Source: Pseudomonas protegens
Lineage (GTDB): Bacteria; Pseudomonadota; Gammaproteobacteria; Pseudomonadales; Pseudomonadaceae
Direction: 5' to 3'
DNA: 64,000 nt
NCBI RefSeq assembly: GCF_003363755.1
Contig: NZ_CP031396.1
Span: forward strand, 744,001-808,000
In this document: positions 1-64,000 of the stretch, in pieces
Position numbering within the stretch: the first letter of the stretch is position 1
Layout: the number at the start of each line of letters is the position of its first letter
Translations under genes and position numbers: made by a program
The notes under the pieces: model-generated
What the model was told of the DNA's origin: nothing
Seen by the model: the letters and a program-made list of their open reading frames with translations, nothing else
Databases searched by the model: none

Positions 1-29
1 CACAACAAAAACAACAATGAGGTTTGCCC

Positions 30-1241
30 ATGGACAGTCCATCGCGTCGTTCGACGCTGACCATCGCTTTGTGCTTTATCGTTGCGCTGATCGAGGGGTT
101 CGATCTGCAGGCGGCCGGCACCGCCGCCGCCGGATTGCGCCAGAGCTTCGCCCTGGATCCGAAGATGATGGGCTGGGTGTTCAGCGCCGGGATCATCGGC
201 CTGCTGCCCGGGGCGTTCTTCGGCGGCTGGGTCGCCGACCGTATCGGGCGCAAGAAGATCCTGGTCGGCGCGGTGCTGCTGTTCGGCCTGTTCTCGCTGT
301 GCACGGCCTACGTCGAGAGCTATTCGAGCCTGCTGCTGGTGCGCTTCATGACCGGCCTCGGCCTCGGCGCGGCGCTGCCCAACCTGATCGCCCTGTGCGC
401 CGAAGCGGTCAGCGAACGCCGCCGGGGCACGGCCATCAGCGTCATGTACTGCGGCGTGCCCCTGGGTGGCGCGCTGGCGGCGGTGGTGGCGATGTTCTCC
501 AGCGAACATTGGCAGACCACCTTCATCATCGGCGGCCTGGCGCCGCTGCTGGTGGTGCCGCTGATGGCCGGGTTGCTGCCCGAATCCAGTGCCTTTCGCC
601 AACACACCGCCAGTGCCGGCACCCAGCGCGCCTCCACCGCCCAGGCGCTGTTCGGCGCAGGTCGCGCGCGCACCACGCTGGCCCTGTGGCTGAGCTACTT
701 CTTCACCCTGACCGTGATGTACATGCTGCTCAACTGGCTGCCCTCGCTGCTGCTCGAACAGGGCTTCAGCAAACCCCAGGCGGGCCTGGTGCAGATGCTG
801 TTCAACATCGGCGGCGCCCTCGGCTCGCTGCTCGGCGGCCTGCTGCTGGACCGCTGCAACGGGCTCAAGGTGGTGCTGTTCGTGTACGCCGGGTTGCTGG
901 CGGCGCTGGCCGGGGTCGGGCTGTCGCAGGGCATTGCGCCCATGGCCCTGGCCGGGTTTGCCGCGGGGCTGTTCGTGATGGCCGCACAATTGGTGCTCTA
1001 CGCGCTGGCACCGCCCTCCTACCCGACCGCGGTGCGTGCCACCGGCGTGGGCGCTGCCGTGGCCATCGGCCGCCTGGGCTCGGTGGCCGGGCCCCTGGCC
1101 GCCGGGCAGATCCTCGCCGCCGGCGCCGGCACCGCCGGGGTTTTGCTGGCCACCTCGCCAGGGCTGGTCATCGCTGCGCTGTCGATCCTCACGGTCATCG
1201 CCCGGGCCAACGCCACGCCGGAGCTCAAGCCTGCGCATTGA
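30..1241 (+). CDS. mhpT: MFS aromatic-acid importer, MhpT-like
   Basis: This is a 403-residue major facilitator of the aromatic acid:H+ symporter group, expected to bring 3-(3-hydroxyphenyl)propionate or a related aromatic acid across the inner membrane. The protein shows about twelve hydrophobic segments, the N-terminal pattern VALIEGFDLQAAG, the loop motif GGWVADRIGRKK (residues about 68-79) and MTGLGLGAALPNLIAL, all close to what I remember of E. coli MhpT. I start it at the ATG at 30 because GAGG lies seven bases upstream; a TTG at 24 is in frame but has no better site. The window begins just before it, so any catabolic partner genes are unseen. Substrate is inferred from family resemblance only; a benzoate or hydroxybenzoate carrier is the main alternative. 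Confidence 0.8.
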   Translation: MDSPSRRSTLTIALCFIVALIEGFDLQAAGTAAAGLRQSFALDPKMMGWVFSAGIIGLLPGAFFGGWVADRIGRKKILVGAVLLFGLFSLCTAYVESYSSLLLVRFMTGLGLGAALPNLIALCAEAVSERRRGTAISVMYCGVPLGGALAAVVAMFSSEHWQTTFIIGGLAPLLVVPLMAGLLPESSAFRQHTASAGTQRASTAQALFGAGRARTTLALWLSYFFTLTVMYMLLNWLPSLLLEQGFSKPQAGLVQMLFNIGGALGSLLGGLLLDRCNGLKVVLFVYAGLLAALAGVGLSQGIAPMALAGFAAGLFVMAAQLVLYALAPPSYPTAVRATGVGAAVAIGRLGSVAGPLAAGQILAAGAGTAGVLLATSPGLVIAALSILTVIARANATPELKPAH

Positions 1242-1253
1242 ACCTGGCACAGG

Positions 1254-1279
1254 GCGGTTACCAGGCTCCCGGTAACCGC
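1254..1279. terminator. hairpin between convergent genes
   Basis: A 9-bp perfect inverted repeat (GCGGTTACC at 1254-1262, GGTAACCGC at 1271-1279) lies between the convergent MFS gene and the TonB receptor. There is no run of T after it on either strand, so it is only a possible terminator. Confidence 0.4.
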
Positions 1280-1323
1280 GGCAAGAAGCTTGGCCCGCGA
1301 CTGCGCACTGTTCGAGGACGGCC

Positions 1324-3723
1324 CTAGAACCCCACCGTCGCCGACACCAGCCAGGTGCGCGGCGTCGACAAGGTCAACCCCGCCGCGCTGTCGGACGAGC
1401 TTGCGGCCGAGGCCCAGTAGGCGGTGTTGAGCACGTTCTCGACACTGGCGCGCAGGGTGATCGGTTTCTTGCCCAGCTCGAAGGCATAGCGCGCCCCCAG
1501 GTCATAGCGCTCCCAGCCGGGGATTTTCTGCTGGTTGGCCGGGTCCAGGTATTGCGAGCTGGAATGAATCGCCCGCGCGGTCAGGGTCAGGCCGCGCAGG
1601 CTGTCGATGTCCCATTCGGCGCCAAGGTTGGCGTTGACCACCGGCGAGCCGGTGCCGCGATTGCCGTCATACAGGCCCTGGCCGGTTTCGGTCTGCACGC
1701 TGTCGAGCAGCATCAGCCCGCCCAGCAGGCGCACGCCGTCATGGGGCTCGCCGAAGACATTCAACTCCAGGCCCTGGTTGCGCAACTGACCATCGGGCTT
1801 GTAGTTGTTGTTCTCGTCGTAGACATAGGACGGCTGCTGGATGCGAAACAGGCTGGCGCTCATGCCGAAACGGCCCAGGTCATACTTGGCGCCGACCTCC
1901 ACCTGTTTGCTGCGATACGGGGCGAACACTTGGTTGGCATTGGTGGCGGTGGTCGGGGCGGTTGCGCCCTGGCTCAGGCCTTCCATGTAGTTGCTGTACA
2001 GCGACAGCTGATCGGTGACCTTGACCACCAGGCCCAGGGCCGGGGACAGGGCCTTCTCGCCATTCACCGGTTCTTCGCGCACGCCATCGCTCCAGGTGCT
2101 GACCTGGACCCGCTGCAAGCGTGCGCCCAGGGTCAGCAGCACCCGGTCCTCGGCAAGGCTCAAGGTGTCGGCCAGGGCCAGGCTGGTGAAGCGGTTTTCC
2201 GTGTGGGTGCTGGTGTCGAGGCGATTGGGACGCCCCGGCAACGGCAGCTCCACCGGTCGGTAGAGGTTGCTGACACCGCGCGGGTAGCGCTCGCCGGCGT
2301 TGTCGAAATCCATGTTGAAGCGGTTCAGGCTCAGGTTCACGCTGTGCCCGACCGGCCCGGTCTGAAACCCGCTGCGCAGGCCGATGACGGCGGTCTTGAC
2401 GTCCTCGTCGCGACGGAAGGTGCGCGGGGTCACGGTGAAGTCGCCGGCGCTGTTGGTCACCTGCACCGCATGGCGCAGAAAGTCGTAGTTGCCTTTGCGC
2501 GCCCCCAGGGCGGCGTACACCATCAGTGAATCGCTGAGGTCATACTCGCCGCGCAGCGCACCGAAGCTGTCCTTGGAATGGGCGTAGGTCCAGGACTGGG
2601 CGATGTTGTGGCGGATGTCTTCGGCCTTGGGCATTTTCGCCGTGGCCGCCACTTCGACCCGCTCGATCGGCGCGTCGGCGTGACGTTCCTGGTGCCCCAG
2701 GTCCAGGGACAGGCGCAGCCGCTCATCACGCAGGTCGAGGCCGATGACTCCGGTTTCGCGCTGGAGCTGCTGGTGGTCCCACTCGGTGTCGCCGGACTGG
2801 CGCACACCATTGAAACGCAGGCCGAAGCGGTTGCCCTCGCCAAAGCGCCGGCCGATGTCCACCGCGCCACCGGTCTGCCCGGCGGACGCATAGAGCGCGG
2901 TGAACTCGGTCAGGGGGCTGTCCGCGGCGCGCTTGGGCTCGATGTTGATGCCGCCGCCGACGCTGCCCCGGGGCGCAATCCCGCCCAGCAGCATGCCCGG
3001 ACCCTTGAGCACATCCAGGCGCCCGACCATTTCCATGTCGATGGCGTAGGTCGGCAGGATCCCGTACAGGCCGCCGTAGGACACGTCACTGTTGAACAGG
3101 CTGAAGCCGCGCACCGAGAACTGCTCGAAACGCCCGCTGGCCGGGTTGGTGGTGCGAACCGAAGGGTCGCTGGCCACGGCGTCGCCCAGGGTTCGCGCCT
3201 GCTGGTTCTTCAGCGCCTCGGCGGTGTAGGACGTGAGGTTGAACGGGGTGTCCATGAAATCGCGGTCGCCGAGCAGGCCCTGGCCGCCCTTGCGATCCAC
3301 CTGGCCCCCGGCATAGGGCTCGCCGCTGACAGGGAGATCGCTGCCGAGAATCGAGGTGGCGGGCAGCGCCAGGCCGCCGGCCTCGGGGACCGGCGCCAGG
3401 GTGTAGGCCTGTTCGCCCACCGCGTGCAACTGCAGGCCCGAACCCTGCAGCAGCCGGGCAAAGCCCTCCTGCACCGCGAACTCACCGGAAAGCCCGGGGC
3501 TGCTGCGCCCTTCGACCAGCCGCGGGTCCACCGCCAGATCGACTCCGGACAGCCCGGCAAAGCGGGTCAGGACAGCGCCCAGGCTGCCGGCCGGCACCTG
3601 GTAGCTGCGGCGGCCACCCTCCTCGGCCCAGCTCAAGGGAACCAGCAACGGGCTGGCGCTCAGGCTCAGCAGCAGACTCAGACGCAACAAGGGACGCACA
3701 GCAGCAGGCATGACGCAGGGCAT
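1324..3723 (-). CDS. TonB-dependent siderophore receptor with STN signalling domain
   Basis: This 799-residue outer-membrane receptor should import a ferric siderophore and signal its presence inward. It has a signal peptide (about residues 1-33, ending PLSWA), a secretin/TonB short N-terminal domain (about 38-110, starting YQVPAGSLGAVL) that contacts the FecR-like partner, a plug domain (about 155-280, with FSVRGF and LDVLKGPG), and a 22-strand barrel ending in the typical terminal phenylalanine (SATVGF). It is the last gene of the leftward unit sigma factor, anti-sigma, receptor, 66 bases after the FecR-like gene. The start at 3723 is preceded by GAGAG; a second in-frame ATG lies four codons on. 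The ligand cannot be read from sequence; hydroxamate xenosiderophores are a common choice for such receptors. Confidence 0.85.
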   Translation of the reverse strand: MPCVMPAAVRPLLRLSLLLSLSASPLLVPLSWAEEGGRRSYQVPAGSLGAVLTRFAGLSGVDLAVDPRLVEGRSSPGLSGEFAVQEGFARLLQGSGLQLHAVGEQAYTLAPVPEAGGLALPATSILGSDLPVSGEPYAGGQVDRKGGQGLLGDRDFMDTPFNLTSYTAEALKNQQARTLGDAVASDPSVRTTNPASGRFEQFSVRGFSLFNSDVSYGGLYGILPTYAIDMEMVGRLDVLKGPGMLLGGIAPRGSVGGGINIEPKRAADSPLTEFTALYASAGQTGGAVDIGRRFGEGNRFGLRFNGVRQSGDTEWDHQQLQRETGVIGLDLRDERLRLSLDLGHQERHADAPIERVEVAATAKMPKAEDIRHNIAQSWTYAHSKDSFGALRGEYDLSDSLMVYAALGARKGNYDFLRHAVQVTNSAGDFTVTPRTFRRDEDVKTAVIGLRSGFQTGPVGHSVNLSLNRFNMDFDNAGERYPRGVSNLYRPVELPLPGRPNRLDTSTHTENRFTSLALADTLSLAEDRVLLTLGARLQRVQVSTWSDGVREEPVNGEKALSPALGLVVKVTDQLSLYSNYMEGLSQGATAPTTATNANQVFAPYRSKQVEVGAKYDLGRFGMSASLFRIQQPSYVYDENNNYKPDGQLRNQGLELNVFGEPHDGVRLLGGLMLLDSVQTETGQGLYDGNRGTGSPVVNANLGAEWDIDSLRGLTLTARAIHSSSQYLDPANQQKIPGWERYDLGARYAFELGKKPITLRASVENVLNTAYWASAASSSDSAAGLTLSTPRTWLVSATVGF

Positions 3724-3789
3724 TGAAGAGGCTCTCTTTTTCGTTCACTTACCTGCAATGACAGGCACCTGGAAAAAAGGGGACAGCCC

Positions 3790-4737
3790 TCAAGCGAGTT
3801 TTTTACGCGAACGCAGCGTGACCCAGAAACGCGTCCGCGCCTGCACCTCCAGCGGCAGGCTGGCGGCCAGCAAGGCCAGCACCCGGTCGGTGTCCTCGAC
3901 ACGGAAACTGCCGGTGACCCGCAGCGCCTCCAACTCCGGGTCCCAGCGCAACACGCCGCGGCGGTAACGACTCAACTCGCGCAAAAAATCCCCCAGCGGC
4001 TGGTCCTGGGCCAGCAACACCCCTTCGCGCCAACCGGGTATCGCGCTGTCGAAGACCTGCGGCAACCCGGCGCCGGAAGCCTGCAGACTGACCTGCTGCC
4101 CGCCGTGCAGGGTCAGGGCCGGCCCCTGCAAGGGCTGCACCTGGACCACGCCGCTGACCACCGAGACCCGACAGCCGAGGCGCTCCTGGCGCACGCAGAC
4201 TTCGCTCTGGCTGACCCGCACCCGGCCGAAGTCGGTGTACAGGGTCAGGGCCGAATGGCCCGGCACCCTGAGCGCGATCTCGCCCTGCACCAGGGTCAGG
4301 CGGCGCGCCGCCAGGTCCAGGTCCAGCGCCGTGGCGGTATTGAGTTGCAGGAAACTGCCATCGGCCAGGGACAGCTGCTTGCGCTCGCCGGTGGCGGTGT
4401 GCAGGTCGGCGCGCCACGCCTCCAGGGGCAGTTGCCGGCTCAGCCACCAGGCGCTCGGCACCAGCAGCGCCACCCCCAGGCCACGCTTGACCAGGGCCCG
4501 ACGTCCCACTTGTGGGCGGTCGAGGCTGGCCAGGGCCAGGGCCGGGGGCAGCTCGGCGAAACGTTGGCGCAACAGTTGGGCTTTCTGCCAGGCCTGTTCG
4601 TGGCTGGCGCAGCGCTCGCGCCATTGTTGCAGGCCCTGCTGGTCGCTCTCGCTGGCGCTGCCGGACTCCAGCAAGGCCAGCCAGCGCGCCGCGGCGCGGG
4701 CGACCTGACGCGGATCGCTGCCGGTGGACGAGGTCAC
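3790..4737 (-). CDS. FecR-like anti-sigma factor / signal transducer
   Basis: A 315-residue inner-membrane regulator that passes the signal from the receptor's STN domain to its sigma factor. It shows the cytoplasmic DUF4880-like N-terminus (ARAAARWLALLESG), a hydrophobic segment near residues 75-105 (LVKRGLGVALLVPSAWWLS), then the periplasmic FecR domain with TATGERKQLSLADGSFLQLNTATALDLD and a C-terminal DUF4974-like region (LGDFLRELSRYRRGVLRWDPE). It starts with GTG at 4737, overlapping the stop of the sigma gene by four bases (GTGA), which implies translational coupling. The stop is followed after 66 bases by the receptor gene. Family membership is clear; the cognate ligand is unknown. Confidence 0.87.
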   Translation of the reverse strand: MTSSTGSDPRQVARAAARWLALLESGSASESDQQGLQQWRERCASHEQAWQKAQLLRQRFAELPPALALASLDRPQVGRRALVKRGLGVALLVPSAWWLSRQLPLEAWRADLHTATGERKQLSLADGSFLQLNTATALDLDLAARRLTLVQGEIALRVPGHSALTLYTDFGRVRVSQSEVCVRQERLGCRVSVVSGVVQVQPLQGPALTLHGGQQVSLQASGAGLPQVFDSAIPGWREGVLLAQDQPLGDFLRELSRYRRGVLRWDPELEALRVTGSFRVEDTDRVLALLAASLPLEVQARTRFWVTLRSRKKLA

Positions 4738-5243
4738 AGCTCCACCAGCAGGCAGTGTTCGTAGGCTTGGGCCATGTAGCGCTTGACCGTGCGCTCGCTC
4801 ACCCGCAGGCGCTCGGCAATCTCGCGGTAACCCAGGCCTTCCAGCTGGCTCCAGAGAAACGCCCGGCGCACCGGATGGGGCAGGCCATCGAGCAGCTCGT
4901 CCAGCGCCTGCAGCGCTTGCAGGACGATCCAGCGCTGTTCGGGCGAAGGCACGCAGGCCTCGGGCAAGGTCGCCAGGGCGTTGAGGTAGGCCTGTTCGAG
5001 GCTGCGCCGCTGATGGAAGTTGATCAGCAAGCGCTTGCCCACGGTCAGCAGGTAGGCCCGCGGCTCCTGCAACTGGGCCAGGGGCTGGGCGCTGCCGAGC
5101 ACCCGCAAGAAGGTGTCCTGGCTCAGGTCGGCGGCATCCCAGGCGTTGCCCAGGCGTCGCCGCAGCCAGCTTTCAAGCCAACTGCGGTGCTCACGGTACA
5201 GGTTGTCGAAGGTGTGCTCCGTTGGCAGTACGGCGTCATTCAT
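4734..5243 (-). CDS. FecI-like ECF sigma factor
   Basis: A 169-residue extracytoplasmic-function sigma factor of the iron-starvation group, expected to direct transcription of the receptor gene beside it. Region 2 is visible at about residues 12-75 (LYREHRSWLESWLRRRLG, DLSQDTFLRVL) and the region 4 helix-turn-helix at about 118-165 (LEGLGYREIAERLRVSERTVKRYMAQAYEHC). The ATG at 5243 begins the gene; the stop overlaps the FecR-like start. It is the first gene of its unit and lies just downstream of a Fur-box-like palindrome, so iron repression of the whole signalling unit is likely. Confidence 0.88.
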   Translation of the reverse strand: MNDAVLPTEHTFDNLYREHRSWLESWLRRRLGNAWDAADLSQDTFLRVLGSAQPLAQLQEPRAYLLTVGKRLLINFHQRRSLEQAYLNALATLPEACVPSPEQRWIVLQALQALDELLDGLPHPVRRAFLWSQLEGLGYREIAERLRVSERTVKRYMAQAYEHCLLVEL

Positions 5244-5273
5244 GGCAAGGGCACCCGGCGTGGCACGTTAAAT

Positions 5274-5292
5274 CAAATGAGACTCATTCTAT
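5274..5292 (-). promoter_or_regulatory. Fur-box-like site upstream of the first FecI-like gene
   Basis: The AT-rich palindrome AATGAGACTCATT within 5274-5292 resembles a Fur box (known core AATGATAATCATT) and sits about 35 bases before the sigma factor start. Iron regulation fits the gene's role. Called by eye only. Confidence 0.6.
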
Positions 5293-5428
5293 TTAATATC
5301 GCTCGCCGGCACACCTTCTTTCGTTGCCCTGGTCCTGGCGTGCCCCGCCCCGCTCATGCCCCATCGGCGCACTGGTCAGGTTCAGACCGGCGCCGCGCAG
5401 CCTCCTGGCGTCCCCACGCTACAGCCGG

Positions 5429-7039
5429 CTACCACAGCGCAATATGGGAGTCCGCCCGGGGCTCGGTGCCGCCACAGAACACGCCGCTGACCGGGTCGCG
5501 CAGGATGATCTGGCCGCGTCCGTAGTTGAGCGAGTCGTGGGCGATCTGCACCTGATGGCCGCGCCGGGCCAGGGCGTTGGCCAGATCGCCCGAGGCGCCC
5601 TGCTCGATGCCCACGCGCATGTCCCCCAGCCATTGCCAGCGCGGCGCATCCAGTGCGGCCTGCGGGTTGAGGCCGAAATCCACTAGGTTCATGACCATCT
5701 GCACATGGCCCTGGGGCTGCATGTAGCCGCCCATCACGCCGAACGGACCGAGGGGCACAGCGGCCTGGCTGAGAAAGCCCGGGATGATGGTGTGGAAGGT
5801 CTTCTTGCCCGACGCCAGAGCGTTGGCGTGCGCCGGGTCGAGGCTGAATTCCTGGCCGCGGTTCTGCAGGGCGATGCCGCTGTCCGGCAGCACCACCCCG
5901 GAGCCGAAGCCGTGATAGTTGCTCTGGATGAACGACACCATGTTGCCCTCGGCATCCGCCGTGGCCAGGTACACCGTACCGCTGGCATGGGGGTCGCCGG
6001 GTTTGGGCGGTTGCGCCTGTTCCGCGATCTGCCCCCGCCGCCGGGCGCTGTAGGCGTCGCTGAGCAGATCGGCCACCGCCACGCGCATGTGCGCCGGGTC
6101 GGTGATGTGGTGCAGGCCGTCGCTGTAGGCCAGCTTCATCGCCTCCAGCTGGCGGTGCCAGGTCTGCTGGCTGTCACGCTGGTCGAAATCGAAGCCTTCG
6201 AGGATCTTCAGCGCCATCAGCGCCACCAGCCCCTGGCCGCTGGGAGGGATTTCCCAGACCTGATAGCCGCGGTAATCGACCTTGATCGGTTGCACCCACT
6301 GCGCCCTGTAGCCCTCAAGGTCACTGGCCCGCAGGTAGCCGCCGGTGGCCCGGGAATGGGCGTCCAGGCGTTGGGCCAGTTCGCCGCGATAGAAGCTCTC
6401 GCACAGGCTGGCCGCCAGTTCCTGCAGGGTCCGCGCCTGGGCCGGGTTGCGAAACACCTCCCCGGCCCGGGGGGCGCGGCCGTCGATCAGGAAGGTGTCG
6501 AACCAGGGCTGCAGCAGCGGGTCGCGGTGGGGAGCGAACTCCTCCAGGGCGATCTGCCATTGCCGGGCGACCACCGGCGACAGGGGGAAACCGTCCCGGG
6601 CCAGTTCGATGGCCGGTTGCAGCAACTGGGCAAAGGGCAGCTTGCCGAAGCGCCGGGACAGCTCGGCCCAGGCCGAGGGGCAACCCGGCACGGTGACCGG
6701 GGTCCAGCCATACAGCGGCATCTGCGCGTGCCCGGCGGCCCGCACTGCCTCGATGCTCAGGGCGGCCGGGGCCTGGCCGTTGGCACTCAGGCCATGCAAC
6801 TGGCCCTGGGTCCAGACCAGGGCAAAGGCGTCGCCCCCCAGGCCGCAGCCCGTGGGTTCGACCACTGTCAGCACTGCGGCGCTGGCAATCGCGGCGTCGA
6901 TGGCATTGCCACCGCCACGCATGATCTCGATCCCGGCCTCGGCGGCCAGGGGCTGGGACGCGGCGACCATGCCGCGACGGGCATACACGCTCTGACGTTG
7001 TGAGGCGTAGGGGTACTCATGGGCAGAAAAATTCAGCAT
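5429..7039 (-). CDS. ggt: gamma-glutamyltransferase
   Basis: A 536-residue Ntn-hydrolase that cleaves gamma-glutamyl bonds, such as in glutathione, or transfers the glutamyl group. The autoprocessing nucleophile is Thr355 in SGTVYLATAD, followed by the usual small-subunit block (SFIQSNYHGFGSG, LQNRGQEFSLDP, and GVMGGYMQPQGHVQ). The large subunit begins GMVAASQPLAAEAGIEIMRG. No convincing signal peptide is present, so this copy may be cytoplasmic, unlike the periplasmic E. coli enzyme. The gene is 36 or so bases after an amino-acid ABC ATPase and is the last member of a leftward run that starts with a GntR regulator. The context suggests that imported gamma-glutamyl compounds are broken down here; this is inference. 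Confidence 0.88.
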   Translation of the reverse strand: MLNFSAHEYPYASQRQSVYARRGMVAASQPLAAEAGIEIMRGGGNAIDAAIASAAVLTVVEPTGCGLGGDAFALVWTQGQLHGLSANGQAPAALSIEAVRAAGHAQMPLYGWTPVTVPGCPSAWAELSRRFGKLPFAQLLQPAIELARDGFPLSPVVARQWQIALEEFAPHRDPLLQPWFDTFLIDGRAPRAGEVFRNPAQARTLQELAASLCESFYRGELAQRLDAHSRATGGYLRASDLEGYRAQWVQPIKVDYRGYQVWEIPPSGQGLVALMALKILEGFDFDQRDSQQTWHRQLEAMKLAYSDGLHHITDPAHMRVAVADLLSDAYSARRRGQIAEQAQPPKPGDPHASGTVYLATADAEGNMVSFIQSNYHGFGSGVVLPDSGIALQNRGQEFSLDPAHANALASGKKTFHTIIPGFLSQAAVPLGPFGVMGGYMQPQGHVQMVMNLVDFGLNPQAALDAPRWQWLGDMRVGIEQGASGDLANALARRGHQVQIAHDSLNYGRGQIILRDPVSGVFCGGTEPRADSHIALW

Positions 7040-7075
7040 GGCAAAGGCTCGTGCAAGGGTTGAGGCCGCAAAAAA

Positions 7076-7855
7076 TCACAGCACGCGACTGAGAAAGGCT
7101 TGGGTCCGCGGGTGGCTGGGGCGGCTGAAGATCTGTTCCGGCGGCCCCTGCTCGATCAGCTCGCCCTGGTCGAGCACCACCACCCGGTCGGCCACCTCCC
7201 GGGCAAAGCCCATCTCGTGGGTGACCACCACCATGGTCATGCCCTCTTGCGCCAGCTGCTTCATCACCTGCAGCACCTCGCCCACGGTTTCCGGGTCCAG
7301 GGCGCTGGTGGGCTCGTCGAAGAGCATGGCCTGGGGTTTCATCGCCAGGGCCCGGGCGATGGCCACCCGTTGCTGCTGGCCGCCGGACAGCATCGACGGG
7401 TAGTGCCCGGCCTTGTCCGCCAGGCCGACCCGGGCGAGCAAGGCCCGGGCCTGCTCCACCGCTTCGGCCCGGGGCACGCCGAGGACCTGGATCGGCGCCT
7501 CGATGATGTTTTCCAGGGCCGTCATGTGGGGAAACAGGTTGAAGCGCTGGAACACCATGCCGATGTCCCGGCGCTGGCGGGCGATGTTGCGCTCGCTATC
7601 GCGCACCAGGCTGCCGTCGGCGCGCTCGCGATAGCCCATGGCCCGGCCGTTGACCCGGATCAGCCCGGACTGGATCTGTTCCAGCAGATTGATGCAGCGG
7701 ATGAAGGTGGTCTTGCCCGAGCCCGAGGCGCCGATCAGCACCACCACTTCACCGCGGCGTACCGACAGGGAAATGCCCTTGAGGATCTGCAGGGCGCCGA
7801 ACGACTTGTGCAGGTCCCGGGCCTCGATGATCAGGTCTTCACTCTGGTGTGCCAT
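7076..7855 (-). CDS. polar amino-acid ABC transporter ATP-binding protein
   Basis: A 259-residue ATPase of the GlnQ/HisP group that powers uptake by the permease and binding protein encoded just upstream. It shows Walker A (GASGSGKTT, about residue 38), the Q-loop ([13 protein letters not shown]), the signature [15 protein letters not shown] and Walker [14 protein letters not shown], then the H-loop [13 protein letters not shown] start it at the ATG at 7855, two bases after the permease stop, because GGGGA lies eight bases upstream; a TTG at 7861 would instead overlap that stop. It is followed by ggt. Substrate is probably an amino acid or a gamma-glutamyl compound. Confidence 0.88.
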
Positions 7856-7857
7856 GT

Positions 7858-8631
7858 TCAACGTCCCCGCAGCAATTTGAAGGTGTGGCGCCCGAACATC
7901 CGGTGGCCCGCGGCCGGCGGCGCGGGTCGGTCACTCTGGCCGAAACGCTTTTCCAGCCAGCGCTGGAAGAAGCCCCACAGGGTGGTCAGCAGCAGGAAGT
8001 AGAGGGCCACCACCAGGTACAGCTCGAACACCCGGAAGGTCGCCGAAGTGACCATCTGCGTGCTCAGCAGCAGCTCCTGCACGCCGATCACGCTGACCAG
8101 GGTGGTGTTCTTGAGCATCACGTTGAACTCGTTGCCCAGGGGCGGAACGATCACCCGGAACGCCTGGGGCAGGACGATGCGCCGCATCAGCTTGGCGAAG
8201 GTCATGCCCAGGCAGCGCCCGGCCTCGTACTGGCCCTTGTCCACGGCGCCGATCCCGGCGCGGATGATCTCCGCCATGTAGGCGCCTTCGTTGAGGCCCA
8301 GGGCGATGATCGCCGCCTGGATGTTGCCCGGCACCACCAGGCCGAACAGTTGCAGGTCCTCGAAGCGAAAGATCCCGCCGGCCGCCAGGGCGGTGTAGAG
8401 AAAGACGATCTGCACCAGCAACGGCGTGCCGCGCATCAGCCACACGTAAAAACGTACCGGCAGGTACAGCAAGGGGTTGCGCGACAGGCGCAGCAGCGCC
8501 GCCGCCAGCCCCAGGACACAGCCCAGCGCCATGCCCAGGACACTGATCACGCACGTCAGCCAGAGCCCGGTGAGGTACACCCCGCTGGGTTGCAGCAGGT
8601 ACTGCCAGAACACATCCCAATTGAAATTCAT
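7858..8631 (-). CDS. polar amino-acid ABC transporter permease
   Basis: A 257-residue inner-membrane permease of the HisMQ family. Several hydrophobic segments are visible, with the conserved loop [25 protein letters not shown] (about residues 125-150, the EAA-type motif) and the block [25 protein letters not shown] typical of this family. Only one permease gene is present, so it probably works as a homodimer. It lies 12 bases after the binding-protein gene and is transcribed leftward with the ATPase and ggt. Confidence 0.87.
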
Positions 8632-8643
8632 CGCGGCGCTGCC

Positions 8644-9450
8644 TCAGTTCAGGGTGTCGCTGCTGACCTGCCACTGGCTCAGCAACCGGGCATAGCTGCC
8701 GTCGCTGCGCATGTCGTTGATGATCTGCTGCACCGCGGCGCTCAACTGCGCATCGTCCTTGCGGATGCCCAGGCCGGTGAGGATCCGGCTGAAGGCCGGC
8801 ACCCCTTCCTGAAACAGGTCCGGGGCCATGGCGGCGTAGTAGCCGGCGGTTTCCACGGTGGTGCCGTAGGCGTCCACCTGACGGATACGCAAGGCCTGGA
8901 AGGCATCGGTGTCGCTGTTGTAGACCACCAGTGTCATCGGTGCCTTGCCAGCCTGGGCGAGGCTGGCGTTGTGGGCGTCCAGCAGGGTCTTGATGGTCGA
9001 GCCATTGAGCACCGCAACCTTGCGCCCGGACAAATCATCCAGGCTCTTGATCGCCTTGGGGTTGCCCTTGGGCACCACCACCGACTGGCTGGAATACATG
9101 TAGTTGACGATGTCGATCACTTCGCGCCGTTCGGGCTTGTCGAACAGCTGGTCGACGATCATGTCGCACTGCCGGGCCAGCAGCGCCGGGAGCAACCCGG
9201 AGAACGGAATCACCCGCCATTGCACCTCCTTGTTGCCCAGACGGCGGGCGATTTCCAGGCCCAGGTCGACGCTCAGCCCGCGGGGCTTCTGGGCTTGGTC
9301 GAAAGACACCAGGGGCGGTGAATCCATCCCCGAGCAATAGGTGAGCTTGTCGACCTGTTGCAGGCGCTCCGGCACCTGGGGCGCGGCGGCGGCCCACTGT
9401 GCACAGAGTCCCAGGGATACGGCCACCAGCAAGGCGCGGCGTTTATGCAT
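8644..9450 (-). CDS. amino-acid ABC transporter periplasmic binding protein
   Basis: A 268-residue SBP_bac_3-type protein. The signal peptide (MHKRRALLVAVSLGLCAQWAAA) is followed by the two-lobed binding fold with GLSVDLGLEIARRLG, the ligand-arginine-containing segment RQCDMIVDQLFDKPERREV and LSGRKVAVLNGST. I use the ATG at 9450 because GGAG lies nine bases upstream and the signal peptide then starts cleanly; longer in-frame starts would place extra residues before it. It precedes the permease and ATPase and delivers an amino-acid-like ligand to them. The ligand is not identifiable from sequence. Confidence 0.86.
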   Translation of the reverse strand: MHKRRALLVAVSLGLCAQWAAAAPQVPERLQQVDKLTYCSGMDSPPLVSFDQAQKPRGLSVDLGLEIARRLGNKEVQWRVIPFSGLLPALLARQCDMIVDQLFDKPERREVIDIVNYMYSSQSVVVPKGNPKAIKSLDDLSGRKVAVLNGSTIKTLLDAHNASLAQAGKAPMTLVVYNSDTDAFQALRIRQVDAYGTTVETAGYYAAMAPDLFQEGVPAFSRILTGLGIRKDDAQLSAAVQQIINDMRSDGSYARLLSQWQVSSDTLN

Positions 9451-9525
9451 GACCAGACACTCCACTTCGTTGAACAACGGGGGCAGGATTCAAAGTCAAC
9501 ACAAGGGGCGGGCTCGGGCCCGCTT

Positions 9526-10194
9526 CTATTGTTCCGTTTGCAGAAACTGGATCAGCGCCGGCACCGTGCCCTCGATGTGCTCGCGCACCACCGCTTCGGC
9601 ACGCTCGGCATCGCCGGCGCGAATCGCATCGAGGATCACCGCGTGCTCCTGGCGGGCGCTGAGGGGTTTTTCGCCGTGTTGCAGCCACAGGCGCATGGGC
9701 GCCTCCACCAGCGAATAAAGGGCCGAGATCTGCTTCATCAGCCGGGGCCGGCCGCTGAGGCTGCACAGGTATTCATGGAAGGCCCGATGGCGGCTGACCC
9801 ACTCGGCGCTCTCGTCGCGGTAGTCGTCCATCTCGTCCAGCAGCCGTTCCAGGGCCGCCAGCTGGCGCTCGCCGATACGCCCCACCGCCACCCGCACCGC
9901 CAGGCCTTCGAGGGCGCTGCGCATCTCGAACACTTCGTGCAGCTCTTCGATGTCCAGGCCGCTGACCACCGCCCCGCGATTGGGCCGCAGGGTCACCAGG
10001 CCCTGGGCATCGAGGCGGCGAAAGGCTTCGCGCACCGGCATGCGGCTCATGCCGATCTCGCTGGCGATGTCCTCGGCGATCAGCCGGTCGCCCTTGCGGT
10101 AGCGGCCGCCGCAGATCGCCTCCAGGAGAAAGTTGTAGGCCTCCTCCTCGGCAGTCAGCGGCTGGCGGTCAACGTAGGCGGGAGCGAATTGCAT
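9526..10194 (-). CDS. GntR/FCD family transcriptional regulator
   Basis: A 222-residue regulator with an N-terminal winged helix-turn-helix (GGRYRKGDRLIAEDIASEIGMSRMPVREAFRRLDAQGLV, about residues 30-70) and a C-terminal FCD ligand-binding domain (about 90-210, all-helical, with the usual Asp/His-type metal site region). I use the ATG at 10194, with AGGTG a few bases upstream; the longer reading would run through the operator. It is the first gene of the leftward cluster ending in ggt, 75 bases before the binding-protein gene, and likely controls it in response to a small organic acid or amino acid. Just upstream is a good palindrome that is its probable operator. Confidence 0.85.
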   Translation of the reverse strand: MQFAPAYVDRQPLTAEEEAYNFLLEAICGGRYRKGDRLIAEDIASEIGMSRMPVREAFRRLDAQGLVTLRPNRGAVVSGLDIEELHEVFEMRSALEGLAVRVAVGRIGERQLAALERLLDEMDDYRDESAEWVSRHRAFHEYLCSLSGRPRLMKQISALYSLVEAPMRLWLQHGEKPLSARQEHAVILDAIRAGDAERAEAVVREHIEGTVPALIQFLQTEQ

Positions 10195-10213
10195 AGAGGC
10201 ACCTTTTGTATTT

Positions 10214-10239
10214 TTGTATCCAATTATCCATAGATACAA
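10214..10239. promoter_or_regulatory. probable GntR operator
   Basis: A perfect inverted repeat TTGTATC (10214-10220) and GATACAA (10233-10239) separated by 12 bases lies 20 bases before the GntR start codon. A further TTTGTA sits just to the left. FCD-type GntR proteins usually bind short AT-rich palindromes in their own promoter. Confidence 0.55.
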
Positions 10240-10465
10240 AAAAAGCAGAATGCGTGCCAGCTTGGCGCAAGCGGACTCAAGTCATTGATTTGCCGAACCA
10301 GTGCTCGATGAGCAGGAAGGTGCCAGGAGCGCGGCCAAGGCCAGGCTGCTACGAAAACGCGCAGGCAGTGAGTCAAAGTGGGGCATACAGGTTGCGCCCG
10401 GTAACAAGCGCCATCGGGGCTGCGGCAACCCCCGGAGCCACCCGGGCGTTGCCGCGGTCAACGCC

Positions 10466-11473
10466 TCAGAACGTCAGGCAGATTTTCCCCAGGTGCGCGC
10501 CCGAGGCTTCATGGGCGAAGGCCTTGGCGATCTCTGCCAGGGGGAAGGTGCTGTCGATCACCGGCTTGATGCCGGTGGCTTCCAGGCCACGGACCATCTC
10601 GATCTGCTGCTGGCGGCTGCCGACGATCAGGCCCTGCAGGCGTTGTTGCTTGGCCATCAGCGCCGCCGTCGGCACCGGGCCGGACCAGCCGGTGAGCACG
10701 CCGATCAGGGCGATATGCCCGCCGATGCGGCAGGCCGTGATCGACTGCGGCAAGGTGCCCGGGCCGCCGACTTCCACCACGTGATCGACGCCGCGCCCGC
10801 CGGTGAGCCTGAGCACTTCGTCGCCCCACTCAGGCTGGGTGCGGTAGTTGATGGTGTGGTCGGCCCCCAGTTCGCGGACCCTGGCCAGCTTGGCGTCCGA
10901 GGACGAGGTGGCAATCACCGTGGCGCCCATGGCCTTGGCCAGTTGCAGGGCGAAGATCGACACCCCGCCGGTGCCCAGCACCAGCACGGTTTCCCCGGCC
11001 TTGAGCGCGCCATCCACCACCAGCGCGCGCCAGGCGGTCAGGCCGGCGGTGGTCAGGGTCGCGGCTTCGGCGTGGCTGTAGCCTTGGGGCGCGTGGGTGA
11101 ACCAGTGGCTGGGCTGGATCACCACTTCACGGGCGTAGCCGTCGACGCCATCGCCCGGGGTGGTGCTGAAATCGGCAATCGCCGGGCCGCCATCGTGCCA
11201 ATGGGGGAAGAAGCAGGACACCACCGCATCGCCGACCTTGAACTCGCTGACGCCCTCGCCCACCGCTTCCACCACCCCGGCACCGTCGGCCATGGGAATC
11301 CGCCCATCGGCAGTCGGCAGCGCGCCGGTGACCACGGCGTAATCGTGGAAATTCAGGGAACAGGCATGCAGGCGCACGCGGATCTGCCCGGCGCCGGGTT
11401 GCCCGGGATCGGCCAACTCCACGGTTTTCAGGTTGTCCAGGGATGCCGGCAGGCTGAGCTTGATGGCTTGCAT
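10466..11473 (-). CDS. zinc-independent MDR-family NAD(P)H oxidoreductase
   Basis: A 335-residue medium-chain dehydrogenase/reductase. The GroES-like half contains CSLNFHDYAVVTG and GDAVVSCFFPHWHDGG; the nucleotide-binding half has the Rossmann glycine motif VLGTGGVSIFALQLAK (about residues 165-180) and later GGRGVDHVVEVGGPGTL. The structural-zinc cysteine cluster is absent, which places it with quinone-oxidoreductase-like members rather than classical alcohol dehydrogenases. I use the ATG at 11473, with GGAG nine bases upstream; a GTG five codons earlier overlaps that site. It appears to be a single gene with no clear partner. The substrate is unknown. Confidence 0.8.
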   Translation of the reverse strand: MQAIKLSLPASLDNLKTVELADPGQPGAGQIRVRLHACSLNFHDYAVVTGALPTADGRIPMADGAGVVEAVGEGVSEFKVGDAVVSCFFPHWHDGGPAIADFSTTPGDGVDGYAREVVIQPSHWFTHAPQGYSHAEAATLTTAGLTAWRALVVDGALKAGETVLVLGTGGVSIFALQLAKAMGATVIATSSSDAKLARVRELGADHTINYRTQPEWGDEVLRLTGGRGVDHVVEVGGPGTLPQSITACRIGGHIALIGVLTGWSGPVPTAALMAKQQRLQGLIVGSRQQQIEMVRGLEATGIKPVIDSTFPLAEIAKAFAHEASGAHLGKICLTF

Positions 11474-11538
11474 GGAATGGGTCTCCACAGATCGATAATT
11501 GTCCAGGGGGCTAACCCTACCACCAATACCGGCGATCT

Positions 11539-11671
11539 GTAGCCGCTGCCGCAGGCTGCGAACGGCTCCGCAGGAGACGCAGGTTTTCAGTGCCGCTGGA
11601 GGCTCGGCTCGGAACTGCCAAGCAAGGCCCTGCGGGCCTTTGCGCAGCTTCGCGGGCTCAGCAGCGGCGAC
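11539..11671. repeat. REP-like palindromic intergenic repeat
   Basis: An element bounded by GTAGCCGCTG (11539-11548) and the imperfect complement CAGCGGCGAC (11662-11671), with internal GCCGCAGGCTGCGAACGG and CAAGGCCCTGCGGGCCTTTG motifs. The same element recurs at 17.98-18.15 kb and 44.72-44.99 kb in this window. Confidence 0.75.
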
Positions 11672-11686
11672 AACGCTCAGCGGGTT

Positions 11687-12646
11687 TCAACGCTCCCCCA
11701 CCCTGGCTCGCACAAAACACTGCTCGGTCACCGTCGCGCCCCACTGGTCGCCCACCTGCTCCTGCGCCAATACGAAGCCGTGTTGCTCATACAGCGTGCG
11801 CGCCGCGTCCAGGCCCTTGAAGGTCCACAAGCGGGTGGCGGCAAAGCCCCACTGGTCGCAGAACGCCAGGGCCTCGCCCAGCAGTCGCCGGCCCAGCCCG
11901 CGACCGCGGGCAGCATCATCGAGAATGAAGCAACGCAGGATCGCCTCGCCGCCCTCGCCTTCCCCATCGATGGCGATGGACCCAACGATCCGCTCGCCCC
12001 GCAGCGCCACCCAAACCTGGTTGCGCGGGTTGTGCAAACGCCCCATCAGCTCGGCCATGTCCGCCGCCACCAGGCTTTCGAAGGGCTGACCGAAACCGGC
12101 CCGGGCGGCGTAGTAGCAGGCATGCATTTCGGCAATGCGGCCAATCACCCCCGGCCGGTAGCCAGCGGCGATGGACCAGCACTCGGGCGGCTCGGGCGCC
12201 TCGCCCAGGCGCACCGCACGCAATGCCCGGGCGTAGTCGGCGATGCCTGTCGAGGCGCAAAGCTGCTGGTCCGCGCTCAGGTGCGTCAGGGCCGCGGCCA
12301 CCTGGGCCTGGGCAAAACGGTCGATGCCGTCCAGGGTCTGGCGTCCCTGGGCGGTGAGGTGCAGCCGCTTGGAGCGGGCATCCTGGGCATCGGCCTGTTC
12401 GCTGAGCTCGCCCGCCTCCACCAGCTTGCGCACCAACCGGCTGACGCTGGATTTCTCCAGGCCCAGCAGTGTCACTAGGTCACTGGCGGTCAAGGCATGG
12501 CCCTGGCCGATTTCCAGCAGCGCGTGCACCGCCGAGGGCGGGTAGTCGGTGGCGGCCAGGGTGCTGTGCATGAAGCCCAGCTCGCGAACCATCTGCCGGG
12601 AAGCCTGGCGCAATTGAGGGATGAAACCTGCGGATGGGCTCGACAT
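11687..12646 (-). CDS. MarR-type regulator fused to GNAT acetyltransferase
   Basis: A 319-residue two-domain protein. Residues about 5-145 are a MarR winged helix (LTASDLVTLLGLEKSSVSRLVRKL, then AQDARSKRLHLTAQGRQTL for the wing). Residues about 160-319 are a GNAT N-acetyltransferase with the acetyl-CoA loop AARGRGLGRRLLGEA and VALRGERIVGSIAIDG. This fused architecture is widespread in bacteria and the acetyl target is normally unknown. The ATG at 12646 has GAGGT upstream. The gene is divergent from the second FecI-like unit, and a clean palindrome in the shared promoter is a likely autoregulatory operator. Confidence 0.85.
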   Translation of the reverse strand: MSSPSAGFIPQLRQASRQMVRELGFMHSTLAATDYPPSAVHALLEIGQGHALTASDLVTLLGLEKSSVSRLVRKLVEAGELSEQADAQDARSKRLHLTAQGRQTLDGIDRFAQAQVAAALTHLSADQQLCASTGIADYARALRAVRLGEAPEPPECWSIAAGYRPGVIGRIAEMHACYYAARAGFGQPFESLVAADMAELMGRLHNPRNQVWVALRGERIVGSIAIDGEGEGGEAILRCFILDDAARGRGLGRRLLGEALAFCDQWGFAATRLWTFKGLDAARTLYEQHGFVLAQEQVGDQWGATVTEQCFVRARVGER

Positions 12647-12674
12647 AAGCGTGACCTCGTTCGTGGACTTTTTA

Positions 12675-12689
12675 GTTGTAGCTTACAAC
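12675..12689. promoter_or_regulatory. probable MarR operator
   Basis: GTTGTA (12675-12680) and TACAAC (12684-12689) form a perfect palindrome around GCT, about 29 bases before the MarR-GNAT start codon. Its spacing and AT-rich look fit a MarR-family operator. Confidence 0.55.
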
Positions 12690-12754
12690 CATATAGCCGA
12701 CAAGCCCGATGTGCTCGGGCCCTGGTCGGCAGCGATAAAAACTCGAGCACGCAC

Positions 12755-12771
12755 TAATGAGAAGCATTACC
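12755..12771 (+). promoter_or_regulatory. Fur-box-like site upstream of the second FecI-like gene
   Basis: TAATGAGAAGCATTAC (about 12755-12770) is an AT-rich near-palindrome resembling a Fur box and lies about 45 bases before the sigma start. It matches the placement seen at the first FecI-like gene. Confidence 0.6.
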
Positions 12772-12814
12772 ATAAACGCCCTTTTCGCCCGCCTCGGTCC
12801 CGGAACCTCTATCG

Positions 12815-13324
12815 ATGGTGCCCAATTCTTCGCTACAGCGCGCCGTGGGCGAGCTCTACGTCCAGCATCACAACTGGGTGGTGCAGTTGCTGCGGCGCAA
12901 GCTCGGCAACCAGGACCAGGCCCTGGACCTGGCGCAGGACACCTTCCTGCGCATTCTGCGCAGCGAGCAACTGCCGCTGTTGCGTGAACCTCGGGCCTAC
13001 CTCAATACCGTGGCCAGCCGCCTGTGCGGCCAGTATTTCCGCCGCCAGGCCCTGGAGCGCGCCTACCTGGAATCCCTGGCGCAGCTGGAGCCACAGCACC
13101 AGCCTTCGCCGGAAACCCGCCTGCTGGTGCTCGAAGCCCTGGACGCCGTGGGCCAGGTACTGGATGGCCTGGGCGCCCGGGTGCGCGAAGTGTTCTTGCT
13201 GTCCCAGCTCGAAGGCCTGACCTACCCGCAGATTGCCGAGCGCCTGCAGCTCTCGGTCAACGTGGTGCAGAAAGCCATGCTCAAGGCCTACCGCCATTGC
13301 TACGCGGCGGTGTACCCGGGATGA
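12815..13324 (+). CDS. FecI-like ECF sigma factor
   Basis: A 169-residue iron-starvation sigma factor. Region 2 is seen at about residues 8-75 (LYVQHHNWVVQLLRRKLG, DLAQDTFLRILRSEQ) and region 4 at about 115-160 (LEGLTYPQIAERLQLSVNVVQKAMLKAYRHC). It is the first gene of a rightward unit: its stop overlaps the FecR-like start by four bases (ATGA), and the receptor follows. Its sequence is distinct from the 4.7-kb paralogue, so each unit likely has its own specificity. Fur control is suggested by the site upstream. Confidence 0.88.
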   Translation: MVPNSSLQRAVGELYVQHHNWVVQLLRRKLGNQDQALDLAQDTFLRILRSEQLPLLREPRAYLNTVASRLCGQYFRRQALERAYLESLAQLEPQHQPSPETRLLVLEALDAVGQVLDGLGARVREVFLLSQLEGLTYPQIAERLQLSVNVVQKAMLKAYRHCYAAVYPG

Positions 13325-14304
13325 ACGCCTTCCAGCCGGTGGACGATCAGGGCGCCGTGGAACAGCAGGTCCTGGACCAGGCTCTGGAGTGGCTGGTGTT
13401 GCTGCAATCGGGCATCAGCAACCCCGAGCAGCAGGCCGCCTGCCTGGCCTGGCGCCGGGCCGAGCGGCAACACGAACTTGCCTGGCAACGCCTGGTCGGC
13501 ATCGGCCAGGACCTGCGTGACAGCACCCGCAGCCTGCCCGCGCCCCGTGCCCGGCAGCTGCTGCAGGCCCGCAGCCACCCTGGGCGGCGCACCCTGCTCA
13601 AGGGCATCGTCGGCCTCGGCGTGGTGGCCGCCAGCAGCTGGAGCGTGCGTGAACGGCTGCTGTTGCCGCAGCTGTTCAGCGACTACCACACCAGCACCGG
13701 CGAGCGCCGCCAACTGCAACTGGCCACGGGCGCCAGCCTGCAACTGGACACCCGCACCAGCCTCGATCAGCAGCACAGCCCCCTGGGCCTGCAACTGCAG
13801 CTCAACACTGGCCGCCTGCTGTTGACCCTGGGCAACGCCGCGCCGCTGCGGATCGTCACCGCCGATGCGTGGATACTGCTGGCGCCCCAGTCGCAACTGA
13901 TCCTCAGCGTCGGCTGGCCGGGCAGCCACGGCACCCGGGCACAGGTGCTCGCCGGCAGCGGCTCGCTCAGTAACGCCCAGCACCCCGCGCTGAGCCTGGG
14001 CGCGGGCCAGCAAGTGGAAATCAACCAGCAGCGGATCGGCGCCCTGACCACAGTGCCCGCCACCGCCAGTGCCTGGACCCAGGGCCTGCTGATCGCCGAG
14101 CGCCAGCCCCTGGGCGAGGTGATCGCCGAGCTCGACCGCTATCGCCCGGGCCTCTTGCGCTGCGCCGCCGAGGTCGCCGGGTTGCGCGTCTCCGGCTCGT
14201 TCTCCCTGGACCAGCCGGACGCCAGCCTCGACCTGTTGGCCAAGACCCTGCCGATTCGCATCCGGCGGGTGATGGGTTACTGGGCCACCGTGGAGGCCAG
14301 CTGA
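13321..14304 (+). CDS. FecR-like anti-sigma factor / signal transducer
   Basis: A 327-residue membrane regulator. The N-terminal cytoplasmic part (QALEWLVLLQSG, ACLAWRRAERQHELAWQRL) is the DUF4880-like region, followed by a hydrophobic stretch near residues 90-110 (LLKGIVGLGVVAASSWSV) and the periplasmic FecR domain (YHTSTGERRQLQLATGASLQLD). The C-terminus (LGEVIAELDRYRPGLLRCAAE) contacts the receptor's STN domain in known systems. The ATG at 13321 overlaps the sigma stop; longer in-frame readings run through the sigma gene and are not real. The receptor follows after 116 bases. Confidence 0.87.
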   Translation: MNAFQPVDDQGAVEQQVLDQALEWLVLLQSGISNPEQQAACLAWRRAERQHELAWQRLVGIGQDLRDSTRSLPAPRARQLLQARSHPGRRTLLKGIVGLGVVAASSWSVRERLLLPQLFSDYHTSTGERRQLQLATGASLQLDTRTSLDQQHSPLGLQLQLNTGRLLLTLGNAAPLRIVTADAWILLAPQSQLILSVGWPGSHGTRAQVLAGSGSLSNAQHPALSLGAGQQVEINQQRIGALTTVPATASAWTQGLLIAERQPLGEVIAELDRYRPGLLRCAAEVAGLRVSGSFSLDQPDASLDLLAKTLPIRIRRVMGYWATVEAS

Positions 14305-14420
14305 TTTTTTCGGTTTTTTTTCCGAAGCGGCGGCAGTTTTTTCAATCTCGTGCATCAAGACCTGGGAAGAAGCTGGAAAACAGCTCAGCGCCAACCCTTC
14401 TCAACCCACGGATTTCCCTT

Positions 14421-16826
14421 ATGCACATTCGCCTTACGCCCCTTGCCGCGGCCTTGCGCCCGGTGTTCATCGGCCTGTCCATCGCCAGCACCAGCCTGCC
14501 ACTGATGGCCGCCGAAGCCGGCGCCGCCGTGACCGACCGCCAGCAGCGCGACTACGCCATCGCCCCGGGCGACCTGGACCAGGTGCTGGGCGCCTTCGGC
14601 CAGCAATCGGCAAGCATGATCGCCATCGATGCCAGCCTCAGCGCCGGCAAGCGCAGCACCGGCCTCAATGGCCGCTTCAGCGTGGACGAAGGCCTGCAGC
14701 GCCTGCTCAAACCCCTGGGCCTGCAAGCCGTGGCCGAGGGCGCGGGCTATCGGGTGGTCCAGGCCAGCGGCGGTGAACGGGTCGAGCTGGGGGCGACCAC
14801 GGTCAGCGCCAACCAGTTGGGCAGCGTTACCGAAGGCACCGGTTCCTATACCCCAGGCACCATCGCCACCGCCACCCGGCTGGTGCTGACCCCGCGGGAA
14901 ACCCCGCAGTCGATCTCGGTGGTGACCCGCCAGGTGATGGATGACTTTGGCCTCACGGCAATAGACGACGTGATGCGCCACACGCCGGGTATCACCGTAT
15001 CCACCTACGACAGCGAACGCACCAACTACTATTCCCGCGGTTTCTCCATCGTCAATTTCCAGTACGACGGCATCCCGACCCTGCGTGACGCCCAGTACTC
15101 GGCCGGCCAGACCATGACCGACATGGCGCTGTACGACCGCGTCGAAGTGCTCAAGGGCGCGACCGGCCTGCTGACCGGCGCCGGCGGTCCTGGCGGCACC
15201 ATCAACCTGATCCGCAAGAAGCCCACGTCCGAGTTCAAGAGCAGCATCGAGCTCGGCGCCGGCTCCTGGGACAACTATCGCACCCAGATTGATGTCAGCG
15301 GGCCGCTGACCGACTCCGGCAACGTCCGCGGCCGGGCGGTGGCCGCCTACCAAGACAAGAAATCGTTTCTTGATCACTACCAGCGCAAGACCAATGTCTA
15401 CTACGGCATCCTTGAATTCGACCTGTCACCGGACACCCTGCTGACCCTGGGTGCCGACTATCAGGACAGCGACCCGAAGGGCTCGAGCTGGACCGGCACA
15501 CGTACCGTCTATGACCCGGACGGCAATTATCTGAACCTGCCTCGCTCGTTCAACAATGGTCCGAAGTGGAGCAGTTGGGAACAATACACCCGTACCGTGT
15601 TCGCCACCCTGGAGCACAACTTCGACAATGGCTGGGTCGCCAAGGCCCAGTACAACCACCAGATCAACGGCTATAACGCGCCCCTGGGCTACGTCTCCCA
15701 GGACACCGCTACCACCAGTTCGATCTACGCTCGCAAATACACTGGCGAAACCACCAGTGACAGCCTCGACGTCTATGCATCCGGACCTTTCGAACTCTTC
15801 GGTCGAGAACACCAGCTGGTAGTGGGCCAGTCCCTGTCGATCTCGGAATGGAAGGGCAAGGACTATTCCGACGCCACCTATTTCGACAACGCCTATGACT
15901 TCTACAACTGGCACGGCGAAGCCATCGAGCCCCTGTGGAACCAGCCGACCAAGATCAACGATGAAACCACGCGCCAGACCGGCACATACATCACCGGCCG
16001 CTTCAGCCTGATGGACGACCTGTCGCTGCTGCTCGGCACCCGCGTCGCCAATTTCCAGGTCACCGGTACCAGCGACACCAAGGAGAGCGGCAAGGTAGTG
16101 CCCTATGCCGGCCTGGTCTACGACCTCCACGACAATGTCTCCGCCTACGCCAGCTACACCGAGATTTTCCAACCGCAAACCCAGTACCGTGACCGCACGC
16201 GCAAGATGCTCGAACCCAACGAAGGGAAAAACTACGAGATCGGGCTCAAGGGCGAGTTCTTCGACGGTCGCCTGAACTCCAGCCTCGCCTACTTCGAGGT
16301 ACACGAGGAAAACCGTCCAATCGCCGACACCATCTACAACTCCAATCCTGGGGTCGACTTCTCCTATATCGCCACCAAGACTAAGACCAAGGGCTACGAA
16401 GCGGAGATCTCCGGTGAGCTGCGTCCTGGCTGGCAATTGCAGGCCGGCTATACCCACAAGGTCAGCCGTGATGCCGACGGGGTGAAGGTGGCCACCTGGG
16501 AACCGCAAGATCAGCTCAGTTTCTATAGCAGCTACAAGCTCGGCGGCAGCCTCGACAAACTGACCCTGGGCGGTGGCGCCCGCTGGCAGGGTGAGGGCTG
16601 GCAAACGCTGTACAACCGTGGCAAGGACCGTTACGAAAAGTTCTCCCAGGACCCGTTCTGGCTAGTGGATCTGATGGCGCGCTACCAAGTCACCGACAAC
16701 CTTTCGGCGACCCTGAACGTCAACAACCTGTTCGACAAGTCGTACTACACCAACATCGGTTTCTATGACTCGGCCTACTACGGTGACCCACGCAATGTGA
16801 TGGTGACCACTCGCTGGGACTTCTAA
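14421..16826 (+). CDS. TonB-dependent ferric-siderophore receptor with STN domain (FpvA/FhuE-like)
   Basis: An 801-residue outer-membrane receptor. After a signal peptide (about 1-30, ending PLMA) comes an STN domain (about 42-115, YAIAPGDLDQVLGAFGQQS), a plug (about 145-275, with TPRETPQSISVVTRQVMDD, YSRGFSIVNFQYDGIP and VEVLKGATGLLTGAGG) and a barrel ending in TTRWDF with the terminal aromatic residue. The plug sequence is of the type found in ferripyoverdine and coprogen receptors, so uptake of a pyoverdine or hydroxamate xenosiderophore is likely. It ends the second FecI/FecR unit. No strong ribosome binding site is seen before the ATG. Confidence 0.87.
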   Translation: MHIRLTPLAAALRPVFIGLSIASTSLPLMAAEAGAAVTDRQQRDYAIAPGDLDQVLGAFGQQSASMIAIDASLSAGKRSTGLNGRFSVDEGLQRLLKPLGLQAVAEGAGYRVVQASGGERVELGATTVSANQLGSVTEGTGSYTPGTIATATRLVLTPRETPQSISVVTRQVMDDFGLTAIDDVMRHTPGITVSTYDSERTNYYSRGFSIVNFQYDGIPTLRDAQYSAGQTMTDMALYDRVEVLKGATGLLTGAGGPGGTINLIRKKPTSEFKSSIELGAGSWDNYRTQIDVSGPLTDSGNVRGRAVAAYQDKKSFLDHYQRKTNVYYGILEFDLSPDTLLTLGADYQDSDPKGSSWTGTRTVYDPDGNYLNLPRSFNNGPKWSSWEQYTRTVFATLEHNFDNGWVAKAQYNHQINGYNAPLGYVSQDTATTSSIYARKYTGETTSDSLDVYASGPFELFGREHQLVVGQSLSISEWKGKDYSDATYFDNAYDFYNWHGEAIEPLWNQPTKINDETTRQTGTYITGRFSLMDDLSLLLGTRVANFQVTGTSDTKESGKVVPYAGLVYDLHDNVSAYASYTEIFQPQTQYRDRTRKMLEPNEGKNYEIGLKGEFFDGRLNSSLAYFEVHEENRPIADTIYNSNPGVDFSYIATKTKTKGYEAEISGELRPGWQLQAGYTHKVSRDADGVKVATWEPQDQLSFYSSYKLGGSLDKLTLGGGARWQGEGWQTLYNRGKDRYEKFSQDPFWLVDLMARYQVTDNLSATLNVNNLFDKSYYTNIGFYDSAYYGDPRNVMVTTRWDF

Positions 16827-16849
16827 GACCTGGTTCCCCAATCGGTGCA

Positions 16850-16869
16850 CCCTGCCCAATCGGGCAGGG
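16850..16869 (+). terminator. hairpin after the second TonB receptor
   Basis: CCCTGCCC (16850-16857) and GGGCAGGG (16862-16869) form a perfect 8-bp stem with a 4-base loop 24 bases after the receptor stop. No T-run follows, so it is a weak terminator call. Confidence 0.5.
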
Positions 16870-16994
16870 TCGGGCCGCTGACAATCACCTGGTATCGGGT
16901 AGCCCGATGCGGCGACCACGGCAGCAAAATCACTACAGCCATCCGCACACTTCTGTTAAAACTCCTGGCTGATCGTTCCGTGGTGAAGCCTTCC

Positions 16995-17936
16995 ATGTCC
17001 CCAACCCTGTCCCAGCGCCTGCGCCGTCGCTGGTTTTCCCTGCTGTGCCTGGCCGCGCTGGTCGGTGGCCTGCCGGTGAGCTGCGCGGTGCTCGAACACC
17101 AGGAGCGCAAGTTGGTGTTTCGCATCGAGCCGGGCACCGCCGGCTGGTATCGCGGCCTGCCGAGCACGGTGCAGGAGCTGGAACTCAAGCCGAAAAGCTT
17201 CAAGGCCGGGCAGAACCTCCACGCCTGGTGGTGGCCGGCCACGCGCGCCGACGCCCCGGCGATCCTCTACCTGCACGGGGTGCGCTGGAACCTCACCGGC
17301 CAGCTGTTTCGCATCGAGCAACTGCACGCCCTGGGCTACTCGGTGCTGGCCATCGACTACCGCGGCTTCGGCCAGAGCCACGGCGACCTGCCCTCGGAAA
17401 GCAGCGTGTATGAAGACGCGCGCATCGCCTGGGAGCGGCTCAAGCTGCTGCAGCCCGACGCCCGCAAGCGCCTGATCTACGGCCATTCCCTGGGCGGCGC
17501 GGTGGCCATCGACCTGGCCGCCGAACTGGGGCTCACGGCCGCCGCCGAGAAAACCCCGATTGCCGCCCGCGGGCTGATCGTCGAGTCCACCTTCACCACC
17601 CTGGCCGATGCCGCCGCGGCGGTGACCAAGACCTCGCTGCCGGTGCGCTGGGTGCTGTCGCAGAAGTTCGACTCCGTCGACAAGATCCGCGACATCGGCA
17701 TGCCACTGCTGGTGGTGCACGGCCTGAAAGACGACTACGTACCACCACGCTTGAGCAAGGAACTGTTCAAGGTTGCGCTGCAACCGAAAAAGCTGTTGCT
17801 GGTGCCTGGCGGCACCCACAACAACAGCATGCGCCTGGCGGGCAAGGACTACGGCCAGGCGATCAATGCCCTGCTGCGGGCCAAGCCGGCGTCCAGCGTC
17901 GCCGGCCCGACGGCCAGCACCGCGCCCACTGGCTGA
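16995..17936 (+). CDS. alpha/beta hydrolase, membrane-anchored or exported
   Basis: A 313-residue serine hydrolase of unknown substrate. An N-terminal hydrophobic stretch (residues about 13-28, WFSLLCLAALVGGLPVSCAV) suggests export or anchoring; a cysteine follows but the lipobox is poor. The catalytic serine is in IYGHSLGGAVA (about residue 160), the oxyanion region in ILYLHGVRWN, an acid near VVHGLKDDYVPP, and the histidine in PGGTHNN. The layout resembles Bem46/YfhR-type hydrolases. I use the ATG at 16995 because it opens directly onto the signal-like segment; an upstream reading would cover the hairpin after the receptor. No operon partner is evident. Confidence 0.75.
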   Translation: MSPTLSQRLRRRWFSLLCLAALVGGLPVSCAVLEHQERKLVFRIEPGTAGWYRGLPSTVQELELKPKSFKAGQNLHAWWWPATRADAPAILYLHGVRWNLTGQLFRIEQLHALGYSVLAIDYRGFGQSHGDLPSESSVYEDARIAWERLKLLQPDARKRLIYGHSLGGAVAIDLAAELGLTAAAEKTPIAARGLIVESTFTTLADAAAAVTKTSLPVRWVLSQKFDSVDKIRDIGMPLLVVHGLKDDYVPPRLSKELFKVALQPKKLLLVPGGTHNNSMRLAGKDYGQAINALLRAKPASSVAGPTASTAPTG

Positions 17937-17977
17937 AGCTGCTGGCTAGGACGCGAGGCCGGGGCTTGGCTGGGGTC

Positions 17978-18146
17978 GCCAGGCAAGGCCCTGCGGGCCT
18001 TTGCGCAGCTTCGCGGGCTCAGCAGCGGCTACAGGAAACCCTCTGTGTAGCCGCTGCCGCAGGCTGCGCAAGGCACCGAAGGGGCCTCGACGCCCTCAGG
18101 ATCGCTGCACACCTGCGGCTCGTTCGCAGCCTTCAGCAGCGGCTAC
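17978..18146. repeat. REP-like repeats, one and a half copies, reaching into pchA stop
   Basis: A partial copy ends with CAGCGGCTAC at 18023-18032 and a second copy runs from GTAGCCGCTG (18047-18056) to CAGCGGCTAC (18137-18146). They share the CAAGGCCCTGCGGGCCTTTG and GCTGCCGCAGGCTGCG cores with the copies at 11.5 and 44.8 kb. The last bases of the second copy form the TAG stop codon of pchA on the minus strand. Confidence 0.75.
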
Positions 18147-19576
18147 AAGGCGCTCTGCCCGCCGCTCACGGCCACGCTCGGCAAGGCCGCTGGCGGACAC
18201 AACGCGTCGCCAATGGTGCGCAACTTCAGGCAGGTTTCCTGGTACTCACTCGCGGGGTCCGACTCACCGACAATCCCGCAACCGGCAAACAGGTGCGCCT
18301 GGTTGCCGCGAATCAAGGCCGAGCGCAGGGCCACGGCAAACTCGCCATCGCCCTCGGCGTTGAGCCAGCCCACCGGGGCGGCGTACCAGCCACGGTCCAG
18401 TTGCTCATGCGCGCGGATATACCCCAGGGCCTTGACCCGGGGCAGGCCGCCCACCGCCGGGGTCGGGTGCAGGGCGTCGACCAGTTGCAGCAGGTCCACC
18501 TGGGGCCGCAACCGCCCCAGCACCGGGGTCAGCAGGTGCTGGACGTGGGCCAGGCGGTGCAGTTGCGGCTGCGCAGGAATCTCCAGCATGGCGCAATAGG
18601 GCTGCAGCGCTTCGCGCAGGGTCTGCACCACCAGGGCGTGCTCGTGGCGATCCTTGGCGCTGTCCATCAGGCCCTGGCCCAATTCGGCGTCCTGTTGCTC
18701 GTGCTGACCGCGGGCGCAGGTGCCGGCCAGGGCCACGGTGTTCAAGGTGCCCCGGGCCACGCGCACCAGACGTTCGGGGGTGGCGCCGAGGAAGCAACTG
18801 TCGCCGCGGCTGAAGGCAAACAGGAAGGCCTGGGGATAGGCCGCCCTGAGGTTCTCCAGCAAGGGGCCGCAGGGAATGCTGCGCGGGGCCCGCAGGCAAA
18901 CTTCCCGGGCCAGCACCACTTTGCTCAGTTCACCGGCGTTGATCCGGCCGATGGCGCCGGCGACGGTGGCCTGCCACTGCTCGGCGCCCGGGGCGTCGTC
19001 GTCCTGCCGGGTGCCCACCGGCACCTGCAGTGACGGTGCATGGGCATAGCGGACCTGCAGCAGGTTCCATTCCGCCGCAAGGCCGGCAGCGCAATGGGCC
19101 ACATCGGCGCCCGGCTCGATCCACAGGCTGAACAGCCAGTGCTGCTGTTCGCCTTCGCGCAACAACAGAATCCGTGGCAGCACCAGGGAGGTGGCGGCGA
19201 ACGACTGCCACTGAGTACTGCGCGGCCCCTGGGGATCGAAGGCGAAGCCGCCGCACAGATAAGCCTTGCGCGGGCCGACCTGATGGGCCTGCTCCAGCAG
19301 CTGGCGCCAGGCCTGGGTACTGGCGGCAAAGCGCTCGGCGGCCGGCGGGCTGATTTCCTCGGTGCAGCCGAACCCGGCCAGGGCCAGAGCGCCCTGCTCG
19401 CTGGACCAGAACAGACTCTGGCCGAACACCTGGCGGTTGGCGGCAAACAGCCGCAGTGGCTCCAGGCGCTCGGCGGCCAGGCTGAACACCACCAGTACCG
19501 CGCGACTCTTGCGCCGAGCCTGGGCCTCGCCTTCACGCAGGGCCTGGGTCAGTCCGGACAGGCACGACTCATTCAT
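18143..19576 (-). CDS. pchA: isochorismate synthase for salicylate (PchA)
   Basis: A 477-residue chorismate-binding enzyme that turns chorismate into isochorismate, the first step to salicylate; the length matches what I recall for P. aeruginosa PchA (476). Diagnostic blocks are LSKVVLAREVCL, FAFSRGDSCFLGATPERLV, ALAGTCARG, HPTPAVGGLPR and FAGCGIVGESDPASEYQET, which carry the Mg-binding glutamates. I begin at the ATG at 19576, which overlaps the end of pchB by eight bases; an in-frame upstream ATG would lie inside pchB. It is the last gene of the pch operon. Its TAG stop is contributed by an intergenic repeat, so its last residues may be strain specific. Confidence 0.93.
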   Translation of the reverse strand: MNESCLSGLTQALREGEAQARRKSRAVLVVFSLAAERLEPLRLFAANRQVFGQSLFWSSEQGALALAGFGCTEEISPPAAERFAASTQAWRQLLEQAHQVGPRKAYLCGGFAFDPQGPRSTQWQSFAATSLVLPRILLLREGEQQHWLFSLWIEPGADVAHCAAGLAAEWNLLQVRYAHAPSLQVPVGTRQDDDAPGAEQWQATVAGAIGRINAGELSKVVLAREVCLRAPRSIPCGPLLENLRAAYPQAFLFAFSRGDSCFLGATPERLVRVARGTLNTVALAGTCARGQHEQQDAELGQGLMDSAKDRHEHALVVQTLREALQPYCAMLEIPAQPQLHRLAHVQHLLTPVLGRLRPQVDLLQLVDALHPTPAVGGLPRVKALGYIRAHEQLDRGWYAAPVGWLNAEGDGEFAVALRSALIRGNQAHLFAGCGIVGESDPASEYQETCLKLRTIGDALCPPAALPSVAVSGGQSAL

Positions 19577-19892
19577 TGCCGACTCCTTGCTCAAGCCCGC
19601 GCTGAACGCGCCAGTGGCGCACTTGCTGGGCGATGTTCCAGTGGATGATCTGGGCAAACAGCGGCACCACGAACATCGGGTCCAGGCCCGCCTGCTCGGC
19701 CCATTGCTGACGCTGCGGGAGCATCGCCGCGACCCGCTCCGGCGCGGCGATGCTGTCCTGGGTCGGCTTGAATTGTGCGGCCGCCTTGACGTAGGCCAGG
19801 CGTTGGCCGAGGGCCTGGATGATCTGCTGGTCCAGGGTGTCGATCGCCCAGCGGATGTCTTCCAGGGCGCTGCATTGCTCGGGGGTTTTCAT
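19569..19892 (-). CDS. pchB: isochorismate pyruvate lyase (PchB)
   Basis: A 107-residue all-helical enzyme of the AroQ chorismate mutase fold that releases pyruvate from isochorismate to give salicylate. The pattern LEDIRWAIDTLDQQIIQALGQRLAYVKAAAQFK carries the active-site arginines and lysine expected for PchB. The ATG at 19892 gives a length close to the P. aeruginosa protein (101). The gene sits 23 bases after pchC and overlaps pchA, a pairing that supplies salicylate for PchD. Confidence 0.93.
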   Translation of the reverse strand: MKTPEQCSALEDIRWAIDTLDQQIIQALGQRLAYVKAAAQFKPTQDSIAAPERVAAMLPQRQQWAEQAGLDPMFVVPLFAQIIHWNIAQQVRHWRVQRGLEQGVGNE

Positions 19893-19915
19893 GTTGATGA
19901 CTACCAAGGGAAAAT

Positions 19916-20695
19916 TCACGGGGTCGAGGGCCAGCAGTGCCACGGCTGCTCGCCGTGGCCGGCCAGCAGCCGGGTCAGGTGCCGCAGCACTTCGGCCTGC
20001 TGCTCGCGCAGATAGAAGTGAGCACCGGGGAAACTCTGGAAGTCGGTGACCTGGGCGCTGACCTCGGCCCAGGCATAGGCTTCGTCCGCATCGACTTCAG
20101 GGTCCTGGCCCCCCAGGCACACGCTCAGGGGCAGGTCCAGGGCGCGGCCGATGTCGCCGCGATAGGACTCGATCAGCCGATAGTCGTTACGCAGTGCCGG
20201 CAGGTACAGGTCGCGCAGCGTCGGGTCGTCCAACAGGGACGGCGCGCCATCGGACAGGCGCCGTACATCCGCCAGCAACGCCTCGTCCGACCCCAGGTGC
20301 AGCTCGCTGTGGCGCTGGCGATGGGGCGCCGGGTGTGCTGACACAATCAGGCGCTGAGGGGCCGAGCCTTGCTGCTGCATGCGCCCCGCCACTTCATAGG
20401 CCAGGGCCGCGCCCATGCTGTGGCCGAACAGCACCAGCGGCCGGTCCACCAGGTCCGACAGGGCCCGAGTGATAGTGCCCGCCATCCACTCCAGGCTGCC
20501 GGGCCAGGTCTCGTTGAGGCGCTCTTCACGCCCCGGGTACTGCACGCTGATCAACTCGATATCGGCGGGCAACAACGCCCGCCAGTCATTGAAAAAACTC
20601 GCGCTGCCCCCAGCATGGGGCAGGCACACCAGCCGGCAGCGCGGCGGTTGCGGCTGCGGGTAACGGCGCAGCCAGGCACTGGGAGCCTTTCTCAC
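19916..20695 (-). CDS. pchC: type II thioesterase (PchC)
   Basis: A 259-residue alpha/beta hydrolase that removes wrongly loaded groups from the carrier domains of PchE and PchF. It shows CLPHAGGSASFFNDW, the nucleophile motif FGHSMGAALAYEVAG and the C-terminal FPGAHFYLREQ with the catalytic histidine, all typical of external thioesterases. The start is a GTG at 20695 that overlaps the pchK stop by four bases (GTGA); longer readings extend into pchK. Length agrees with P. aeruginosa PchC (about 250). Confidence 0.92.
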   Translation of the reverse strand: MRKAPSAWLRRYPQPQPPRCRLVCLPHAGGSASFFNDWRALLPADIELISVQYPGREERLNETWPGSLEWMAGTITRALSDLVDRPLVLFGHSMGAALAYEVAGRMQQQGSAPQRLIVSAHPAPHRQRHSELHLGSDEALLADVRRLSDGAPSLLDDPTLRDLYLPALRNDYRLIESYRGDIGRALDLPLSVCLGGQDPEVDADEAYAWAEVSAQVTDFQSFPGAHFYLREQQAEVLRHLTRLLAGHGEQPWHCWPSTP

Positions 20696-21807
20696 AGCAC
20701 ACCCTCCTCTAGCTCGGCCAGTGGCGTACCGGCGCTCAGGCCCAGGCTGACCCGGGTGTCCGGCAACCACTGACAGACCTGCTCCAGGCAGGCTTGGGCA
20801 TCCAGCACCTGGGCCGCGTAATGCAGGCCTTGGGGCAATAGCTGCCAATGCAGCGCGCAGAACGCCGCGACGCTGCCGGTCAACCGCGAACCGTCGCCGG
20901 CCCGCAACCAGGCACTGGCCTGCTGCGGGCGGCCATCACGCAGGCCGTCGAGCTCCACCGCCAGCAGTTGGTACGGCCGCCGTCCGGCCACATCCAGGGC
21001 GCTGGCCTGGACCAGCGCGGCGATGTTCTGCGGCGTGTTGCGCGCCTCTGGCGCCGAGCCCTGGATACGCTGCAAAGTCGCCGCCAGTTGCCCGCCTTCG
21101 AACAGATTGAAGCCCTGTCCATGGGGCACTTGCAGGTCACTGAACAAGCGCTGCTGCTCGGTGCTCAGGTAGGGATAGGCCTGTACCCCGGCCACCGGCA
21201 GCCAGTCCCGTTGCAGAGGCTGCCGGGCACTGCCCGTGCTGCGCACCACCCGCCCCTCGCGCCAGCCGCACTGGGCCTGGCCGAAGCCATTGCCCAGGCT
21301 CAGCAGGAAGTCCTCGGCGGCCGTGGCGGACAGCCGTCCCAGGCCGCCGGCATAGCAGCGCATCTCATCGACTCGCTGGAAAGACTGCGCCAGCAACCGC
21401 GGGAACACCCCCGACAGCCCCGGCAGCATGCCCGCCGACAACAGCACCCGGCGCCCTGCGGGCACTTGACCGGCCAGACGCTCGTGCACCGGGTCGTCGC
21501 CGCCCACATCCAGGTAATCGGCGCCCGCCGCCAGCGCGGCCCGGGCCACCCGGTCGAGAATCCGGTAGCTGGGCCCGGCGCAATTGATCACCAGGGTGCA
21601 GCCGGCGCAAAAGCTGGCCAGGCTTTGCTCATCCCACAGGTCCAGGGCGCGCACGTCGGCGCACGCCCCCAACTGCTGGTTCAACTGCTCGGCCTGCTGC
21701 CGGTCGCGTCCGCCCAGGCGCAAGGCAAGCCTGGGTGCCAGCAGTTGCGCCACCTGACGGCCAACGCTGCCATACGCGCCGACCAGACCAATGAGCGCCC
21801 CACTCAT
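20692..21807 (-). CDS. pchK: thiazoline reductase of enantio-pyochelin assembly (PchK)
   Basis: A 371-residue NAD(P)H-dependent reductase with an N-terminal Rossmann motif (LIGLVGAYGSVGRQVAQLL) and a saccharopine-dehydrogenase-like layout (LVINCAGPSYRILDRVARAA). In the P. protegens enantio-pyochelin pathway PchK reduces the second thiazoline ring to thiazolidine, taking the place of PchG of P. aeruginosa, to which it is reported to be unrelated. The position between pchF and pchC supports this call. The ATG at 21807 overlaps the pchF stop by four bases. Confidence 0.88.
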   Translation of the reverse strand: MSGALIGLVGAYGSVGRQVAQLLAPRLALRLGGRDRQQAEQLNQQLGACADVRALDLWDEQSLASFCAGCTLVINCAGPSYRILDRVARAALAAGADYLDVGGDDPVHERLAGQVPAGRRVLLSAGMLPGLSGVFPRLLAQSFQRVDEMRCYAGGLGRLSATAAEDFLLSLGNGFGQAQCGWREGRVVRSTGSARQPLQRDWLPVAGVQAYPYLSTEQQRLFSDLQVPHGQGFNLFEGGQLAATLQRIQGSAPEARNTPQNIAALVQASALDVAGRRPYQLLAVELDGLRDGRPQQASAWLRAGDGSRLTGSVAAFCALHWQLLPQGLHYAAQVLDAQACLEQVCQWLPDTRVSLGLSAGTPLAELEEGVL

Positions 21808-24800
21808 GCCGCCACCTCGGCGGCGTCGAAGGCCCGGGCCACGGCTTGCACCTGGGGCTGCTGCATGCAACTGAAGTGATCCCCAGGCACATCCACCACC
21901 CGCAGTTCGCCCAGGCACAGAGCCTGCCAGTAAGCGCTCATGTCGCGATGCATGCCCGGCAGCACCTGGACCTCGCCGCTCTGGCGGATGAACAGCAAGT
22001 CGCCCTGATACGGCGTGGCCTCATGCAGGGCCACCGCCGCCAGACTGTGACGCAATACCTGCAATTGCTCGCGCAGCCAGTCCAGGTCACTCAACTGCGA
22101 ACCGGCGTGACGCATGGCTTCGGCAATCGCCTGCAGGCGCTGCTCGGGGGTCTTCTCTGCCAGGCGCCGCAGACAGGCCAGGGCCGAGGTGCATTGGCCA
22201 TCGTCGCTCAAGGCCAACAGCGAACCCTGGGGCACCCGTCCTGGGGTCTGGGCCAGGACCCGGGCGATGCTGCGCTCCATGGCCTGCTCGTCCTCGGGAT
22301 ACCCCAGCACCAGCGGATCGGCCTGCATCACCCGGGCGAACACGTACTCGGCCAAGAGGTCGTCCTCGATCATGAACGGCACCCGGTAGCTGCTGATCAC
22401 GCTCAGCTGCAGCACCTCGATGGAACGCGCCGCCAGGCACGCCGCCAGTTCAGTGGCCAGCAACCCGCCCAGGCAGTAGCCGACGATGCTCACCTGGCGC
22501 CGGCCTTCGGCCTGCAGGGTGTCGGCATAGCGCTCGGCCAACCGGCGAATCGCCGTGGCCGGCTCCAGCGCCAGATACCCCGGCACGTCGTTGAGCACCA
22601 GCCCTTCCAGGGGCGCGTCTTCCCCCAGGGCAGCGAACAGCGCGCGATACGGCGCCAGGGTGCCGCTGCCGTCGTGGACGAAGATCCGCGTCGGGCCCTG
22701 CACCTTGTCGCTGATGCGCACCAGCGGTGAATCGCCTTGCCCACCCTGCCCGCGCAGGTAGTCGGCCAGGGCCGCCACGGTGGGCTGGTTGATCAACTGC
22801 CGCAGCAAGTCGCTCCAGGGCAACTGCCGGGCCTGGGGCAAGGCTTCGCGCAGGCGACCCACCACTTGCGCCACCAGCAACGAGTCGCCGCCCAGCTCGA
22901 AGAAGCCCTGCTCGCGGCCCACCGCCGGCACCCGCAACAGGGCCTGCCAGACCTCGGCGATGCTGCGTTCCAGATCGTCCACCGGCGCCGCGCCGCTGTT
23001 GACCTGTTGCTCGGGCCCGGCCACACCGATCCGGGCCAGGGCCTGGCGGTCGACCTTGCCGTTGGCGGTCAGGGGCATCTCATCGAGGATCTGCCAGTCC
23101 GCCGGGATCATGTAGTCCGGCAGACGCTGGGCCAGATGGGCACGCAGTGGCTCGGGCTCCAGGGTCTGGCGCTCGCTCTTGAAGCGGGTAATGAACAGGT
23201 GCTGTCCGATCTGCGACATGGCGTCATCGGCCTTGGGCAGGCACAGCGGGGTTTCGCCCCCGGCCTCCAGCAGCAACTGCTGCCACTGCTCGCGCCGGAT
23301 GAAGGTGGTGTCCAGTTCCGCACGGAAATCTTCGAAAGCGGTCAGGCCTTCCTTGAACTCCATAGAGGCCATGATCTGGTAAGTGTCGCGGGTGGCCTCG
23401 ATGAAGATCAGCCAGCCGCCCGGGGCCAGCATCTCCCGCAGCCGCGCCAGCACCCGGCTGGCATGCCGCGAGTTGTGCAGCACGTTGGCGCAGAGAATCA
23501 CGTCCTGGGAGTTGGCGGCCACGCCCTGGGCCCAGTGGTCCTGGTTGAGGTCGAACAGCCCGTAGCTGACCCAGGGATAGGCGGCGAAATGTTCCCGGGC
23601 CTCGTTGAGGAAGAACTGCGACAGGTCGGTGAACTGGTAGTCCACCGGCAGGCCGTCCAGGGCCGGGATCAAATCGGCGCTGGTGCCGCCGACCCCGGCG
23701 CCGATCTCCAGCAGGCGCAGGCGCTGGCCGGCAGGACGCTGGCGGATGATCTCCTGCACCGCGGCGCACACCGCCTGGTTCAGGTACTGGCTGATCAGGT
23801 TCTTGCGGTAGGCGCCCTCGGCGGTATCGGTACGGCCCTCGGGGAACAGCAGGTGCAGCGGGTCCAGTTGATCGCTCATCAGCGCCGGCAGTTGCTCCTG
23901 GCTCTCGCGCAAATAACGCAGGACCTCGGCGCCCCAGCCTACGCGAGGCTCCAAGGCGTCGATGCGCTGCCACAGCTGAAGGTATTCCTCGCGCTGCACC
24001 CGCAGGTCCGAGTAACCACCGGACTGCCGGTCATGCTGCACCAGCCCTTCTTGGGCCAGGGCCTGCAACCAGCGCCGGATCAAGCGCTGGTTGCGCGGCG
24101 CGACCTCGCTCAAGGCCCATACCTCTTCCAGGGAGTGACGCTGCCCCGCCTGCTGGAACAGCCCGGGACGCTGCAGGGCCAGGCCCATGGACAGCAGCGC
24201 GGCACGCTCGACACAGGCCGACATCTCGCTGACCAGGGCATCGCTCAGATCACCGCGCACGGCCTGGGCCGCGGCCTGGGTACGCGCCTCCAGCTGCTCC
24301 GGCCAGGCCAGCGGCATGTCCCGCAGACTGGCCCGCAGGCAGGCCTGCAGTCGCCGTTCGAAAGCCCCTTCGCCAGCGGCCACCACCACCGCGGACTCCA
24401 CATGGGGATGGCTGAGCAGTGCACTTTCCACTTCCGCCAGCTCGATGCGATGACCGCGCACCTTGACCTGGAAATCCTCGCGACCAAGGAACTCGATCAG
24501 GCCATCTTCCAGGTAGCGGCCCAGGTCGCCGGTGCGGTACAGGCGCTCGCCGCTGCGGGGGTGATCGACGAAACGCTCGGCGGTTTTCTCGGCGTCCCCC
24601 AGGTAACCCAGGGCCAGGCCGCTACCGGCGATGTACAGCTCACCGGCCACCCCTTGAGGACGGTCGCGGCCCTGCTCGTCGAGGACCATGAAGCGCTGGT
24701 TGGCCAGGGGCGCGCCGTAAGGAATGCTGCGCCACTGCGGATCGACCTGGGTGATTGGGTAGTAGATCGACCAGATGGCCGCTTCCGTGGCCCCCCCGAG

Positions 24801-27224
24801 GCTGATCAGCCGCAACTGCGGCAACAGCTGGGCAGCCTCCGCCGGCAGGTTCAGGGGAATCCAGTCCCCCGACAGCAGCGCCAGGCGCAAGGCACCGGGC
24901 GCCATCGACGGCACTGCCTGCAGGTAGTGGGTAAGCATCTGCAATTGCGCCGGCACCGAGTTCCACAGGGTCACCCCGTGCTCCCGGGCGCACGCCGCCC
25001 AGTGCGAAGGATCGGCGCGGCGTTGCGGGTCGGGCAGCACCAGGGCGCCGCCCACGGCCAGCAGGCCGAAGAGGTCATACACCGACAGGTCGAAGCCCAG
25101 GCTGGCCAGGGCCAGGACCCGATCCTCGGCGCCGATGGCAAAGCGCTGGTTGATGTCGACGATGGTATTGAGCGCCGCCTGATGGCTGATCATCACGCCC
25201 TTGGGCACCCCGGTGGAGCCGGAGGTGTAGATCACGTAGGCCAACTGCTGCGGATCGATGTTCAGCACCGGCAACGGAGCTTGCGCCGCCAGCGGGCTCT
25301 GATCGACCTGGATCACCTGGGTCACCCGTGCCGGCCAGCACAACTCATCGCTCAACCAGGACTGACTGAGCACCCGGCCGACCTCGGCGTTATCCAGAAT
25401 CAACTGGCGCCGGGCCTCGGGCTGGTTGGTGTCCAGGGGCAGGTAGGCCGCCCCGGCCCGCAGAATGCCCAGCACCGCAATCACCTGCTCCAGGCCCTTG
25501 TCCATGCACACCGCGACCCGCTCTCCCGGCTGGCAGCCGGCGTTCAGCAGGGCCTCGGCCACGGCCTCGGCGCGTCCGGCCAGTTCGCCGTAGCTCAGTT
25601 GCCCGGCGCCCTGGATCAGGGCCACACGCTGCGGCGCAGCAGCTGCCTGACGCCAGAACGGCTCATGCAGCCCGCCGGTGGGCAACGGCGCCGCTGTCTG
25701 GTTCACCAGCTCGCGTTGCAGGCGCTGGGCCGCCGGCAATTCCAGGCAATCGTCCAGGGTCCAGGCCGAGGGTTCCCGGGCCAGGCGCTTGAGCAGCCGT
25801 TCGAAGGTATCGAACAAGTCGTCGAGCAGCGCCTCGCTGAACACCCCTTCGCGAATGTCCCAGTTGATCGCCAGGCCGTTGTCCCGTTCGCTGACCTGGC
25901 AATCGATCAGCACCTGGGGCGTCTGGCTGATGCCGAACACCAGCTCGGCTCCCGGCATGAAGGCCCCGCCGCCGCTTTCGCCGCCGGCACCCAGGGTGCT
26001 GGTGAAGGCGTACGGCATCAGCGCCGCATCCTGGCCCTTGCGCCGCGCCAGCTCGCGCAGCACTTCGATGCCCGAGCACAGGCGATGGTCCATGTCCTGC
26101 CACAGCCGTTCCTGCAACTGCTGGCTGCGCTGGCCGAAACTGCCCCCTTGCAGGGTCTGCACTTCCAGCAGTTCCACCGAGCTGAAATCCCCCACCAAGC
26201 GGTCGACCTGAGGGTGCAGGGACAGGCGATTGAGCAGGGTCAGGCTCAGGCAGAAGTGTCCGCGCCGACTCCAGCGCCCAAGGGTTTCGGCGTAGGCCGA
26301 GAGGATCGCCGCCGACACGCCGACCCCGGCGGCGGCCGCATTCAGGCGCAGGGCGTTGCAGTCCCGCGCTTCCAGGCTCATGGCCCGGCGCTGGAAGCGT
26401 GGCCCGGTGGGTGCCCCCAGCAGCGGCAGCTCCGGTGCCCCCGGCAGGCTGTCGACCCGCGCCCACCAGTAGTCACGGTCGCGCTGGTAGCGCGGTTGCT
26501 CGCGCAAGCGCCGCTCGCCCAGCACGTAGTCGCGGAAGCTGATCTGCGCCGGTGCCGGCAGGGCCTCGCCGCGGTACAGCTGCTGCAACTCGGCCAGCAG
26601 CATGCGCACGCTCTGGTAGTCGCACACCAGCAGGTCCACCGACAGGTGCAGGCGCGAGGTGTCGCGGCCCTGGCTCACGCACAATTCGATCAAGGGCCAT
26701 TGCTGAGGCGTGGCGCGGCGCAGTTCCATGCGCTCGCGCAGGGCCTGCAAGGCACTGCCGTCGTCCTGGCTCAGGTCGTGGTGCGCAATGGCGTAATGGG
26801 GCACCTGGGGCAGGATGCGCTGGTAGCCCTCCTCCAGCACCACGGCGCGGAGCATCTCGTGACGGGCGATCAGCTGGTTCCAGGCCTGTTCCAGGCGCAG
26901 CGGGTCGAGGTCCTGCTGGGCGAACTCCAGATAACCGTGGCAGGCCACGCCGCCAAAGCTGAAGGCTGTGGTGCGGCCCAGCAGATAGGCCGCCTGCACA
27001 TCGGTCAGCGGGAAGGGTTCTTCCCGGGCCGGCAGGTCGGCCTCCAGGGTCGGCATCTGCGCCGCCTGCAGCTGTTGCAGCAACGCGTCCTTGTGTTGCC
27101 GAAGTTGCTGCAGGCGCGCGTCGTCCATGACCCCAGCCGGGGCCCGATAACGCAGGCGGCCCTGTTCTTCCCAGAGCTCCACGCCCAGTTGTTGCAGATC
27201 CTGTTGCAGTTGCTGCAGCGTCAT
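21804..27224 (-). CDS. pchF: enantio-pyochelin synthetase, Cy-A-MT-PCP-TE (PchF)
   Basis: An 1806-residue non-ribosomal peptide synthetase (P. aeruginosa PchF is about 1809). Order of domains: cyclisation (about 60-490, HLSVDLLVCD near 193), adenylation for cysteine (about 530-960, IYTSGSTGVPKGV near 665, KVRGHRIELAEVE near 922), an inserted N-methyltransferase (about 1030-1350, LLEIGAGVGGTSADL near 1170), the end of adenylation (PLTANGKVDRQAL near 1388), carrier (FFELGGDSLLVAQ near 1441) and thioesterase (about 1530-1806). The thioesterase nucleophile position reads GYCLGG, with cysteine rather than serine. It adds the second cysteine, forms and methylates the second ring and releases the product. 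The ATG at 27224 overlaps the pchE stop. Confidence 0.94.
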   Translation of the reverse strand: MTLQQLQQDLQQLGVELWEEQGRLRYRAPAGVMDDARLQQLRQHKDALLQQLQAAQMPTLEADLPAREEPFPLTDVQAAYLLGRTTAFSFGGVACHGYLEFAQQDLDPLRLEQAWNQLIARHEMLRAVVLEEGYQRILPQVPHYAIAHHDLSQDDGSALQALRERMELRRATPQQWPLIELCVSQGRDTSRLHLSVDLLVCDYQSVRMLLAELQQLYRGEALPAPAQISFRDYVLGERRLREQPRYQRDRDYWWARVDSLPGAPELPLLGAPTGPRFQRRAMSLEARDCNALRLNAAAAGVGVSAAILSAYAETLGRWSRRGHFCLSLTLLNRLSLHPQVDRLVGDFSSVELLEVQTLQGGSFGQRSQQLQERLWQDMDHRLCSGIEVLRELARRKGQDAALMPYAFTSTLGAGGESGGGAFMPGAELVFGISQTPQVLIDCQVSERDNGLAINWDIREGVFSEALLDDLFDTFERLLKRLAREPSAWTLDDCLELPAAQRLQRELVNQTAAPLPTGGLHEPFWRQAAAAPQRVALIQGAGQLSYGELAGRAEAVAEALLNAGCQPGERVAVCMDKGLEQVIAVLGILRAGAAYLPLDTNQPEARRQLILDNAEVGRVLSQSWLSDELCWPARVTQVIQVDQSPLAAQAPLPVLNIDPQQLAYVIYTSGSTGVPKGVMISHQAALNTIVDINQRFAIGAEDRVLALASLGFDLSVYDLFGLLAVGGALVLPDPQRRADPSHWAACAREHGVTLWNSVPAQLQMLTHYLQAVPSMAPGALRLALLSGDWIPLNLPAEAAQLLPQLRLISLGGATEAAIWSIYYPITQVDPQWRSIPYGAPLANQRFMVLDEQGRDRPQGVAGELYIAGSGLALGYLGDAEKTAERFVDHPRSGERLYRTGDLGRYLEDGLIEFLGREDFQVKVRGHRIELAEVESALLSHPHVESAVVVAAGEGAFERRLQACLRASLRDMPLAWPEQLEARTQAAAQAVRGDLSDALVSEMSACVERAALLSMGLALQRPGLFQQAGQRHSLEEVWALSEVAPRNQRLIRRWLQALAQEGLVQHDRQSGGYSDLRVQREEYLQLWQRIDALEPRVGWGAEVLRYLRESQEQLPALMSDQLDPLHLLFPEGRTDTAEGAYRKNLISQYLNQAVCAAVQEIIRQRPAGQRLRLLEIGAGVGGTSADLIPALDGLPVDYQFTDLSQFFLNEAREHFAAYPWVSYGLFDLNQDHWAQGVAANSQDVILCANVLHNSRHASRVLARLREMLAPGGWLIFIEATRDTYQIMASMEFKEGLTAFEDFRAELDTTFIRREQWQQLLLEAGGETPLCLPKADDAMSQIGQHLFITRFKSERQTLEPEPLRAHLAQRLPDYMIPADWQILDEMPLTANGKVDRQALARIGVAGPEQQVNSGAAPVDDLERSIAEVWQALLRVPAVGREQGFFELGGDSLLVAQVVGRLREALPQARQLPWSDLLRQLINQPTVAALADYLRGQGGQGDSPLVRISDKVQGPTRIFVHDGSGTLAPYRALFAALGEDAPLEGLVLNDVPGYLALEPATAIRRLAERYADTLQAEGRRQVSIVGYCLGGLLATELAACLAARSIEVLQLSVISSYRVPFMIEDDLLAEYVFARVMQADPLVLGYPEDEQAMERSIARVLAQTPGRVPQGSLLALSDDGQCTSALACLRRLAEKTPEQRLQAIAEAMRHAGSQLSDLDWLREQLQVLRHSLAAVALHEATPYQGDLLFIRQSGEVQVLPGMHRDMSAYWQALCLGELRVVDVPGDHFSCMQQPQVQAVARAFDAAEVAA

Positions 27225-30200
27225 AACACGCCCTCCACCATTGCGTTCTGAGTGACGGGCCGCTGTTCCCGGCGCGAGGCGAGCAACTGCCCCAGCAGGG
27301 CCACGGTGGCCGCGTTGAAAAAGTCCTTGAGCGACAGTTCCACCTGGAACTGCCGAGCGATGCGTTCGATCAAGCGGGCGGCCAGCAGGCTGTTGCCACC
27401 CAGGGCGAAGAAGCCCTGGTGCCGGCCCACCTGTGGCACCTCCAGCAACTCCTGCCAAAGGGCGGCCACGGCCTCTTCCCACTCCCCTTCAGGAGGCTCG
27501 GCGCTGTGCGGCGCGATGCCACGCCGCTGCTCCTGCAGCAACCACAGCAAGGCCGCGCGATCGACCTTGCCGTTGCTGCTCAGCGGCAGCTCGGCCAGGG
27601 TCAGCCAGCTGTCCGGGAGCATGTGTTCGGGCAGCCATTGGCCCAGCCACTGCCGCAGGGCCTGGGTCGAGGGCAGCGGCTCATGGGCCACCAGCACCAC
27701 CGCCAGCTGCGGCTCGCTGCCGGGCAGCACCAGGCTCAGGGCGCGACTGATGGCCGGGTGGCGTTCCAGGGCCAGGTCGATTTCCGCCAGTTCGATGCGA
27801 AAGCCGCGGACCTTGACCTGATGGTCCAGGCGTCCGAGGAACTCCAGGGTGCCGTCGGCCCAGTAGCGACCCTGGTCGCCGGTGCGGTACCAGCGCGCGC
27901 CGTCATGCTCGACAAAGCGCTGGGCACTCAGGCTGGGCAAGCCGCGATAGCCCGCGGCAACCCCGGCGCCGCCGATCCACAGCTCGCCCGGCACCCAGTC
28001 GGGGCAATCCCGGCCCTGGCTGTCCACCACCCGGAAGCACTGGTTGTCCAGGGGCCGGCCATAAGGGATCGAACGCCAGTGCCCGGGCACCACGTCCACG
28101 TCCTGGCAGTTCGACCAGATCGCCGCCTCGGTGGCGCCGCCCAGGGCCACGAACTGCAGTTCACGCCCCGCCGCCTCTCGCAAACGACGTGGCAGGTCGA
28201 GGCCGACCCAGTCCCCGGAAACCATGGCCAGGCGCAACGCCGCCAGGCCGCCAGCGTCCCGTACCTGCAAGGTCAGCATGTCCAGCAGCGCCGGCACCGA
28301 GTTCCACAGGGTGACCTGCTGTTCGCGGATCAGGCGCAGCCATTCCTGGGGCTCCTTGCGCAAGGCGTCGGCCGGCAGCACCAGGGCGCCACCGACACTC
28401 AGGAGGCCGAACAGGTCGTACACCGACAAGTCGAAATCCAGGGCCGAGACGCCCAGCATCCGATCCTCGGCGCTGACCCGATAACGCCGGTTGAGCGCCT
28501 CGATGGTGTTCATCGCCGACTGGTGCGACAGCTCCACCCCCTTGGGTTCACCGGTGGTGCCGGAGGTGAAGATCACATACGCCAGGGCATCGGCCGCAAG
28601 CGGCAAAGGCTGCGCCAGGGCGGCTGCCGGGCGTGCCTGGGCCAGGGTCACCACCCGCAGTGCGGCGAGCCAGATACCGCCGTCGCGGTGAGCCGTGTCA
28701 GTGAGTACCACACGCACCCCGGCACGCTGATAGATCATGTCGCGCCGGGCCGGCGGCTGCTCGATGCCCACCGGCACGTAGACCGCACCAGCGGCGAGAA
28801 TCCCCAGCACCGCGATCACTTGTTCGCGGCCCTTGGGCAGGGTGATCGCCACCGCCTCGCCGGGTTGCACGCCCCACTCCACCAGGGCGCCCGCCAGTTG
28901 CAGGGCTTGCCGGGCCAGCTCGGCATAACTCAGCTGGCCCTGGTCGCAGATCAGCGCCAGCCGCTCGGGATGGGCCTGGGCCTGTTGGAAGAAGCCCTGG
29001 TGCAACAGCCGGGCCGGGGTTGCGTGCCGGCAGTCGTTGACCGCGCGGCGCACCCGCTGCTGGTCGGCCGGCAGGGGCAACGGCGCCACCTGTTGCCAGT
29101 CATGCTCGCAAAGCCACAGCAGCAGAGTGCGATAGGCTTCGAACATCTGCTCCAGCAGGCCCTCGGGGAACAGCCCCTGCACCGCGTCCCAGTTCAGCAG
29201 CAGGCCGTCGGCCATCGGGTAGCTCTGGTGATCCAGCCACACCTGGGGCGTCTGCGACAGCGCCCAGCCGGGCTCGCCCAGTTGCTGGCGGCAGGTGTCA
29301 TCGACAAAGGCCGGGCCCAGGTTGCAGGCAAACACCACCGGCGCCCCCTGACCACCGCCCTGACGCAGGCGCGCACGCTCGCGCAGCACCTCGACCCCGG
29401 GCCAGGCGCTATGGGCGATATCCCGGTGCAACTGAGCCTGCAGCGCCAGGGCCTGCTGGCAGAAATCCAGGGGCTGGCGCTGATCCACTTCCAGCAGCAC
29501 CAGATTGGAGAAGTCCGCCAGCAGGTGGGGCACGCAAGGGTGCAGTTCCTGGCGGTTGAACAGCGGCACGTTGAGCAGGAAATGCTGACTGGCGCTCCAG
29601 CGCCCCAGCACCTGGGCATAGGCACAGGCCAGCACGCTGGCCAGGGTCAGGCCGTGCTGCCGGCCCTTGTGCTCCAGGGCCTGCAACTGGGCTGTATCCA
29701 GGCGCATGGCCAGACGCTTGAAGCGTGGCGTACCCAGTTGCTGCGGCTCTCGGGCCAGGGGCAATTGCGGGCCGTCGGGCAACGCCTCCAGGCGCGGCAG
29801 CCAGTAGTCCCGGGCCGCCGCCAGTTGCGGCGCCCGGGCCGCCTGCTCGGCTTTCAGGTAGTGGGCAAAGTCCCACTCCAGCACCGGCAGTTGCTGTTCG
29901 AGACCGGCATGGATCAGGGCCAGATCCCGCAGCAGGATGCCAATGCTCAGGACATCCGCCACCAGCAGGTCGATGTTCAGGTGCAGACGGCTACGGCCTT
30001 CGGGCAGCAGACTCAGTTGCACATCGAAGACCTCCCCGCGACTGACCTCCAGGCAGCGGTGCGCCAGGCGCTGACGAATCTGCTCCAGGGTCTGGGCCAC
30101 ACCCACGCTGGAGGCCTGGCGCAGGTCGTGGACGATCAGACCGGGCCAGGGGCTCTGGGGCAGGATGCGCTGGCAGGTATCGTTGACAAAGCAGGCCCGC

Positions 30201-30691
30201 AGCATCGGATGACGCTGGCACAGGCGGCGCACGGCCTGCTCCAGGCGCTGGGGTTCCAGGTCCTGGCCATCCAGTTCCTGATACAGGTGGCAACCCACGC
30301 CCCCCAGGGGCATGCCCGGATCGCGACCGAACCAGTAGGCCTGTTGCAGCGGGGTCAGAGGAAAATCAGCGTTGTCGCCGGCGTCGGCTACCGCCTGCAA
30401 GCACGGCGCCGCAAGGCCCCGGCGGGCCTCGATCAGCGCCCACCAGCCGTCCAGGGTCGGCTGCTGGATAAGCTCGGCAAAACTCAGGCTCACGCCCTCG
30501 GCGGCCAGCAACGCCGGCAGGCGCATGATGCTCACCGAATCGAGACCCTGCTCGATCAGCGAAACATCCGCCTCAAGCTCCTCGGGCGCGTAGTCGAGCA
30601 GTCGGGCAATGCCCGCGCAGAGGCCTTGGGGTGAATGACTCAGGCCGGCGTGCGCTGGATGAGCGCGTGCCAGTGCTGGGTTATCAGTCAT
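27221..30691 (-). CDS. pchE: enantio-pyochelin synthetase, ArCP-Cy-A-PCP without epimerase (PchE)
   Basis: A 1156-residue synthetase. An aryl carrier domain (about 20-90, phosphopantetheine serine in EQGLDSVSIM near 49) accepts salicylate from PchD. It is followed by a cyclisation domain (about 110-540, HLNIDLLVADVLS near 240), a cysteine adenylation domain (about 570-1050, FTSGTTGEPKGVE near 710, KVRGFRIELAEID near 963, LSSNGKVDRAAL near 1040) and a carrier (FFALGGNSLLAAR near 1097). Only about 75 residues separate the last two adenylation motifs, so there is no inserted epimerase; P. aeruginosa PchE is about 1438 residues because it has one. That absence is the published reason for enantio-pyochelin. 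It overlaps pchI by eight bases. Confidence 0.94.
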   Translation of the reverse strand: MTDNPALARAHPAHAGLSHSPQGLCAGIARLLDYAPEELEADVSLIEQGLDSVSIMRLPALLAAEGVSLSFAELIQQPTLDGWWALIEARRGLAAPCLQAVADAGDNADFPLTPLQQAYWFGRDPGMPLGGVGCHLYQELDGQDLEPQRLEQAVRRLCQRHPMLRACFVNDTCQRILPQSPWPGLIVHDLRQASSVGVAQTLEQIRQRLAHRCLEVSRGEVFDVQLSLLPEGRSRLHLNIDLLVADVLSIGILLRDLALIHAGLEQQLPVLEWDFAHYLKAEQAARAPQLAAARDYWLPRLEALPDGPQLPLAREPQQLGTPRFKRLAMRLDTAQLQALEHKGRQHGLTLASVLACAYAQVLGRWSASQHFLLNVPLFNRQELHPCVPHLLADFSNLVLLEVDQRQPLDFCQQALALQAQLHRDIAHSAWPGVEVLRERARLRQGGGQGAPVVFACNLGPAFVDDTCRQQLGEPGWALSQTPQVWLDHQSYPMADGLLLNWDAVQGLFPEGLLEQMFEAYRTLLLWLCEHDWQQVAPLPLPADQQRVRRAVNDCRHATPARLLHQGFFQQAQAHPERLALICDQGQLSYAELARQALQLAGALVEWGVQPGEAVAITLPKGREQVIAVLGILAAGAVYVPVGIEQPPARRDMIYQRAGVRVVLTDTAHRDGGIWLAALRVVTLAQARPAAALAQPLPLAADALAYVIFTSGTTGEPKGVELSHQSAMNTIEALNRRYRVSAEDRMLGVSALDFDLSVYDLFGLLSVGGALVLPADALRKEPQEWLRLIREQQVTLWNSVPALLDMLTLQVRDAGGLAALRLAMVSGDWVGLDLPRRLREAAGRELQFVALGGATEAAIWSNCQDVDVVPGHWRSIPYGRPLDNQCFRVVDSQGRDCPDWVPGELWIGGAGVAAGYRGLPSLSAQRFVEHDGARWYRTGDQGRYWADGTLEFLGRLDHQVKVRGFRIELAEIDLALERHPAISRALSLVLPGSEPQLAVVLVAHEPLPSTQALRQWLGQWLPEHMLPDSWLTLAELPLSSNGKVDRAALLWLLQEQRRGIAPHSAEPPEGEWEEAVAALWQELLEVPQVGRHQGFFALGGNSLLAARLIERIARQFQVELSLKDFFNAATVALLGQLLASRREQRPVTQNAMVEGVL

Positions 30692-32447
30692 GGTGGACGG
30701 TCCTATGGGGTACGGAAGGGGTAGGTCGCAAGCGCCAGCGATTGATCGCCTCGCGCTCGTGGAACAGTTCGCGATAACGGCCGGTAGCCGCCATCAGTTG
30801 GGCATGGGTGCCGCGCTGGGCCAGGCGGCCCTGGTCCAGCAGGAGGATCTGCGCGGCATGCGGGGCCAGGGTCGGCTTGTGGGTCACCAGCAGCACCGTG
30901 TGCTTGCGCGCCAGTTGCAGCAGGCTGCGGTTGACCCGCGCCTCACTGATGGCGTCCAGGGCGGCGGTGGGTTCATCCAGCAGGATCAGCGTGGCGTCCT
31001 TGAGCATGACCCGGGCCAGGGCCAGGCACTGGCGTTCGCCGCCGGAGAGGCTGACACCGCCCTCGCCCACCCGGGTCTGCCAGCCCTGGGGCAGACGCTG
31101 AGCCAGGCGGTCGAGGCCGGTGGCGTGGGCGGCGGCCATCAGTTGCGCCTCACTGGCCTCGGGGCGGCCCAGGCGCAGGTTGTCCAGCAGGCTGGCGGCC
31201 AGCGGCGGACAGTCCTGGAACATCAGGGCAATGTCCTGGTCGCGCTGCCGGGCCGAGAGCTGGCGCAGGTCCACGCCCCCCAGCAGGATGGCGCCGTTGC
31301 TGACATCGCAAAAGCGCGCCAGCAAGCGCAACAGGCTCGACTTGCCGGAGCCCGAGGCCCCCACCAGCAGGTTCAGGGAGCCCGGTTCCAACTCGAAGCT
31401 GATGTCCTGCAGCAGCGCTCGGCCCTGGCGCACCAGCCCCAGCTCCCGCACCTCGACCCGTTGCCCCTGCGGCGTCTGGGGCTCGCTCGGCTCCGGCAGG
31501 GGCGGCAGGTTCAGCAACTGGCACAGGCTGTCCACGCCGTGGCGGGTCTGGCGCAACGTGGTGCCCAGGTTGACCAGGGCGCCCATGGGCTCCACCAGGC
31601 AAGTGGCGAGCACCGCCAGGGCCAGGTATTGCACGGCCCCGAGACTGCCACCGAGGACCGCGTAGAGCCCGCACAGCAACACGGCGGTGTAGCCGGCCTG
31701 GAGCACCACCACCAACCCCAGGGCTGCCGGAAAGGTGCGCCAGTGGGCCTGGCGCTGGGCCTGACGCTGTTGCTGCAAAGCCTCGCCCAGCAGGCTGAAA
31801 CCTTCACCGTTGCGCCCGCTGGAGCGCAGCAGCGGCTGCTGCCGCAGGAACTCCAGGACCCGCGCCGCCGCTTCGCCGGCCGCCGCTTCGCTGAGGCGCT
31901 CGGCCTGCCCGCCCCAACGCACGCCCCAGTGATAGAACAACAGCAGCAGGGGCACACTGGCCAAGGCGGCCAGGGCCATGGAGCGGTCATAGAAAAACAG
32001 CGCCAGCAGCAACGCCAGGGGCGTGAGCAAGGCGTTGGCCATGGGCTGCAGCAGGTGCGCCGGGGCACTCATGATCTGCGCCACGGTGTGGGTCACCAGG
32101 CGGTTGAGCTCGGCGCCACGCCGCTCGACGAACCACTCCAGGGGCAGGCGCGCCAACTGCTGGCCGATGCGCAGGTTCAGCGACTGCGCGGCCGCCGCCC
32201 CGGCCCTGTAGCCGGCCAGCTGGGCATGGCGGCGCAACCCCAGGCACAGCCCGGCGAACCCGGTAAAAGCCCCGGCCCAGAGCCAGGGCGCCTTGCCCGA
32301 CGCGGCGTCGAAGACACCGGCAAACGCCATGGGCAGCAAGGCCAGCGCCAGGCCCTGGGCCAAGGCACTGGCCGCCATGGCCAGCAGCGCCCGGCGCAGC
32401 AGGCCGGCTTCCTTGGGCTGCAAGCTGCGTAACAGGGCAGCGATCAT
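30684..32447 (-). CDS. pchI: ABC half-transporter (PchI)
   Basis: A 587-residue fused permease-ATPase of the exporter fold. Six membrane segments occupy about residues 1-310 and the ATPase about 340-560, with Walker A VGASGSGKSSLLRLLARF, the signature LSGGERQCLALARVM and Walker B LILLDEPTAALDA. It is thought to act as a heterodimer with PchH in the inner membrane. Their exact role is not settled: related YbtPQ proteins import ferric yersiniabactin. The ATG at 32447 overlaps the pchH stop by four bases. Confidence 0.9.
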   Translation of the reverse strand: MIAALLRSLQPKEAGLLRRALLAMAASALAQGLALALLPMAFAGVFDAASGKAPWLWAGAFTGFAGLCLGLRRHAQLAGYRAGAAAAQSLNLRIGQQLARLPLEWFVERRGAELNRLVTHTVAQIMSAPAHLLQPMANALLTPLALLLALFFYDRSMALAALASVPLLLLFYHWGVRWGGQAERLSEAAAGEAAARVLEFLRQQPLLRSSGRNGEGFSLLGEALQQQRQAQRQAHWRTFPAALGLVVVLQAGYTAVLLCGLYAVLGGSLGAVQYLALAVLATCLVEPMGALVNLGTTLRQTRHGVDSLCQLLNLPPLPEPSEPQTPQGQRVEVRELGLVRQGRALLQDISFELEPGSLNLLVGASGSGKSSLLRLLARFCDVSNGAILLGGVDLRQLSARQRDQDIALMFQDCPPLAASLLDNLRLGRPEASEAQLMAAAHATGLDRLAQRLPQGWQTRVGEGGVSLSGGERQCLALARVMLKDATLILLDEPTAALDAISEARVNRSLLQLARKHTVLLVTHKPTLAPHAAQILLLDQGRLAQRGTHAQLMAATGRYRELFHEREAINRWRLRPTPSVPHRTVHHD

Positions 32448-34195
32448 GACAGGGCCCTCGTCAACGGGGCCGCGCCAAACTGCTCCGCCGCCCAGAGTCC
32501 GGCATACACTCCCTGCTGATCCAGCAAGGCCTGGTGCCGACCGCACTCGCGCAATTGCCCGCCCTGGAGCACGGCGATCTGGTCGGCGTCCTGGATGCTG
32601 CTCAAGCGATGGGCGATCACCAGCACCGTGCGCCCCGCTGCCAACCGCGACAGCGCCTGCTGGATCGCCGCTTCGGATTGCGGATCGCTGGCCGCGGTGG
32701 CCTCATCGAGCACCAGGATCGGTGCCTGGCTGAGCATGGCCCGGGCAATGCCCAGGCGCTGGACCTCGCCGCCGGACAACTGCACGCCGGTCCCCAGCAG
32801 GGTGTGATATCCCTCGGGCAAGGCGCAGATGCGCTCGTGGATCTGCGCGGCCCGAGCCGCCTCTTCGACCTCTGCGAGGCCGGCCTCGGGGCGCCCCAGG
32901 CGCAGGTTGTCGAGGACGCTGGTGCGCAGTAGACGCACCTCTTGAAAGACAAAGGCCACCTGGCGATACAGGGTCGCGCTGTCCATGTCCCGCAGGTCGA
33001 CACCGCCGATGCGGATCGCCCCGGCGCTGACATCGGCAAAGCGCGCGAGCAAGGTGGCCAGGGTGGATTTGCCGGCCCCGGAATCCCCCACCAGGGCGGT
33101 CAGGGTGCCGGGCTGCAGGCACAGATCGATGCCCCGCAGCACCTGAGTGCCGTCGGGGTAGCTGAAGTCCACGGAATCGAAGGTCACCAGGGCACCTTCG
33201 GGCTCTCGGGAGAACGCCGGCTGCGCCAGCACCGGCGTGCTCAGCACCGCGCTGATGCGCTGCGCCGCCGCCCGGCCCTGGACCAGGGAATCGGCGCCAT
33301 GGCCCAGGGCCGCCACCGGCGCCGCCAGGGCCGGGCCCAGCAAGGCAAACGCCAGCAACTGCGCCGGCTGCAGCCAGCCGCCGGCAATCAGCGCCACCCC
33401 GGCCACCAGCACCAGGGCCAACACCAGCAGAGGCGAAAGCAACACTTCGACACTGGCCCCCAGGCCGGCCCAGCGCTCGACCCACTGGGAGAAGAAACGG
33501 CCGAAATCCTCTACGGCCTTGAAGAAGTCGTCCTGCACCCGCTCCACCCGGCCAAAGGATTTGACCATGGCAATGCTCTGCACAAAGTTCAGGGTCGCCG
33601 TCGACAGCGTGCCCATGGCCGCGCCCAGGCGCTGGCGCTCGGCGTGGTACGCCGGGGTACGCATCACCCGCAGGCGCCACAGCGCAACCAGCGGCGGCGC
33701 CAGCACCACCAGGGTCATGGGCAGGCTCACCGTCAGCAGGTAGATCAGGCTGGCCAAGGGCACCACCAGGGCCGCCACCAGATTGTTGGGCAGGTGCGCC
33801 ACCAATTGATGCAGGGCGCCGACATCCTCCAGCAACACCCGCTCGGCGGTTTGCCGCTGGCCACCCAACCAGGCCAGGGGCACCCGCGCCAGATGGGCAG
33901 CGATGCGCTGGCGCAGATGGCGCTGCAGGTCACTGTCGGCCAGATGGGTGATCTGCAACCCCGCCGCCAGCCCCAGCAGACGCAGGAGCAAGGCCCCGCC
34001 CCCGGCCAGCAGCCAGAAGCCCGCGCGGTCCATATCCAGCTCGCCCGCCAGCAGCAGCGGCGCCAGTTCGGCCACGGCCATCAGCGGCAGCAGGCCCACC
34101 AGCGCCGCCAGCACCTGCAACAGCATCGCCGCCAGCAGACGTCCGCGCACCGGTTGCAACAGGTCAGTCAATCCTGGTTGTTCAGCCACGGGCAT
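32444..34195 (-). CDS. pchH: ABC half-transporter (PchH)
   Basis: A 583-residue fused permease-ATPase, partner of PchI. The membrane part covers about residues 15-300 and the ATPase about 335-575, with Walker [19 protein letters not shown], the signature [15 protein letters not shown] and Walker [15 protein letters not shown]. The ATG at 34195 lies inside the last codons of pchD (14-base overlap), in keeping with tight coupling of the operon. Like PchI it probably moves pyochelin or its iron complex across the inner membrane. Confidence 0.9.
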
Positions 34196-35849
34196 CAGTT
34201 CCCACCCGGCCTTGGGCCTCAGCACCGAAGTACAAGGCCTGAATGGCCTCACGCAGGTGTTTGCGGCTGACCTTGCCGACCCCGGTCTGGGGAAAGGCCG
34301 GGATGAACTCGAAGCGATCCGGCAGCTTGAACGCCGCCAGGCCCTGGGCCCGCAGATGGCGCAGCAGTTCCACAGCCCGGGGCGCCTGGCCACGGGCAAT
34401 AACGAAGGCGCAGGTGCGCTCGCCAAGGAAGGCATCAGGCATCGCCACCAGGGCGATGTCGGCCACCGCCGGATGGCTCAGCAGCAGGTTCTCCACTTCT
34501 TCGGCAGCGATCTTTTCGCCGCCGCGGTTGATCAGGTCCTTGTCCCGCCCTTCCACCATCAGGTAGCCGTCGGCGGTGAGCTGCACCCGGTCACCGGTGC
34601 GATAGAAGCCGTCGGCGGTGAAGGCCTGGGCGTTGTGCTCGGGATAGCGGTAATAGCCGCGGATGGTGTAGGGGCCACGGGTCAGCAACTGGCCCACCTG
34701 GCCCACCGGGACGGGCTGGTCCTGCTCGTCCACCACGCGGATTTCGTCCGCCGGCGACAGGGGCCGGCCCTGGGTGTGCAGCACCCGCTGGGGCGGGTCT
34801 TGCGGGTCGGTGTAGCAGATCAGCCCTTCGGCCATGCCGAACACTTGCTGCAGGCGGCAACCGAGCACCGGTTCGATACGCCGCGCGGCCTCGAAACTGA
34901 GCTTGGCCCCGCCCACCTGCAGCAGCTGCAACGAGGAAAGCCCCCGTCCGCGAGCCTGGGCCGCTTCCATCCAGACCAGGGCCAGGGGCGGCACCAGGGC
35001 GGTATGGGTGACGGCTTCGCGCTCGATCAGTTCGAAACAGACCTCCGGGCTTGGCGAGTGGCCGAGCACCACGCGCCCGCCGACCGACAAGGTGCCCATG
35101 AACCCCGGGCAGCACATGGGAAAGTTGTGGGCCATGGGCAGCACCGCCAGGTACACGCTGGCACTGGACAAACCGCAGCGCTCGACGCTGGCCCGCAGGT
35201 TGTAGAGGTATTCGTTGTGCCGCCGCGGAATCAGCTTGGGAATCCCGGTGGAGCCGCCGGACAACTGGAAGCAGGCCACGGCATCGGCACTCGGCGCCGG
35301 GAAAGCCGGCGACGGGGCCGGGTCAAACAGGCCATCAAGGGCGGTGAATTCCTCGGCCTCGCCGGCCACTATCACCCACTCCAGGTGCGGATTACCGGCC
35401 TTGAGATCCCGGGCCATGGCCCGGTAATCGAAGCCGGCATCACAGTCGGTGCACAGGTAGGCCCGGGCCTGGGCGAATTCGCAGAAACGACCGATCTCCA
35501 GATGCCGGTGCGCCGGCAAAGCGAAGATCGGCCGCACGCCGAGGCGATACAGGGCAAAGCAGGTTTCGACGAAAGCGCTGCGATTGGGCAATTGCAGGAC
35601 CACATTGTCCCCGGCGCGCAAGCCCAGGCGGTACAGGCCGGCGGCCAGTTGATCGACCCGCAGGTCCAACTGCCGATAGCTCAGGCGCTGTTCGCCATCG
35701 GTCAGCGCCTCGCGCTCGGCAAAAGCCTGGGCCGCCACCCGCAGCAGGTCGCCAAAGGTTTCATCGCGCCAGTAACCGGCCTGGCGATAGCGCTGGGCAA
35801 AGGCCTCGGGCCAAGAGGGGCAATCCTGCAGATCATCGAAAGTGGACAT
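34182..35849 (-). CDS. pchD: salicyl-AMP ligase (PchD)
   Basis: A 555-residue stand-alone adenylating enzyme that activates salicylate and loads it onto the aryl carrier domain of PchE. The core motif [14 protein letters not shown] (about residue 193), [11 protein letters not shown] and [10 protein letters not shown] identify the acyl-adenylate family of DhbE and Ent[12 protein letters not shown] near residue 120 is also typical of aryl-acid ligases. The ATG at 35849 has AGGAGA four bases upstream. It is the first gene of the operon and is divergent from pchR, with a Fur-like site upstream. Confidence 0.93.
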
Positions 35850-36013
35850 GCTGTCTCCTGAGTTTTTTGACGCAAAAAGCGGCCCTGGACCTGAGGTGCC
35901 AGGCCCTTGGAATGAACGGGAAAACGTCGTCGGCGCTAAAGGAAATGAAGGTCCACAGGCGCTCCTGCGGTGCTGTTGCGTGGGGTGTCGTCCATGAAGG
36001 GCTGCCGTGCTTG

Positions 36014-36033
36014 CAAATGAGAGTGATTATTAA
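36014..36033 (-). promoter_or_regulatory. Fur-box-like site of the pchD operon
   Basis: AAATGAGAGTGATTATTAAC (36014-36033) resembles a Fur box and lies about 170 bases from the pchD start, in the AT-rich part of the divergent promoter. Fur repression of pch genes is established in pseudomonads. Confidence 0.6.
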
Positions 36034-36146
36034 CCGGCAATTTCCAAGGCCCGGCAATCGCCAGGACATTCGTTTGCGCGGCTTTTTCTTTTGATTGCGC
36101 GGCGCGGCCCCGGCAGGCCCTGACAGGACGGGGCGAGAAAGCTAAA

Positions 36147-36166
36147 GGATAATCATTCTTAATTAC
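36147..36166 (+). promoter_or_regulatory. Fur-box-like site of pchR
   Basis: GGATAATCATTCTTAATTA (36148-36166) is the best Fur-like match in the window and lies about 60 bases before pchR. Confidence 0.65.
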
Positions 36167-36224
36167 AGAGGCGGATTTTCCTGATAGCTTATGGCCTCTT
36201 TTTCGGGTTCACAGGGAGTTCGCC

Positions 36225-37127
36225 ATGCTCAGCCCCCACGCTGCGCCGCAGCCTGTCCAAAGGGATTTCACCCTGCAGTTTCCCAATCCGCAGCACGCCG
36301 GCACGGCGGCGGTGGTGCCGGAAATCACCTTGTCCACCGGGACTGTGCTGATGGACAGCCAGATGTGGATGCAAGAGCCGCTCTGGCAAGGTTTGAAAAT
36401 CATCCTGGTGCTCAGCGGCCAGCTCAATTGCCGGGTCGAGGGCCAACCGGAAGTGGAAATTCGCGGCCCGACCCTGTGCGCCGTGGCCAACCAGGGCGAG
36501 CACTGCGGCGACCACCTGTTCGCCCGTGGCGTACCGGTGCGCTACACCACGGTGCAGCTGGACTTCCCGTCGATCCGCAATGCCGGCCTGGAACCCGAGC
36601 GCCTGCTGGACCCGCGGGGCGGCGGGCCGATGCTGTTCTGCCAGCCGGCCAGCAAGCCACTGCTGGCCCTGGCCCAGCAAATCTTCACCTGCCCGCTGCA
36701 AGGCCCGACCCGCTCCTTCTACCTGGGAGGCAAGGCCCTGGAGCTCACCGCCCTGGGGGTCGAGGGCATCCTTGCCCATGCCGAGTCGCGGCCGCTGCAG
36801 GACAGCCCCGGCAGCGCGGCGGACATCGAACGTATCCACGCCGCCCGGGACCTGCTGCTCAACTCATTGCAGGACTCGCCGTCGTTGTCGGAGCTGTCGC
36901 GTCAGGTGGGCCTCAATCCGCGCAAGCTCACCGCCGGCTTTCGCCAGGTGTTCGGCACCAGCGTCTATGCCTACCTGCAGGAGCAGCGCCTGGGCGAGGC
37001 TTACCGCTTGCTGGCCAGCGGCGAGACCAATGTCTCCAGCGCGGCCTATCGGGTCGGCTACAGCCCGGCGCATTTCTCCACCGCCTTTCGCAAGCGCTTC
37101 GGGGTGTCGCCCAAGTCCCTGCGCTGA
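36225..37127 (+). CDS. pchR: AraC-family enantio-pyochelin regulator (PchR)
   Basis: A 300-residue transcriptional activator. The N-terminal part (about 30-190) should bind the ferric siderophore, and the C-terminal AraC domain (about 200-300) has two helix-turn-helix units: PSLSELSRQVGLNPRKLTAGF and TNVSSAAYRVGYSPAHFSTAF, followed by RFGVSPKSLR. The ATG at 36225 is preceded by AGGGAG. Its place between the divergent pch operon and fetA supports the name. In P. protegens, PchR responds to enantio-pyochelin but not to pyochelin and turns on both flanking operons when iron is low. Confidence 0.92.
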   Translation: MLSPHAAPQPVQRDFTLQFPNPQHAGTAAVVPEITLSTGTVLMDSQMWMQEPLWQGLKIILVLSGQLNCRVEGQPEVEIRGPTLCAVANQGEHCGDHLFARGVPVRYTTVQLDFPSIRNAGLEPERLLDPRGGGPMLFCQPASKPLLALAQQIFTCPLQGPTRSFYLGGKALELTALGVEGILAHAESRPLQDSPGSAADIERIHAARDLLLNSLQDSPSLSELSRQVGLNPRKLTAGFRQVFGTSVYAYLQEQRLGEAYRLLASGETNVSSAAYRVGYSPAHFSTAFRKRFGVSPKSLR

Positions 37128-37237
37128 ATCGCCCTGGTCTTGCATGCCTGGAACCTTGAACAACGCCGCAGCCCGGCGCTGTCGAACCGCGCGCCTGTTG
37201 CCCCGGGCGCCCTGCCCGCGCGGTGCCGCAAACGAAA

Positions 37238-37258
37238 GAAATGGTCGCTCAAGCCAAA
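37238..37258 (+). promoter_or_regulatory. possible PchR site before fetA
   Basis: GAAATGGTCGCTCAAGCCAA lies about 75 bases before the fetA start and shares GAAATG...GGTC with 35941-35954 in the pchD promoter. AraC-type activators bind such sites upstream of the -35 region. Weak, by eye. Confidence 0.3.
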
Positions 37259-37283
37259 GTTTTAGCCGGCAACCCAGGCGCAC

Positions 37284-37310
37284 AAATGAGATACGTTTGC
37301 ATTCTCATTT
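37284..37310 (+). promoter_or_regulatory. Fur-box-like double half-site before fetA
   Basis: AAATGAGA (37284-37291) and TCTCATTT (37303-37310) form a perfect 8-bp inverted repeat with an 11-base spacer, ending 22 bases before the fetA start. Each arm resembles a Fur half-site, so two dimers or one extended site may cover the promoter. Confidence 0.6.
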
Positions 37311-37332
37311 AATCCCCATCACGGAGTGAAGC

Positions 37333-39564
37333 ATGGGTAGCCGCGTTGCGCACCAAAACACCCAAGGTTGGCCGGCCGATTGTCCGGTCCTGCGTCCGGC
37401 GCTGCGCCGCAGCCCGCTGGCGTGCCTGATCCATGGCCTGGCCCTGGGCCTGTCGCTGACCCAGGCCGGCGCCGCCCTGGCCGCCGATGGCGAGGCCGAC
37501 AAGGACCACACCCTGACCCTGGACACCAGCGTGATCAGCGCTACCCAGATCGACTCGCCGACCGGCCAGCAAAGCGGCTACGTGGCCAAGCGCAGCCTCA
37601 GCGGGACCAAGACCGACGCCTCGCTGAGTGAAATTCCCCAGGCGATTTCCGTGGTCACCCGCGATCAGATGGACGCCCAGCAGGTGCAGTCGGTGAACGA
37701 GGCATTGCGCTACACCGCCGGGGTCCAGGCCAACACCACCGCCGCCAGCCAGCGTTTCGACACGATCTCGATCCGTGGTTTCGACGTCACCACCGGCATG
37801 CTCCGCGATGGCCTCAAGGGCAACACCGCCCAGGCCTGGCCCAAGGTCGAAGCCTATGGCCTGGAACGCATCGATGTGCTCAAGGGCCCGGCCTCGGTGC
37901 TGTTCGGCCAGAACTCGCCCGGAGGCGTGGTCAACCAGATCAGCAAGCGCCCACTGGAGCAGCCCTTCCATGAAGTGCAGATCCAGGGCGGCAGCTTCGA
38001 CCGGGCCCAGGGCCAGTTCGACTTCAGCGGCCCGCTGGACGATGAGGGGCAATTCCTCTACCGCCTGGTGGGCCTGGAACGCGACAGCGGCACCCAGTTC
38101 GAGCACATCAAGGACGACAAGCAGTACTTCGCGCCCTCCTTCACCTGGAAGCCCAACGACGACACCCGCCTGACCCTGCTGGCCGACTACACCCAGGATG
38201 CGTTCGGCGCACCCAGGGTGTCCCTGCCGGCCCAAGGCACCCTGCTCGGCAACCCCAATGGCAAGCTCAAGCACAACGTCTTCCTCGATGAACCGGGGCT
38301 GGACAACGACCGCACCCAGTACTCCCTGGGCTACCTGCTGGAGCAGCGCCTGAACGATGTCTGGAGCCTCAATTCCAGCGCCCGCTACGGCCACGTCAAC
38401 CTGCTGACCAACACCGCCAGCGGCATGTCCCTGGCCCCGGACCTGCGCACCTTGAACCGCGCCGCCTATCGCTTCCGCATCGTCGGCGACACCTACTCCC
38501 TGGACAACAACGTCCAGGCCCGCTGGAACCTGGGCAATACGCAGATGGTGTCGCTTTTGGGGGTCGACTACCGGCGCACCCGCGAGGACTACTACCTGCG
38601 CGGCGGCGCTGCCTCGTCCATCGACATCTACAACCCGGTGCATGGCGGCGTGTTCAACCCCAACACGCCGTTCACCAACACCGTGCAGCGCGCCGATCAG
38701 GTCGGGGTCTACGCCCAGCAGCAGTTCACCTTCGACGAGCATTGGGTGCTCAGCGTCGGTGGCCGCCAGGACCGCTCCAGCGCCCGTACCGATAACCGCA
38801 TGAACGACAGCGGCAGCAAGCAGAACGACGAGAAGTTCACCTACCGCACCGGCCTGGTGTACCTGGCGGACAACGGCCTGGCGCCGTACATCAGCTACTC
38901 CACGTCCTTCGACCCGGTACTGGGCACCAACTTCTACGGCACGCCGTACAAGCCCACCAGCGCCAAGCAATCGGAAGTGGGGGTCAAGTACCAGCCACCG
39001 GGGATCGACAGCTACATCACCCTGTCGCTGTTTGACCTGACCCAGGAAAACGTCAAGACCGCCGACCCGGCCCAACGCCTGAACACCCTGCAGACCGGCG
39101 AGGTGAACGTGCGCGGCATCGAGCTTGAAGGCAAGGCCAGCCTGGCCCGGGGCCTGGACCTGCTGGCGGCGCTGACCTACAACGACGCCGAGGTGAGCAA
39201 GAGCAACAACCCGCTGGAGAAAGGCCAGCGCCCCACCGACACCCCGGAAAAGATGGCCTCGCTGTGGGCCGACTACACCCTGCCCGAAGGCCCGCTCGGT
39301 GGCCTCGGCTTTGGCGCCGGCGTGCGCTACATCGGGTCTACCGAAGCCGATGCCGCCAACACCGTCAGCGTGCCCTCCTACACCCTGCTGGACGCGGCGG
39401 TGCACTACGACTTCGACAAGCTGATCCCGGCGGCCAAGGGCCTGCGCCTGGCGGTGAACGCCACCAACCTCACCGACAAGCGCTACTACGAAGGCTGCTC
39501 GCTGACCAATTGCAGCGCCGGTTATGACCGCAGCGTCATCGCCAGCCTGCGCTACCGCTGGTAA
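37333..39564 (+). CDS. fetA: TonB-dependent ferric enantio-pyochelin receptor (FetA)
   Basis: A 743-residue outer-membrane receptor. A long signal peptide (about residues 1-50, ending AGAALA) is followed directly by the plug (about 75-215, with SEIPQAISVVTRDQMDAQQ, ISIRGFDVTTGMLRDG and IDVLKGPASVLFGQNSPGG) and a barrel that ends in SLRYRW. There is no STN domain, so unlike the two other receptors here it is not a cell-surface signaller; its regulation runs through PchR instead. It begins a rightward operon with fetBCDEF. Position and order match the enantio-pyochelin uptake genes of P. protegens. Confidence 0.92.
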   Translation: MGSRVAHQNTQGWPADCPVLRPALRRSPLACLIHGLALGLSLTQAGAALAADGEADKDHTLTLDTSVISATQIDSPTGQQSGYVAKRSLSGTKTDASLSEIPQAISVVTRDQMDAQQVQSVNEALRYTAGVQANTTAASQRFDTISIRGFDVTTGMLRDGLKGNTAQAWPKVEAYGLERIDVLKGPASVLFGQNSPGGVVNQISKRPLEQPFHEVQIQGGSFDRAQGQFDFSGPLDDEGQFLYRLVGLERDSGTQFEHIKDDKQYFAPSFTWKPNDDTRLTLLADYTQDAFGAPRVSLPAQGTLLGNPNGKLKHNVFLDEPGLDNDRTQYSLGYLLEQRLNDVWSLNSSARYGHVNLLTNTASGMSLAPDLRTLNRAAYRFRIVGDTYSLDNNVQARWNLGNTQMVSLLGVDYRRTREDYYLRGGAASSIDIYNPVHGGVFNPNTPFTNTVQRADQVGVYAQQQFTFDEHWVLSVGGRQDRSSARTDNRMNDSGSKQNDEKFTYRTGLVYLADNGLAPYISYSTSFDPVLGTNFYGTPYKPTSAKQSEVGVKYQPPGIDSYITLSLFDLTQENVKTADPAQRLNTLQTGEVNVRGIELEGKASLARGLDLLAALTYNDAEVSKSNNPLEKGQRPTDTPEKMASLWADYTLPEGPLGGLGFGAGVRYIGSTEADAANTVSVPSYTLLDAAVHYDFDKLIPAAKGLRLAVNATNLTDKRYYEGCSLTNCSAGYDRSVIASLRYRW

Positions 39565-39571
39565 GCCGCCG

Positions 39572-40453
39572 ATGCTGCCCATGCGTGAACTCTGGCTGCG
39601 GCTGCATCGCTGGCTGGCCCTGAGCCTGGGGCTGCTCCTGGCGTTGTTGGGCCTGAGCGGCGCCTTGCTGGAGCTCAAGGGCCCGATCCTGCGCTGGGAG
39701 GTCGGTGCAACGATGCTGCAACTGGCCCCCGGCGAGCACGGCACGCGGCTGGAACAGGACGCCTGGATCAGGGCCGCCTCCGACGCCTACCCGCAGTTGC
39801 ACAAGGTCTTCGGCGCAGCCCCTCCGCGCCAGGGCTTTCTCGAATCGGACAACGTGATCGTCTTCGGCGCCCTCAAGGAGCGTCCCGGCACCGGCATCGC
39901 CATGATCGATCCCTACAACGGCGCGCCCCGGGGCTTCTTCGTCTTCGAGGACCTGTGGCTGGCCAAGCTGGTGGCGCTGCACCGCAGCCTGCTGTTGCCG
40001 CGGGCCTTGGGCTCGACCCTGGTGCTGCTGTGCGGCCTGGTGCTGCTGGGCTCGCTGGGCAGCGGCCTGTACCTGTGGTGGCCGGGCCGCCGCAGCTGGT
40101 GGAAAGCCGCCAGCCTGCGCCCCGGTAGCCAGGGCCCCCGGCGCCTGCGCGAATGGCACAACCTGGCCGCCGCGTGGCTGTGCCTGCCGCTGCTGCTGAT
40201 TGCCGGCAGCGGTGCCTGGCTGGCGCGCCCGGAGCTGTTTGGCTGGCTCACAGCCACGCCGATGGCGGTCAAGCCGCTGTTTTCCGCCGCCCACGGCCAT
40301 CTGCTGCTGGGGGCTCCCGGCGCCTGGCTGGGGTTTGTCTGCGGCCTTTCATTACCCCTGCTGTACATCACCGGCCTGCTGTTGTGGTGGCGCAAGCGCG
40401 TCGCCCGCCGGGCCGTTCAATCGTTCAAGGAAACCTTACATGACACACCGTGA
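39572..40453 (+). CDS. fetB: PepSY-associated membrane protein (FetB)
   Basis: A 293-residue inner-membrane protein of the PepSY-TM family. A first membrane helix lies at about residues 8-32 (LHRWLALSLGLLLALLGLSGALLEL), a periplasmic region follows, then helices near 145-170, 205-225 and 255-280. Such proteins often accompany siderophore receptors and are proposed to reduce or help release ferric iron. The start is not well marked; the ATG at 39572 is used and a second lies three codons on. The end overlaps fetC by 14 bases. Confidence 0.82.
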   Translation: MLPMRELWLRLHRWLALSLGLLLALLGLSGALLELKGPILRWEVGATMLQLAPGEHGTRLEQDAWIRAASDAYPQLHKVFGAAPPRQGFLESDNVIVFGALKERPGTGIAMIDPYNGAPRGFFVFEDLWLAKLVALHRSLLLPRALGSTLVLLCGLVLLGSLGSGLYLWWPGRRSWWKAASLRPGSQGPRRLREWHNLAAAWLCLPLLLIAGSGAWLARPELFGWLTATPMAVKPLFSAAHGHLLLGAPGAWLGFVCGLSLPLLYITGLLLWWRKRVARRAVQSFKETLHDTP

Positions 40454-41573
40454 TTTCTTGCGCCGCGCCCAGCGCGGGCTCTTGCTCGGCCTGCTGCCCC
40501 TGGGCCTGCTGTGGGCCGCCACGGCCAGCGCCGCGACCCTCACCGATCTGGCCGGACGCCAGGTCCAGGTGCCGGACAAGGTCGAACACATCCTCCTGGG
40601 GGAAGGCCGGATGATCTATTCCCTGTCGCTGCTCGAAGGCCAGAATCCCTTCGCCCGTCTCGCCGGTTGGCAAGGGGACTTTCGCGGCCTCGACGTGCAG
40701 GGCTACGAGGCCTACCACAAGGCTTTCCCCGAGGCGGACAAGGTGCCGCTGGTAGGCGGCACGTCCGCCGAAACCTTCAGCGTCGAAAAGGCCCTGGCGG
40801 TGCACCCGGACCTGGCGATCATGGCCCTGAGCGGCGGCCACGGGCCCAGCCCCGACAGCGAAGCGGTGCAGCAGCTGGAAGCGGCTGGAGTGGCGGTGAT
40901 CTTCGTCGACTTCAGCGACCATCCCCTGAGCAACACCGTGCCCAGCATGCGCCTGCTGGGGCAGGCCCTGGGCCGTGAACAGCAGGCCGAGGCGTTCATC
41001 GCCTTCTACCAGCAGTCCCTGGCCCGGGTCAGCGACACCCTGGCCAAGGCCGGCAAGGTCCAGCAGCCGAAGATCTTCATCGACATGCTCGCCGGCTTGC
41101 AGGATTGCTGCGGCTCCCCGGGCACCGGCAACTTCGGCGAAATGATCAAGCTGGCCGGCGGGCGCAACATCGCCGACGGGCGCATTCCCGGGCCCATTGG
41201 CGTGCTCAACGTGGAGTACATCCTTTCCAGCGATCCGGATGTGTACGTCGCCACCGGGGTCTTCGCTGCCGGCCAGGGCGGCGTGACCCTGGGTTATTCC
41301 GCCACCCTGCAACAGGCCCGGGACAGCCTGCGCCAGGCCGCCCAGCGCCCGCCGCTGAACGAGCTGCGAGCAGTGCGCGAGGGCAATGTGCATGGCCTGT
41401 GGCACATTTTCTACGACTCGCCGGAGCACCTGATCGCGGTCCAGGCCCTGGCCAAGTGGCTGCACCCGGAGCTGTTCAAGGACCTGGACCCGGACCAGAC
41501 CCGCCGCGAGCTGTACCAGCGCTTCATGCCGATTCCCGCCAGCGGCGTGTTCGCCACGAGCCTGCAACCATGA
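40440..41573 (+). CDS. fetC: ABC periplasmic siderophore-binding protein (FetC)
   Basis: A 377-residue FecB/BtuF-type binding protein. The signal peptide covers about residues 1-32 (LLGLLPLGLLWAATASA). The mature part has LTDLAGRQVQVPDKVEHILL, FSVEKALAVHPDLAI, LGQALGREQQAEAFIAFY and LNVEYILSSDPDVYV, all usual for this fold. The pair of cysteines in LQDCCGSPG is unusual and may form a disulfide. It overlaps fetB before it and fetD after it (four bases). It should pass ferric enantio-pyochelin to FetDE. Confidence 0.88.
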   Translation: MTHRDFLRRAQRGLLLGLLPLGLLWAATASAATLTDLAGRQVQVPDKVEHILLGEGRMIYSLSLLEGQNPFARLAGWQGDFRGLDVQGYEAYHKAFPEADKVPLVGGTSAETFSVEKALAVHPDLAIMALSGGHGPSPDSEAVQQLEAAGVAVIFVDFSDHPLSNTVPSMRLLGQALGREQQAEAFIAFYQQSLARVSDTLAKAGKVQQPKIFIDMLAGLQDCCGSPGTGNFGEMIKLAGGRNIADGRIPGPIGVLNVEYILSSDPDVYVATGVFAAGQGGVTLGYSATLQQARDSLRQAAQRPPLNELRAVREGNVHGLWHIFYDSPEHLIAVQALAKWLHPELFKDLDPDQTRRELYQRFMPIPASGVFATSLQP

Positions 41574-42637
41574 CCCAGGCTGCCACCGACGTGCAGGAGC
41601 GCGTTGCCTCAGGGCATTACCAAAAACGTCATGGCCGCCGGGTACTGCTGTTGTCCGCCCTGGCCCTGGCCTTGCTGCTGTCCCTGGCCCTGGACATCAC
41701 CACCGGGCCTTCGGGCATGAGCCTTTCGCGCCTGCTGCAGGTGCTCTGGGACCCGGGCTCGATGCCCCGGGTCGAGGCGGTGATCGTGTGGAACGTGCGC
41801 CTGCCCTACGCGCTGATGGCGGTGCTGGTGGGCGCGGCCCTGGCCCTGGCCGGAGCGGAGATGCAGACCGTGCTCGACAACCCGCTGGCCAGCCCCTTCA
41901 CCCTCGGCGTGTCCGCTGCCGCGGCCTTCGGTGCGGCCCTGGCGATTGTCCTGGGCCTGGGCCTTCCCGGGGTGCCGGCGCAGTACCTGATCTCGGCCAA
42001 CGCCTTCCTGTTTGCCCTGGCCTCGGTGGCCTTGCTCTACCTGCTGGCGCGCTGGCGTGGCTTCGGCGTGGAAAGCCTGGTGCTGTTCGGCATCGCCCTG
42101 GTGTTCGCCTTCAACGCCCTGGTGGCCCTGCTGCAGTTCGTCGCCACCCAGGACAGCCTGCAGCAACTGGTGTTCTGGACCCTGGGCAGCCTGGCCCGGG
42201 CCTCCTGGGAAAAGCTCGCCCTGCTGGCCCTGGCCCTGGCCCTGTGCCTGCCGTTTTCCCTGCGCCAGAGCTGGGCCCTGACCGCCCTGACCCTGGGCGA
42301 GGAACGGGCCCGCAGCTTCGGCATCGATGTCGGCCGCCTGCGCCTGCTGGCGTTGCTGCGCATCAGCCTGCTGTCGGCCCTGGCGGTGTCCTTTGTCGGC
42401 ACCATCGGCTTTATCGGCCTGATCGCCCCGCACATCGCCCGGCTGCTGGTGGGCGAGGACCATCGGCTGTTCCTGCCGGCCAGCGTGCTCAGCGGCGGGC
42501 TGATCCTGTCCATGGCCTCCATCGCCAGCAAGGCCCTGATCCCCGGGGTGCTGGTGCCGGTGGGCATCGTCACCGCCCTGGTGGGCATTCCGTTTTTCAT
42601 GGCCATTGTCATGCGCAACCGTCGAGGTGTCCTGTGA
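41570..42637 (+). CDS. fetD: FecCD-type siderophore permease (FetD)
   Basis: A 355-residue permease with about ten membrane helices of the BtuC/FecCD family. Family blocks seen are RLPYALMAVLVGAALALAGAE, NPLASPFTLGVSAAAAFGA, TLGEERARSFGIDVGRLR and FIGLIAPHIARLLVGEDHR. It would form a homodimer with two FetE subunits. The ATG at 41570 overlaps the fetC stop, and its own stop overlaps the GTG start of fetE. Confidence 0.9.
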   Translation: MTQAATDVQERVASGHYQKRHGRRVLLLSALALALLLSLALDITTGPSGMSLSRLLQVLWDPGSMPRVEAVIVWNVRLPYALMAVLVGAALALAGAEMQTVLDNPLASPFTLGVSAAAAFGAALAIVLGLGLPGVPAQYLISANAFLFALASVALLYLLARWRGFGVESLVLFGIALVFAFNALVALLQFVATQDSLQQLVFWTLGSLARASWEKLALLALALALCLPFSLRQSWALTALTLGEERARSFGIDVGRLRLLALLRISLLSALAVSFVGTIGFIGLIAPHIARLLVGEDHRLFLPASVLSGGLILSMASIASKALIPGVLVPVGIVTALVGIPFFMAIVMRNRRGVL

Positions 42638-43464
42638 GCCTTAACGCCCCCTCCACGCCCGGGCTGTGCACAGCCGGCCTGAACATGCATTACGGCAGCC
42701 ACCAGGTACTGCGCGACGTGAGCCTGCCGCCCCTGGCCCCCGGCAGCCTGACCGCGCTGATCGGCCCCAACGCGGCGGGCAAATCGACCCTGCTGCGGGG
42801 CATCGCCGGGTTGCAGAAAACCAGCGGGCAGGTGCTGCTCGATGGCGTCGACCTCAACCGCCTGCCCCAGGTGGAGCGGGCGCAGCACATCGTCTACCTG
42901 CCCCAGAGCCTGCCGGAACGCACCCGCCTGTGCGCCTTCGAAGCGGTGCTCAGTGCAGCCATGGCCGGGCATCGCGGTGCCGGCTTCGCCCCCGGGCGGC
43001 CCAGTGCCGCGGTGCTGCACGGGGTCGAACAGGTGTTGCGGGACCTGGACCTCACCGCCCTGGCCGACCGTCCCATCGATGCCCTCTCCGGCGGCCAGCG
43101 CCAGTTGGTGGGGCTGGCCCAGGCCCTGGTGCGCCAGCCTCGGGTACTGCTGCTGGACGAACCCACCAGCGCCCTGGACCTGTACCACCAGTGCCAGGTG
43201 GTGGAGGCCATTACCCGGGCCACCCGCGAACGCCAGCTGATCACCCTGGTGGTGGTCCACGACATCAACCTGGCCCTGGGTTTCAGCCAGCAGGTGGTGG
43301 TCCTGCACAACGGCCGTCTGGCCGCCGCCGGACCGGCCCTGGAGGTGATCAACCAACAGCTGCTGCGCGACGTCTATGGCGTCGACGGCCGCCTGGAGCA
43401 GGTGCGCGGTCGACCGCTGGTGATGGTCGACGGCCGCCTGCCCTCTCACTCAGCCCTGGGATAA
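42634..43464 (+). CDS. fetE: siderophore ABC transporter ATPase (FetE)
   Basis: A 276-residue ATPase of the FecE/FepC group. It shows Walker A IGPNAAGKSTLLRGIAGL (about residue 45), the signature LSGGQRQLVGLAQALV, Walker [14 protein letters not shown] and the H-loop VVHDINLALGFS. The start is a GTG at 42634 overlapping the fetD stop (GTGA). With FetC and FetD it completes an inner-membrane importer for ferric enantio-pyochelin. Confidence 0.9.
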   Translation: MSLNAPSTPGLCTAGLNMHYGSHQVLRDVSLPPLAPGSLTALIGPNAAGKSTLLRGIAGLQKTSGQVLLDGVDLNRLPQVERAQHIVYLPQSLPERTRLCAFEAVLSAAMAGHRGAGFAPGRPSAAVLHGVEQVLRDLDLTALADRPIDALSGGQRQLVGLAQALVRQPRVLLLDEPTSALDLYHQCQVVEAITRATRERQLITLVVVHDINLALGFSQQVVVLHNGRLAAAGPALEVINQQLLRDVYGVDGRLEQVRGRPLVMVDGRLPSHSALG

Positions 43465-43467
43465 ATC

Positions 43468-44682
43468 ATGAGCGACATGCAACAGCTGCCCTTCGACACC
43501 CTGGAAACGCCCCAGGCCGCCCCGGCCTTCAACCTGCGTCCACTGCTGCTGGCCAACCTGGCTTGCACCATGGCGATGATGGCCTTTGTCTCGCTGATCG
43601 GTCCCATTGCGCGGATTCTCGGCCTGGCCACCTGGCAAGCAGGCATGGCGGTGACCGTTTCCGGGGTGATCTGGATGCTCCTGGCCCGGCCCTGGGGCCG
43701 GGCCAGTGACCGCCTGGGCCGACGGCAGATCCTGCTGCTGGGCACCGGCGGCTTCACCCTGGCCTTTCTCGCCCTGAGCCTATTCATCGACCTGGCGCTG
43801 CACGCCTTGCCCTCGGCCATCCTGGCCTTTGCCGGGCTGCTGCTGGGACGCGGCCTGATCGGGGTGTTCTACGCGGCGATTCCGGTGGGCGGCTACGCGC
43901 TGATCGCCGACAACATCGAGCCCGAGCACCGGGCTCGGGCCATGGCCTCGCTGGGGGCGGCCAACGCCTGCGGCCTGGTCCTGGGCCCGGCGATTGCCGC
44001 GCTGCTGGCCCGCTACAGCCTGAGCCTGCCGTTCTATGTGCTGGCGCTGCTGCCGCTGCTGGGCTTCGCCTTGCTCAAGGCGCGGCTGCCGCGCCAGGAG
44101 TTGCACCTCAAGCAACCGCCCAAGTCGGTGAGCCTGACGGACCCGCGCCTGCGCCGGCCGCTGCTGGTGGCGTTCGTCTCGATGCTGTGCGTGGCCATGG
44201 CGCAGATCACCGTCGGCTTCTTCGCCCTCGACCGCCTGGGCATGGGTCCGGCGGAGGCGGCGCAGACCGCCGGTGTCGCCCTGACCCTGGTGGGGCTGGC
44301 GTTGATTGCCTCGCAACTGCTGGTGCGCAAGCTGGAGTGGCCGCCACTGCGGATGATCCGCGTCGGCGCCCTGGTGGCCGCAATGGGCTTTGCCGCGAGC
44401 ATCCTCGCCGCTCACGCCTGGGTGCTGTGGCTGGGGTTCTTTGTCTCGGCCGCCGGCATGGGCTGGATCTTCCCCTCCTTTGCCGCCCTGGCCAGCAACG
44501 CAGTGGACGCTGCCGAGCAAGGCGCCACTGCCGGCTCCGTCGGCGCGGCCCAGGGCCTGGGGGTGGTGGTCGGGCCCTTGGCGGGCACCCTGATCTACGC
44601 GGTGGAGCCGCGCCTGCCCTACCTGCTGGCGGCGCTGCTGCTGGTGCTGGTGGCCTGCTGGCCCGAAGCCCGACGCCGCTGA
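43468..44682 (+). CDS. fetF: MFS transporter of the fet operon (FetF)
   Basis: A 404-residue major facilitator with twelve predicted helices. The loop 2-3 motif reads RPWGRASDRLGRRQIL and helix 4 contains LLLGRGLIGVFYAAIPVGGYALIAD. It starts three bases after fetE stops and closes the operon. By position it may export enantio-pyochelin or recycle the free siderophore after iron release; sequence alone does not tell direction. REP-like repeats lie just downstream. Confidence 0.85.
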   Translation: MSDMQQLPFDTLETPQAAPAFNLRPLLLANLACTMAMMAFVSLIGPIARILGLATWQAGMAVTVSGVIWMLLARPWGRASDRLGRRQILLLGTGGFTLAFLALSLFIDLALHALPSAILAFAGLLLGRGLIGVFYAAIPVGGYALIADNIEPEHRARAMASLGAANACGLVLGPAIAALLARYSLSLPFYVLALLPLLGFALLKARLPRQELHLKQPPKSVSLTDPRLRRPLLVAFVSMLCVAMAQITVGFFALDRLGMGPAEAAQTAGVALTLVGLALIASQLLVRKLEWPPLRMIRVGALVAAMGFAASILAAHAWVLWLGFFVSAAGMGWIFPSFAALASNAVDAAEQGATAGSVGAAQGLGVVVGPLAGTLIYAVEPRLPYLLAALLLVLVACWPEARRR

Positions 44683-44724
44683 CCTTGGCGGGCGGACGGC
44701 GCGCATGCTCGACATCGCCCCACT

Positions 44725-44992
44725 GTAGCCGCTGTCGAGCCTCTGGCGAGGCTGCGCGAAGGTCCGCAGGACCTTGCTTGGCGATCGACCGCCGAACCTC
44801 CGGCGCCTGCAAGGCCGCCGCGTCTCCTGCGGAGCCGTTCGCAGCCTGCGGCAGCGGCTACACAACCCCGCTGTAACCCGAGGCTGCGCAAAGGTCCGCA
44901 GGGCCTTGCCTGGCGATCTCCCGCCGAGACTCTGGCGGTCTCAAGACTTTGCGTCTCCTGCGGAGCCGTTCGCAGCCTGCGGCAGCGGCTAC
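44725..44992. repeat. two tandem REP-like repeats, second supplies a stop codon
   Basis: Copy one runs from GTAGCCGCTG (44725-44734) to CAGCGGCTAC (44852-44861); a second copy lacking the exact left edge runs from about 44870 to CAGCGGCTAC (44983-44992). Both contain GCAAGGTCCGCAGG-like and CTCCTGCGGAGCCGTTCGCAGCCTGCGG-like cores. They fill the 306-base gap between the convergent fetF and SotB genes. The TAG stop of the SotB-like gene lies in the right edge of copy two. Confidence 0.75.
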
Positions 44993-46167
44993 ACGTTGCT
45001 GCGGGCCATGCGCCGCAGGGCCAGGCTGTAGAGCAGCAAGGCCAGGCCCGCCAGGGCGCCGCCCGCCAGCCCGACATAGGCAAAACCCAACTGTCCGCCG
45101 ACCCAGCTGCCCAGCAACGCACCACCGCCGATGCCGATGTTGTAGATCCCGGAGAACATCGCCATCGCCACGTCGGTGGCGTCCGACGCCAGCACCAGCA
45201 CCTTGGATTGCAGGGCCAGGCCGAAGCCCATGATCGCCATGCCCCAGACCACGCTCAGCGCCACCAGGGACCAGACATGGCCGTTGAGGGGCAGCAGCAG
45301 GCTCAGGCACAGCGCCAGCAGGGTCACCGCCGTCAGCAGGAAGCCCTGGGGGCTGTGGCGGTGCAGCCAGCTGAACAGCAGCGAGCCGATGATCCCGGCA
45401 CCGCCAAACACCAGCAGGATCAGGGTCACCACATCGCCCCCCAGGCCCGCCGCTACCTTGATGAACGGCTCGATGTAGCTGTAGGCGGTGAATTGCGCGG
45501 TGACCACCAGGGCCGTCAGCCCATAGATCGCCACCAGCGCCGGGCGTTTGAACAGCAGCGGCAGGCTGCGCAGGGAGCCGGAGTTCTGGCTGGGCAGCAG
45601 CGGCAAGGTACGGATCAACCACAGCACCAGCAAGCCGGCCATCGCCGCGATCACGCCGAAGGTGGTACGCCAGCCCAGGGCTTCGCCCAGCAGACGCCCC
45701 AGAGGAATGCCCAGGACCATGGCCAGGGAAGTGCCGGTGGCCAGCAGGCCCAGGGCCTGCACTTGCTTGCCCGGCGGCGCCAGGCGCACCGCCAGTGACG
45801 CGGTGATGGACCAGAACAGGGCATGGGCCAGGGCCACGCCGATGCGGCTGAGCATCAACAGGCCGAAGCTGTTGGCCAGGCTGGACAGCACATGGCTGAC
45901 GATGAACAGCCCGAACAGCACCGTGAGCAACCGGCGCCGCTCGACGTTACGGGTCAGCAGCATCACCGGCAGCGAGGTCAGGGACACGATCCAGGCGTAG
46001 ATGGTCAGCATCAGCCCGACCCGCGCGGTAGGCAGGTCGAAGCTGGCGCCGATGGCGCTGAGCAGCCCCACCGGCACGAATTCCGTCGTGTTGAAGACAA
46101 AGGCCGCCAGCGCCAACGCGATGACCGGCTGCCAGTTACCTTGAGGTGTAGCCGCGGAGTTGCTCAT
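44989..46167 (-). CDS. sugar efflux / DHA1-type MFS exporter, SotB-like
   Basis: A 392-residue major facilitator with twelve predicted helices. The N-terminal signature [18 protein letters not shown] is characteristic of the SotB/YdeA and YdhP group of sugar and drug exporters, as is [19 protein letters not shown]. The ATG at 46167 is used because the protein then begins with a normal cytoplasmic tail. The stop codon is supplied by the adjoining repeat, so the last residue or two may not be ancestral. A TetR gene lies 160 bases upstream on the same strand and may control it. Confidence 0.82.
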
Positions 46168-46327
46168 GGGCGGGTCGTAATACTCTATCGATGATCGAAC
46201 AGGTCCAGGACCCGATAAAAATGCACAACCCGGGCCAGGAACCATGACCGGGGGCTGCCCGCTTGCGCAGCTGGCGCACGGTGTCGCTGCCTGTTTTTTT
46301 GCGCGACACAGGCTGGCAGGCGCCTGG

Positions 46328-46924
46328 TCAGTTGCCCTGCGCCGCCTCGAAGACCGTCATGGCCAGCGCCACCCCTTTGAGCAGGCGCGCCTGGGTGACC
46401 CCGTCCCGGGCCTGTACCGACAGCCCGTGCAGCACCGTAGAGTAATAATCCCCCAGGGAAGTTGCATCGGTGTGTGCCGGCAGTTCGCCGGACTGCACCG
46501 CTGCTTCCAGGCGCTGGATGATGCTGGCGGTACGGGCCCGGCGATGCTCGGCCAGCCACTCACGCACGCCGTCGTTGTCACTGGAGCAGTTCACCGCCGA
46601 GGACACCACCATGCAGCCCTGGGGATGACCGGCCCGGGTGTAGAGCGCCACCGCCTCTTTGAGCATGCGCTCGATGGCGACATAGGCGCTGGCTTCGCCC
46701 AGGGCCTGGTCGGCAAAACCGCCCTCGTGGCTTTCATAGAGTTCGATGGCCTCGCGAAACAGCGCCTCCTTGGAACCGAAGGCGGCGTAGATCCGCGCCG
46801 AGGCGATCCCCAGGGCCGCCACCAGATCGGCCATGGAAGTGGTTTCAAATCCACGGGCCCAGAACAGCTCAAGCGCTTGGCGCAACGCCTGGTTGCGATC
46901 GAATTCGCGGGGTCTTCCAGCCAT
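46328..46924 (-). CDS. TetR-family regulator
   Basis: A 198-residue repressor. The helix-turn-helix lies at about residues 10-55 ([44 protein letters not shown]), a form common in AcrR-like and NemR-like regulators. The C-terminal domain includes [18 protein letters not shown], typical of the TetR_C group often found with reductase or exporter genes. The ATG at 46924 gives the usual start MAGRPREFD. It may control the exporter downstream. Confidence 0.82.
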
Positions 46925-47066
46925 GGGGGTCGGGTATCTCGTCAGGACAAGGAAACTGACCGGCAGGGGCCGGTCAGTGGGTTGGCGCAAGGCGCCGCGA
47001 CGAAATGATATTAGATTTGCACCGGCCCCGGCCATTTTCCATGGCCCGGGACCGCCTGCCCTTTGT

Positions 47067-47954
47067 TCAGTCGGCGCCCTCCTGAAGAAAGGGCAGCAGG
47101 TGAGCGAGGAACTCCTCGGGCGCCTCTTCCATGATGAAGTGCCCGCAGTCGGGCACGATGGCGCCGCGCAGATCCGTGGCGTGACCCTGCAGGGTCAGCA
47201 AGGGTGCATCGTTGGTGGCGTGCTCGGCGCCAATGGCCAGCACCGGCATTGCCAGCGGTCGCTGCGCGCGCAACTGATTCTGGCGCACGGTCTCGGGAAT
47301 CGCCCGGTAGTAGGCAAAACCCGCACGCAGGCCGCCCGGCGCGGCGTACGCCTCGATATAGACCTCGGCGGCCACCGCCTCGCGGCGATGGGACCAGTGA
47401 TCGAAGATGTAATTCAGGTAGGCCCGCTCGCGTCCGGCGATCAAGGCTTCCGGCAAGTCCCGCAGCTGGTTGAACATGAAGTGCCAGAGAAAGATGTTCT
47501 GCTCTGGCGCGACGAAGATCGGCGGCGCCGCCGCCAGCCCCGGGATCACCGCTTCGGTCAGCGCCAGGCGCTCCACCGCCTGCGGATGATCGCTGGCCAG
47601 GGCGTAGGCGATCCACATGCCGACATCGTGGCCGACCACGCTGTAGCGCTCGAAGCCCAACTGCCCCATCACCTGGTGCAGCACCCCGGCCACATGGCCG
47701 GTGTCGTAGCCCTGCTCCGGGCGGTCGGACTGGCCGCTGCCCGGCGGGTCCACGGCAATGGCCTGGAAGCCTCGGGCGGCCAGGGCCTGGATCACTTCGC
47801 GCCAGGCGTACCAGGTCTGCGGCCAGCCGGGAATCAGCAGCACCGGGCGGCCCGTGCCGGCGCTGACACAGTGGATGCGCTGGCCGTCGATGCGCACATA
47901 GCGATGGGTCAGGCCGCCAGTGTCGGCCTGGGTGTTGTCGGTGAATGCAGTCAT
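47067..47954 (-). CDS. alpha/beta hydrolase of epoxide hydrolase / dehalogenase type
   Basis: A 295-residue hydrolase. The nucleophile position is an aspartate in VVGHDVGMWIAYALA (about residue 108), which points to an epoxide hydrolase or haloacetate dehalogenase mechanism rather than an esterase. Other marks are LLIPGWPQTWYAWR (oxyanion hole HGxP-like), AVDPPGSGQSDRP and the catalytic histidine in PDCGHFIMEEAPEEF. The gene lies 22 bases after the TIM-barrel isomerase and is probably cotranscribed with it. Substrate is unknown. Confidence 0.8.
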   Translation of the reverse strand: MTAFTDNTQADTGGLTHRYVRIDGQRIHCVSAGTGRPVLLIPGWPQTWYAWREVIQALAARGFQAIAVDPPGSGQSDRPEQGYDTGHVAGVLHQVMGQLGFERYSVVGHDVGMWIAYALASDHPQAVERLALTEAVIPGLAAAPPIFVAPEQNIFLWHFMFNQLRDLPEALIAGRERAYLNYIFDHWSHRREAVAAEVYIEAYAAPGGLRAGFAYYRAIPETVRQNQLRAQRPLAMPVLAIGAEHATNDAPLLTLQGHATDLRGAIVPDCGHFIMEEAPEEFLAHLLPFLQEGAD

Positions 47955-47976
47955 GGGGATTCTCTTGATGAAGGGT

Positions 47977-49032
47977 TCAGGCAATGCCGAGCATGCGGTT
48001 GATCTGTTGGCGGTCGATCCCGGCCCCGGCGAAGTCGTCGAAGATCCGCTCGGTGACCTGGATCATGTGGCGGTTGATGAATTCGACACCTTCCCGGGCG
48101 CCGTCCTCCTGATCCTTGAGGCAGCACTCCCACTCCAGGGTCGCCCAGCCCGGGTAGTCGTATTGCGCCAGCTTGGCAAAGATCCCCTTGAAGTCGACCT
48201 GGCCGTCGCCCAGGGAACGGAAGCGCCCGGCCCGCTCGACCCAGGAGCTGTAGCCGCCGTAGATGCCCTGGCGGCCGCTGGGATTGAACTCGGCATCCTT
48301 GACGTGAAACATGCGGATGCGCTCGTGGTAGATGTCCAGGTAACTCAGGTAGTCCAACTGCTGCAGCACGAAGTGGCTGGGGTCGAAGAGGATGTTGCAG
48401 CGCGGGTGACGGTCGACCAATTCATAGAAGCGTTCGAAGCTGGTGCCATCGTGCAGGTCCTCGCTGGGGTGGATCTCGTAGCACAGGTTGACCCCCTGCT
48501 CGTCGCACAGATCGAGGATCGGCCGCCAGCGTCGCGCCAGTTCCTCGAAAGCGGCCTCGATCAAACCTTCTGGACGTTGCGGAAAGGGAAACAGATAGGG
48601 CCAGGCCAGGGACCCGGAAAAGGTGCCCATGTCACCGAGCCCCAGGCGGCGCGAGGCCTTGGCCGCCAGCTTCATCTGCTCTATGGCCCAGGCCGTTCTG
48701 GCTTGGGGATTGCCCCGCAGCGCCTGGGGCGCGAAGTTGTCGCACATTGCGTCGTAGGCCGGATGCACTGCCACCAGCTGGCCAAAGATATGACTGGTCA
48801 GCTCACTGATCACCAGACCCTTTTGCGCCAACTGACCCTTGAGGTCATCGCAGTAATCCTGGCTGTCCGCCGCGGTGGCGACGTCGAACAGACGCGCATC
48901 CCAGGCAGGAATCTGCAGTGCCTTGAAACCCAGGTCAGCAGCCCACTGGGCGATGCCCGACAGGCTGTTGAAGGGAGCGGTATCGGCACTGAACTGTGCC
49001 AGGTGCAGGCTGGGGCCCTTGAGGGTTTTCAT
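47977..49032 (-). CDS. TIM-barrel sugar phosphate isomerase/epimerase family protein
   Basis: A 351-residue protein of the xylose-isomerase-like TIM barrel fold (IolE/IolH and related). Probable metal ligands are the glutamate in NLCYEIHPSED, the aspartate and histidine in ILFDPSHFVLQ, the histidine in RMFHVKDAEF and the glutamate in ATLEWECCLKD. The gene begins at 49032 with GGAG seven bases upstream; that site lies in the 3' arm of a perfect hairpin, so translation may be controlled. It is followed closely by the hydrolase. A role in inositol or sugar catabolism is a family-level guess only. Confidence 0.8.
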   Translation of the reverse strand: MKTLKGPSLHLAQFSADTAPFNSLSGIAQWAADLGFKALQIPAWDARLFDVATAADSQDYCDDLKGQLAQKGLVISELTSHIFGQLVAVHPAYDAMCDNFAPQALRGNPQARTAWAIEQMKLAAKASRRLGLGDMGTFSGSLAWPYLFPFPQRPEGLIEAAFEELARRWRPILDLCDEQGVNLCYEIHPSEDLHDGTSFERFYELVDRHPRCNILFDPSHFVLQQLDYLSYLDIYHERIRMFHVKDAEFNPSGRQGIYGGYSSWVERAGRFRSLGDGQVDFKGIFAKLAQYDYPGWATLEWECCLKDQEDGAREGVEFINRHMIQVTERIFDDFAGAGIDRQQINRMLGIA

Positions 49033-49039
49033 CGCATTG

Positions 49040-49075
49040 CTCCCTATTCTTTGTTGGTCGACAAAGAATAGGGAG
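49040..49075 (-). promoter_or_regulatory. 15-bp perfect hairpin covering the isomerase ribosome binding site
   Basis: CTCCCTATTCTTTGT (49040-49054) and ACAAAGAATAGGGAG (49061-49075) are perfect inverted repeats with a 6-base loop. On the minus-strand mRNA the downstream arm ends in AGGGAG, seven bases before the ATG at 49032, so the Shine-Dalgarno bases are paired in the stem. It could equally be a DNA operator. Confidence 0.6.
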
Positions 49076-49500
49076 CCGCTGTTGCCACGTCAATCATCGG
49101 TGTGCAGAAAAATGCTTTGGGGACGGGCTGATCACCGGTAGCAGCTGGCTTGCCAGGGATAGCGCCGTTCTGCAAACGCGAACGCGCCGGGTACATGAAC
49201 GGGAAGCGCATGGCGCTTCTCCACACACTCGCCAGCTCGCACACTTTCAGTTGTTTGTTTCGCCTATCAATGAATCCTGCGGGCAATAGACTTGTACAAC
49301 TGAATGAACAGCACATCATGAATGTGACTAAAGACTCAGTGAAATCAATTCATTTCCTCTCAATTAATAGCCCGGCATAAAATGCAGCTCAATGATCGAT
49401 AGCTTAGAAACACCACTAAGCAAAAGAACCTAGCAATAACATTGGAAAGTACAGAGAACCGATAAATAAATTCAGGTTCCATCTCGGAAACCAGGACGCC
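49076..49500. other. AT-richer intergenic region upstream of mesX
   Basis: About 425 bases between the isomerase leader and mesX, falling in GC content towards mesX. It contains a MetR-box-like site at 49340-49352 listed separately. No convincing gene or terminator is seen in the rest. Confidence 0.5.
49340..49352 (+). promoter_or_regulatory. MetR-box-like site
   Basis: TGAAATCAATTCA (49340-49352) fits the known MetR consensus TGAA-N5-TTCA exactly and lies about 150 bases before mesX, the first gene of a methionine synthase operon. Confidence 0.55.
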
Positions 49501-50484
49501 ATGAACAAAGAGCTTACATTCACCATCAAAAGCATTTGCTTCGACGAAAACTATCACCCCTCCGAAAATACACGCATCACTACCAACTTCGCCAACTTGG
49601 CCCGTGGCAAAAGCCGCCAAGACAACTTGCGCAACACGTTGAAAATGATTGACAACCGCTTCAATGCCTTGGCGCACTGGGACAACCCCAAAGGCGATCG
49701 TTACGCTGTCGAACTTGAAATCGTTTCCGTTGAAATGGACATTGATACTGCAAACAGTGGCAACGCCATCCCTTTGATTGAAATACTGAAAACGAACATT
49801 TTCGACCGAAAGACCAATGAACGCCTGGAAGGCATTGTCGGAAACAACTTCTCCTCTTACGTACGAGATTATGACTTTAGCGTTCTGTTATTGAACCACA
49901 ACAAGGACCAGCCAGAATTCAGCACTCCCGACAACTTTGGAGAGCTGCATGGGAAGCTGTTCAAGCACTTCATCCACTCAAGCGCCTACAAGGAAAACTT
50001 TAACAAAGCACCGGTTATTTGCCTGAGTGTTTCCAGCAGCCGAACCTATCATCGGACTGAGAACCAGCACCCTGTCTTGGGCTTTGAATACCAGCAGGAT
50101 GAATACTCTCTAACCGATGAGTACTTCAAGAAGATGGGATTGAAGGTTCGCTACTTCATGCCTGCAAACAGCGTTGCGCCTTTGGCTTTCTACTTCGTCG
50201 GTGACTTGCTCAGTGACTACACCAATCTTGAGTTGATCAGCACCATCAGCACGATGGACACCTTCCAGAAGATTTACCGCCCTGAAATCTACAATGCCAA
50301 TTCTGCAGCAGGAAAATCCTATCAACCCAGTCTGAAGCACCAGGATTACTCACTGACTCGTATTGTTTATGACCGAGAGGAACGTAGCCGCCTGGCTATT
50401 GAGCAGGGGCAGTTTGTTGAGGAGAACTTCATCAAGCCGTACCAGGCCATCCTTGAGCAGTGGTCCGCCCATTGCGCTCTTTGA
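49501..50484 (+). CDS. mesX: DUF1852 protein, partner of core methionine synthase (MesX)
   Basis: A 327-residue protein of the DUF1852 family, recognised by LEIVSVEMDIDTANSG, YVRDYDFSVLLLNHNKDQ, LSVSSSRTYHRTENQHPVLG and RYFMPANSVAPLAFYFVGDLL. MesX proteins have been reported as required for the short methionine synthase MesD in aerobic bacteria, possibly in making an unusual methyl donor or in an oxygen-dependent step. No signal peptide or membrane segment is seen. mesD follows 24 bases later. Codon use is clearly less GC-rich than in the siderophore and receptor genes. Confidence 0.85.
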   Translation: MNKELTFTIKSICFDENYHPSENTRITTNFANLARGKSRQDNLRNTLKMIDNRFNALAHWDNPKGDRYAVELEIVSVEMDIDTANSGNAIPLIEILKTNIFDRKTNERLEGIVGNNFSSYVRDYDFSVLLLNHNKDQPEFSTPDNFGELHGKLFKHFIHSSAYKENFNKAPVICLSVSSSRTYHRTENQHPVLGFEYQQDEYSLTDEYFKKMGLKVRYFMPANSVAPLAFYFVGDLLSDYTNLELISTISTMDTFQKIYRPEIYNANSAAGKSYQPSLKHQDYSLTRIVYDREERSRLAIEQGQFVEENFIKPYQAILEQWSAHCAL

Positions 50485-50508
50485 CTCATTGAAATCACAA
50501 GGCCATTG

Positions 50509-51546
50509 ATGATGAAAAAACTGTTACCCACCTCAACTGCCGGCAGCTTGCCTAAACCCTCCTGGCTTGCACAACCTGAAACACTATGGTCGCCCTGGAA
50601 GTTGCAAGGCGAGGAATTGGTCGAGGGCAAACACGATGCTTTACGTTTGTCACTGCAGGAACAGCAACAGGCCGGTATTGATATCGTCAGTGATGGCGAA
50701 CAAACACGCCAACACTTTGTCACTACCTTTATTGAACACCTCAGCGGCGTCGATTTCGCGAAACGTGAAACCGTTAGAATTCGTGATCGCTATGATGCGA
50801 GCGTGCCAACGGTGGTGGGTGCTGTCGCTCGGCAAAAACCGGTATTTGTTGAAGATGCCAAGTTTTTACGTCAGCAAACCAAACAACCCATAAAATGGGC
50901 GCTGCCAGGCCCCATGACCATGATCGACACGCTTTATGACAGCCATTATAAAAGTCGCGAAAAACTGGCTTGGGAATTCGCCAAGATCCTCAATCAGGAA
51001 GCCCGAGAGTTAGAGGCTGCCGGTGTGGACATCATCCAGTTTGATGAGCCCGCCTTTAACGTTTTCTTTGATGAGGTGAATGATTGGGGAGTGGCCACTC
51101 TGGAAAGGGCCATTGAAGGCCTCAAGTGTGAAACGGCGGTCCATATTTGCTATGGCTACGGCATCAAGGCCAACACCGATTGGAAAAAGACTCTGGGATC
51201 AGAGTGGCGACAATATGAAGAGGCTTTCCCCAAGCTGCAAAAATCCAGTATCGATATAGTCTCGCTGGAATGTCACAACTCTCATGTCCCAATGGATCTC
51301 ATTGAACTCATCAGAGGCAAAAAAGTGATGGTCGGAGCCATTGACGTGGCATCCAACACCATTGAAACACCAGAGGAAGTGGCCAATACCCTACGCAAGG
51401 CACTGCAGTTCGTAGAGGCCGACAAACTCTATCCATGCACCAACTGTGGCATGGCGCCACTAGCTCGCGAAGTGGCAAGAGGCAAGCTAAAGGCATTAAG
51501 CGCTGGTGCAGACATTATCCGAAGAGAACTCTCGAACCCGTGCTGA
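50509..51546 (+). CDS. mesD: core methionine synthase, MetE C-terminal type (MesD)
   Basis: A 345-residue protein equal to only the catalytic C-terminal half of cobalamin-independent methionine synthase; the folate-binding N-terminal half is absent. The zinc ligands are all present: His212 and Cys214 in VHICYGYG, Glu254 in SLECHNSH and Cys313 in TNCGMAPL. IIQFDEPAF and LPTSTAGSLPKP are the other family marks. It methylates homocysteine, but the methyl donor is not the usual folate. Start at the ATG at 50509, six bases after AAGG; the next codon is also ATG. The flavin reductase gene downstream probably belongs to the same unit. Confidence 0.87.
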   Translation: MMKKLLPTSTAGSLPKPSWLAQPETLWSPWKLQGEELVEGKHDALRLSLQEQQQAGIDIVSDGEQTRQHFVTTFIEHLSGVDFAKRETVRIRDRYDASVPTVVGAVARQKPVFVEDAKFLRQQTKQPIKWALPGPMTMIDTLYDSHYKSREKLAWEFAKILNQEARELEAAGVDIIQFDEPAFNVFFDEVNDWGVATLERAIEGLKCETAVHICYGYGIKANTDWKKTLGSEWRQYEEAFPKLQKSSIDIVSLECHNSHVPMDLIELIRGKKVMVGAIDVASNTIETPEEVANTLRKALQFVEADKLYPCTNCGMAPLAREVARGKLKALSAGADIIRRELSNPC

Positions 51547-51659
51547 GCTGAAGCCGGCAATGCTGTGCGGGAGGATTGAAGCAGTGGATTAAAAAGTTAC
51601 CGGGCTGCTTCAGGCCCTCCTCGACACTTTCGAGCAGCACCCGATATTTAGGACCCTCC

Positions 51660-52169
51660 ATGTCACTTCCCAGAACGGCTATCGAGCCATTGAGCTTTCG
51701 CGAAGCGCTCGGGCACTACGCATCCGGTATCACGGTGATTACCTCGCAGATTGCTGGCGAGCCGATCGGCTTTACCTGCCAGTCGTTTTATAGCGTGTCG
51801 ATGAGCCCGCCACTGGTGTCATTCAGCGTCATGTCCGGCTCGGCCAGCTATCCCAGGATTCGCCAGGCAGGTCGATTCGCGGTCAATATCCTGTCCGGTG
51901 AGCAGGTCAGGATTTCCAACCAGTTCGCTCGTAAAGGCACGGACAAGTGGCATGGCGTCCAATGGCAGGAATCGCCGCTGGGGAATCCGATCATTGCCGG
52001 CAGCCTGCATTGGCTGGATTGTGAAATTCACGCCGAACACGCCGCAGGTGATCACCTGATCGTGATTGGTGAAGTGAAAGCGTTGAACCTGCAACAAGCG
52101 GCGGCTGCGCAGCCACTGCTGTATTTCAAAGGGCAGTATTGCAACCTCGCAGCCCATGGCTCGGTTTGA
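51660..52169 (+). CDS. flavin reductase family protein
   Basis: A 169-residue FMN-binding split-barrel protein of the HpaC/NTA reductase component type, with FREALGHYASGITVITSQ, FTCQSFYSVSMSPPLVSFSV and RFAVNILSGEQ. It should supply reduced flavin to a partner enzyme. It lies 113 bases after mesD, and such reductases have been noted beside mesD/mesX, which would fit an oxygen- or flavin-dependent step. The ATG at 51660 has AGGA six bases upstream; longer reading is unlikely. Base composition returns to the GC-rich norm here. Confidence 0.82.
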   Translation: MSLPRTAIEPLSFREALGHYASGITVITSQIAGEPIGFTCQSFYSVSMSPPLVSFSVMSGSASYPRIRQAGRFAVNILSGEQVRISNQFARKGTDKWHGVQWQESPLGNPIIAGSLHWLDCEIHAEHAAGDHLIVIGEVKALNLQQAAAAQPLLYFKGQYCNLAAHGSV

Positions 52170-52311
52170 AGCCTTGAGCTGCGCGGTGCTCTTTCGCTGA
52201 GGGCCTGTTGCAGGCCACTGGCTTGCTGGCGAAGCAGACAGACGCCGTTGCCGCGGCCTCTTGGCGATAGTGCCGAACCACGATAGCCGCCAAACGTCCG
52301 CACCTCCCTCA

Positions 52312-52782
52312 TTACTCTTGTACCGGAATCTGCCGCAACGGTTTCACCGACTTGAAGGAAAAGCTCGAGTAGATTTCCTTTACCGCCGGCAGGGTCTGCA
52401 GCACCTCTCGGGCAAATTCGCCGAAGGACTCCAGGTCCTTGGCCAGCACCTCGAGAAGAAAGTCATAGCGCCCGGAAACGTTGTGGCAGGCGATGATTTC
52501 CGGGATTTCCAGCAGCCGCTGCTCGAAAGCCCGAGCCGTCTCCCGGGAATGGGACTCCATCATCACGCTGACAAAGGCAGTGACCCCATAGCCCAGCGCC
52601 TTGGGCGAAAGGATCGCCTGGTAGCCGGTGATCACCCCGCTCTCTTCCAGCAACTTGACCCGGCGCCAGCACGGCGAGGTGGTGAGGGCCACGCTGTCCG
52701 CCAGCTCGGCATTGGTCAGCCGGGCATTGTCTTGCAGGGCAATCAGCAGGGCTTTGTCCGTACGATCCAGGCTCTGGGGCAT
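52312..52782 (-). CDS. mdeR: Lrp/AsnC-family regulator, MdeR-like
   Basis: A 156-residue regulator with a helix-turn-helix at about residues 8-60 (LDRTDKALLIALQDNARLTNAELADSVALTTSPCWRRVKLLEESG) and an effector-binding RAM domain after it (YGVTAFVSVMM, CHNVSGRYDFLLEV). It is divergent from the methionine gamma-lyase gene with 124 bases between starts, as described for mdeR and mdeA of P. putida. The ATG at 52782 has AGAGG six bases upstream. It probably activates mdeA in the presence of methionine. Confidence 0.8.
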   Translation of the reverse strand: MPQSLDRTDKALLIALQDNARLTNAELADSVALTTSPCWRRVKLLEESGVITGYQAILSPKALGYGVTAFVSVMMESHSRETARAFEQRLLEIPEIIACHNVSGRYDFLLEVLAKDLESFGEFAREVLQTLPAVKEIYSSFSFKSVKPLRQIPVQE

Positions 52783-52906
52783 GTTTTGCCTCTTTATCTT
52801 GTTTTTATGATGTTTTATTCCAATCAAGTGCTTTTTTTGGAGCTAGATTAGAATTTATTGCGCCGGATTTGAGCATAGCATTAGGGAAAATCCGAGAGTG
52901 TTCACC

Positions 52907-54166
52907 ATGAACAATAAAAACAGTGACCTTGGTTTTTCCACCCGAGCCATCCACCACGGCTATAACCCTCAGGAGCATCAGGGCGCGCTGATTCCACCGA
53001 TCTACCTGACCTCCACCTTTACCTTCGCCACCGCCGAATATGGCGCTGGCTGCTTTGCCGGCGAACAACCCGGCTACTTCTACACCCGCATCGGCAACCC
53101 GACCCTGGCGTTGCTGGAAGCGCGCATGGCAGCCCTGGAAAATGGCGAAGCTGCAGTGGCCTTCGGTTCCGGCATGGGCGCCATTGCCGCCACCCTGTGG
53201 ACCCTGCTGCGCCCCACCGACGAAATCATCGTCTGCCGGACCTTGTATGGCTGCACCTTCGCCCTCCTGCACCACGGCCTGGCCGAGTTCGGGGTCAAGG
53301 TGCGCCATGTGGACATGAGCGATCTGGGCAACCTGCGGGCCGCCATCAGCCCGGCCACACGCATGATCTATTGCGAGTCCCCGGCCAATCCCAACATGCA
53401 ACTGGTGGACATTGCCGCCGTGGCCGAAATCGCCCGCCAGCATCCGCGCATCACCTTTGCCGTGGACAACACCTATTGCACCCCTTACCTGCAGCGTCCA
53501 CTGGAGCTGGGGGCCGATCTGGTGGTGCATTCGGCGACCAAATACCTCAACGGCCACGGCGACATCACCGCCGGTATCGTGGTCACCCGCCAGAGCCTGG
53601 CGGAGCGCATTCGCCTGCAGGGCCTGAAGGACCTCACCGGTGCCGTGCTTTCGCCGCAGGACGCCTTTCTCCTGATGCGCGGCCTCAAGACCCTGGCCCT
53701 GCGCATGGAGCGCCACTGTAGCAACGCCCAGATCATCGCCGAGTACCTGCAAGAGCATCCGCGGGTGCAGTGGGTCGCCTACCCCGGCCTGCCGTCCTTC
53801 GCGCAATACAGCCTGGCGCAACAGCAGATGAAATTGCCCGGCGGCATGCTCGCCTTTGAACTCAAGGGCGGCCTGGCCACCGGTAGCCGCTTCATGAACG
53901 CCCTGCAACTGTTCAGTCGTGCAGTGAGCCTGGGGGACGCCGAGTCCCTGGCCCAGCACCCGGCGAGCATGACCCATTCCACCTACACCCCGGAAGAACG
54001 GGCCGAACACGGCATCGCCGAAGGCCTGGTGCGCCTGTCGGTGGGCCTGGAAGACGTCGCCGACCTGCTGGCCGATCTCGCCCAGGCCCTGGATGCCTGT
54101 GTCGAACCCGCGGCGCCGCTACCGGCCGTCGAGGCCGTGGCCAGGATCGGCAAGGCCCTTCCTTGA
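52907..54166 (+). CDS. mdeA: methionine gamma-lyase
   Basis: A 419-residue PLP enzyme of the Cys/Met metabolism family that splits L-methionine into methanethiol, 2-oxobutyrate and ammonia. The PLP lysine is Lys212 in HSATKYLNGHGD, and Cys116 in TLYGCTFAL is the residue that marks methionine gamma-lyase among its relatives. RIGNPTLALLEARMAALE and SGMGAIAATLW are also seen. I choose the ATG at 52907, with GAGAG eight bases before it, over the in-frame GTG at 52898. It is divergent from mdeR. A hairpin lies downstream before the binding-protein gene. Confidence 0.88.
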   Translation: MNNKNSDLGFSTRAIHHGYNPQEHQGALIPPIYLTSTFTFATAEYGAGCFAGEQPGYFYTRIGNPTLALLEARMAALENGEAAVAFGSGMGAIAATLWTLLRPTDEIIVCRTLYGCTFALLHHGLAEFGVKVRHVDMSDLGNLRAAISPATRMIYCESPANPNMQLVDIAAVAEIARQHPRITFAVDNTYCTPYLQRPLELGADLVVHSATKYLNGHGDITAGIVVTRQSLAERIRLQGLKDLTGAVLSPQDAFLLMRGLKTLALRMERHCSNAQIIAEYLQEHPRVQWVAYPGLPSFAQYSLAQQQMKLPGGMLAFELKGGLATGSRFMNALQLFSRAVSLGDAESLAQHPASMTHSTYTPEERAEHGIAEGLVRLSVGLEDVADLLADLAQALDACVEPAAPLPAVEAVARIGKALP

Positions 54167-54215
54167 GCCGGGTCAACGCCGTTCCGGGCTGCCCGGTCTA
54201 CAACCCCGAGTTGCC

Positions 54216-54240
54216 GATGCGCCGCTGCCTGCGGCGCATC
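54216..54240 (+). terminator. hairpin between mdeA and the binding-protein gene
   Basis: GATGCGCCGC (54216-54225) and GCGGCGCATC (54231-54240) form a perfect 10-bp stem with a 5-base loop, 50 bases after mdeA. No T-run follows. It may terminate part of the mdeA transcript or stabilise its end. Confidence 0.5.
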
Positions 54241-54301
54241 ATGCATCCAAGCAACACCCGCAACACCCTTTGAATCGTTACCCACAGGAGTGGAACAACC
54301 C

Positions 54302-55435
54302 ATGAGTCGTATCAATAACAAAGCCACCCAACTGCTCAGCGCCATGATCCTTGCCGGTCTCGCCTGCCATTCCCTGGCAGCCGACAGCATCCGGATCGGC
54401 ATCGCCGGGGCCAAGACCGGCCCGGTGGCGCAATACGGTGACATGCAGTTCAGCGGCGCGCGCATGGCCATCGAGCAGATCAACGCCAAGGGTGGCGTCG
54501 ACGGCAAGCAACTGGTGGCCGTGGAATACGACGACGCCTGCGACCCCAAGCAAGCGGTGGCCGTGGCCAACAAAGTGGTGAATGACGGCGTCAAGTTCGT
54601 GGTCGGGCACCTGTGCTCCAGCTCCACTCAGCCGGCATCCGACATCTACGAAGATGAAGGCATCGTGATGATCACCCCTGCAGCCACCAGCCCGGAGCTG
54701 ACGGCCCGGGGCTACAAGATGGTGTTCCGCACCATCGGCCTGGACAACGCCCAGGGCCCGGCGGCGGCACGCTACATCGCCCAGCTGAAACCGACCAATG
54801 TGGCGGTGCTGCACGACAAGCAGCAGTACGGTGAAGGCATCGCCAGCTCGGTCAAGGACATCCTCGGCAAGGAAGGCATCAAGGTCGCGATGTTCGAAGG
54901 CATCAACGTCGGCGAGCGCGACTACTCGTCGATCCTGGCCAAGCTCAAGCAGGCCAATGTCGATTTCGTGTACTTCGGCGGCTACCACCCGGAAATGGGC
55001 CTTTTACTGCGCCAGGCCAAGGAAAAGGGCCTGACCGCGCGCTTCATGGGCCCTGAAGGCGTAGGCAACGACTCGATCTCGCAGATCGCCAAGGACGCCT
55101 CCGAAGGCATGCTGGTGACCCTGCCCAAGTCCTTCGACCAGGACCCGGCCAACAAGGCCCTGGTGGAAGCCTTCGAAGCCAAGAAGGAAAACCCCAGCGG
55201 TCCGTTCGTGCTGCCGTCCTACTCGGCCGTGGAAGTGATTGCCGGGGGCATCGCCGCGGCCAAGAGCGAGGACCCGGAGAAAGTCGCCGAGGCGATCCAC
55301 AAAGGCACCTTCAAGACCCCCACCGGGGACTTGAGCTTCGACGAGAAAGGCGACCTCAAGGACTTCAAGTTCGTGGTCTATGAATGGCATTACGGCAAGC
55401 CCAAGAGCGTAGCGGCAGAAAGCGCCGGGCTGTAA
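54302..55435 (+). CDS. branched-chain-amino-acid-type ABC binding protein (LivK-like)
   Basis: A 377-residue periplasmic binding protein with a signal peptide (about residues 1-26, ending CHSLA). The mature part has the LivK-family blocks IGIAGAKTGPVAQYGDMQFSG, VVGHLCSSSTQPASDIYED, VMITPAATSPELTARGY and FRTIGLDNAQGPAAARYI, and the disulfide cysteines in DDACDPK and GHLCSS. An AGGAG lies upstream. It sits alone after mdeA without permease or ATPase genes, so it would have to share a Liv-type transporter encoded elsewhere. A ligand such as leucine, isoleucine or 2-oxobutyrate-linked amino acids is possible. Confidence 0.85.
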   Translation: MSRINNKATQLLSAMILAGLACHSLAADSIRIGIAGAKTGPVAQYGDMQFSGARMAIEQINAKGGVDGKQLVAVEYDDACDPKQAVAVANKVVNDGVKFVVGHLCSSSTQPASDIYEDEGIVMITPAATSPELTARGYKMVFRTIGLDNAQGPAAARYIAQLKPTNVAVLHDKQQYGEGIASSVKDILGKEGIKVAMFEGINVGERDYSSILAKLKQANVDFVYFGGYHPEMGLLLRQAKEKGLTARFMGPEGVGNDSISQIAKDASEGMLVTLPKSFDQDPANKALVEAFEAKKENPSGPFVLPSYSAVEVIAGGIAAAKSEDPEKVAEAIHKGTFKTPTGDLSFDEKGDLKDFKFVVYEWHYGKPKSVAAESAGL

Positions 55436-55448
55436 GCCGGTAACGGCG

Positions 55449-55473
55449 CGCCGCTCATCCCCGGGGAGCGGCG
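55449..55473 (+). terminator. hairpin after the LivK-like gene
   Basis: CGCCGCTC (55449-55456) and GAGCGGCG (55466-55473) make an 8-bp stem 13 bases after the stop. No T-run; probable but weak terminator. Confidence 0.5.
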
Positions 55474-56033
55474 TCCCGCTGGCGTCAAAAAAACAACAAC
55501 CTCAAACAAAACAGGGTCTTAGAGCAAAAAACTTTACTACTCCGCTCCCCCGCCAAAAGAATACCCTACTTATCAACTTGGGAATAACCACCCCACAACA
55601 GCAACTAAGACCTGTTACCGCTACACTTCAAGCATGCTGTAAATCCGCCAAAACCCAGACTAGACAACCAATACTTTCGGCGTAGATCGTTAGCACGCTT
55701 AGTTACTTGACAATGAACTTACGATTTCGAAAAGCCGAACTCAAAAGCCTGCAACCAGCCTGGACATCACGCCCTCACCCCGCCCCCGCTGGACATAACG
55801 CCCTGAACCGAGCGACAACCAGCAACACTGTGAAAGACTTCCTTCTTGAAATCTCTTAGCCGGAGCGTCAACTACCTGCTAATAGACGAGCCCTCCGTTA
55901 ATTACCACCAAACAACTTGAAATAACATTTGCACACTAAATTCACTTTTGTTTATTGTGCGCCTACGCACTTGCTAGTCTATTAGTAAGAGACGGATTCC
56001 CGGCGTCAAAAACTTGTTCAAGGAGAAAAGAAC
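55474..56033. other. AT-richer intergenic region before the tail-collar genes
   Basis: About 560 bases with no convincing gene. It is markedly less GC-rich than its surroundings. It contains a pair of near-identical 16-base direct repeats (55760-55775 and 55789-55804, CTGGACATMACGCCCT) and a small palindrome GTGCG/CGCAC at 55957-55970 within the most AT-rich part, where the promoter of the downstream unit probably lies. A strong AAGGAGA precedes the GTG start at 56034. Confidence 0.5.
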
Positions 56034-56579
56034 GTGGATCCTTTTATCGGAGAAATTCGCTTGTTCCCTTGGGGCTGGGCACCTGAGGGTTGGCTCCCTT
56101 GCGAGGGCCAGGTTCTACCCATCAACACCAATGTGGCGCTGGCTTCCCTGCTGGGCAAAACCTATGGCGGTGACGGCAGTACGACGTTCGGCCTGCCGGA
56201 TCTGCGTGGCCGGGTCGCTCTGGGGCAGAACTACAGAGCCTCCACTGTCGATCCGATCATGGATGTGCACGCGCTGGGCACCAAAGGCGGTAGCGAAACC
56301 GTGACGATGCCGCAGAACTCGGTGGCCCAGCATAGCCACGCCACGCATGTCTCCAACGATCCGGGCAACGATGACCCGGGCGGCAACATTCCCGCTGTCA
56401 GCTCGAACACCAAGGGGGTCCCGGCAAAACCGACCTATACCTCGGCAACCGGCACTCTGATCGCCCTCAACAGCGCGACCGTCACCCCAACGCCAGGCAT
56501 GCCCATGCCGAATGTGCAGCCCTCCATCGTGGGCTATTTCTGCATTGCTACGACGGGCATCTACCCACCTCGCCAGTAA
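56034..56579 (+). CDS. phage tail collar domain protein 1 (MdpB-like)
   Basis: A 181-residue protein with a Tail_Collar domain at about residues 6-65 (FIGEIRLFPWGWAPEGW, CEGQVLP, LLGKTYGGDGSTTFGLPDLRGRVALG). The rest is Ser/Thr/Pro-rich and ends GYFCIATTGIYPPRQ, a C-terminal pattern shared with the next two genes. There is no signal peptide. The start is GTG at 56034 with AAGGAG correctly spaced. Proteins of this type are annotated as microcystin-dependent MdpB in many bacteria, with no proven role. It is the first of three tandem paralogues followed by an acetyltransferase and an autotransporter; no phage genes are nearby. Confidence 0.85.
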   Translation: MDPFIGEIRLFPWGWAPEGWLPCEGQVLPINTNVALASLLGKTYGGDGSTTFGLPDLRGRVALGQNYRASTVDPIMDVHALGTKGGSETVTMPQNSVAQHSHATHVSNDPGNDDPGGNIPAVSSNTKGVPAKPTYTSATGTLIALNSATVTPTPGMPMPNVQPSIVGYFCIATTGIYPPRQ

Positions 56580-56614
56580 CGGCTGTCTACAGACCCTCAA
56601 GCAAGGAAACTGAC

Positions 56615-57190
56615 ATGTCTGAAGCTTTCGTCGGAGAAATCCGCATGTTCGCCGGCAACTATGCGCCAGAGAATTGGGCGTTCTGTGACGGATCGCTGCT
56701 GCCCATCAGCAACTTCCAGGTCCTCTACTCGTTACTGGGCACCCTGTACGGTGGCAACGGCATCACCAACTTCGGTCTCCCGGACTACCGTGGCCGGCTC
56801 CCCGTGGGCCAAGGCACCGGCACCGGACTGACCCCAAGGACGCTAACGCAGAAGTTTGGCGTGGAAACCGTGACCATGAGGCCGGAAAACACTGCCCCCC
56901 ACACCCATGGCTTTATGGTGAGCGCCCAAGATGCCACCTCGGCAGTCCCATCCCCAGCCGCAACGCCCAATAGCATGACCTTTGGCAAATTCCCGGGCGC
57001 GGGGATCATCACCGGGCTGTACAGCGCAGGAACCGGAACATCCACCGCCGTCCCGATGAACCCGCAGTTTCTCGACTCGGCACTGACCCCGAGCGCTGGC
57101 GCCGCGACCCCCCACAGCAACCTGATGGGTTCGTTGGCGATCAACTACATCATTTGCCTGGTCGGCCTCTATCCGACCCGACAGCAGTGA
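56615..57190 (+). CDS. phage tail collar domain protein 2
   Basis: A 191-residue paralogue of the preceding protein with the collar domain at about residues 5-65 (FVGEIRMFAGNYAPENW, CDGSLLPI, LLGTLYGGNGITNFGLPDYRGRLPVG) and the C-terminal INYIICLVGLYPTRQQ. It lies 35 bases after the first. The region in the middle is rich in Ala, Pro, Ser and Thr. Conservation of the ends but not the middle suggests a shared assembly scaffold with different exposed parts; this is inference. Confidence 0.84.
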   Translation: MSEAFVGEIRMFAGNYAPENWAFCDGSLLPISNFQVLYSLLGTLYGGNGITNFGLPDYRGRLPVGQGTGTGLTPRTLTQKFGVETVTMRPENTAPHTHGFMVSAQDATSAVPSPAATPNSMTFGKFPGAGIITGLYSAGTGTSTAVPMNPQFLDSALTPSAGAATPHSNLMGSLAINYIICLVGLYPTRQQ

Positions 57191-57219
57191 ACCCCTCACT
57201 CAATCTGGAATGACCGATC

Positions 57220-57771
57220 ATGGACGCTTTTACCGGTGAAATCAGACTGTTCCCCTACAACTTCGTCCCGCAAAACTGGGCGTACTGCGATGGCTCGCTC
57301 ATCACCGTCCAGCAGAATCCGGCCCTCTATTCGGTGATTGGCAACCTGTATGGCGGCACCCCCGGACAGAACTTCAAGCTGCCCAATCTCAACGGGCGCG
57401 TGGCCATGGGGGCCGGGCCCGGCCCCGGGCTGACCGACAGGCCAGTTGGCACGGCCCTGGGAGCCGACCGGATAACCATGGTGGCCAGCAACTTCGCCCC
57501 GCATACCCATCAGGTGTTGGCCAAGGACGGCAGCGAATCGGCGGCCGCTCTGGATACTCCCAACAACACCGCCTACCTGGCACAACCCCGCAACGTCCGC
57601 CTGTACAACAACACCGCACCGACGGCGACAAACCAGACACTGGCGGCCATCACGGTGGGCAACGCCGGTAGTGGCACAACGTCGACGGCCTTGCGCAACA
57701 CCATGCAACCCTTCCAGACGCTGTCCTACTGCATCTGCCTGGAAGGCGAGTACCCGATCAGAAGCTCATGA
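57220..57771 (+). CDS. phage tail collar domain protein 3
   Basis: A 183-residue paralogue of the two before it, with collar motif FTGEIRLFPYNFVPQNW, CDGSLITV and VIGNLYGGTPGQNFKLPNLNGRVAMG, and C-terminus LSYCICLEGEYPIRSS. It starts 29 bases after the second gene. Its stop overlaps the start of the acetyltransferase by four bases (ATGA), which ties the enzyme to this unit. Confidence 0.84.
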   Translation: MDAFTGEIRLFPYNFVPQNWAYCDGSLITVQQNPALYSVIGNLYGGTPGQNFKLPNLNGRVAMGAGPGPGLTDRPVGTALGADRITMVASNFAPHTHQVLAKDGSESAAALDTPNNTAYLAQPRNVRLYNNTAPTATNQTLAAITVGNAGSGTTSTALRNTMQPFQTLSYCICLEGEYPIRSS

Positions 57772-58304
57772 CTCACATCACCGCTCTCCATTTGCCGGCA
57801 GGCAAGGTGGCTGTACTGCGCAAGCAGAACAGCCACGACCTGGGGTTTCTCCAGGCGCTGTACGCCTCACGCCGCTGGGCCGAAGTCAGTGCAGTGCCTG
57901 GCTGGAACGACGCCCAGCGCCGGGCTTTCCTGCACTCCCAGGCCGAGTTGCAACGCCAGCACTATGAAAAGCACTTTCCCACTGCGGACTTTCTGATCGT
58001 CGAGCAGGCCGGCAGCCCGATCGGGCGCCTGTGCGTGCAGTACGCGGCCGACGATGTGCGCATTGTCGATATTGCCCTGCTACCGGACTGGCATGGCCGG
58101 GGCATCGGCACCGACTTGCTGCGCACGGTACTGGCCAAGGCCGACGCCCAGCGTCAGACCTGCAGCCTGAGCGTCGAACAGGGCAGCCGTGCCCGCCGGC
58201 TGTATGAGCGGCTGGGCTTCCGGGCCGGTGCCGACAGTGGCCTGTACACCCAAATGCAGCGTCCCGCGCGGATGGCCGCCCGGGAAGAGATCGACAGTCC
58301 CTGA
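57768..58304 (+). CDS. GNAT-family N-acetyltransferase
   Basis: A 178-residue acetyltransferase with the acetyl-CoA motif VDIALLPDWHGRGIGTDLLR (about residues 100-120) and the later SLSVEQGSRARRLYERLGF. It is translationally coupled to the third collar gene. Given the strict coupling, the likely substrate is one of the collar proteins (N-terminus or lysine), or a small molecule used with them; neither can be shown here. The autotransporter follows after 118 bases. Confidence 0.83.
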   Translation: MTHITALHLPAGKVAVLRKQNSHDLGFLQALYASRRWAEVSAVPGWNDAQRRAFLHSQAELQRQHYEKHFPTADFLIVEQAGSPIGRLCVQYAADDVRIVDIALLPDWHGRGIGTDLLRTVLAKADAQRQTCSLSVEQGSRARRLYERLGFRAGADSGLYTQMQRPARMAAREEIDSP

Positions 58305-58422
58305 GCATCAAGTAATACCTGCCCCCCTAGGGGCCGGCTGTAGCCGTGCTGTAACCGCTGGACCTTTATCAACACTTACGCTGGACACGACCCTCAAACC
58401 GGTCGCAAGGCAGGAAGCCCTC

Positions 58423-61400
58423 ATGAGAACACCACTGACCACGCTAGGTATCTGGCTGACACGCCCGCTGATTTCGCTGTTCCTGCTCCTGGTCATGTTG
58501 ACCGTGAGCAGCCAGGCAATGGCCGCCGCTCCCGTGATCACCAACCCGGCTACGGGCAGTACCTTGCCCAGCGTGGCAGTGGGCCAGCCCATGAGCATCG
58601 TCATCAATTCCGTCGGCGGCGCACAACCACTGGACCAATGGGTGGAGTGCGACGCCAATGACCCGGACTACGACGGCGTGACGCCCTGCCTGCCGCCGGG
58701 CCTGATCCTCGATCCGTCACCGGGCAGCTCGAACACCCTACTGCATGGCACTCCCACCACCGCCGGCACCTACACATTCAGCATCACCCTCAATGACGGC
58801 CTGAATCAGGGCGGCGTCGCCACCTATACCCTGGTGGTCACCAGCTCCGCGACCCCGACCCTGACCGCCGTCAACCCGAACACCGGCAGCACCGCAGGCG
58901 CCACCTCCGTCACCCTCACCGGTACCAACCTAACCGGTGCCACGGCGGTGAGCTTTGGCGGGACAGCCGCCACCGGTTACATCGTCAACAATGCCACCAC
59001 CATCACCGCCACCACCCCGGCCCACGCCGCGGGTGTGGTTAACGTGGTAGTCACCACCCCAGGGGGCACCGCAACTCTGACCAACGGCTATACCTACAAC
59101 GTGCCGCCCCCCACCGTCGGCCCGGTCAGCGCCACGGTGGCCGCCAACAGCAGCGCCAACCCAATCACCCTGAGCCTGAGCGGCGGCGCCGCCAGCAGCG
59201 TGGCCGTGGACACTGCCGCCAGCCATGGCACCGCCACCGCCAGTGGCACCAGCATCACCTACACCCCGACCGCCGGTTTCTCCGGTTCCGACAGTTTTAC
59301 CTACACCGCCACCAACGCCAGCGGCACTTCCAGCCCGGCCACGGTGACCATCACCGTCACCCCGCCGACCCTGGCGATAACGCCGACGACACTGCCCGAC
59401 GGCACTCAGGGCGCAGCCTACAGCCAGACCCTGAGCGCCACCGGCGGCACCGCGCCGTACACCTACGCGATCAGCGCCGGCAGCTTGCCGGCCGGCCTGA
59501 GCCTGAACACCAGCACAGGCGTGATCAGCGGCACGCCGAGCAGCAGTGGCACCAGCAACTTGACTGTCACCGCCACTGACGCCAACAGCGCCACCGGTTC
59601 CCGCGCCTATAGCCTGGTGATCAACGGCCTGGCACCGGTGGCCGGCGCCGTCAGCGCCACGGTGGCGGCCAACAGCAGCACCAACCCGATCACTCTCAAC
59701 CTCAGCGGTGGCGCGGCCACCAGCGTCGCCGTGGCCAGTGCTGCCAGCCATGGCACCGCCACCGCCAGCGGCACCAGCATCACCTACACCCCGACTGCCG
59801 GTTTCTCCGGTTCCGACAGTTTTACCTACACCGCCACCAACGCCAGCGGCACTTCCAGCCCGGCCACGGTGACCATCACCGTCAGCGCCCCGAGCATCAC
59901 CCTCAGCCCCGGCTCCCTGAGCAACGGCAGCGTCGGCACGGCCTACAACCAGACCGTTACTGCCACCGGCGGCACCGCGCCCTACACCTACGCCATCACC
60001 GCCGGCAGCCTGCCGGCCGGCCTGATCCTGAACACTGCAACCGGCGCCATCAGCGGCACACCAATGGCCAGCGGTAGCCTCAGCCTGACCATCACCGCCA
60101 CCGACGCCAACAGCGCCACCGGCTCCCAGGCCTACTCGATCACCATCGGCGTCCAGGCGCCGGTGGCAGGCGCCGTCAGCGCCACGGTGGCGGCCAACAG
60201 CAGCGCCAACCCGATCACTCTCAACCTCAGCGGTGGCGCGGCCACCAGCGTCGCCGTCGCCAGCGCGGCCAGCCATGGCACCGCCACCGCCAGCGGCACC
60301 AGCATCACCTACACCCCGACCGCCGGTTTCTCCGGTTCCGACAGTTTTACCTACACCGCCACCAACGCCAGCGGCACTTCCAGCCCGGCCACCGTGACCA
60401 TCACCGTCAGCGCGCCGAGCATCGTCCTGAGCCCCGGTTCCCTGAGCAATGGCACCGTCGGCACGGCCTACATCCAGACCATTACTGCCACCGGCGGCAC
60501 CGCGCCCTACACCTACGCCATCACCGCCGGCAGCCTGCCGGCCGGCCTGATCCTGAACACTGCAACCGGCGCCATCAGCGGCACACCAATGGCCAGCGGT
60601 AGCCTCAGCCTGACCATCACCGCCACCGACGCCAACAGCGCCACCGGCTCCCAGGCCTACTCGATCACCATCGGCGTCCAGGCGCCGGTGGCAGGCGCCG
60701 TCAGCGCCACGGTGGCGGCCAACAGCAGCGCCAACCCGATCACTCTCAACCTCAGCGGTGGCGCGGCCACCAGCGTCGCCGTCGCCAGCGCGGCCAGCCA
60801 TGGCACCGCCACCGCCAGCGGCACCAGCATCACCTACACCCCGACCGCCGGTTTCTCCGGTTCCGACAGTTTTACCTACACCGCCACCAACGCCAGCGGC
60901 ACGTCCAGCCCGGCCACCGTGACCATCACCGTCAGCGCGCCGACCCTGGTGCTGACCCCAGCTTCCCTCGGCGCCGGTACCGCGGGCAGTGCCTACAGCG
61001 CGACCCTGAGCGTCTCCGGCGGCACGGCGCCCTACAGCTACAGCATCAGCAGCGGCAGCCTGCCGGCGGGCCTGAGCCTGAACACCGCCAGCGGCTTGAT
61101 CAGCGGTACGCCCAGCACCAGCGGCACTGCCAACCTGACCATCACCGCCACCGATGCCAACGGCGCTACCGGCTCCCAGGCCTACTCGATCACCATCGCC
61201 GCGGTGGCAATCAGCGTGCCCGCCTCCAGCCAGATCCTCGCTGCGGGCCAGTCAGCCACCGTCGACCTGACCCAAGGCGCTACCGGCGGTCCATTCACCC
61301 AGGCCATCCTGGGCTCGGTCACCCCGGCCTCGGCCGGCCAGGCGAGGATGATGGGCCCGTTCTCGATGCGCTTCGTACCGTCGGCCGCTTTCGCCGGCAC

Positions 61401-62601
61401 CGCGATCGTCAGCTTCAGCCTGCAAAACGGCAGCGGCTCCAGTGCCTCGAGCACCGTCACCTTCACCATCCAGGAACGTTCGGACCCCACCAAGGACGCC
61501 GAAGTGATTGGCCTGCTCAACGCCCAGACCCGGGCCGCGGAACGCTTTGCCAGCACCCAGATGGACAACTTCAACCGGCGGCTGGAGCAACTGCACCAGA
61601 TCAGTTGCGACCGCAATTCGTTCAACGCCAGCCTGCGCAAGGAAGGCCGCGAGGTGCCGCTGGGCGAGATCGCCAAGGCCGTCCAGGACCAACTGGGGGC
61701 CTCGGCCAACCAGACCGAGCAGGAAAAACGCGAAGCCGCTGCCGCCCTCAAAGACAATTGCCAACAGGATGCCCTGGCGTTCTGGAGCGACGGCTTCGTC
61801 AACGTCGGCTCGACCCACGCACGGGGCGCCCGGGACAACAGCTTTACCACCCTGGGCCTGAGCGCCGGGGTCGACTATCGCCTGTCGCCCACGGCCATTG
61901 CCGGGATCGGCTTCGGCTACGGCAACGACCGTAGTGACATCGGCAAGAACCACACCCGCAGCGACGCGGACGCCATCGGCATTGCCACCTACCTGAGCCT
62001 GAACCTGGCCCCGCAGGTGTATGTCGACGGCCTGCTGGGCTACAACCGCATCAGCTTCGACTCACGCCGCTACATCACCGGCAGTGCCGATGACTATGCC
62101 CGTGGCTCGCGGGATGCCGACCAGTTGTTCGCCTCCCTGACCGCCAGCTACGAGTACCGCCAGGGTCCGCTGTCGCTGACCCCTTACAGCCGCCTGAATG
62201 CCAGCACCACGCGCCTGGACGCCTACCGTGAAAGTGGCGGCGGCATTTATGGCCTGTCCTACGACGAGCAGCGCCAGCAGAACTTCACCTCCTACCTCGG
62301 CGTGCGCTCGGGCTACGACCTGATGACCCCTGTCGGTGTGGTCACGCCCAAGGTCGGCCTGGCCTGGGGCCACAACTTCAGTAACAGCAGTGACTACAAG
62401 ATGCGCTACACCGACCAGGGCGACGAAGGCACCCTGTACCGGCTCAAACCCGATGCCCTGGACAGCGATTTCGCCAGCCTGGACATGGGCGTGGACTTCA
62501 ACCTGGGACGCGCCTGGCAACTGGGCGTCTCGTACAAGACCGCCCTGGGCTCGGACGAACGCAACGACACCTTCCGCCTGGGTCTCAACGGTAAGTTCTG
62601 A
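58423..62601 (+). CDS. autotransporter with tandem Ig-like repeats
   Basis: A 1392-residue surface protein. Residues 1-36 form a signal peptide (ending AMA/AAP). Next come a short Ig-like domain with paired cysteines (WVECDAND, TPCLPPG), an IPT/TIG-like domain (about 145-228) and four tandem units of 175 residues (about 232-930), each with a cadherin-like half (HGTATASGTSITYTPTAGF, GSDSFTYTATN) and a putative-Ig half (TAPYTYAITAGSLPAGL, ISGTP). A linker (about 1020-1115, helical, two cysteines) leads to a C-terminal beta-barrel (about 1125-1392) that ends with Phe. It is secreted by the type V route and likely an adhesin or a docking site for the collar proteins encoded before it. ATG at 58423 with AGGA seven bases upstream. 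Confidence 0.88.
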   Translation: MRTPLTTLGIWLTRPLISLFLLLVMLTVSSQAMAAAPVITNPATGSTLPSVAVGQPMSIVINSVGGAQPLDQWVECDANDPDYDGVTPCLPPGLILDPSPGSSNTLLHGTPTTAGTYTFSITLNDGLNQGGVATYTLVVTSSATPTLTAVNPNTGSTAGATSVTLTGTNLTGATAVSFGGTAATGYIVNNATTITATTPAHAAGVVNVVVTTPGGTATLTNGYTYNVPPPTVGPVSATVAANSSANPITLSLSGGAASSVAVDTAASHGTATASGTSITYTPTAGFSGSDSFTYTATNASGTSSPATVTITVTPPTLAITPTTLPDGTQGAAYSQTLSATGGTAPYTYAISAGSLPAGLSLNTSTGVISGTPSSSGTSNLTVTATDANSATGSRAYSLVINGLAPVAGAVSATVAANSSTNPITLNLSGGAATSVAVASAASHGTATASGTSITYTPTAGFSGSDSFTYTATNASGTSSPATVTITVSAPSITLSPGSLSNGSVGTAYNQTVTATGGTAPYTYAITAGSLPAGLILNTATGAISGTPMASGSLSLTITATDANSATGSQAYSITIGVQAPVAGAVSATVAANSSANPITLNLSGGAATSVAVASAASHGTATASGTSITYTPTAGFSGSDSFTYTATNASGTSSPATVTITVSAPSIVLSPGSLSNGTVGTAYIQTITATGGTAPYTYAITAGSLPAGLILNTATGAISGTPMASGSLSLTITATDANSATGSQAYSITIGVQAPVAGAVSATVAANSSANPITLNLSGGAATSVAVASAASHGTATASGTSITYTPTAGFSGSDSFTYTATNASGTSSPATVTITVSAPTLVLTPASLGAGTAGSAYSATLSVSGGTAPYSYSISSGSLPAGLSLNTASGLISGTPSTSGTANLTITATDANGATGSQAYSITIAAVAISVPASSQILAAGQSATVDLTQGATGGPFTQAILGSVTPASAGQARMMGPFSMRFVPSAAFAGTAIVSFSLQNGSGSSASSTVTFTIQERSDPTKDAEVIGLLNAQTRAAERFASTQMDNFNRRLEQLHQISCDRNSFNASLRKEGREVPLGEIAKAVQDQLGASANQTEQEKREAAAALKDNCQQDALAFWSDGFVNVGSTHARGARDNSFTTLGLSAGVDYRLSPTAIAGIGFGYGNDRSDIGKNHTRSDADAIGIATYLSLNLAPQVYVDGLLGYNRISFDSRRYITGSADDYARGSRDADQLFASLTASYEYRQGPLSLTPYSRLNASTTRLDAYRESGGGIYGLSYDEQRQQNFTSYLGVRSGYDLMTPVGVVTPKVGLAWGHNFSNSSDYKMRYTDQGDEGTLYRLKPDALDSDFASLDMGVDFNLGRAWQLGVSYKTALGSDERNDTFRLGLNGKF
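59119..61218 (+). repeat. four tandem 525-bp repeats inside the autotransporter gene
   Basis: The base GTCAGCGCCACGGTGG recurs at 59125, 59650, 60175 and 60700, an exact period of 525 bases (175 codons). Units two and three and the first half of unit four are nearly identical in DNA, while unit one and the end of unit four differ more. Confidence 0.9.
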
Positions 62602-62692
62602 ACGACACGTTCTGAACCCTGGCCACAGATTAGTGGCCCAGGGCTGAACCCCACAGATGGAAATGGCTCCCCTTGAGCCACGGCAACAAAAC

Positions 62693-62735
62693 AACACCCC
62701 GCCAGAGTCCGACTCTGGCGGGGTGTTGTGTTTTA
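62693..62735. terminator. strong bidirectional terminator
   Basis: CAACACCCCGCCAGAGTC (62693-62710) and GACTCTGGCGGGGTGTTG (62712-62729) form an 18-bp arm pair, with GTTTT on the right and AACAAAA on the left, between the convergent autotransporter and aminotransferase genes. Confidence 0.85.
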
Positions 62736-62770
62736 ACAGCGCCGACAAGCGCTCGATCCAGCAGCAGCCC

Positions 62771-64000
62771 TCAGGCCGTTGGCAGTTGCCCGGCCTCGAT
62801 TTCCTGGGTCGTGCGTTCCACCGCGCGCCGGGTCTTGTCGATCAACTCATCGATATCACCGCGGGTGGCCACCAGGGCCGGGGCCATGATCATGCGCCCG
62901 AAGGTCGAGCGAATGATCACGCCTTCTTCGAAGCCCAGGGTGCGACAGCGCCAGGCGATGTCGTTCTCGTTGGCAAAGCGTTTGCGCGTGGCCTTGTCCT
63001 CGGCGAACTGCAGGGCCGCCACCAGCCCGGTGCCCTGGATCTCGCCGATCAGCGGATGCTTGCCGAACACTTCGCGCAGGCATTGCTGCAGGTAGGGACC
63101 GGTGTCGTTCTTGACCTGGCTCACCACGCCTTCATCGCGCAGGGCCTTGAGGTTAGCGATGGCCACGGCGGCCGCCACCGGGTGCCCGGAATAGGTCAAA
63201 CCGTGGGCGAACACCCCGCCCTGCTCCACCAGCACCTGGGCGATGCGCTTGCTCAGCACCAGGCCGCCCATGGGGATGTAGCCCGAGGTCAGGCCCTTGG
63301 CGATGGACAGGGTATCGGGCTCGAAACCGAAGTGCTGGTGGGCGAACCATTCCCCGGTACGGCCGAAACCGCCGATCACTTCGTCGGCACACAACAGCAC
63401 GTCGTACTGGCGGCAGATGCGCTGGATCTCCGGCCAGTAGCTGTCCGGCGGGAAGATCATGCCGCCCGCGCCCTGGAACGGCTCGGCGATGAAACCGGCG
63501 ACGTTCTCGGCCCCCAGTTCGAGGATCTTTTCTTCCAACTGACGGGCGCAGCGCAGACCGAACTCGGCGGGCGTCAGGTTGCCTTCGTGGGCGAACCAGT
63601 AAGGCTCGTCGATATGCGCCACGTCCGGGATCAACCCGCCCATGTCGTGCATGAACTTCATCCCGCCCAGGGCGGTGGCCGCCAGGGTCGAGCCGTGATA
63701 GCCGTTCCAGCGGCCGATCATCACCTTCTTCTGCGGCTGGCCGAGGATCTGCCAGTAGCGACGCACGCTGCGGATCAGCACCTCGTTGGCCTCGGAGCCG
63801 GAGTTGGTGTAGATGGCGTGGCTGTAGTGCCCCGGCAACAGGCTGAACAGCAACTCCGAGAGTTCCACCACCGCCGGGTGGGTGGTGTGGAAGAACATGT
63901 TGTAGTACGGCAGCTGTTCCAGCTGGGCGCTGGCGGCGGCCGCCAGGTCCTTGCGGCCGTAGCCCAGGTTGGTGCACCACAGGCCGGACATGCCGTCCAG
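62771..64000 (-). CDS. class III PLP aminotransferase, 5' end outside window (SpuC-like)
   Basis: At least 409 C-terminal residues of an omega-amino-acid/polyamine:pyruvate aminotransferase. The family blocks are LWCTNLGYGRKDLAAA, NSGSEANEVLIR, GYHGSTLAATALGG, LLCADEVIGGFGRTGEWF (aspartate contacting PLP nitrogen) and the PLP lysine in SIAKGLTSGYIPMGG. Resemblance is closest to putrescine-pyruvate aminotransferase SpuC, which is inferred. The reading frame stays open to the end of the window, so the true start lies beyond it. Confidence 0.87.
   Translation of the reverse strand: MDGMSGLWCTNLGYGRKDLAAAASAQLEQLPYYNMFFHTTHPAVVELSELLFSLLPGHYSHAIYTNSGSEANEVLIRSVRRYWQILGQPQKKVMIGRWNGYHGSTLAATALGGMKFMHDMGGLIPDVAHIDEPYWFAHEGNLTPAEFGLRCARQLEEKILELGAENVAGFIAEPFQGAGGMIFPPDSYWPEIQRICRQYDVLLCADEVIGGFGRTGEWFAHQHFGFEPDTLSIAKGLTSGYIPMGGLVLSKRIAQVLVEQGGVFAHGLTYSGHPVAAAVAIANLKALRDEGVVSQVKNDTGPYLQQCLREVFGKHPLIGEIQGTGLVAALQFAEDKATRKRFANENDIAWRCRTLGFEEGVIIRSTFGRMIMAPALVATRGDIDELIDKTRRAVERTTQEIEAGQLPTA

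What the first reader, a model, noticed from the sequence alone, without database searches (positions are those of the whole stretch)
49040..49075. Perfect 15-bp hairpin hides the isomerase ribosome binding site
In the minus-strand transcript the 3' arm of a perfect inverted repeat ends in AGGGAG seven bases before the start codon. A 15-bp stem would block ribosome access, suggesting translational control by temperature, a protein or RNA processing. The symmetric sequence could also be a transcription operator.
Basis: partly seen in the sequence, partly recalled or inferred. Interest (0 to 1): 0.6.

Follow-up and report, generated by a model that had tools for sequence, protein, structure and literature searches.

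The report
Repressor operator overlapping the isomerase promoter
The perfect inverted repeat is most likely the DNA landing site of a CifR-like TetR repressor, laid over the promoter of a small enzyme operon, and not an RNA hairpin that hides the ribosome binding site.

Summary
The repeat is real: perfect 16-bp arms (49061-49076, 49039-49054) around 6 bp, one bp longer than reported, single-copy in the genome. It is most likely a transcription operator. A sigma-70-like promoter, TTGACG-17-TATTCT (49093-49065), has its -10 box inside the left arm, so RNA should start in the spacer (about 49058) and lack that arm; RNA folded from there shows no unusual structure. Among 28 distinct related loci the operator is present in 28 and the promoter in 27. 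What is kept is the sequence, not perfect pairing. The site tracks a TetR gene whatever it controls: it lies upstream of tetR in 29 of 29 loci whose TetR has the recognition helix SAR(I/L)Y, against 0 of 48 fetched relatives with other helices (one clade, so one evolutionary event). These include rhizobial loci without the isomerase. Paired sites lie 51, 62 or 63 bp apart, near whole helical turns. The operon (hydratase-like 'isomerase', Cif-like epoxide hydrolase, CifR-like TetR, MFS) resembles the P. aeruginosa cif system. Protein binding, repression, start site and ligand are inferred. The mechanism is ordinary; this operator was not found in the papers searched.

The parts
49061..49076 (-). 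left arm of the perfect inverted repeat (contains the -10 box)
49055..49060 (-). 6-bp spacer CGACCA; predicted transcription start about 49058
   Evidence: start inferred from the -10 box
49039..49054 (-). right arm of the inverted repeat
49050..49065 (-). 16-bp operator core TTTGTCGACCAACAAA (family consensus TTTGTCGATCGACAAA)
   Evidence: 28 of 28 distinct related loci at up to 2 mismatches
49088..49093 (-). -35 hexamer TTGACG
49065..49070 (-). -10 hexamer TATTCT, inside the left arm, 17 bp after the -35
49040..49045 (-). Shine-Dalgarno-like AGGGAG at the end of the right arm
47977..49032 (-). first gene: 'isomerase' (PF01261 TIM barrel), close to 2-hydroxy-3-keto-glucal hydratase
47067..47954 (-). 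second gene: alpha/beta hydrolase, Cif-like epoxide hydrolase relative
46328..46924 (-). third gene: CifR-like TetR regulator, the predicted repressor
44989..46167 (-). MFS transporter gene, probably the end of the same gene cluster

Best explanation
The repeat is the operator of a CifR-like TetR-family repressor encoded two genes downstream (46328-46924). It is laid over the -10 box and the start of the promoter of the isomerase-hydrolase operon. The repressor on the palindrome blocks RNA polymerase; an inducer, by analogy an epoxide or a related reactive metabolite, releases it. Transcription then starts in the spacer, so the mRNA carries only the right arm and its Shine-Dalgarno sequence is free. 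Shown by sequence: the palindrome, the promoter position, their conservation, and the association with one TetR clade. Inferred: protein binding, repression rather than activation, the start site, the inducer.
For: Promoter with its -10 inside the left arm, in 27 of 28 distinct related loci, operator in 28 of 28. RNA from the predicted start has no unusual structure (z +1.13). Exact operator pattern in 20 of 22 genomes of the genus with the close isomerase and 0 of 276 others. tetR linked to the isomerase in 20 of 20 fetched relatives, divergent across this promoter in 17. Operator beside tetR without isomerase or hydrolase in L057, L062, L067 and L068, and before the hydrolase gene in L114. 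Operator upstream of tetR in 29 of 29 loci with helix SAR(I/L)Y and 0 of 48 with other helices. Paired sites 51, 62 or 63 bp apart in 11 of 29. Best solved relative of the TetR is the repressor CifR.
Against: No binding, footprint or start-site data. The promoter matches 9 of 12 consensus bases and 0.5 sites are expected per shuffled region. L063 has the operator but no such promoter. In the window's clade tetR is not beside the operator. The 29-of-29 association is one clade, so one event. Several second sites of a pair are weak, 3 to 4 mismatches. The CifR operator itself could not be compared.
Confidence: 0.92

Rival explanations
1. One reading: both arms are in the mRNA and the stem hides the Shine-Dalgarno sequence until temperature, a protein or RNA processing opens it.
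For: With both arms the RNA folds strongly and the Shine-Dalgarno sequence is in the right arm. Pair 9 is pairable in 15 of 28 against 11.1 expected, a small excess.
Against: The -10 box lies in the left arm. The stem is imperfect in most relatives: pair 9 unpairable in 13, pair 13 in 7 and pair 16 in 19 of 28. The site also occurs before tetR and at second positions away from the isomerase start. No Rfam match.
Confidence: 0.04
2. It is an operator, but of another DNA-binding protein than the linked TetR, or the TetR acts as an activator there.
For: No binding data; tetR is not adjacent to the site in the window's clade.
Against: The site follows the TetR clade into genomes without the isomerase, and a site over -10 and +1 is typical of repression (established knowledge).
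Confidence: 0.03
3. A terminator or mobile-element remnant.
For: Long perfect inverted repeats are common in such elements.
Against: Single copy in the genome, no terminator called at the repeat, kept in place and sequence before orthologous genes.
Confidence: 0.01

Closest known systems
CifR and the cif operon of Pseudomonas aeruginosa
   Same: TetR regulator related to CifR (E 1.1e-39); linked gene for a Cif-like epoxide hydrolase; regulator divergent from the operon in most relatives; MFS gene nearby in the window. Recalled, not read: CifR sites of 27 bp overlapping -10 and +1 (Ballok et al. 2012, not held).
   Different: First gene is hydratase-like, not morB. In the window tetR lies downstream in the same direction. 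Recognition helix ASARIYAAF against PPSLYAAF in CifR. Epoxide response untested.
Cif-like epoxide hydrolases with nearby tetR genes (cfl1 and cfl2, Burkholderia cenocepacia; PMC8244358, passages seen)
   Same: Hydrolase best matches Cif-like 1 (7jqx, E 8.2e-61); hydrolase and tetR in the same direction, without morB.
   Different: Here a hydratase-like gene comes first. The window's hydrolase has PGWP where canonical epoxide hydrolases have HGXP.
2-hydroxy-3-keto-glucal hydratase (8ro4) and the AtHYD-type hydratases of glycoside beta-elimination
   Same: Best solved match of the 'isomerase' over its whole length (E 2.2e-159).
   Different: The Agrobacterium operon holds two oxidoreductases and a second such enzyme (passages of PMC10628242); here the partners are a Cif-like hydrolase, TetR and MFS. 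That 8ro4 is the AtHYD of that paper is my inference.

Membership tests
TetR-type operator over a promoter | palindromic site overlapping the promoter of linked genes | tested here: met
TetR-type operator over a promoter | site goes with the regulator gene across genomes | tested here: met
   29 of 29 against 0 of 48; one clade
TetR-type operator over a promoter | regulator binds the site and inducer releases it | not testable with these tools
   needs gel shift, footprint and reporter
CifR/cif regulatory system | regulator homologous to CifR | tested here: met
   best solved match, E 1.1e-39 over residues 2-189
CifR/cif regulatory system | linked Cif-like epoxide hydrolase gene with His-Tyr ring-opening pair | tested here: inconclusive
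   E 8.2e-61 to Cif-like 1; Asp, His and Tyr of the pair appear aligned by eye, but the HGXP motif reads PGWP; activity untested
CifR/cif regulatory system | morB as first gene of the operon | tested here: not met
   first gene is a TIM-barrel hydratase-like protein
CifR/cif regulatory system | same operator as CifR | not tested
   primary papers not held
CifR/cif regulatory system | release by epoxides | not testable with these tools
   needs experiment
RBS-masking RNA hairpin | both arms in the transcript | tested here: inconclusive
   predicted start lies between the arms; start not mapped
RBS-masking RNA hairpin | stem kept by compensating changes among relatives | tested here: not met
   pair 9: 13 of 28 unpairable, 15 pairable against 11.1 expected; pair 13: 7 of 28 unpairable

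The most novel reading that the evidence does not exclude
A distinct clade of CifR-like repressors changed both its recognition helix (from PSLY/PSFY-like to SARIY) and its operator (from TGTATCGATCGATACA-like to TTTGTCGATCGACAAA) while keeping the same palindromic centre, and carried that operator to different target genes: hydratase plus epoxide hydrolase, hydrolase alone, or an MFS gene. In the window's lineage the repressor was replaced by one from another branch and moved downstream, so helix and operator form a readable specificity pair.
Probability: 0.5. Interest if true: 0.45.

Novelty: new member of a known kind. Interest (0 to 1): 0.3.

Why it matters
It explains a sequence that looks like a regulatory RNA hairpin as an ordinary operator and shows how to tell the two apart: look for a -10 box inside the arm. 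It predicts regulator, operator and target genes for an operon that pairs a glycal-hydratase-like enzyme with a Cif-like epoxide hydrolase. The matched helix and operator classes give a directly testable specificity rule within the CifR-like family.

Tried and rejected
Rfam: no match at E up to 1 in 48500-49600. Dispersed repeat: single copy. Terminator: none called at the repeat. A first pass at gene neighbourhoods by longest ORFs picked many antisense frames and was replaced by tblastn with the window's proteins. Upstream stretches were first printed unoriented and redone. Literature: a search for operator letters found 523 papers with at least one of five terms; the 12 listed hold only the 8-base fragment, and since papers with more terms are ranked first, none of the 523 should hold either 16-base form (both contain a second term). 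CifR searches (capped lists) gave one paper that I used, PMC8244358. The glucal-hydratase search listed no fitting paper; another listed PMC10628242. CifR's own operator could not be compared: the two papers tried by id are not held. Structure prediction was not used.

Full report
WHAT IS THERE. On the minus strand the sequence before the isomerase ATG (49032) holds GCTCCCTATTCTTTGT-CGACCA-ACAAAGAATAGGGAGC: perfect 16-bp arms, 49061-49076 and 49039-49054. The reported 15 bp is one short; the AGGGAG and its 7-base distance to the start codon are right. No perfect 15-bp repeat with a spacer of 20 or less arose in 20 first-order Markov resamples of the window. The site is single-copy in the genome at up to 3 mismatches.

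PROMOTER INSIDE THE REPEAT. TTGACG (49093-49088), 17 bp, TATTCT (49070-49065) is the only sigma-70-like site called on either strand of 48900-49520. The pattern TTGACG-N17-TATTNT occurs once in 64 kb and in none of 100 shuffles; I wrote it after seeing the site. The -10 box is part of the left arm. With the usual distance (established knowledge) RNA starts at about 49058, in the spacer, and carries only the right arm. Folded from 49058, that RNA is less stable than the average shuffle (z +1.13; 180 of 200 shuffles fold at least as well). With the left arm added it forms the long stem (z -5.19). So the stem needs a transcript that the visible promoter would not make. Caveat: the site matches 9 of 12 consensus bases and 0.5 sites are expected per shuffled region; conservation carries the weight.

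CONSERVATION. Of 298 genomes of the genus, 162 have some match to the isomerase, and 22, the window's own included, have a close one (71-100% identity, L002-L023). All 22 have the operator in front of it. The eight more distant homologues fetched (L024-L031, 64-65%) show no such site by eye in the 125 bases printed. The core TTTGTCGATCGACAAA is present in 28 of 28 at up to 2 mismatches. TTGAC(G/C)-17/18-TATT.. is present in 27 of 28; the miss is L063 (the expression was written after seeing the first loci). Across the genus the pattern TTNTTTGTYRAYCRACAAA is exact in 20 of the 22 and 0 of the 276 others. At one mismatch it is in 22 of 22 and 15 of 276; the reversed control pattern hits 21 of 298, so the 15 look like chance (rows counted by me).

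NOT A CONSERVED STEM. tabulates the 16 pairs nearest the centre in the 28 loci. Pair 9, the most variable pair of the core arms, is unpairable in 13; 15 pairable against 11.1 expected from column make-up is a small excess. Pair 13 is unpairable in 7 and pair 16 in 19. Most other arm pairs hardly vary, so they say nothing for either reading. The six central bases, an unpaired loop in the hairpin reading, are mostly a palindrome (CGATCG) in the relatives; the window's own CGACCA departs from it at two places. The perfect 16-bp symmetry of the window is thus a local refinement of a conserved sequence. By contrast, a hairpin between the hydrolase and tetR genes (46955-46978) shows changes on both sides in 3 of 7 pairs among five sequences.

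THE REGULATOR. A tetR gene lies near the isomerase in the window and in 20 of 20 relatives fetched (the 22 less the window and G076). It is divergent and directly across the promoter in 17, and third in line after isomerase and hydrolase in the window and three relatives, as also in L054 and L055. Its best solved relative is CifR (E 1.1e-39). The operator follows this gene. In Rhizobium lusitanum (L057) and three unnamed loci of the phylum (L062, L067, L068), TetR at 58-67% identity has two sites upstream of itself (mismatches 1 and 4, 2 and 1, 0 and 3, 0 and 3). The isomerase and hydrolase have no match there in the stretch held, which is 10.6 kb for L057 and about 1.5 kb on each side for the others. 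In L114, from another genus of the family, the site overlaps TTGACA-17-TATTAT before the hydrolase gene (48% identity), with no isomerase match in the short stretch held.

HELIX AND OPERATOR. One search examined 83 tetR rows, among them loci that searches returned (30 each, the best of longer match lists; the window's own copy is counted once). Six rows were set aside because tetR lies downstream; their operator lies before the isomerase. Of the 77 others, the operator at up to 2 mismatches lies within 300 bp upstream in 29 of 29 with helix SAR(I/L)Y and 0 of 48 with other helices. Among the 48, two have a site at 3 mismatches (L070, L083) and five at 4. Thirteen of the 48 have TGTATCGATCGATACA-like sites at up to 2 mismatches; that consensus was read from some of these same loci, so this is descriptive. 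The SAR(I/L)Y group is one side of a branch with 100/100 support, so this is one event, not 29, and some rows are near-copies. Pairs of sites (up to 4 mismatches) occur in 11 of the 29, at 51 bp (6), 62 bp (4) or 63 bp (1), close to five or six helical turns, as expected for proteins on one face of DNA (inference).

A SWAP. In the isomerase tree of 30 rows the window's six-row clade lies with 17 others against seven rows (L049-L053, L058, L112; 95/92). In the TetR tree it lies with those seven against the 17 (100/98). The simplest reading is that the window's lineage exchanged its regulator and moved the gene downstream. G108 (L023, L053), on the same TetR side, has an operator identical to the window's over the searched 32 bp although its isomerase is only 71% identical.

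THE OPERON. The 'isomerase' matches 2-hydroxy-3-keto-glucal hydratase over its full length (8ro4, E 2.2e-159). PMC10628242 (passages) places a putative hydratase of this kind, AtHYD, in a glycoside beta-elimination pathway on preliminary evidence. The hydrolase matches Cif-like epoxide hydrolases (E 8.2e-61), but has PGWP where PMC8244358 gives HGXP as canonical (passages). The same paper describes CifR as a repressor of the cif operon released by certain epoxides, and reports that of two such genes in B. cenocepacia only cfl2 responded to the epoxides tried (passages). So epoxide control of the window's operon is a guess by analogy. That CifR sites are 27 bp and overlap -10 and +1 is my recall of Ballok et al. 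2012, which is not held.

VERDICT. Operator of the linked CifR-like TetR over the promoter: confidence 0.92. RBS-masking hairpin: 0.04. Binding, repression, start site and ligand are untested. The operator letters were not found in the library searched, which lacks most subscription papers and does not hold figures.

Noticed in passing
46955-46978 (minus strand): A 10-bp hairpin between the hydrolase and tetR genes, about 31 nt before the tetR ATG; in five sequences of the clade 3 of 7 stem pairs change on both sides. It is a better candidate for a real RNA structure than the repeat of the finding.
   Followed up: partly
about 46995-47020 (minus strand): AAATCTAATATCATTTCGTC is identical in 6 of 6 tetR leaders of the window's clade; possibly a separate tetR promoter.
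   Followed up: no
62691-62729: A second perfect inverted repeat of at least 16 bp, followed by a T-run, between genes ending at 62601 (+) and 62771 (-); looks like an ordinary terminator.
   Followed up: partly
L070, L083, L125, L131-L139, upstream of tetR: Other CifR-like regulators (PSLY or PSFY helix) often have TGTATCGATCGATACA-like palindromes, 13 of 48 at up to 2 mismatches: a sister operator class.
   Followed up: partly
window 44989-49032 against relatives: Isomerase and TetR trees disagree on the place of the window's clade, suggesting exchange and relocation of the regulator.
   Followed up: partly
49501-51546 (+): A MesX gene (PF08908) and a cobalamin-independent methionine synthase-like gene (PF01717) lie on the other side of the 0.4-kb gap, divergent from the isomerase.
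   Followed up: no
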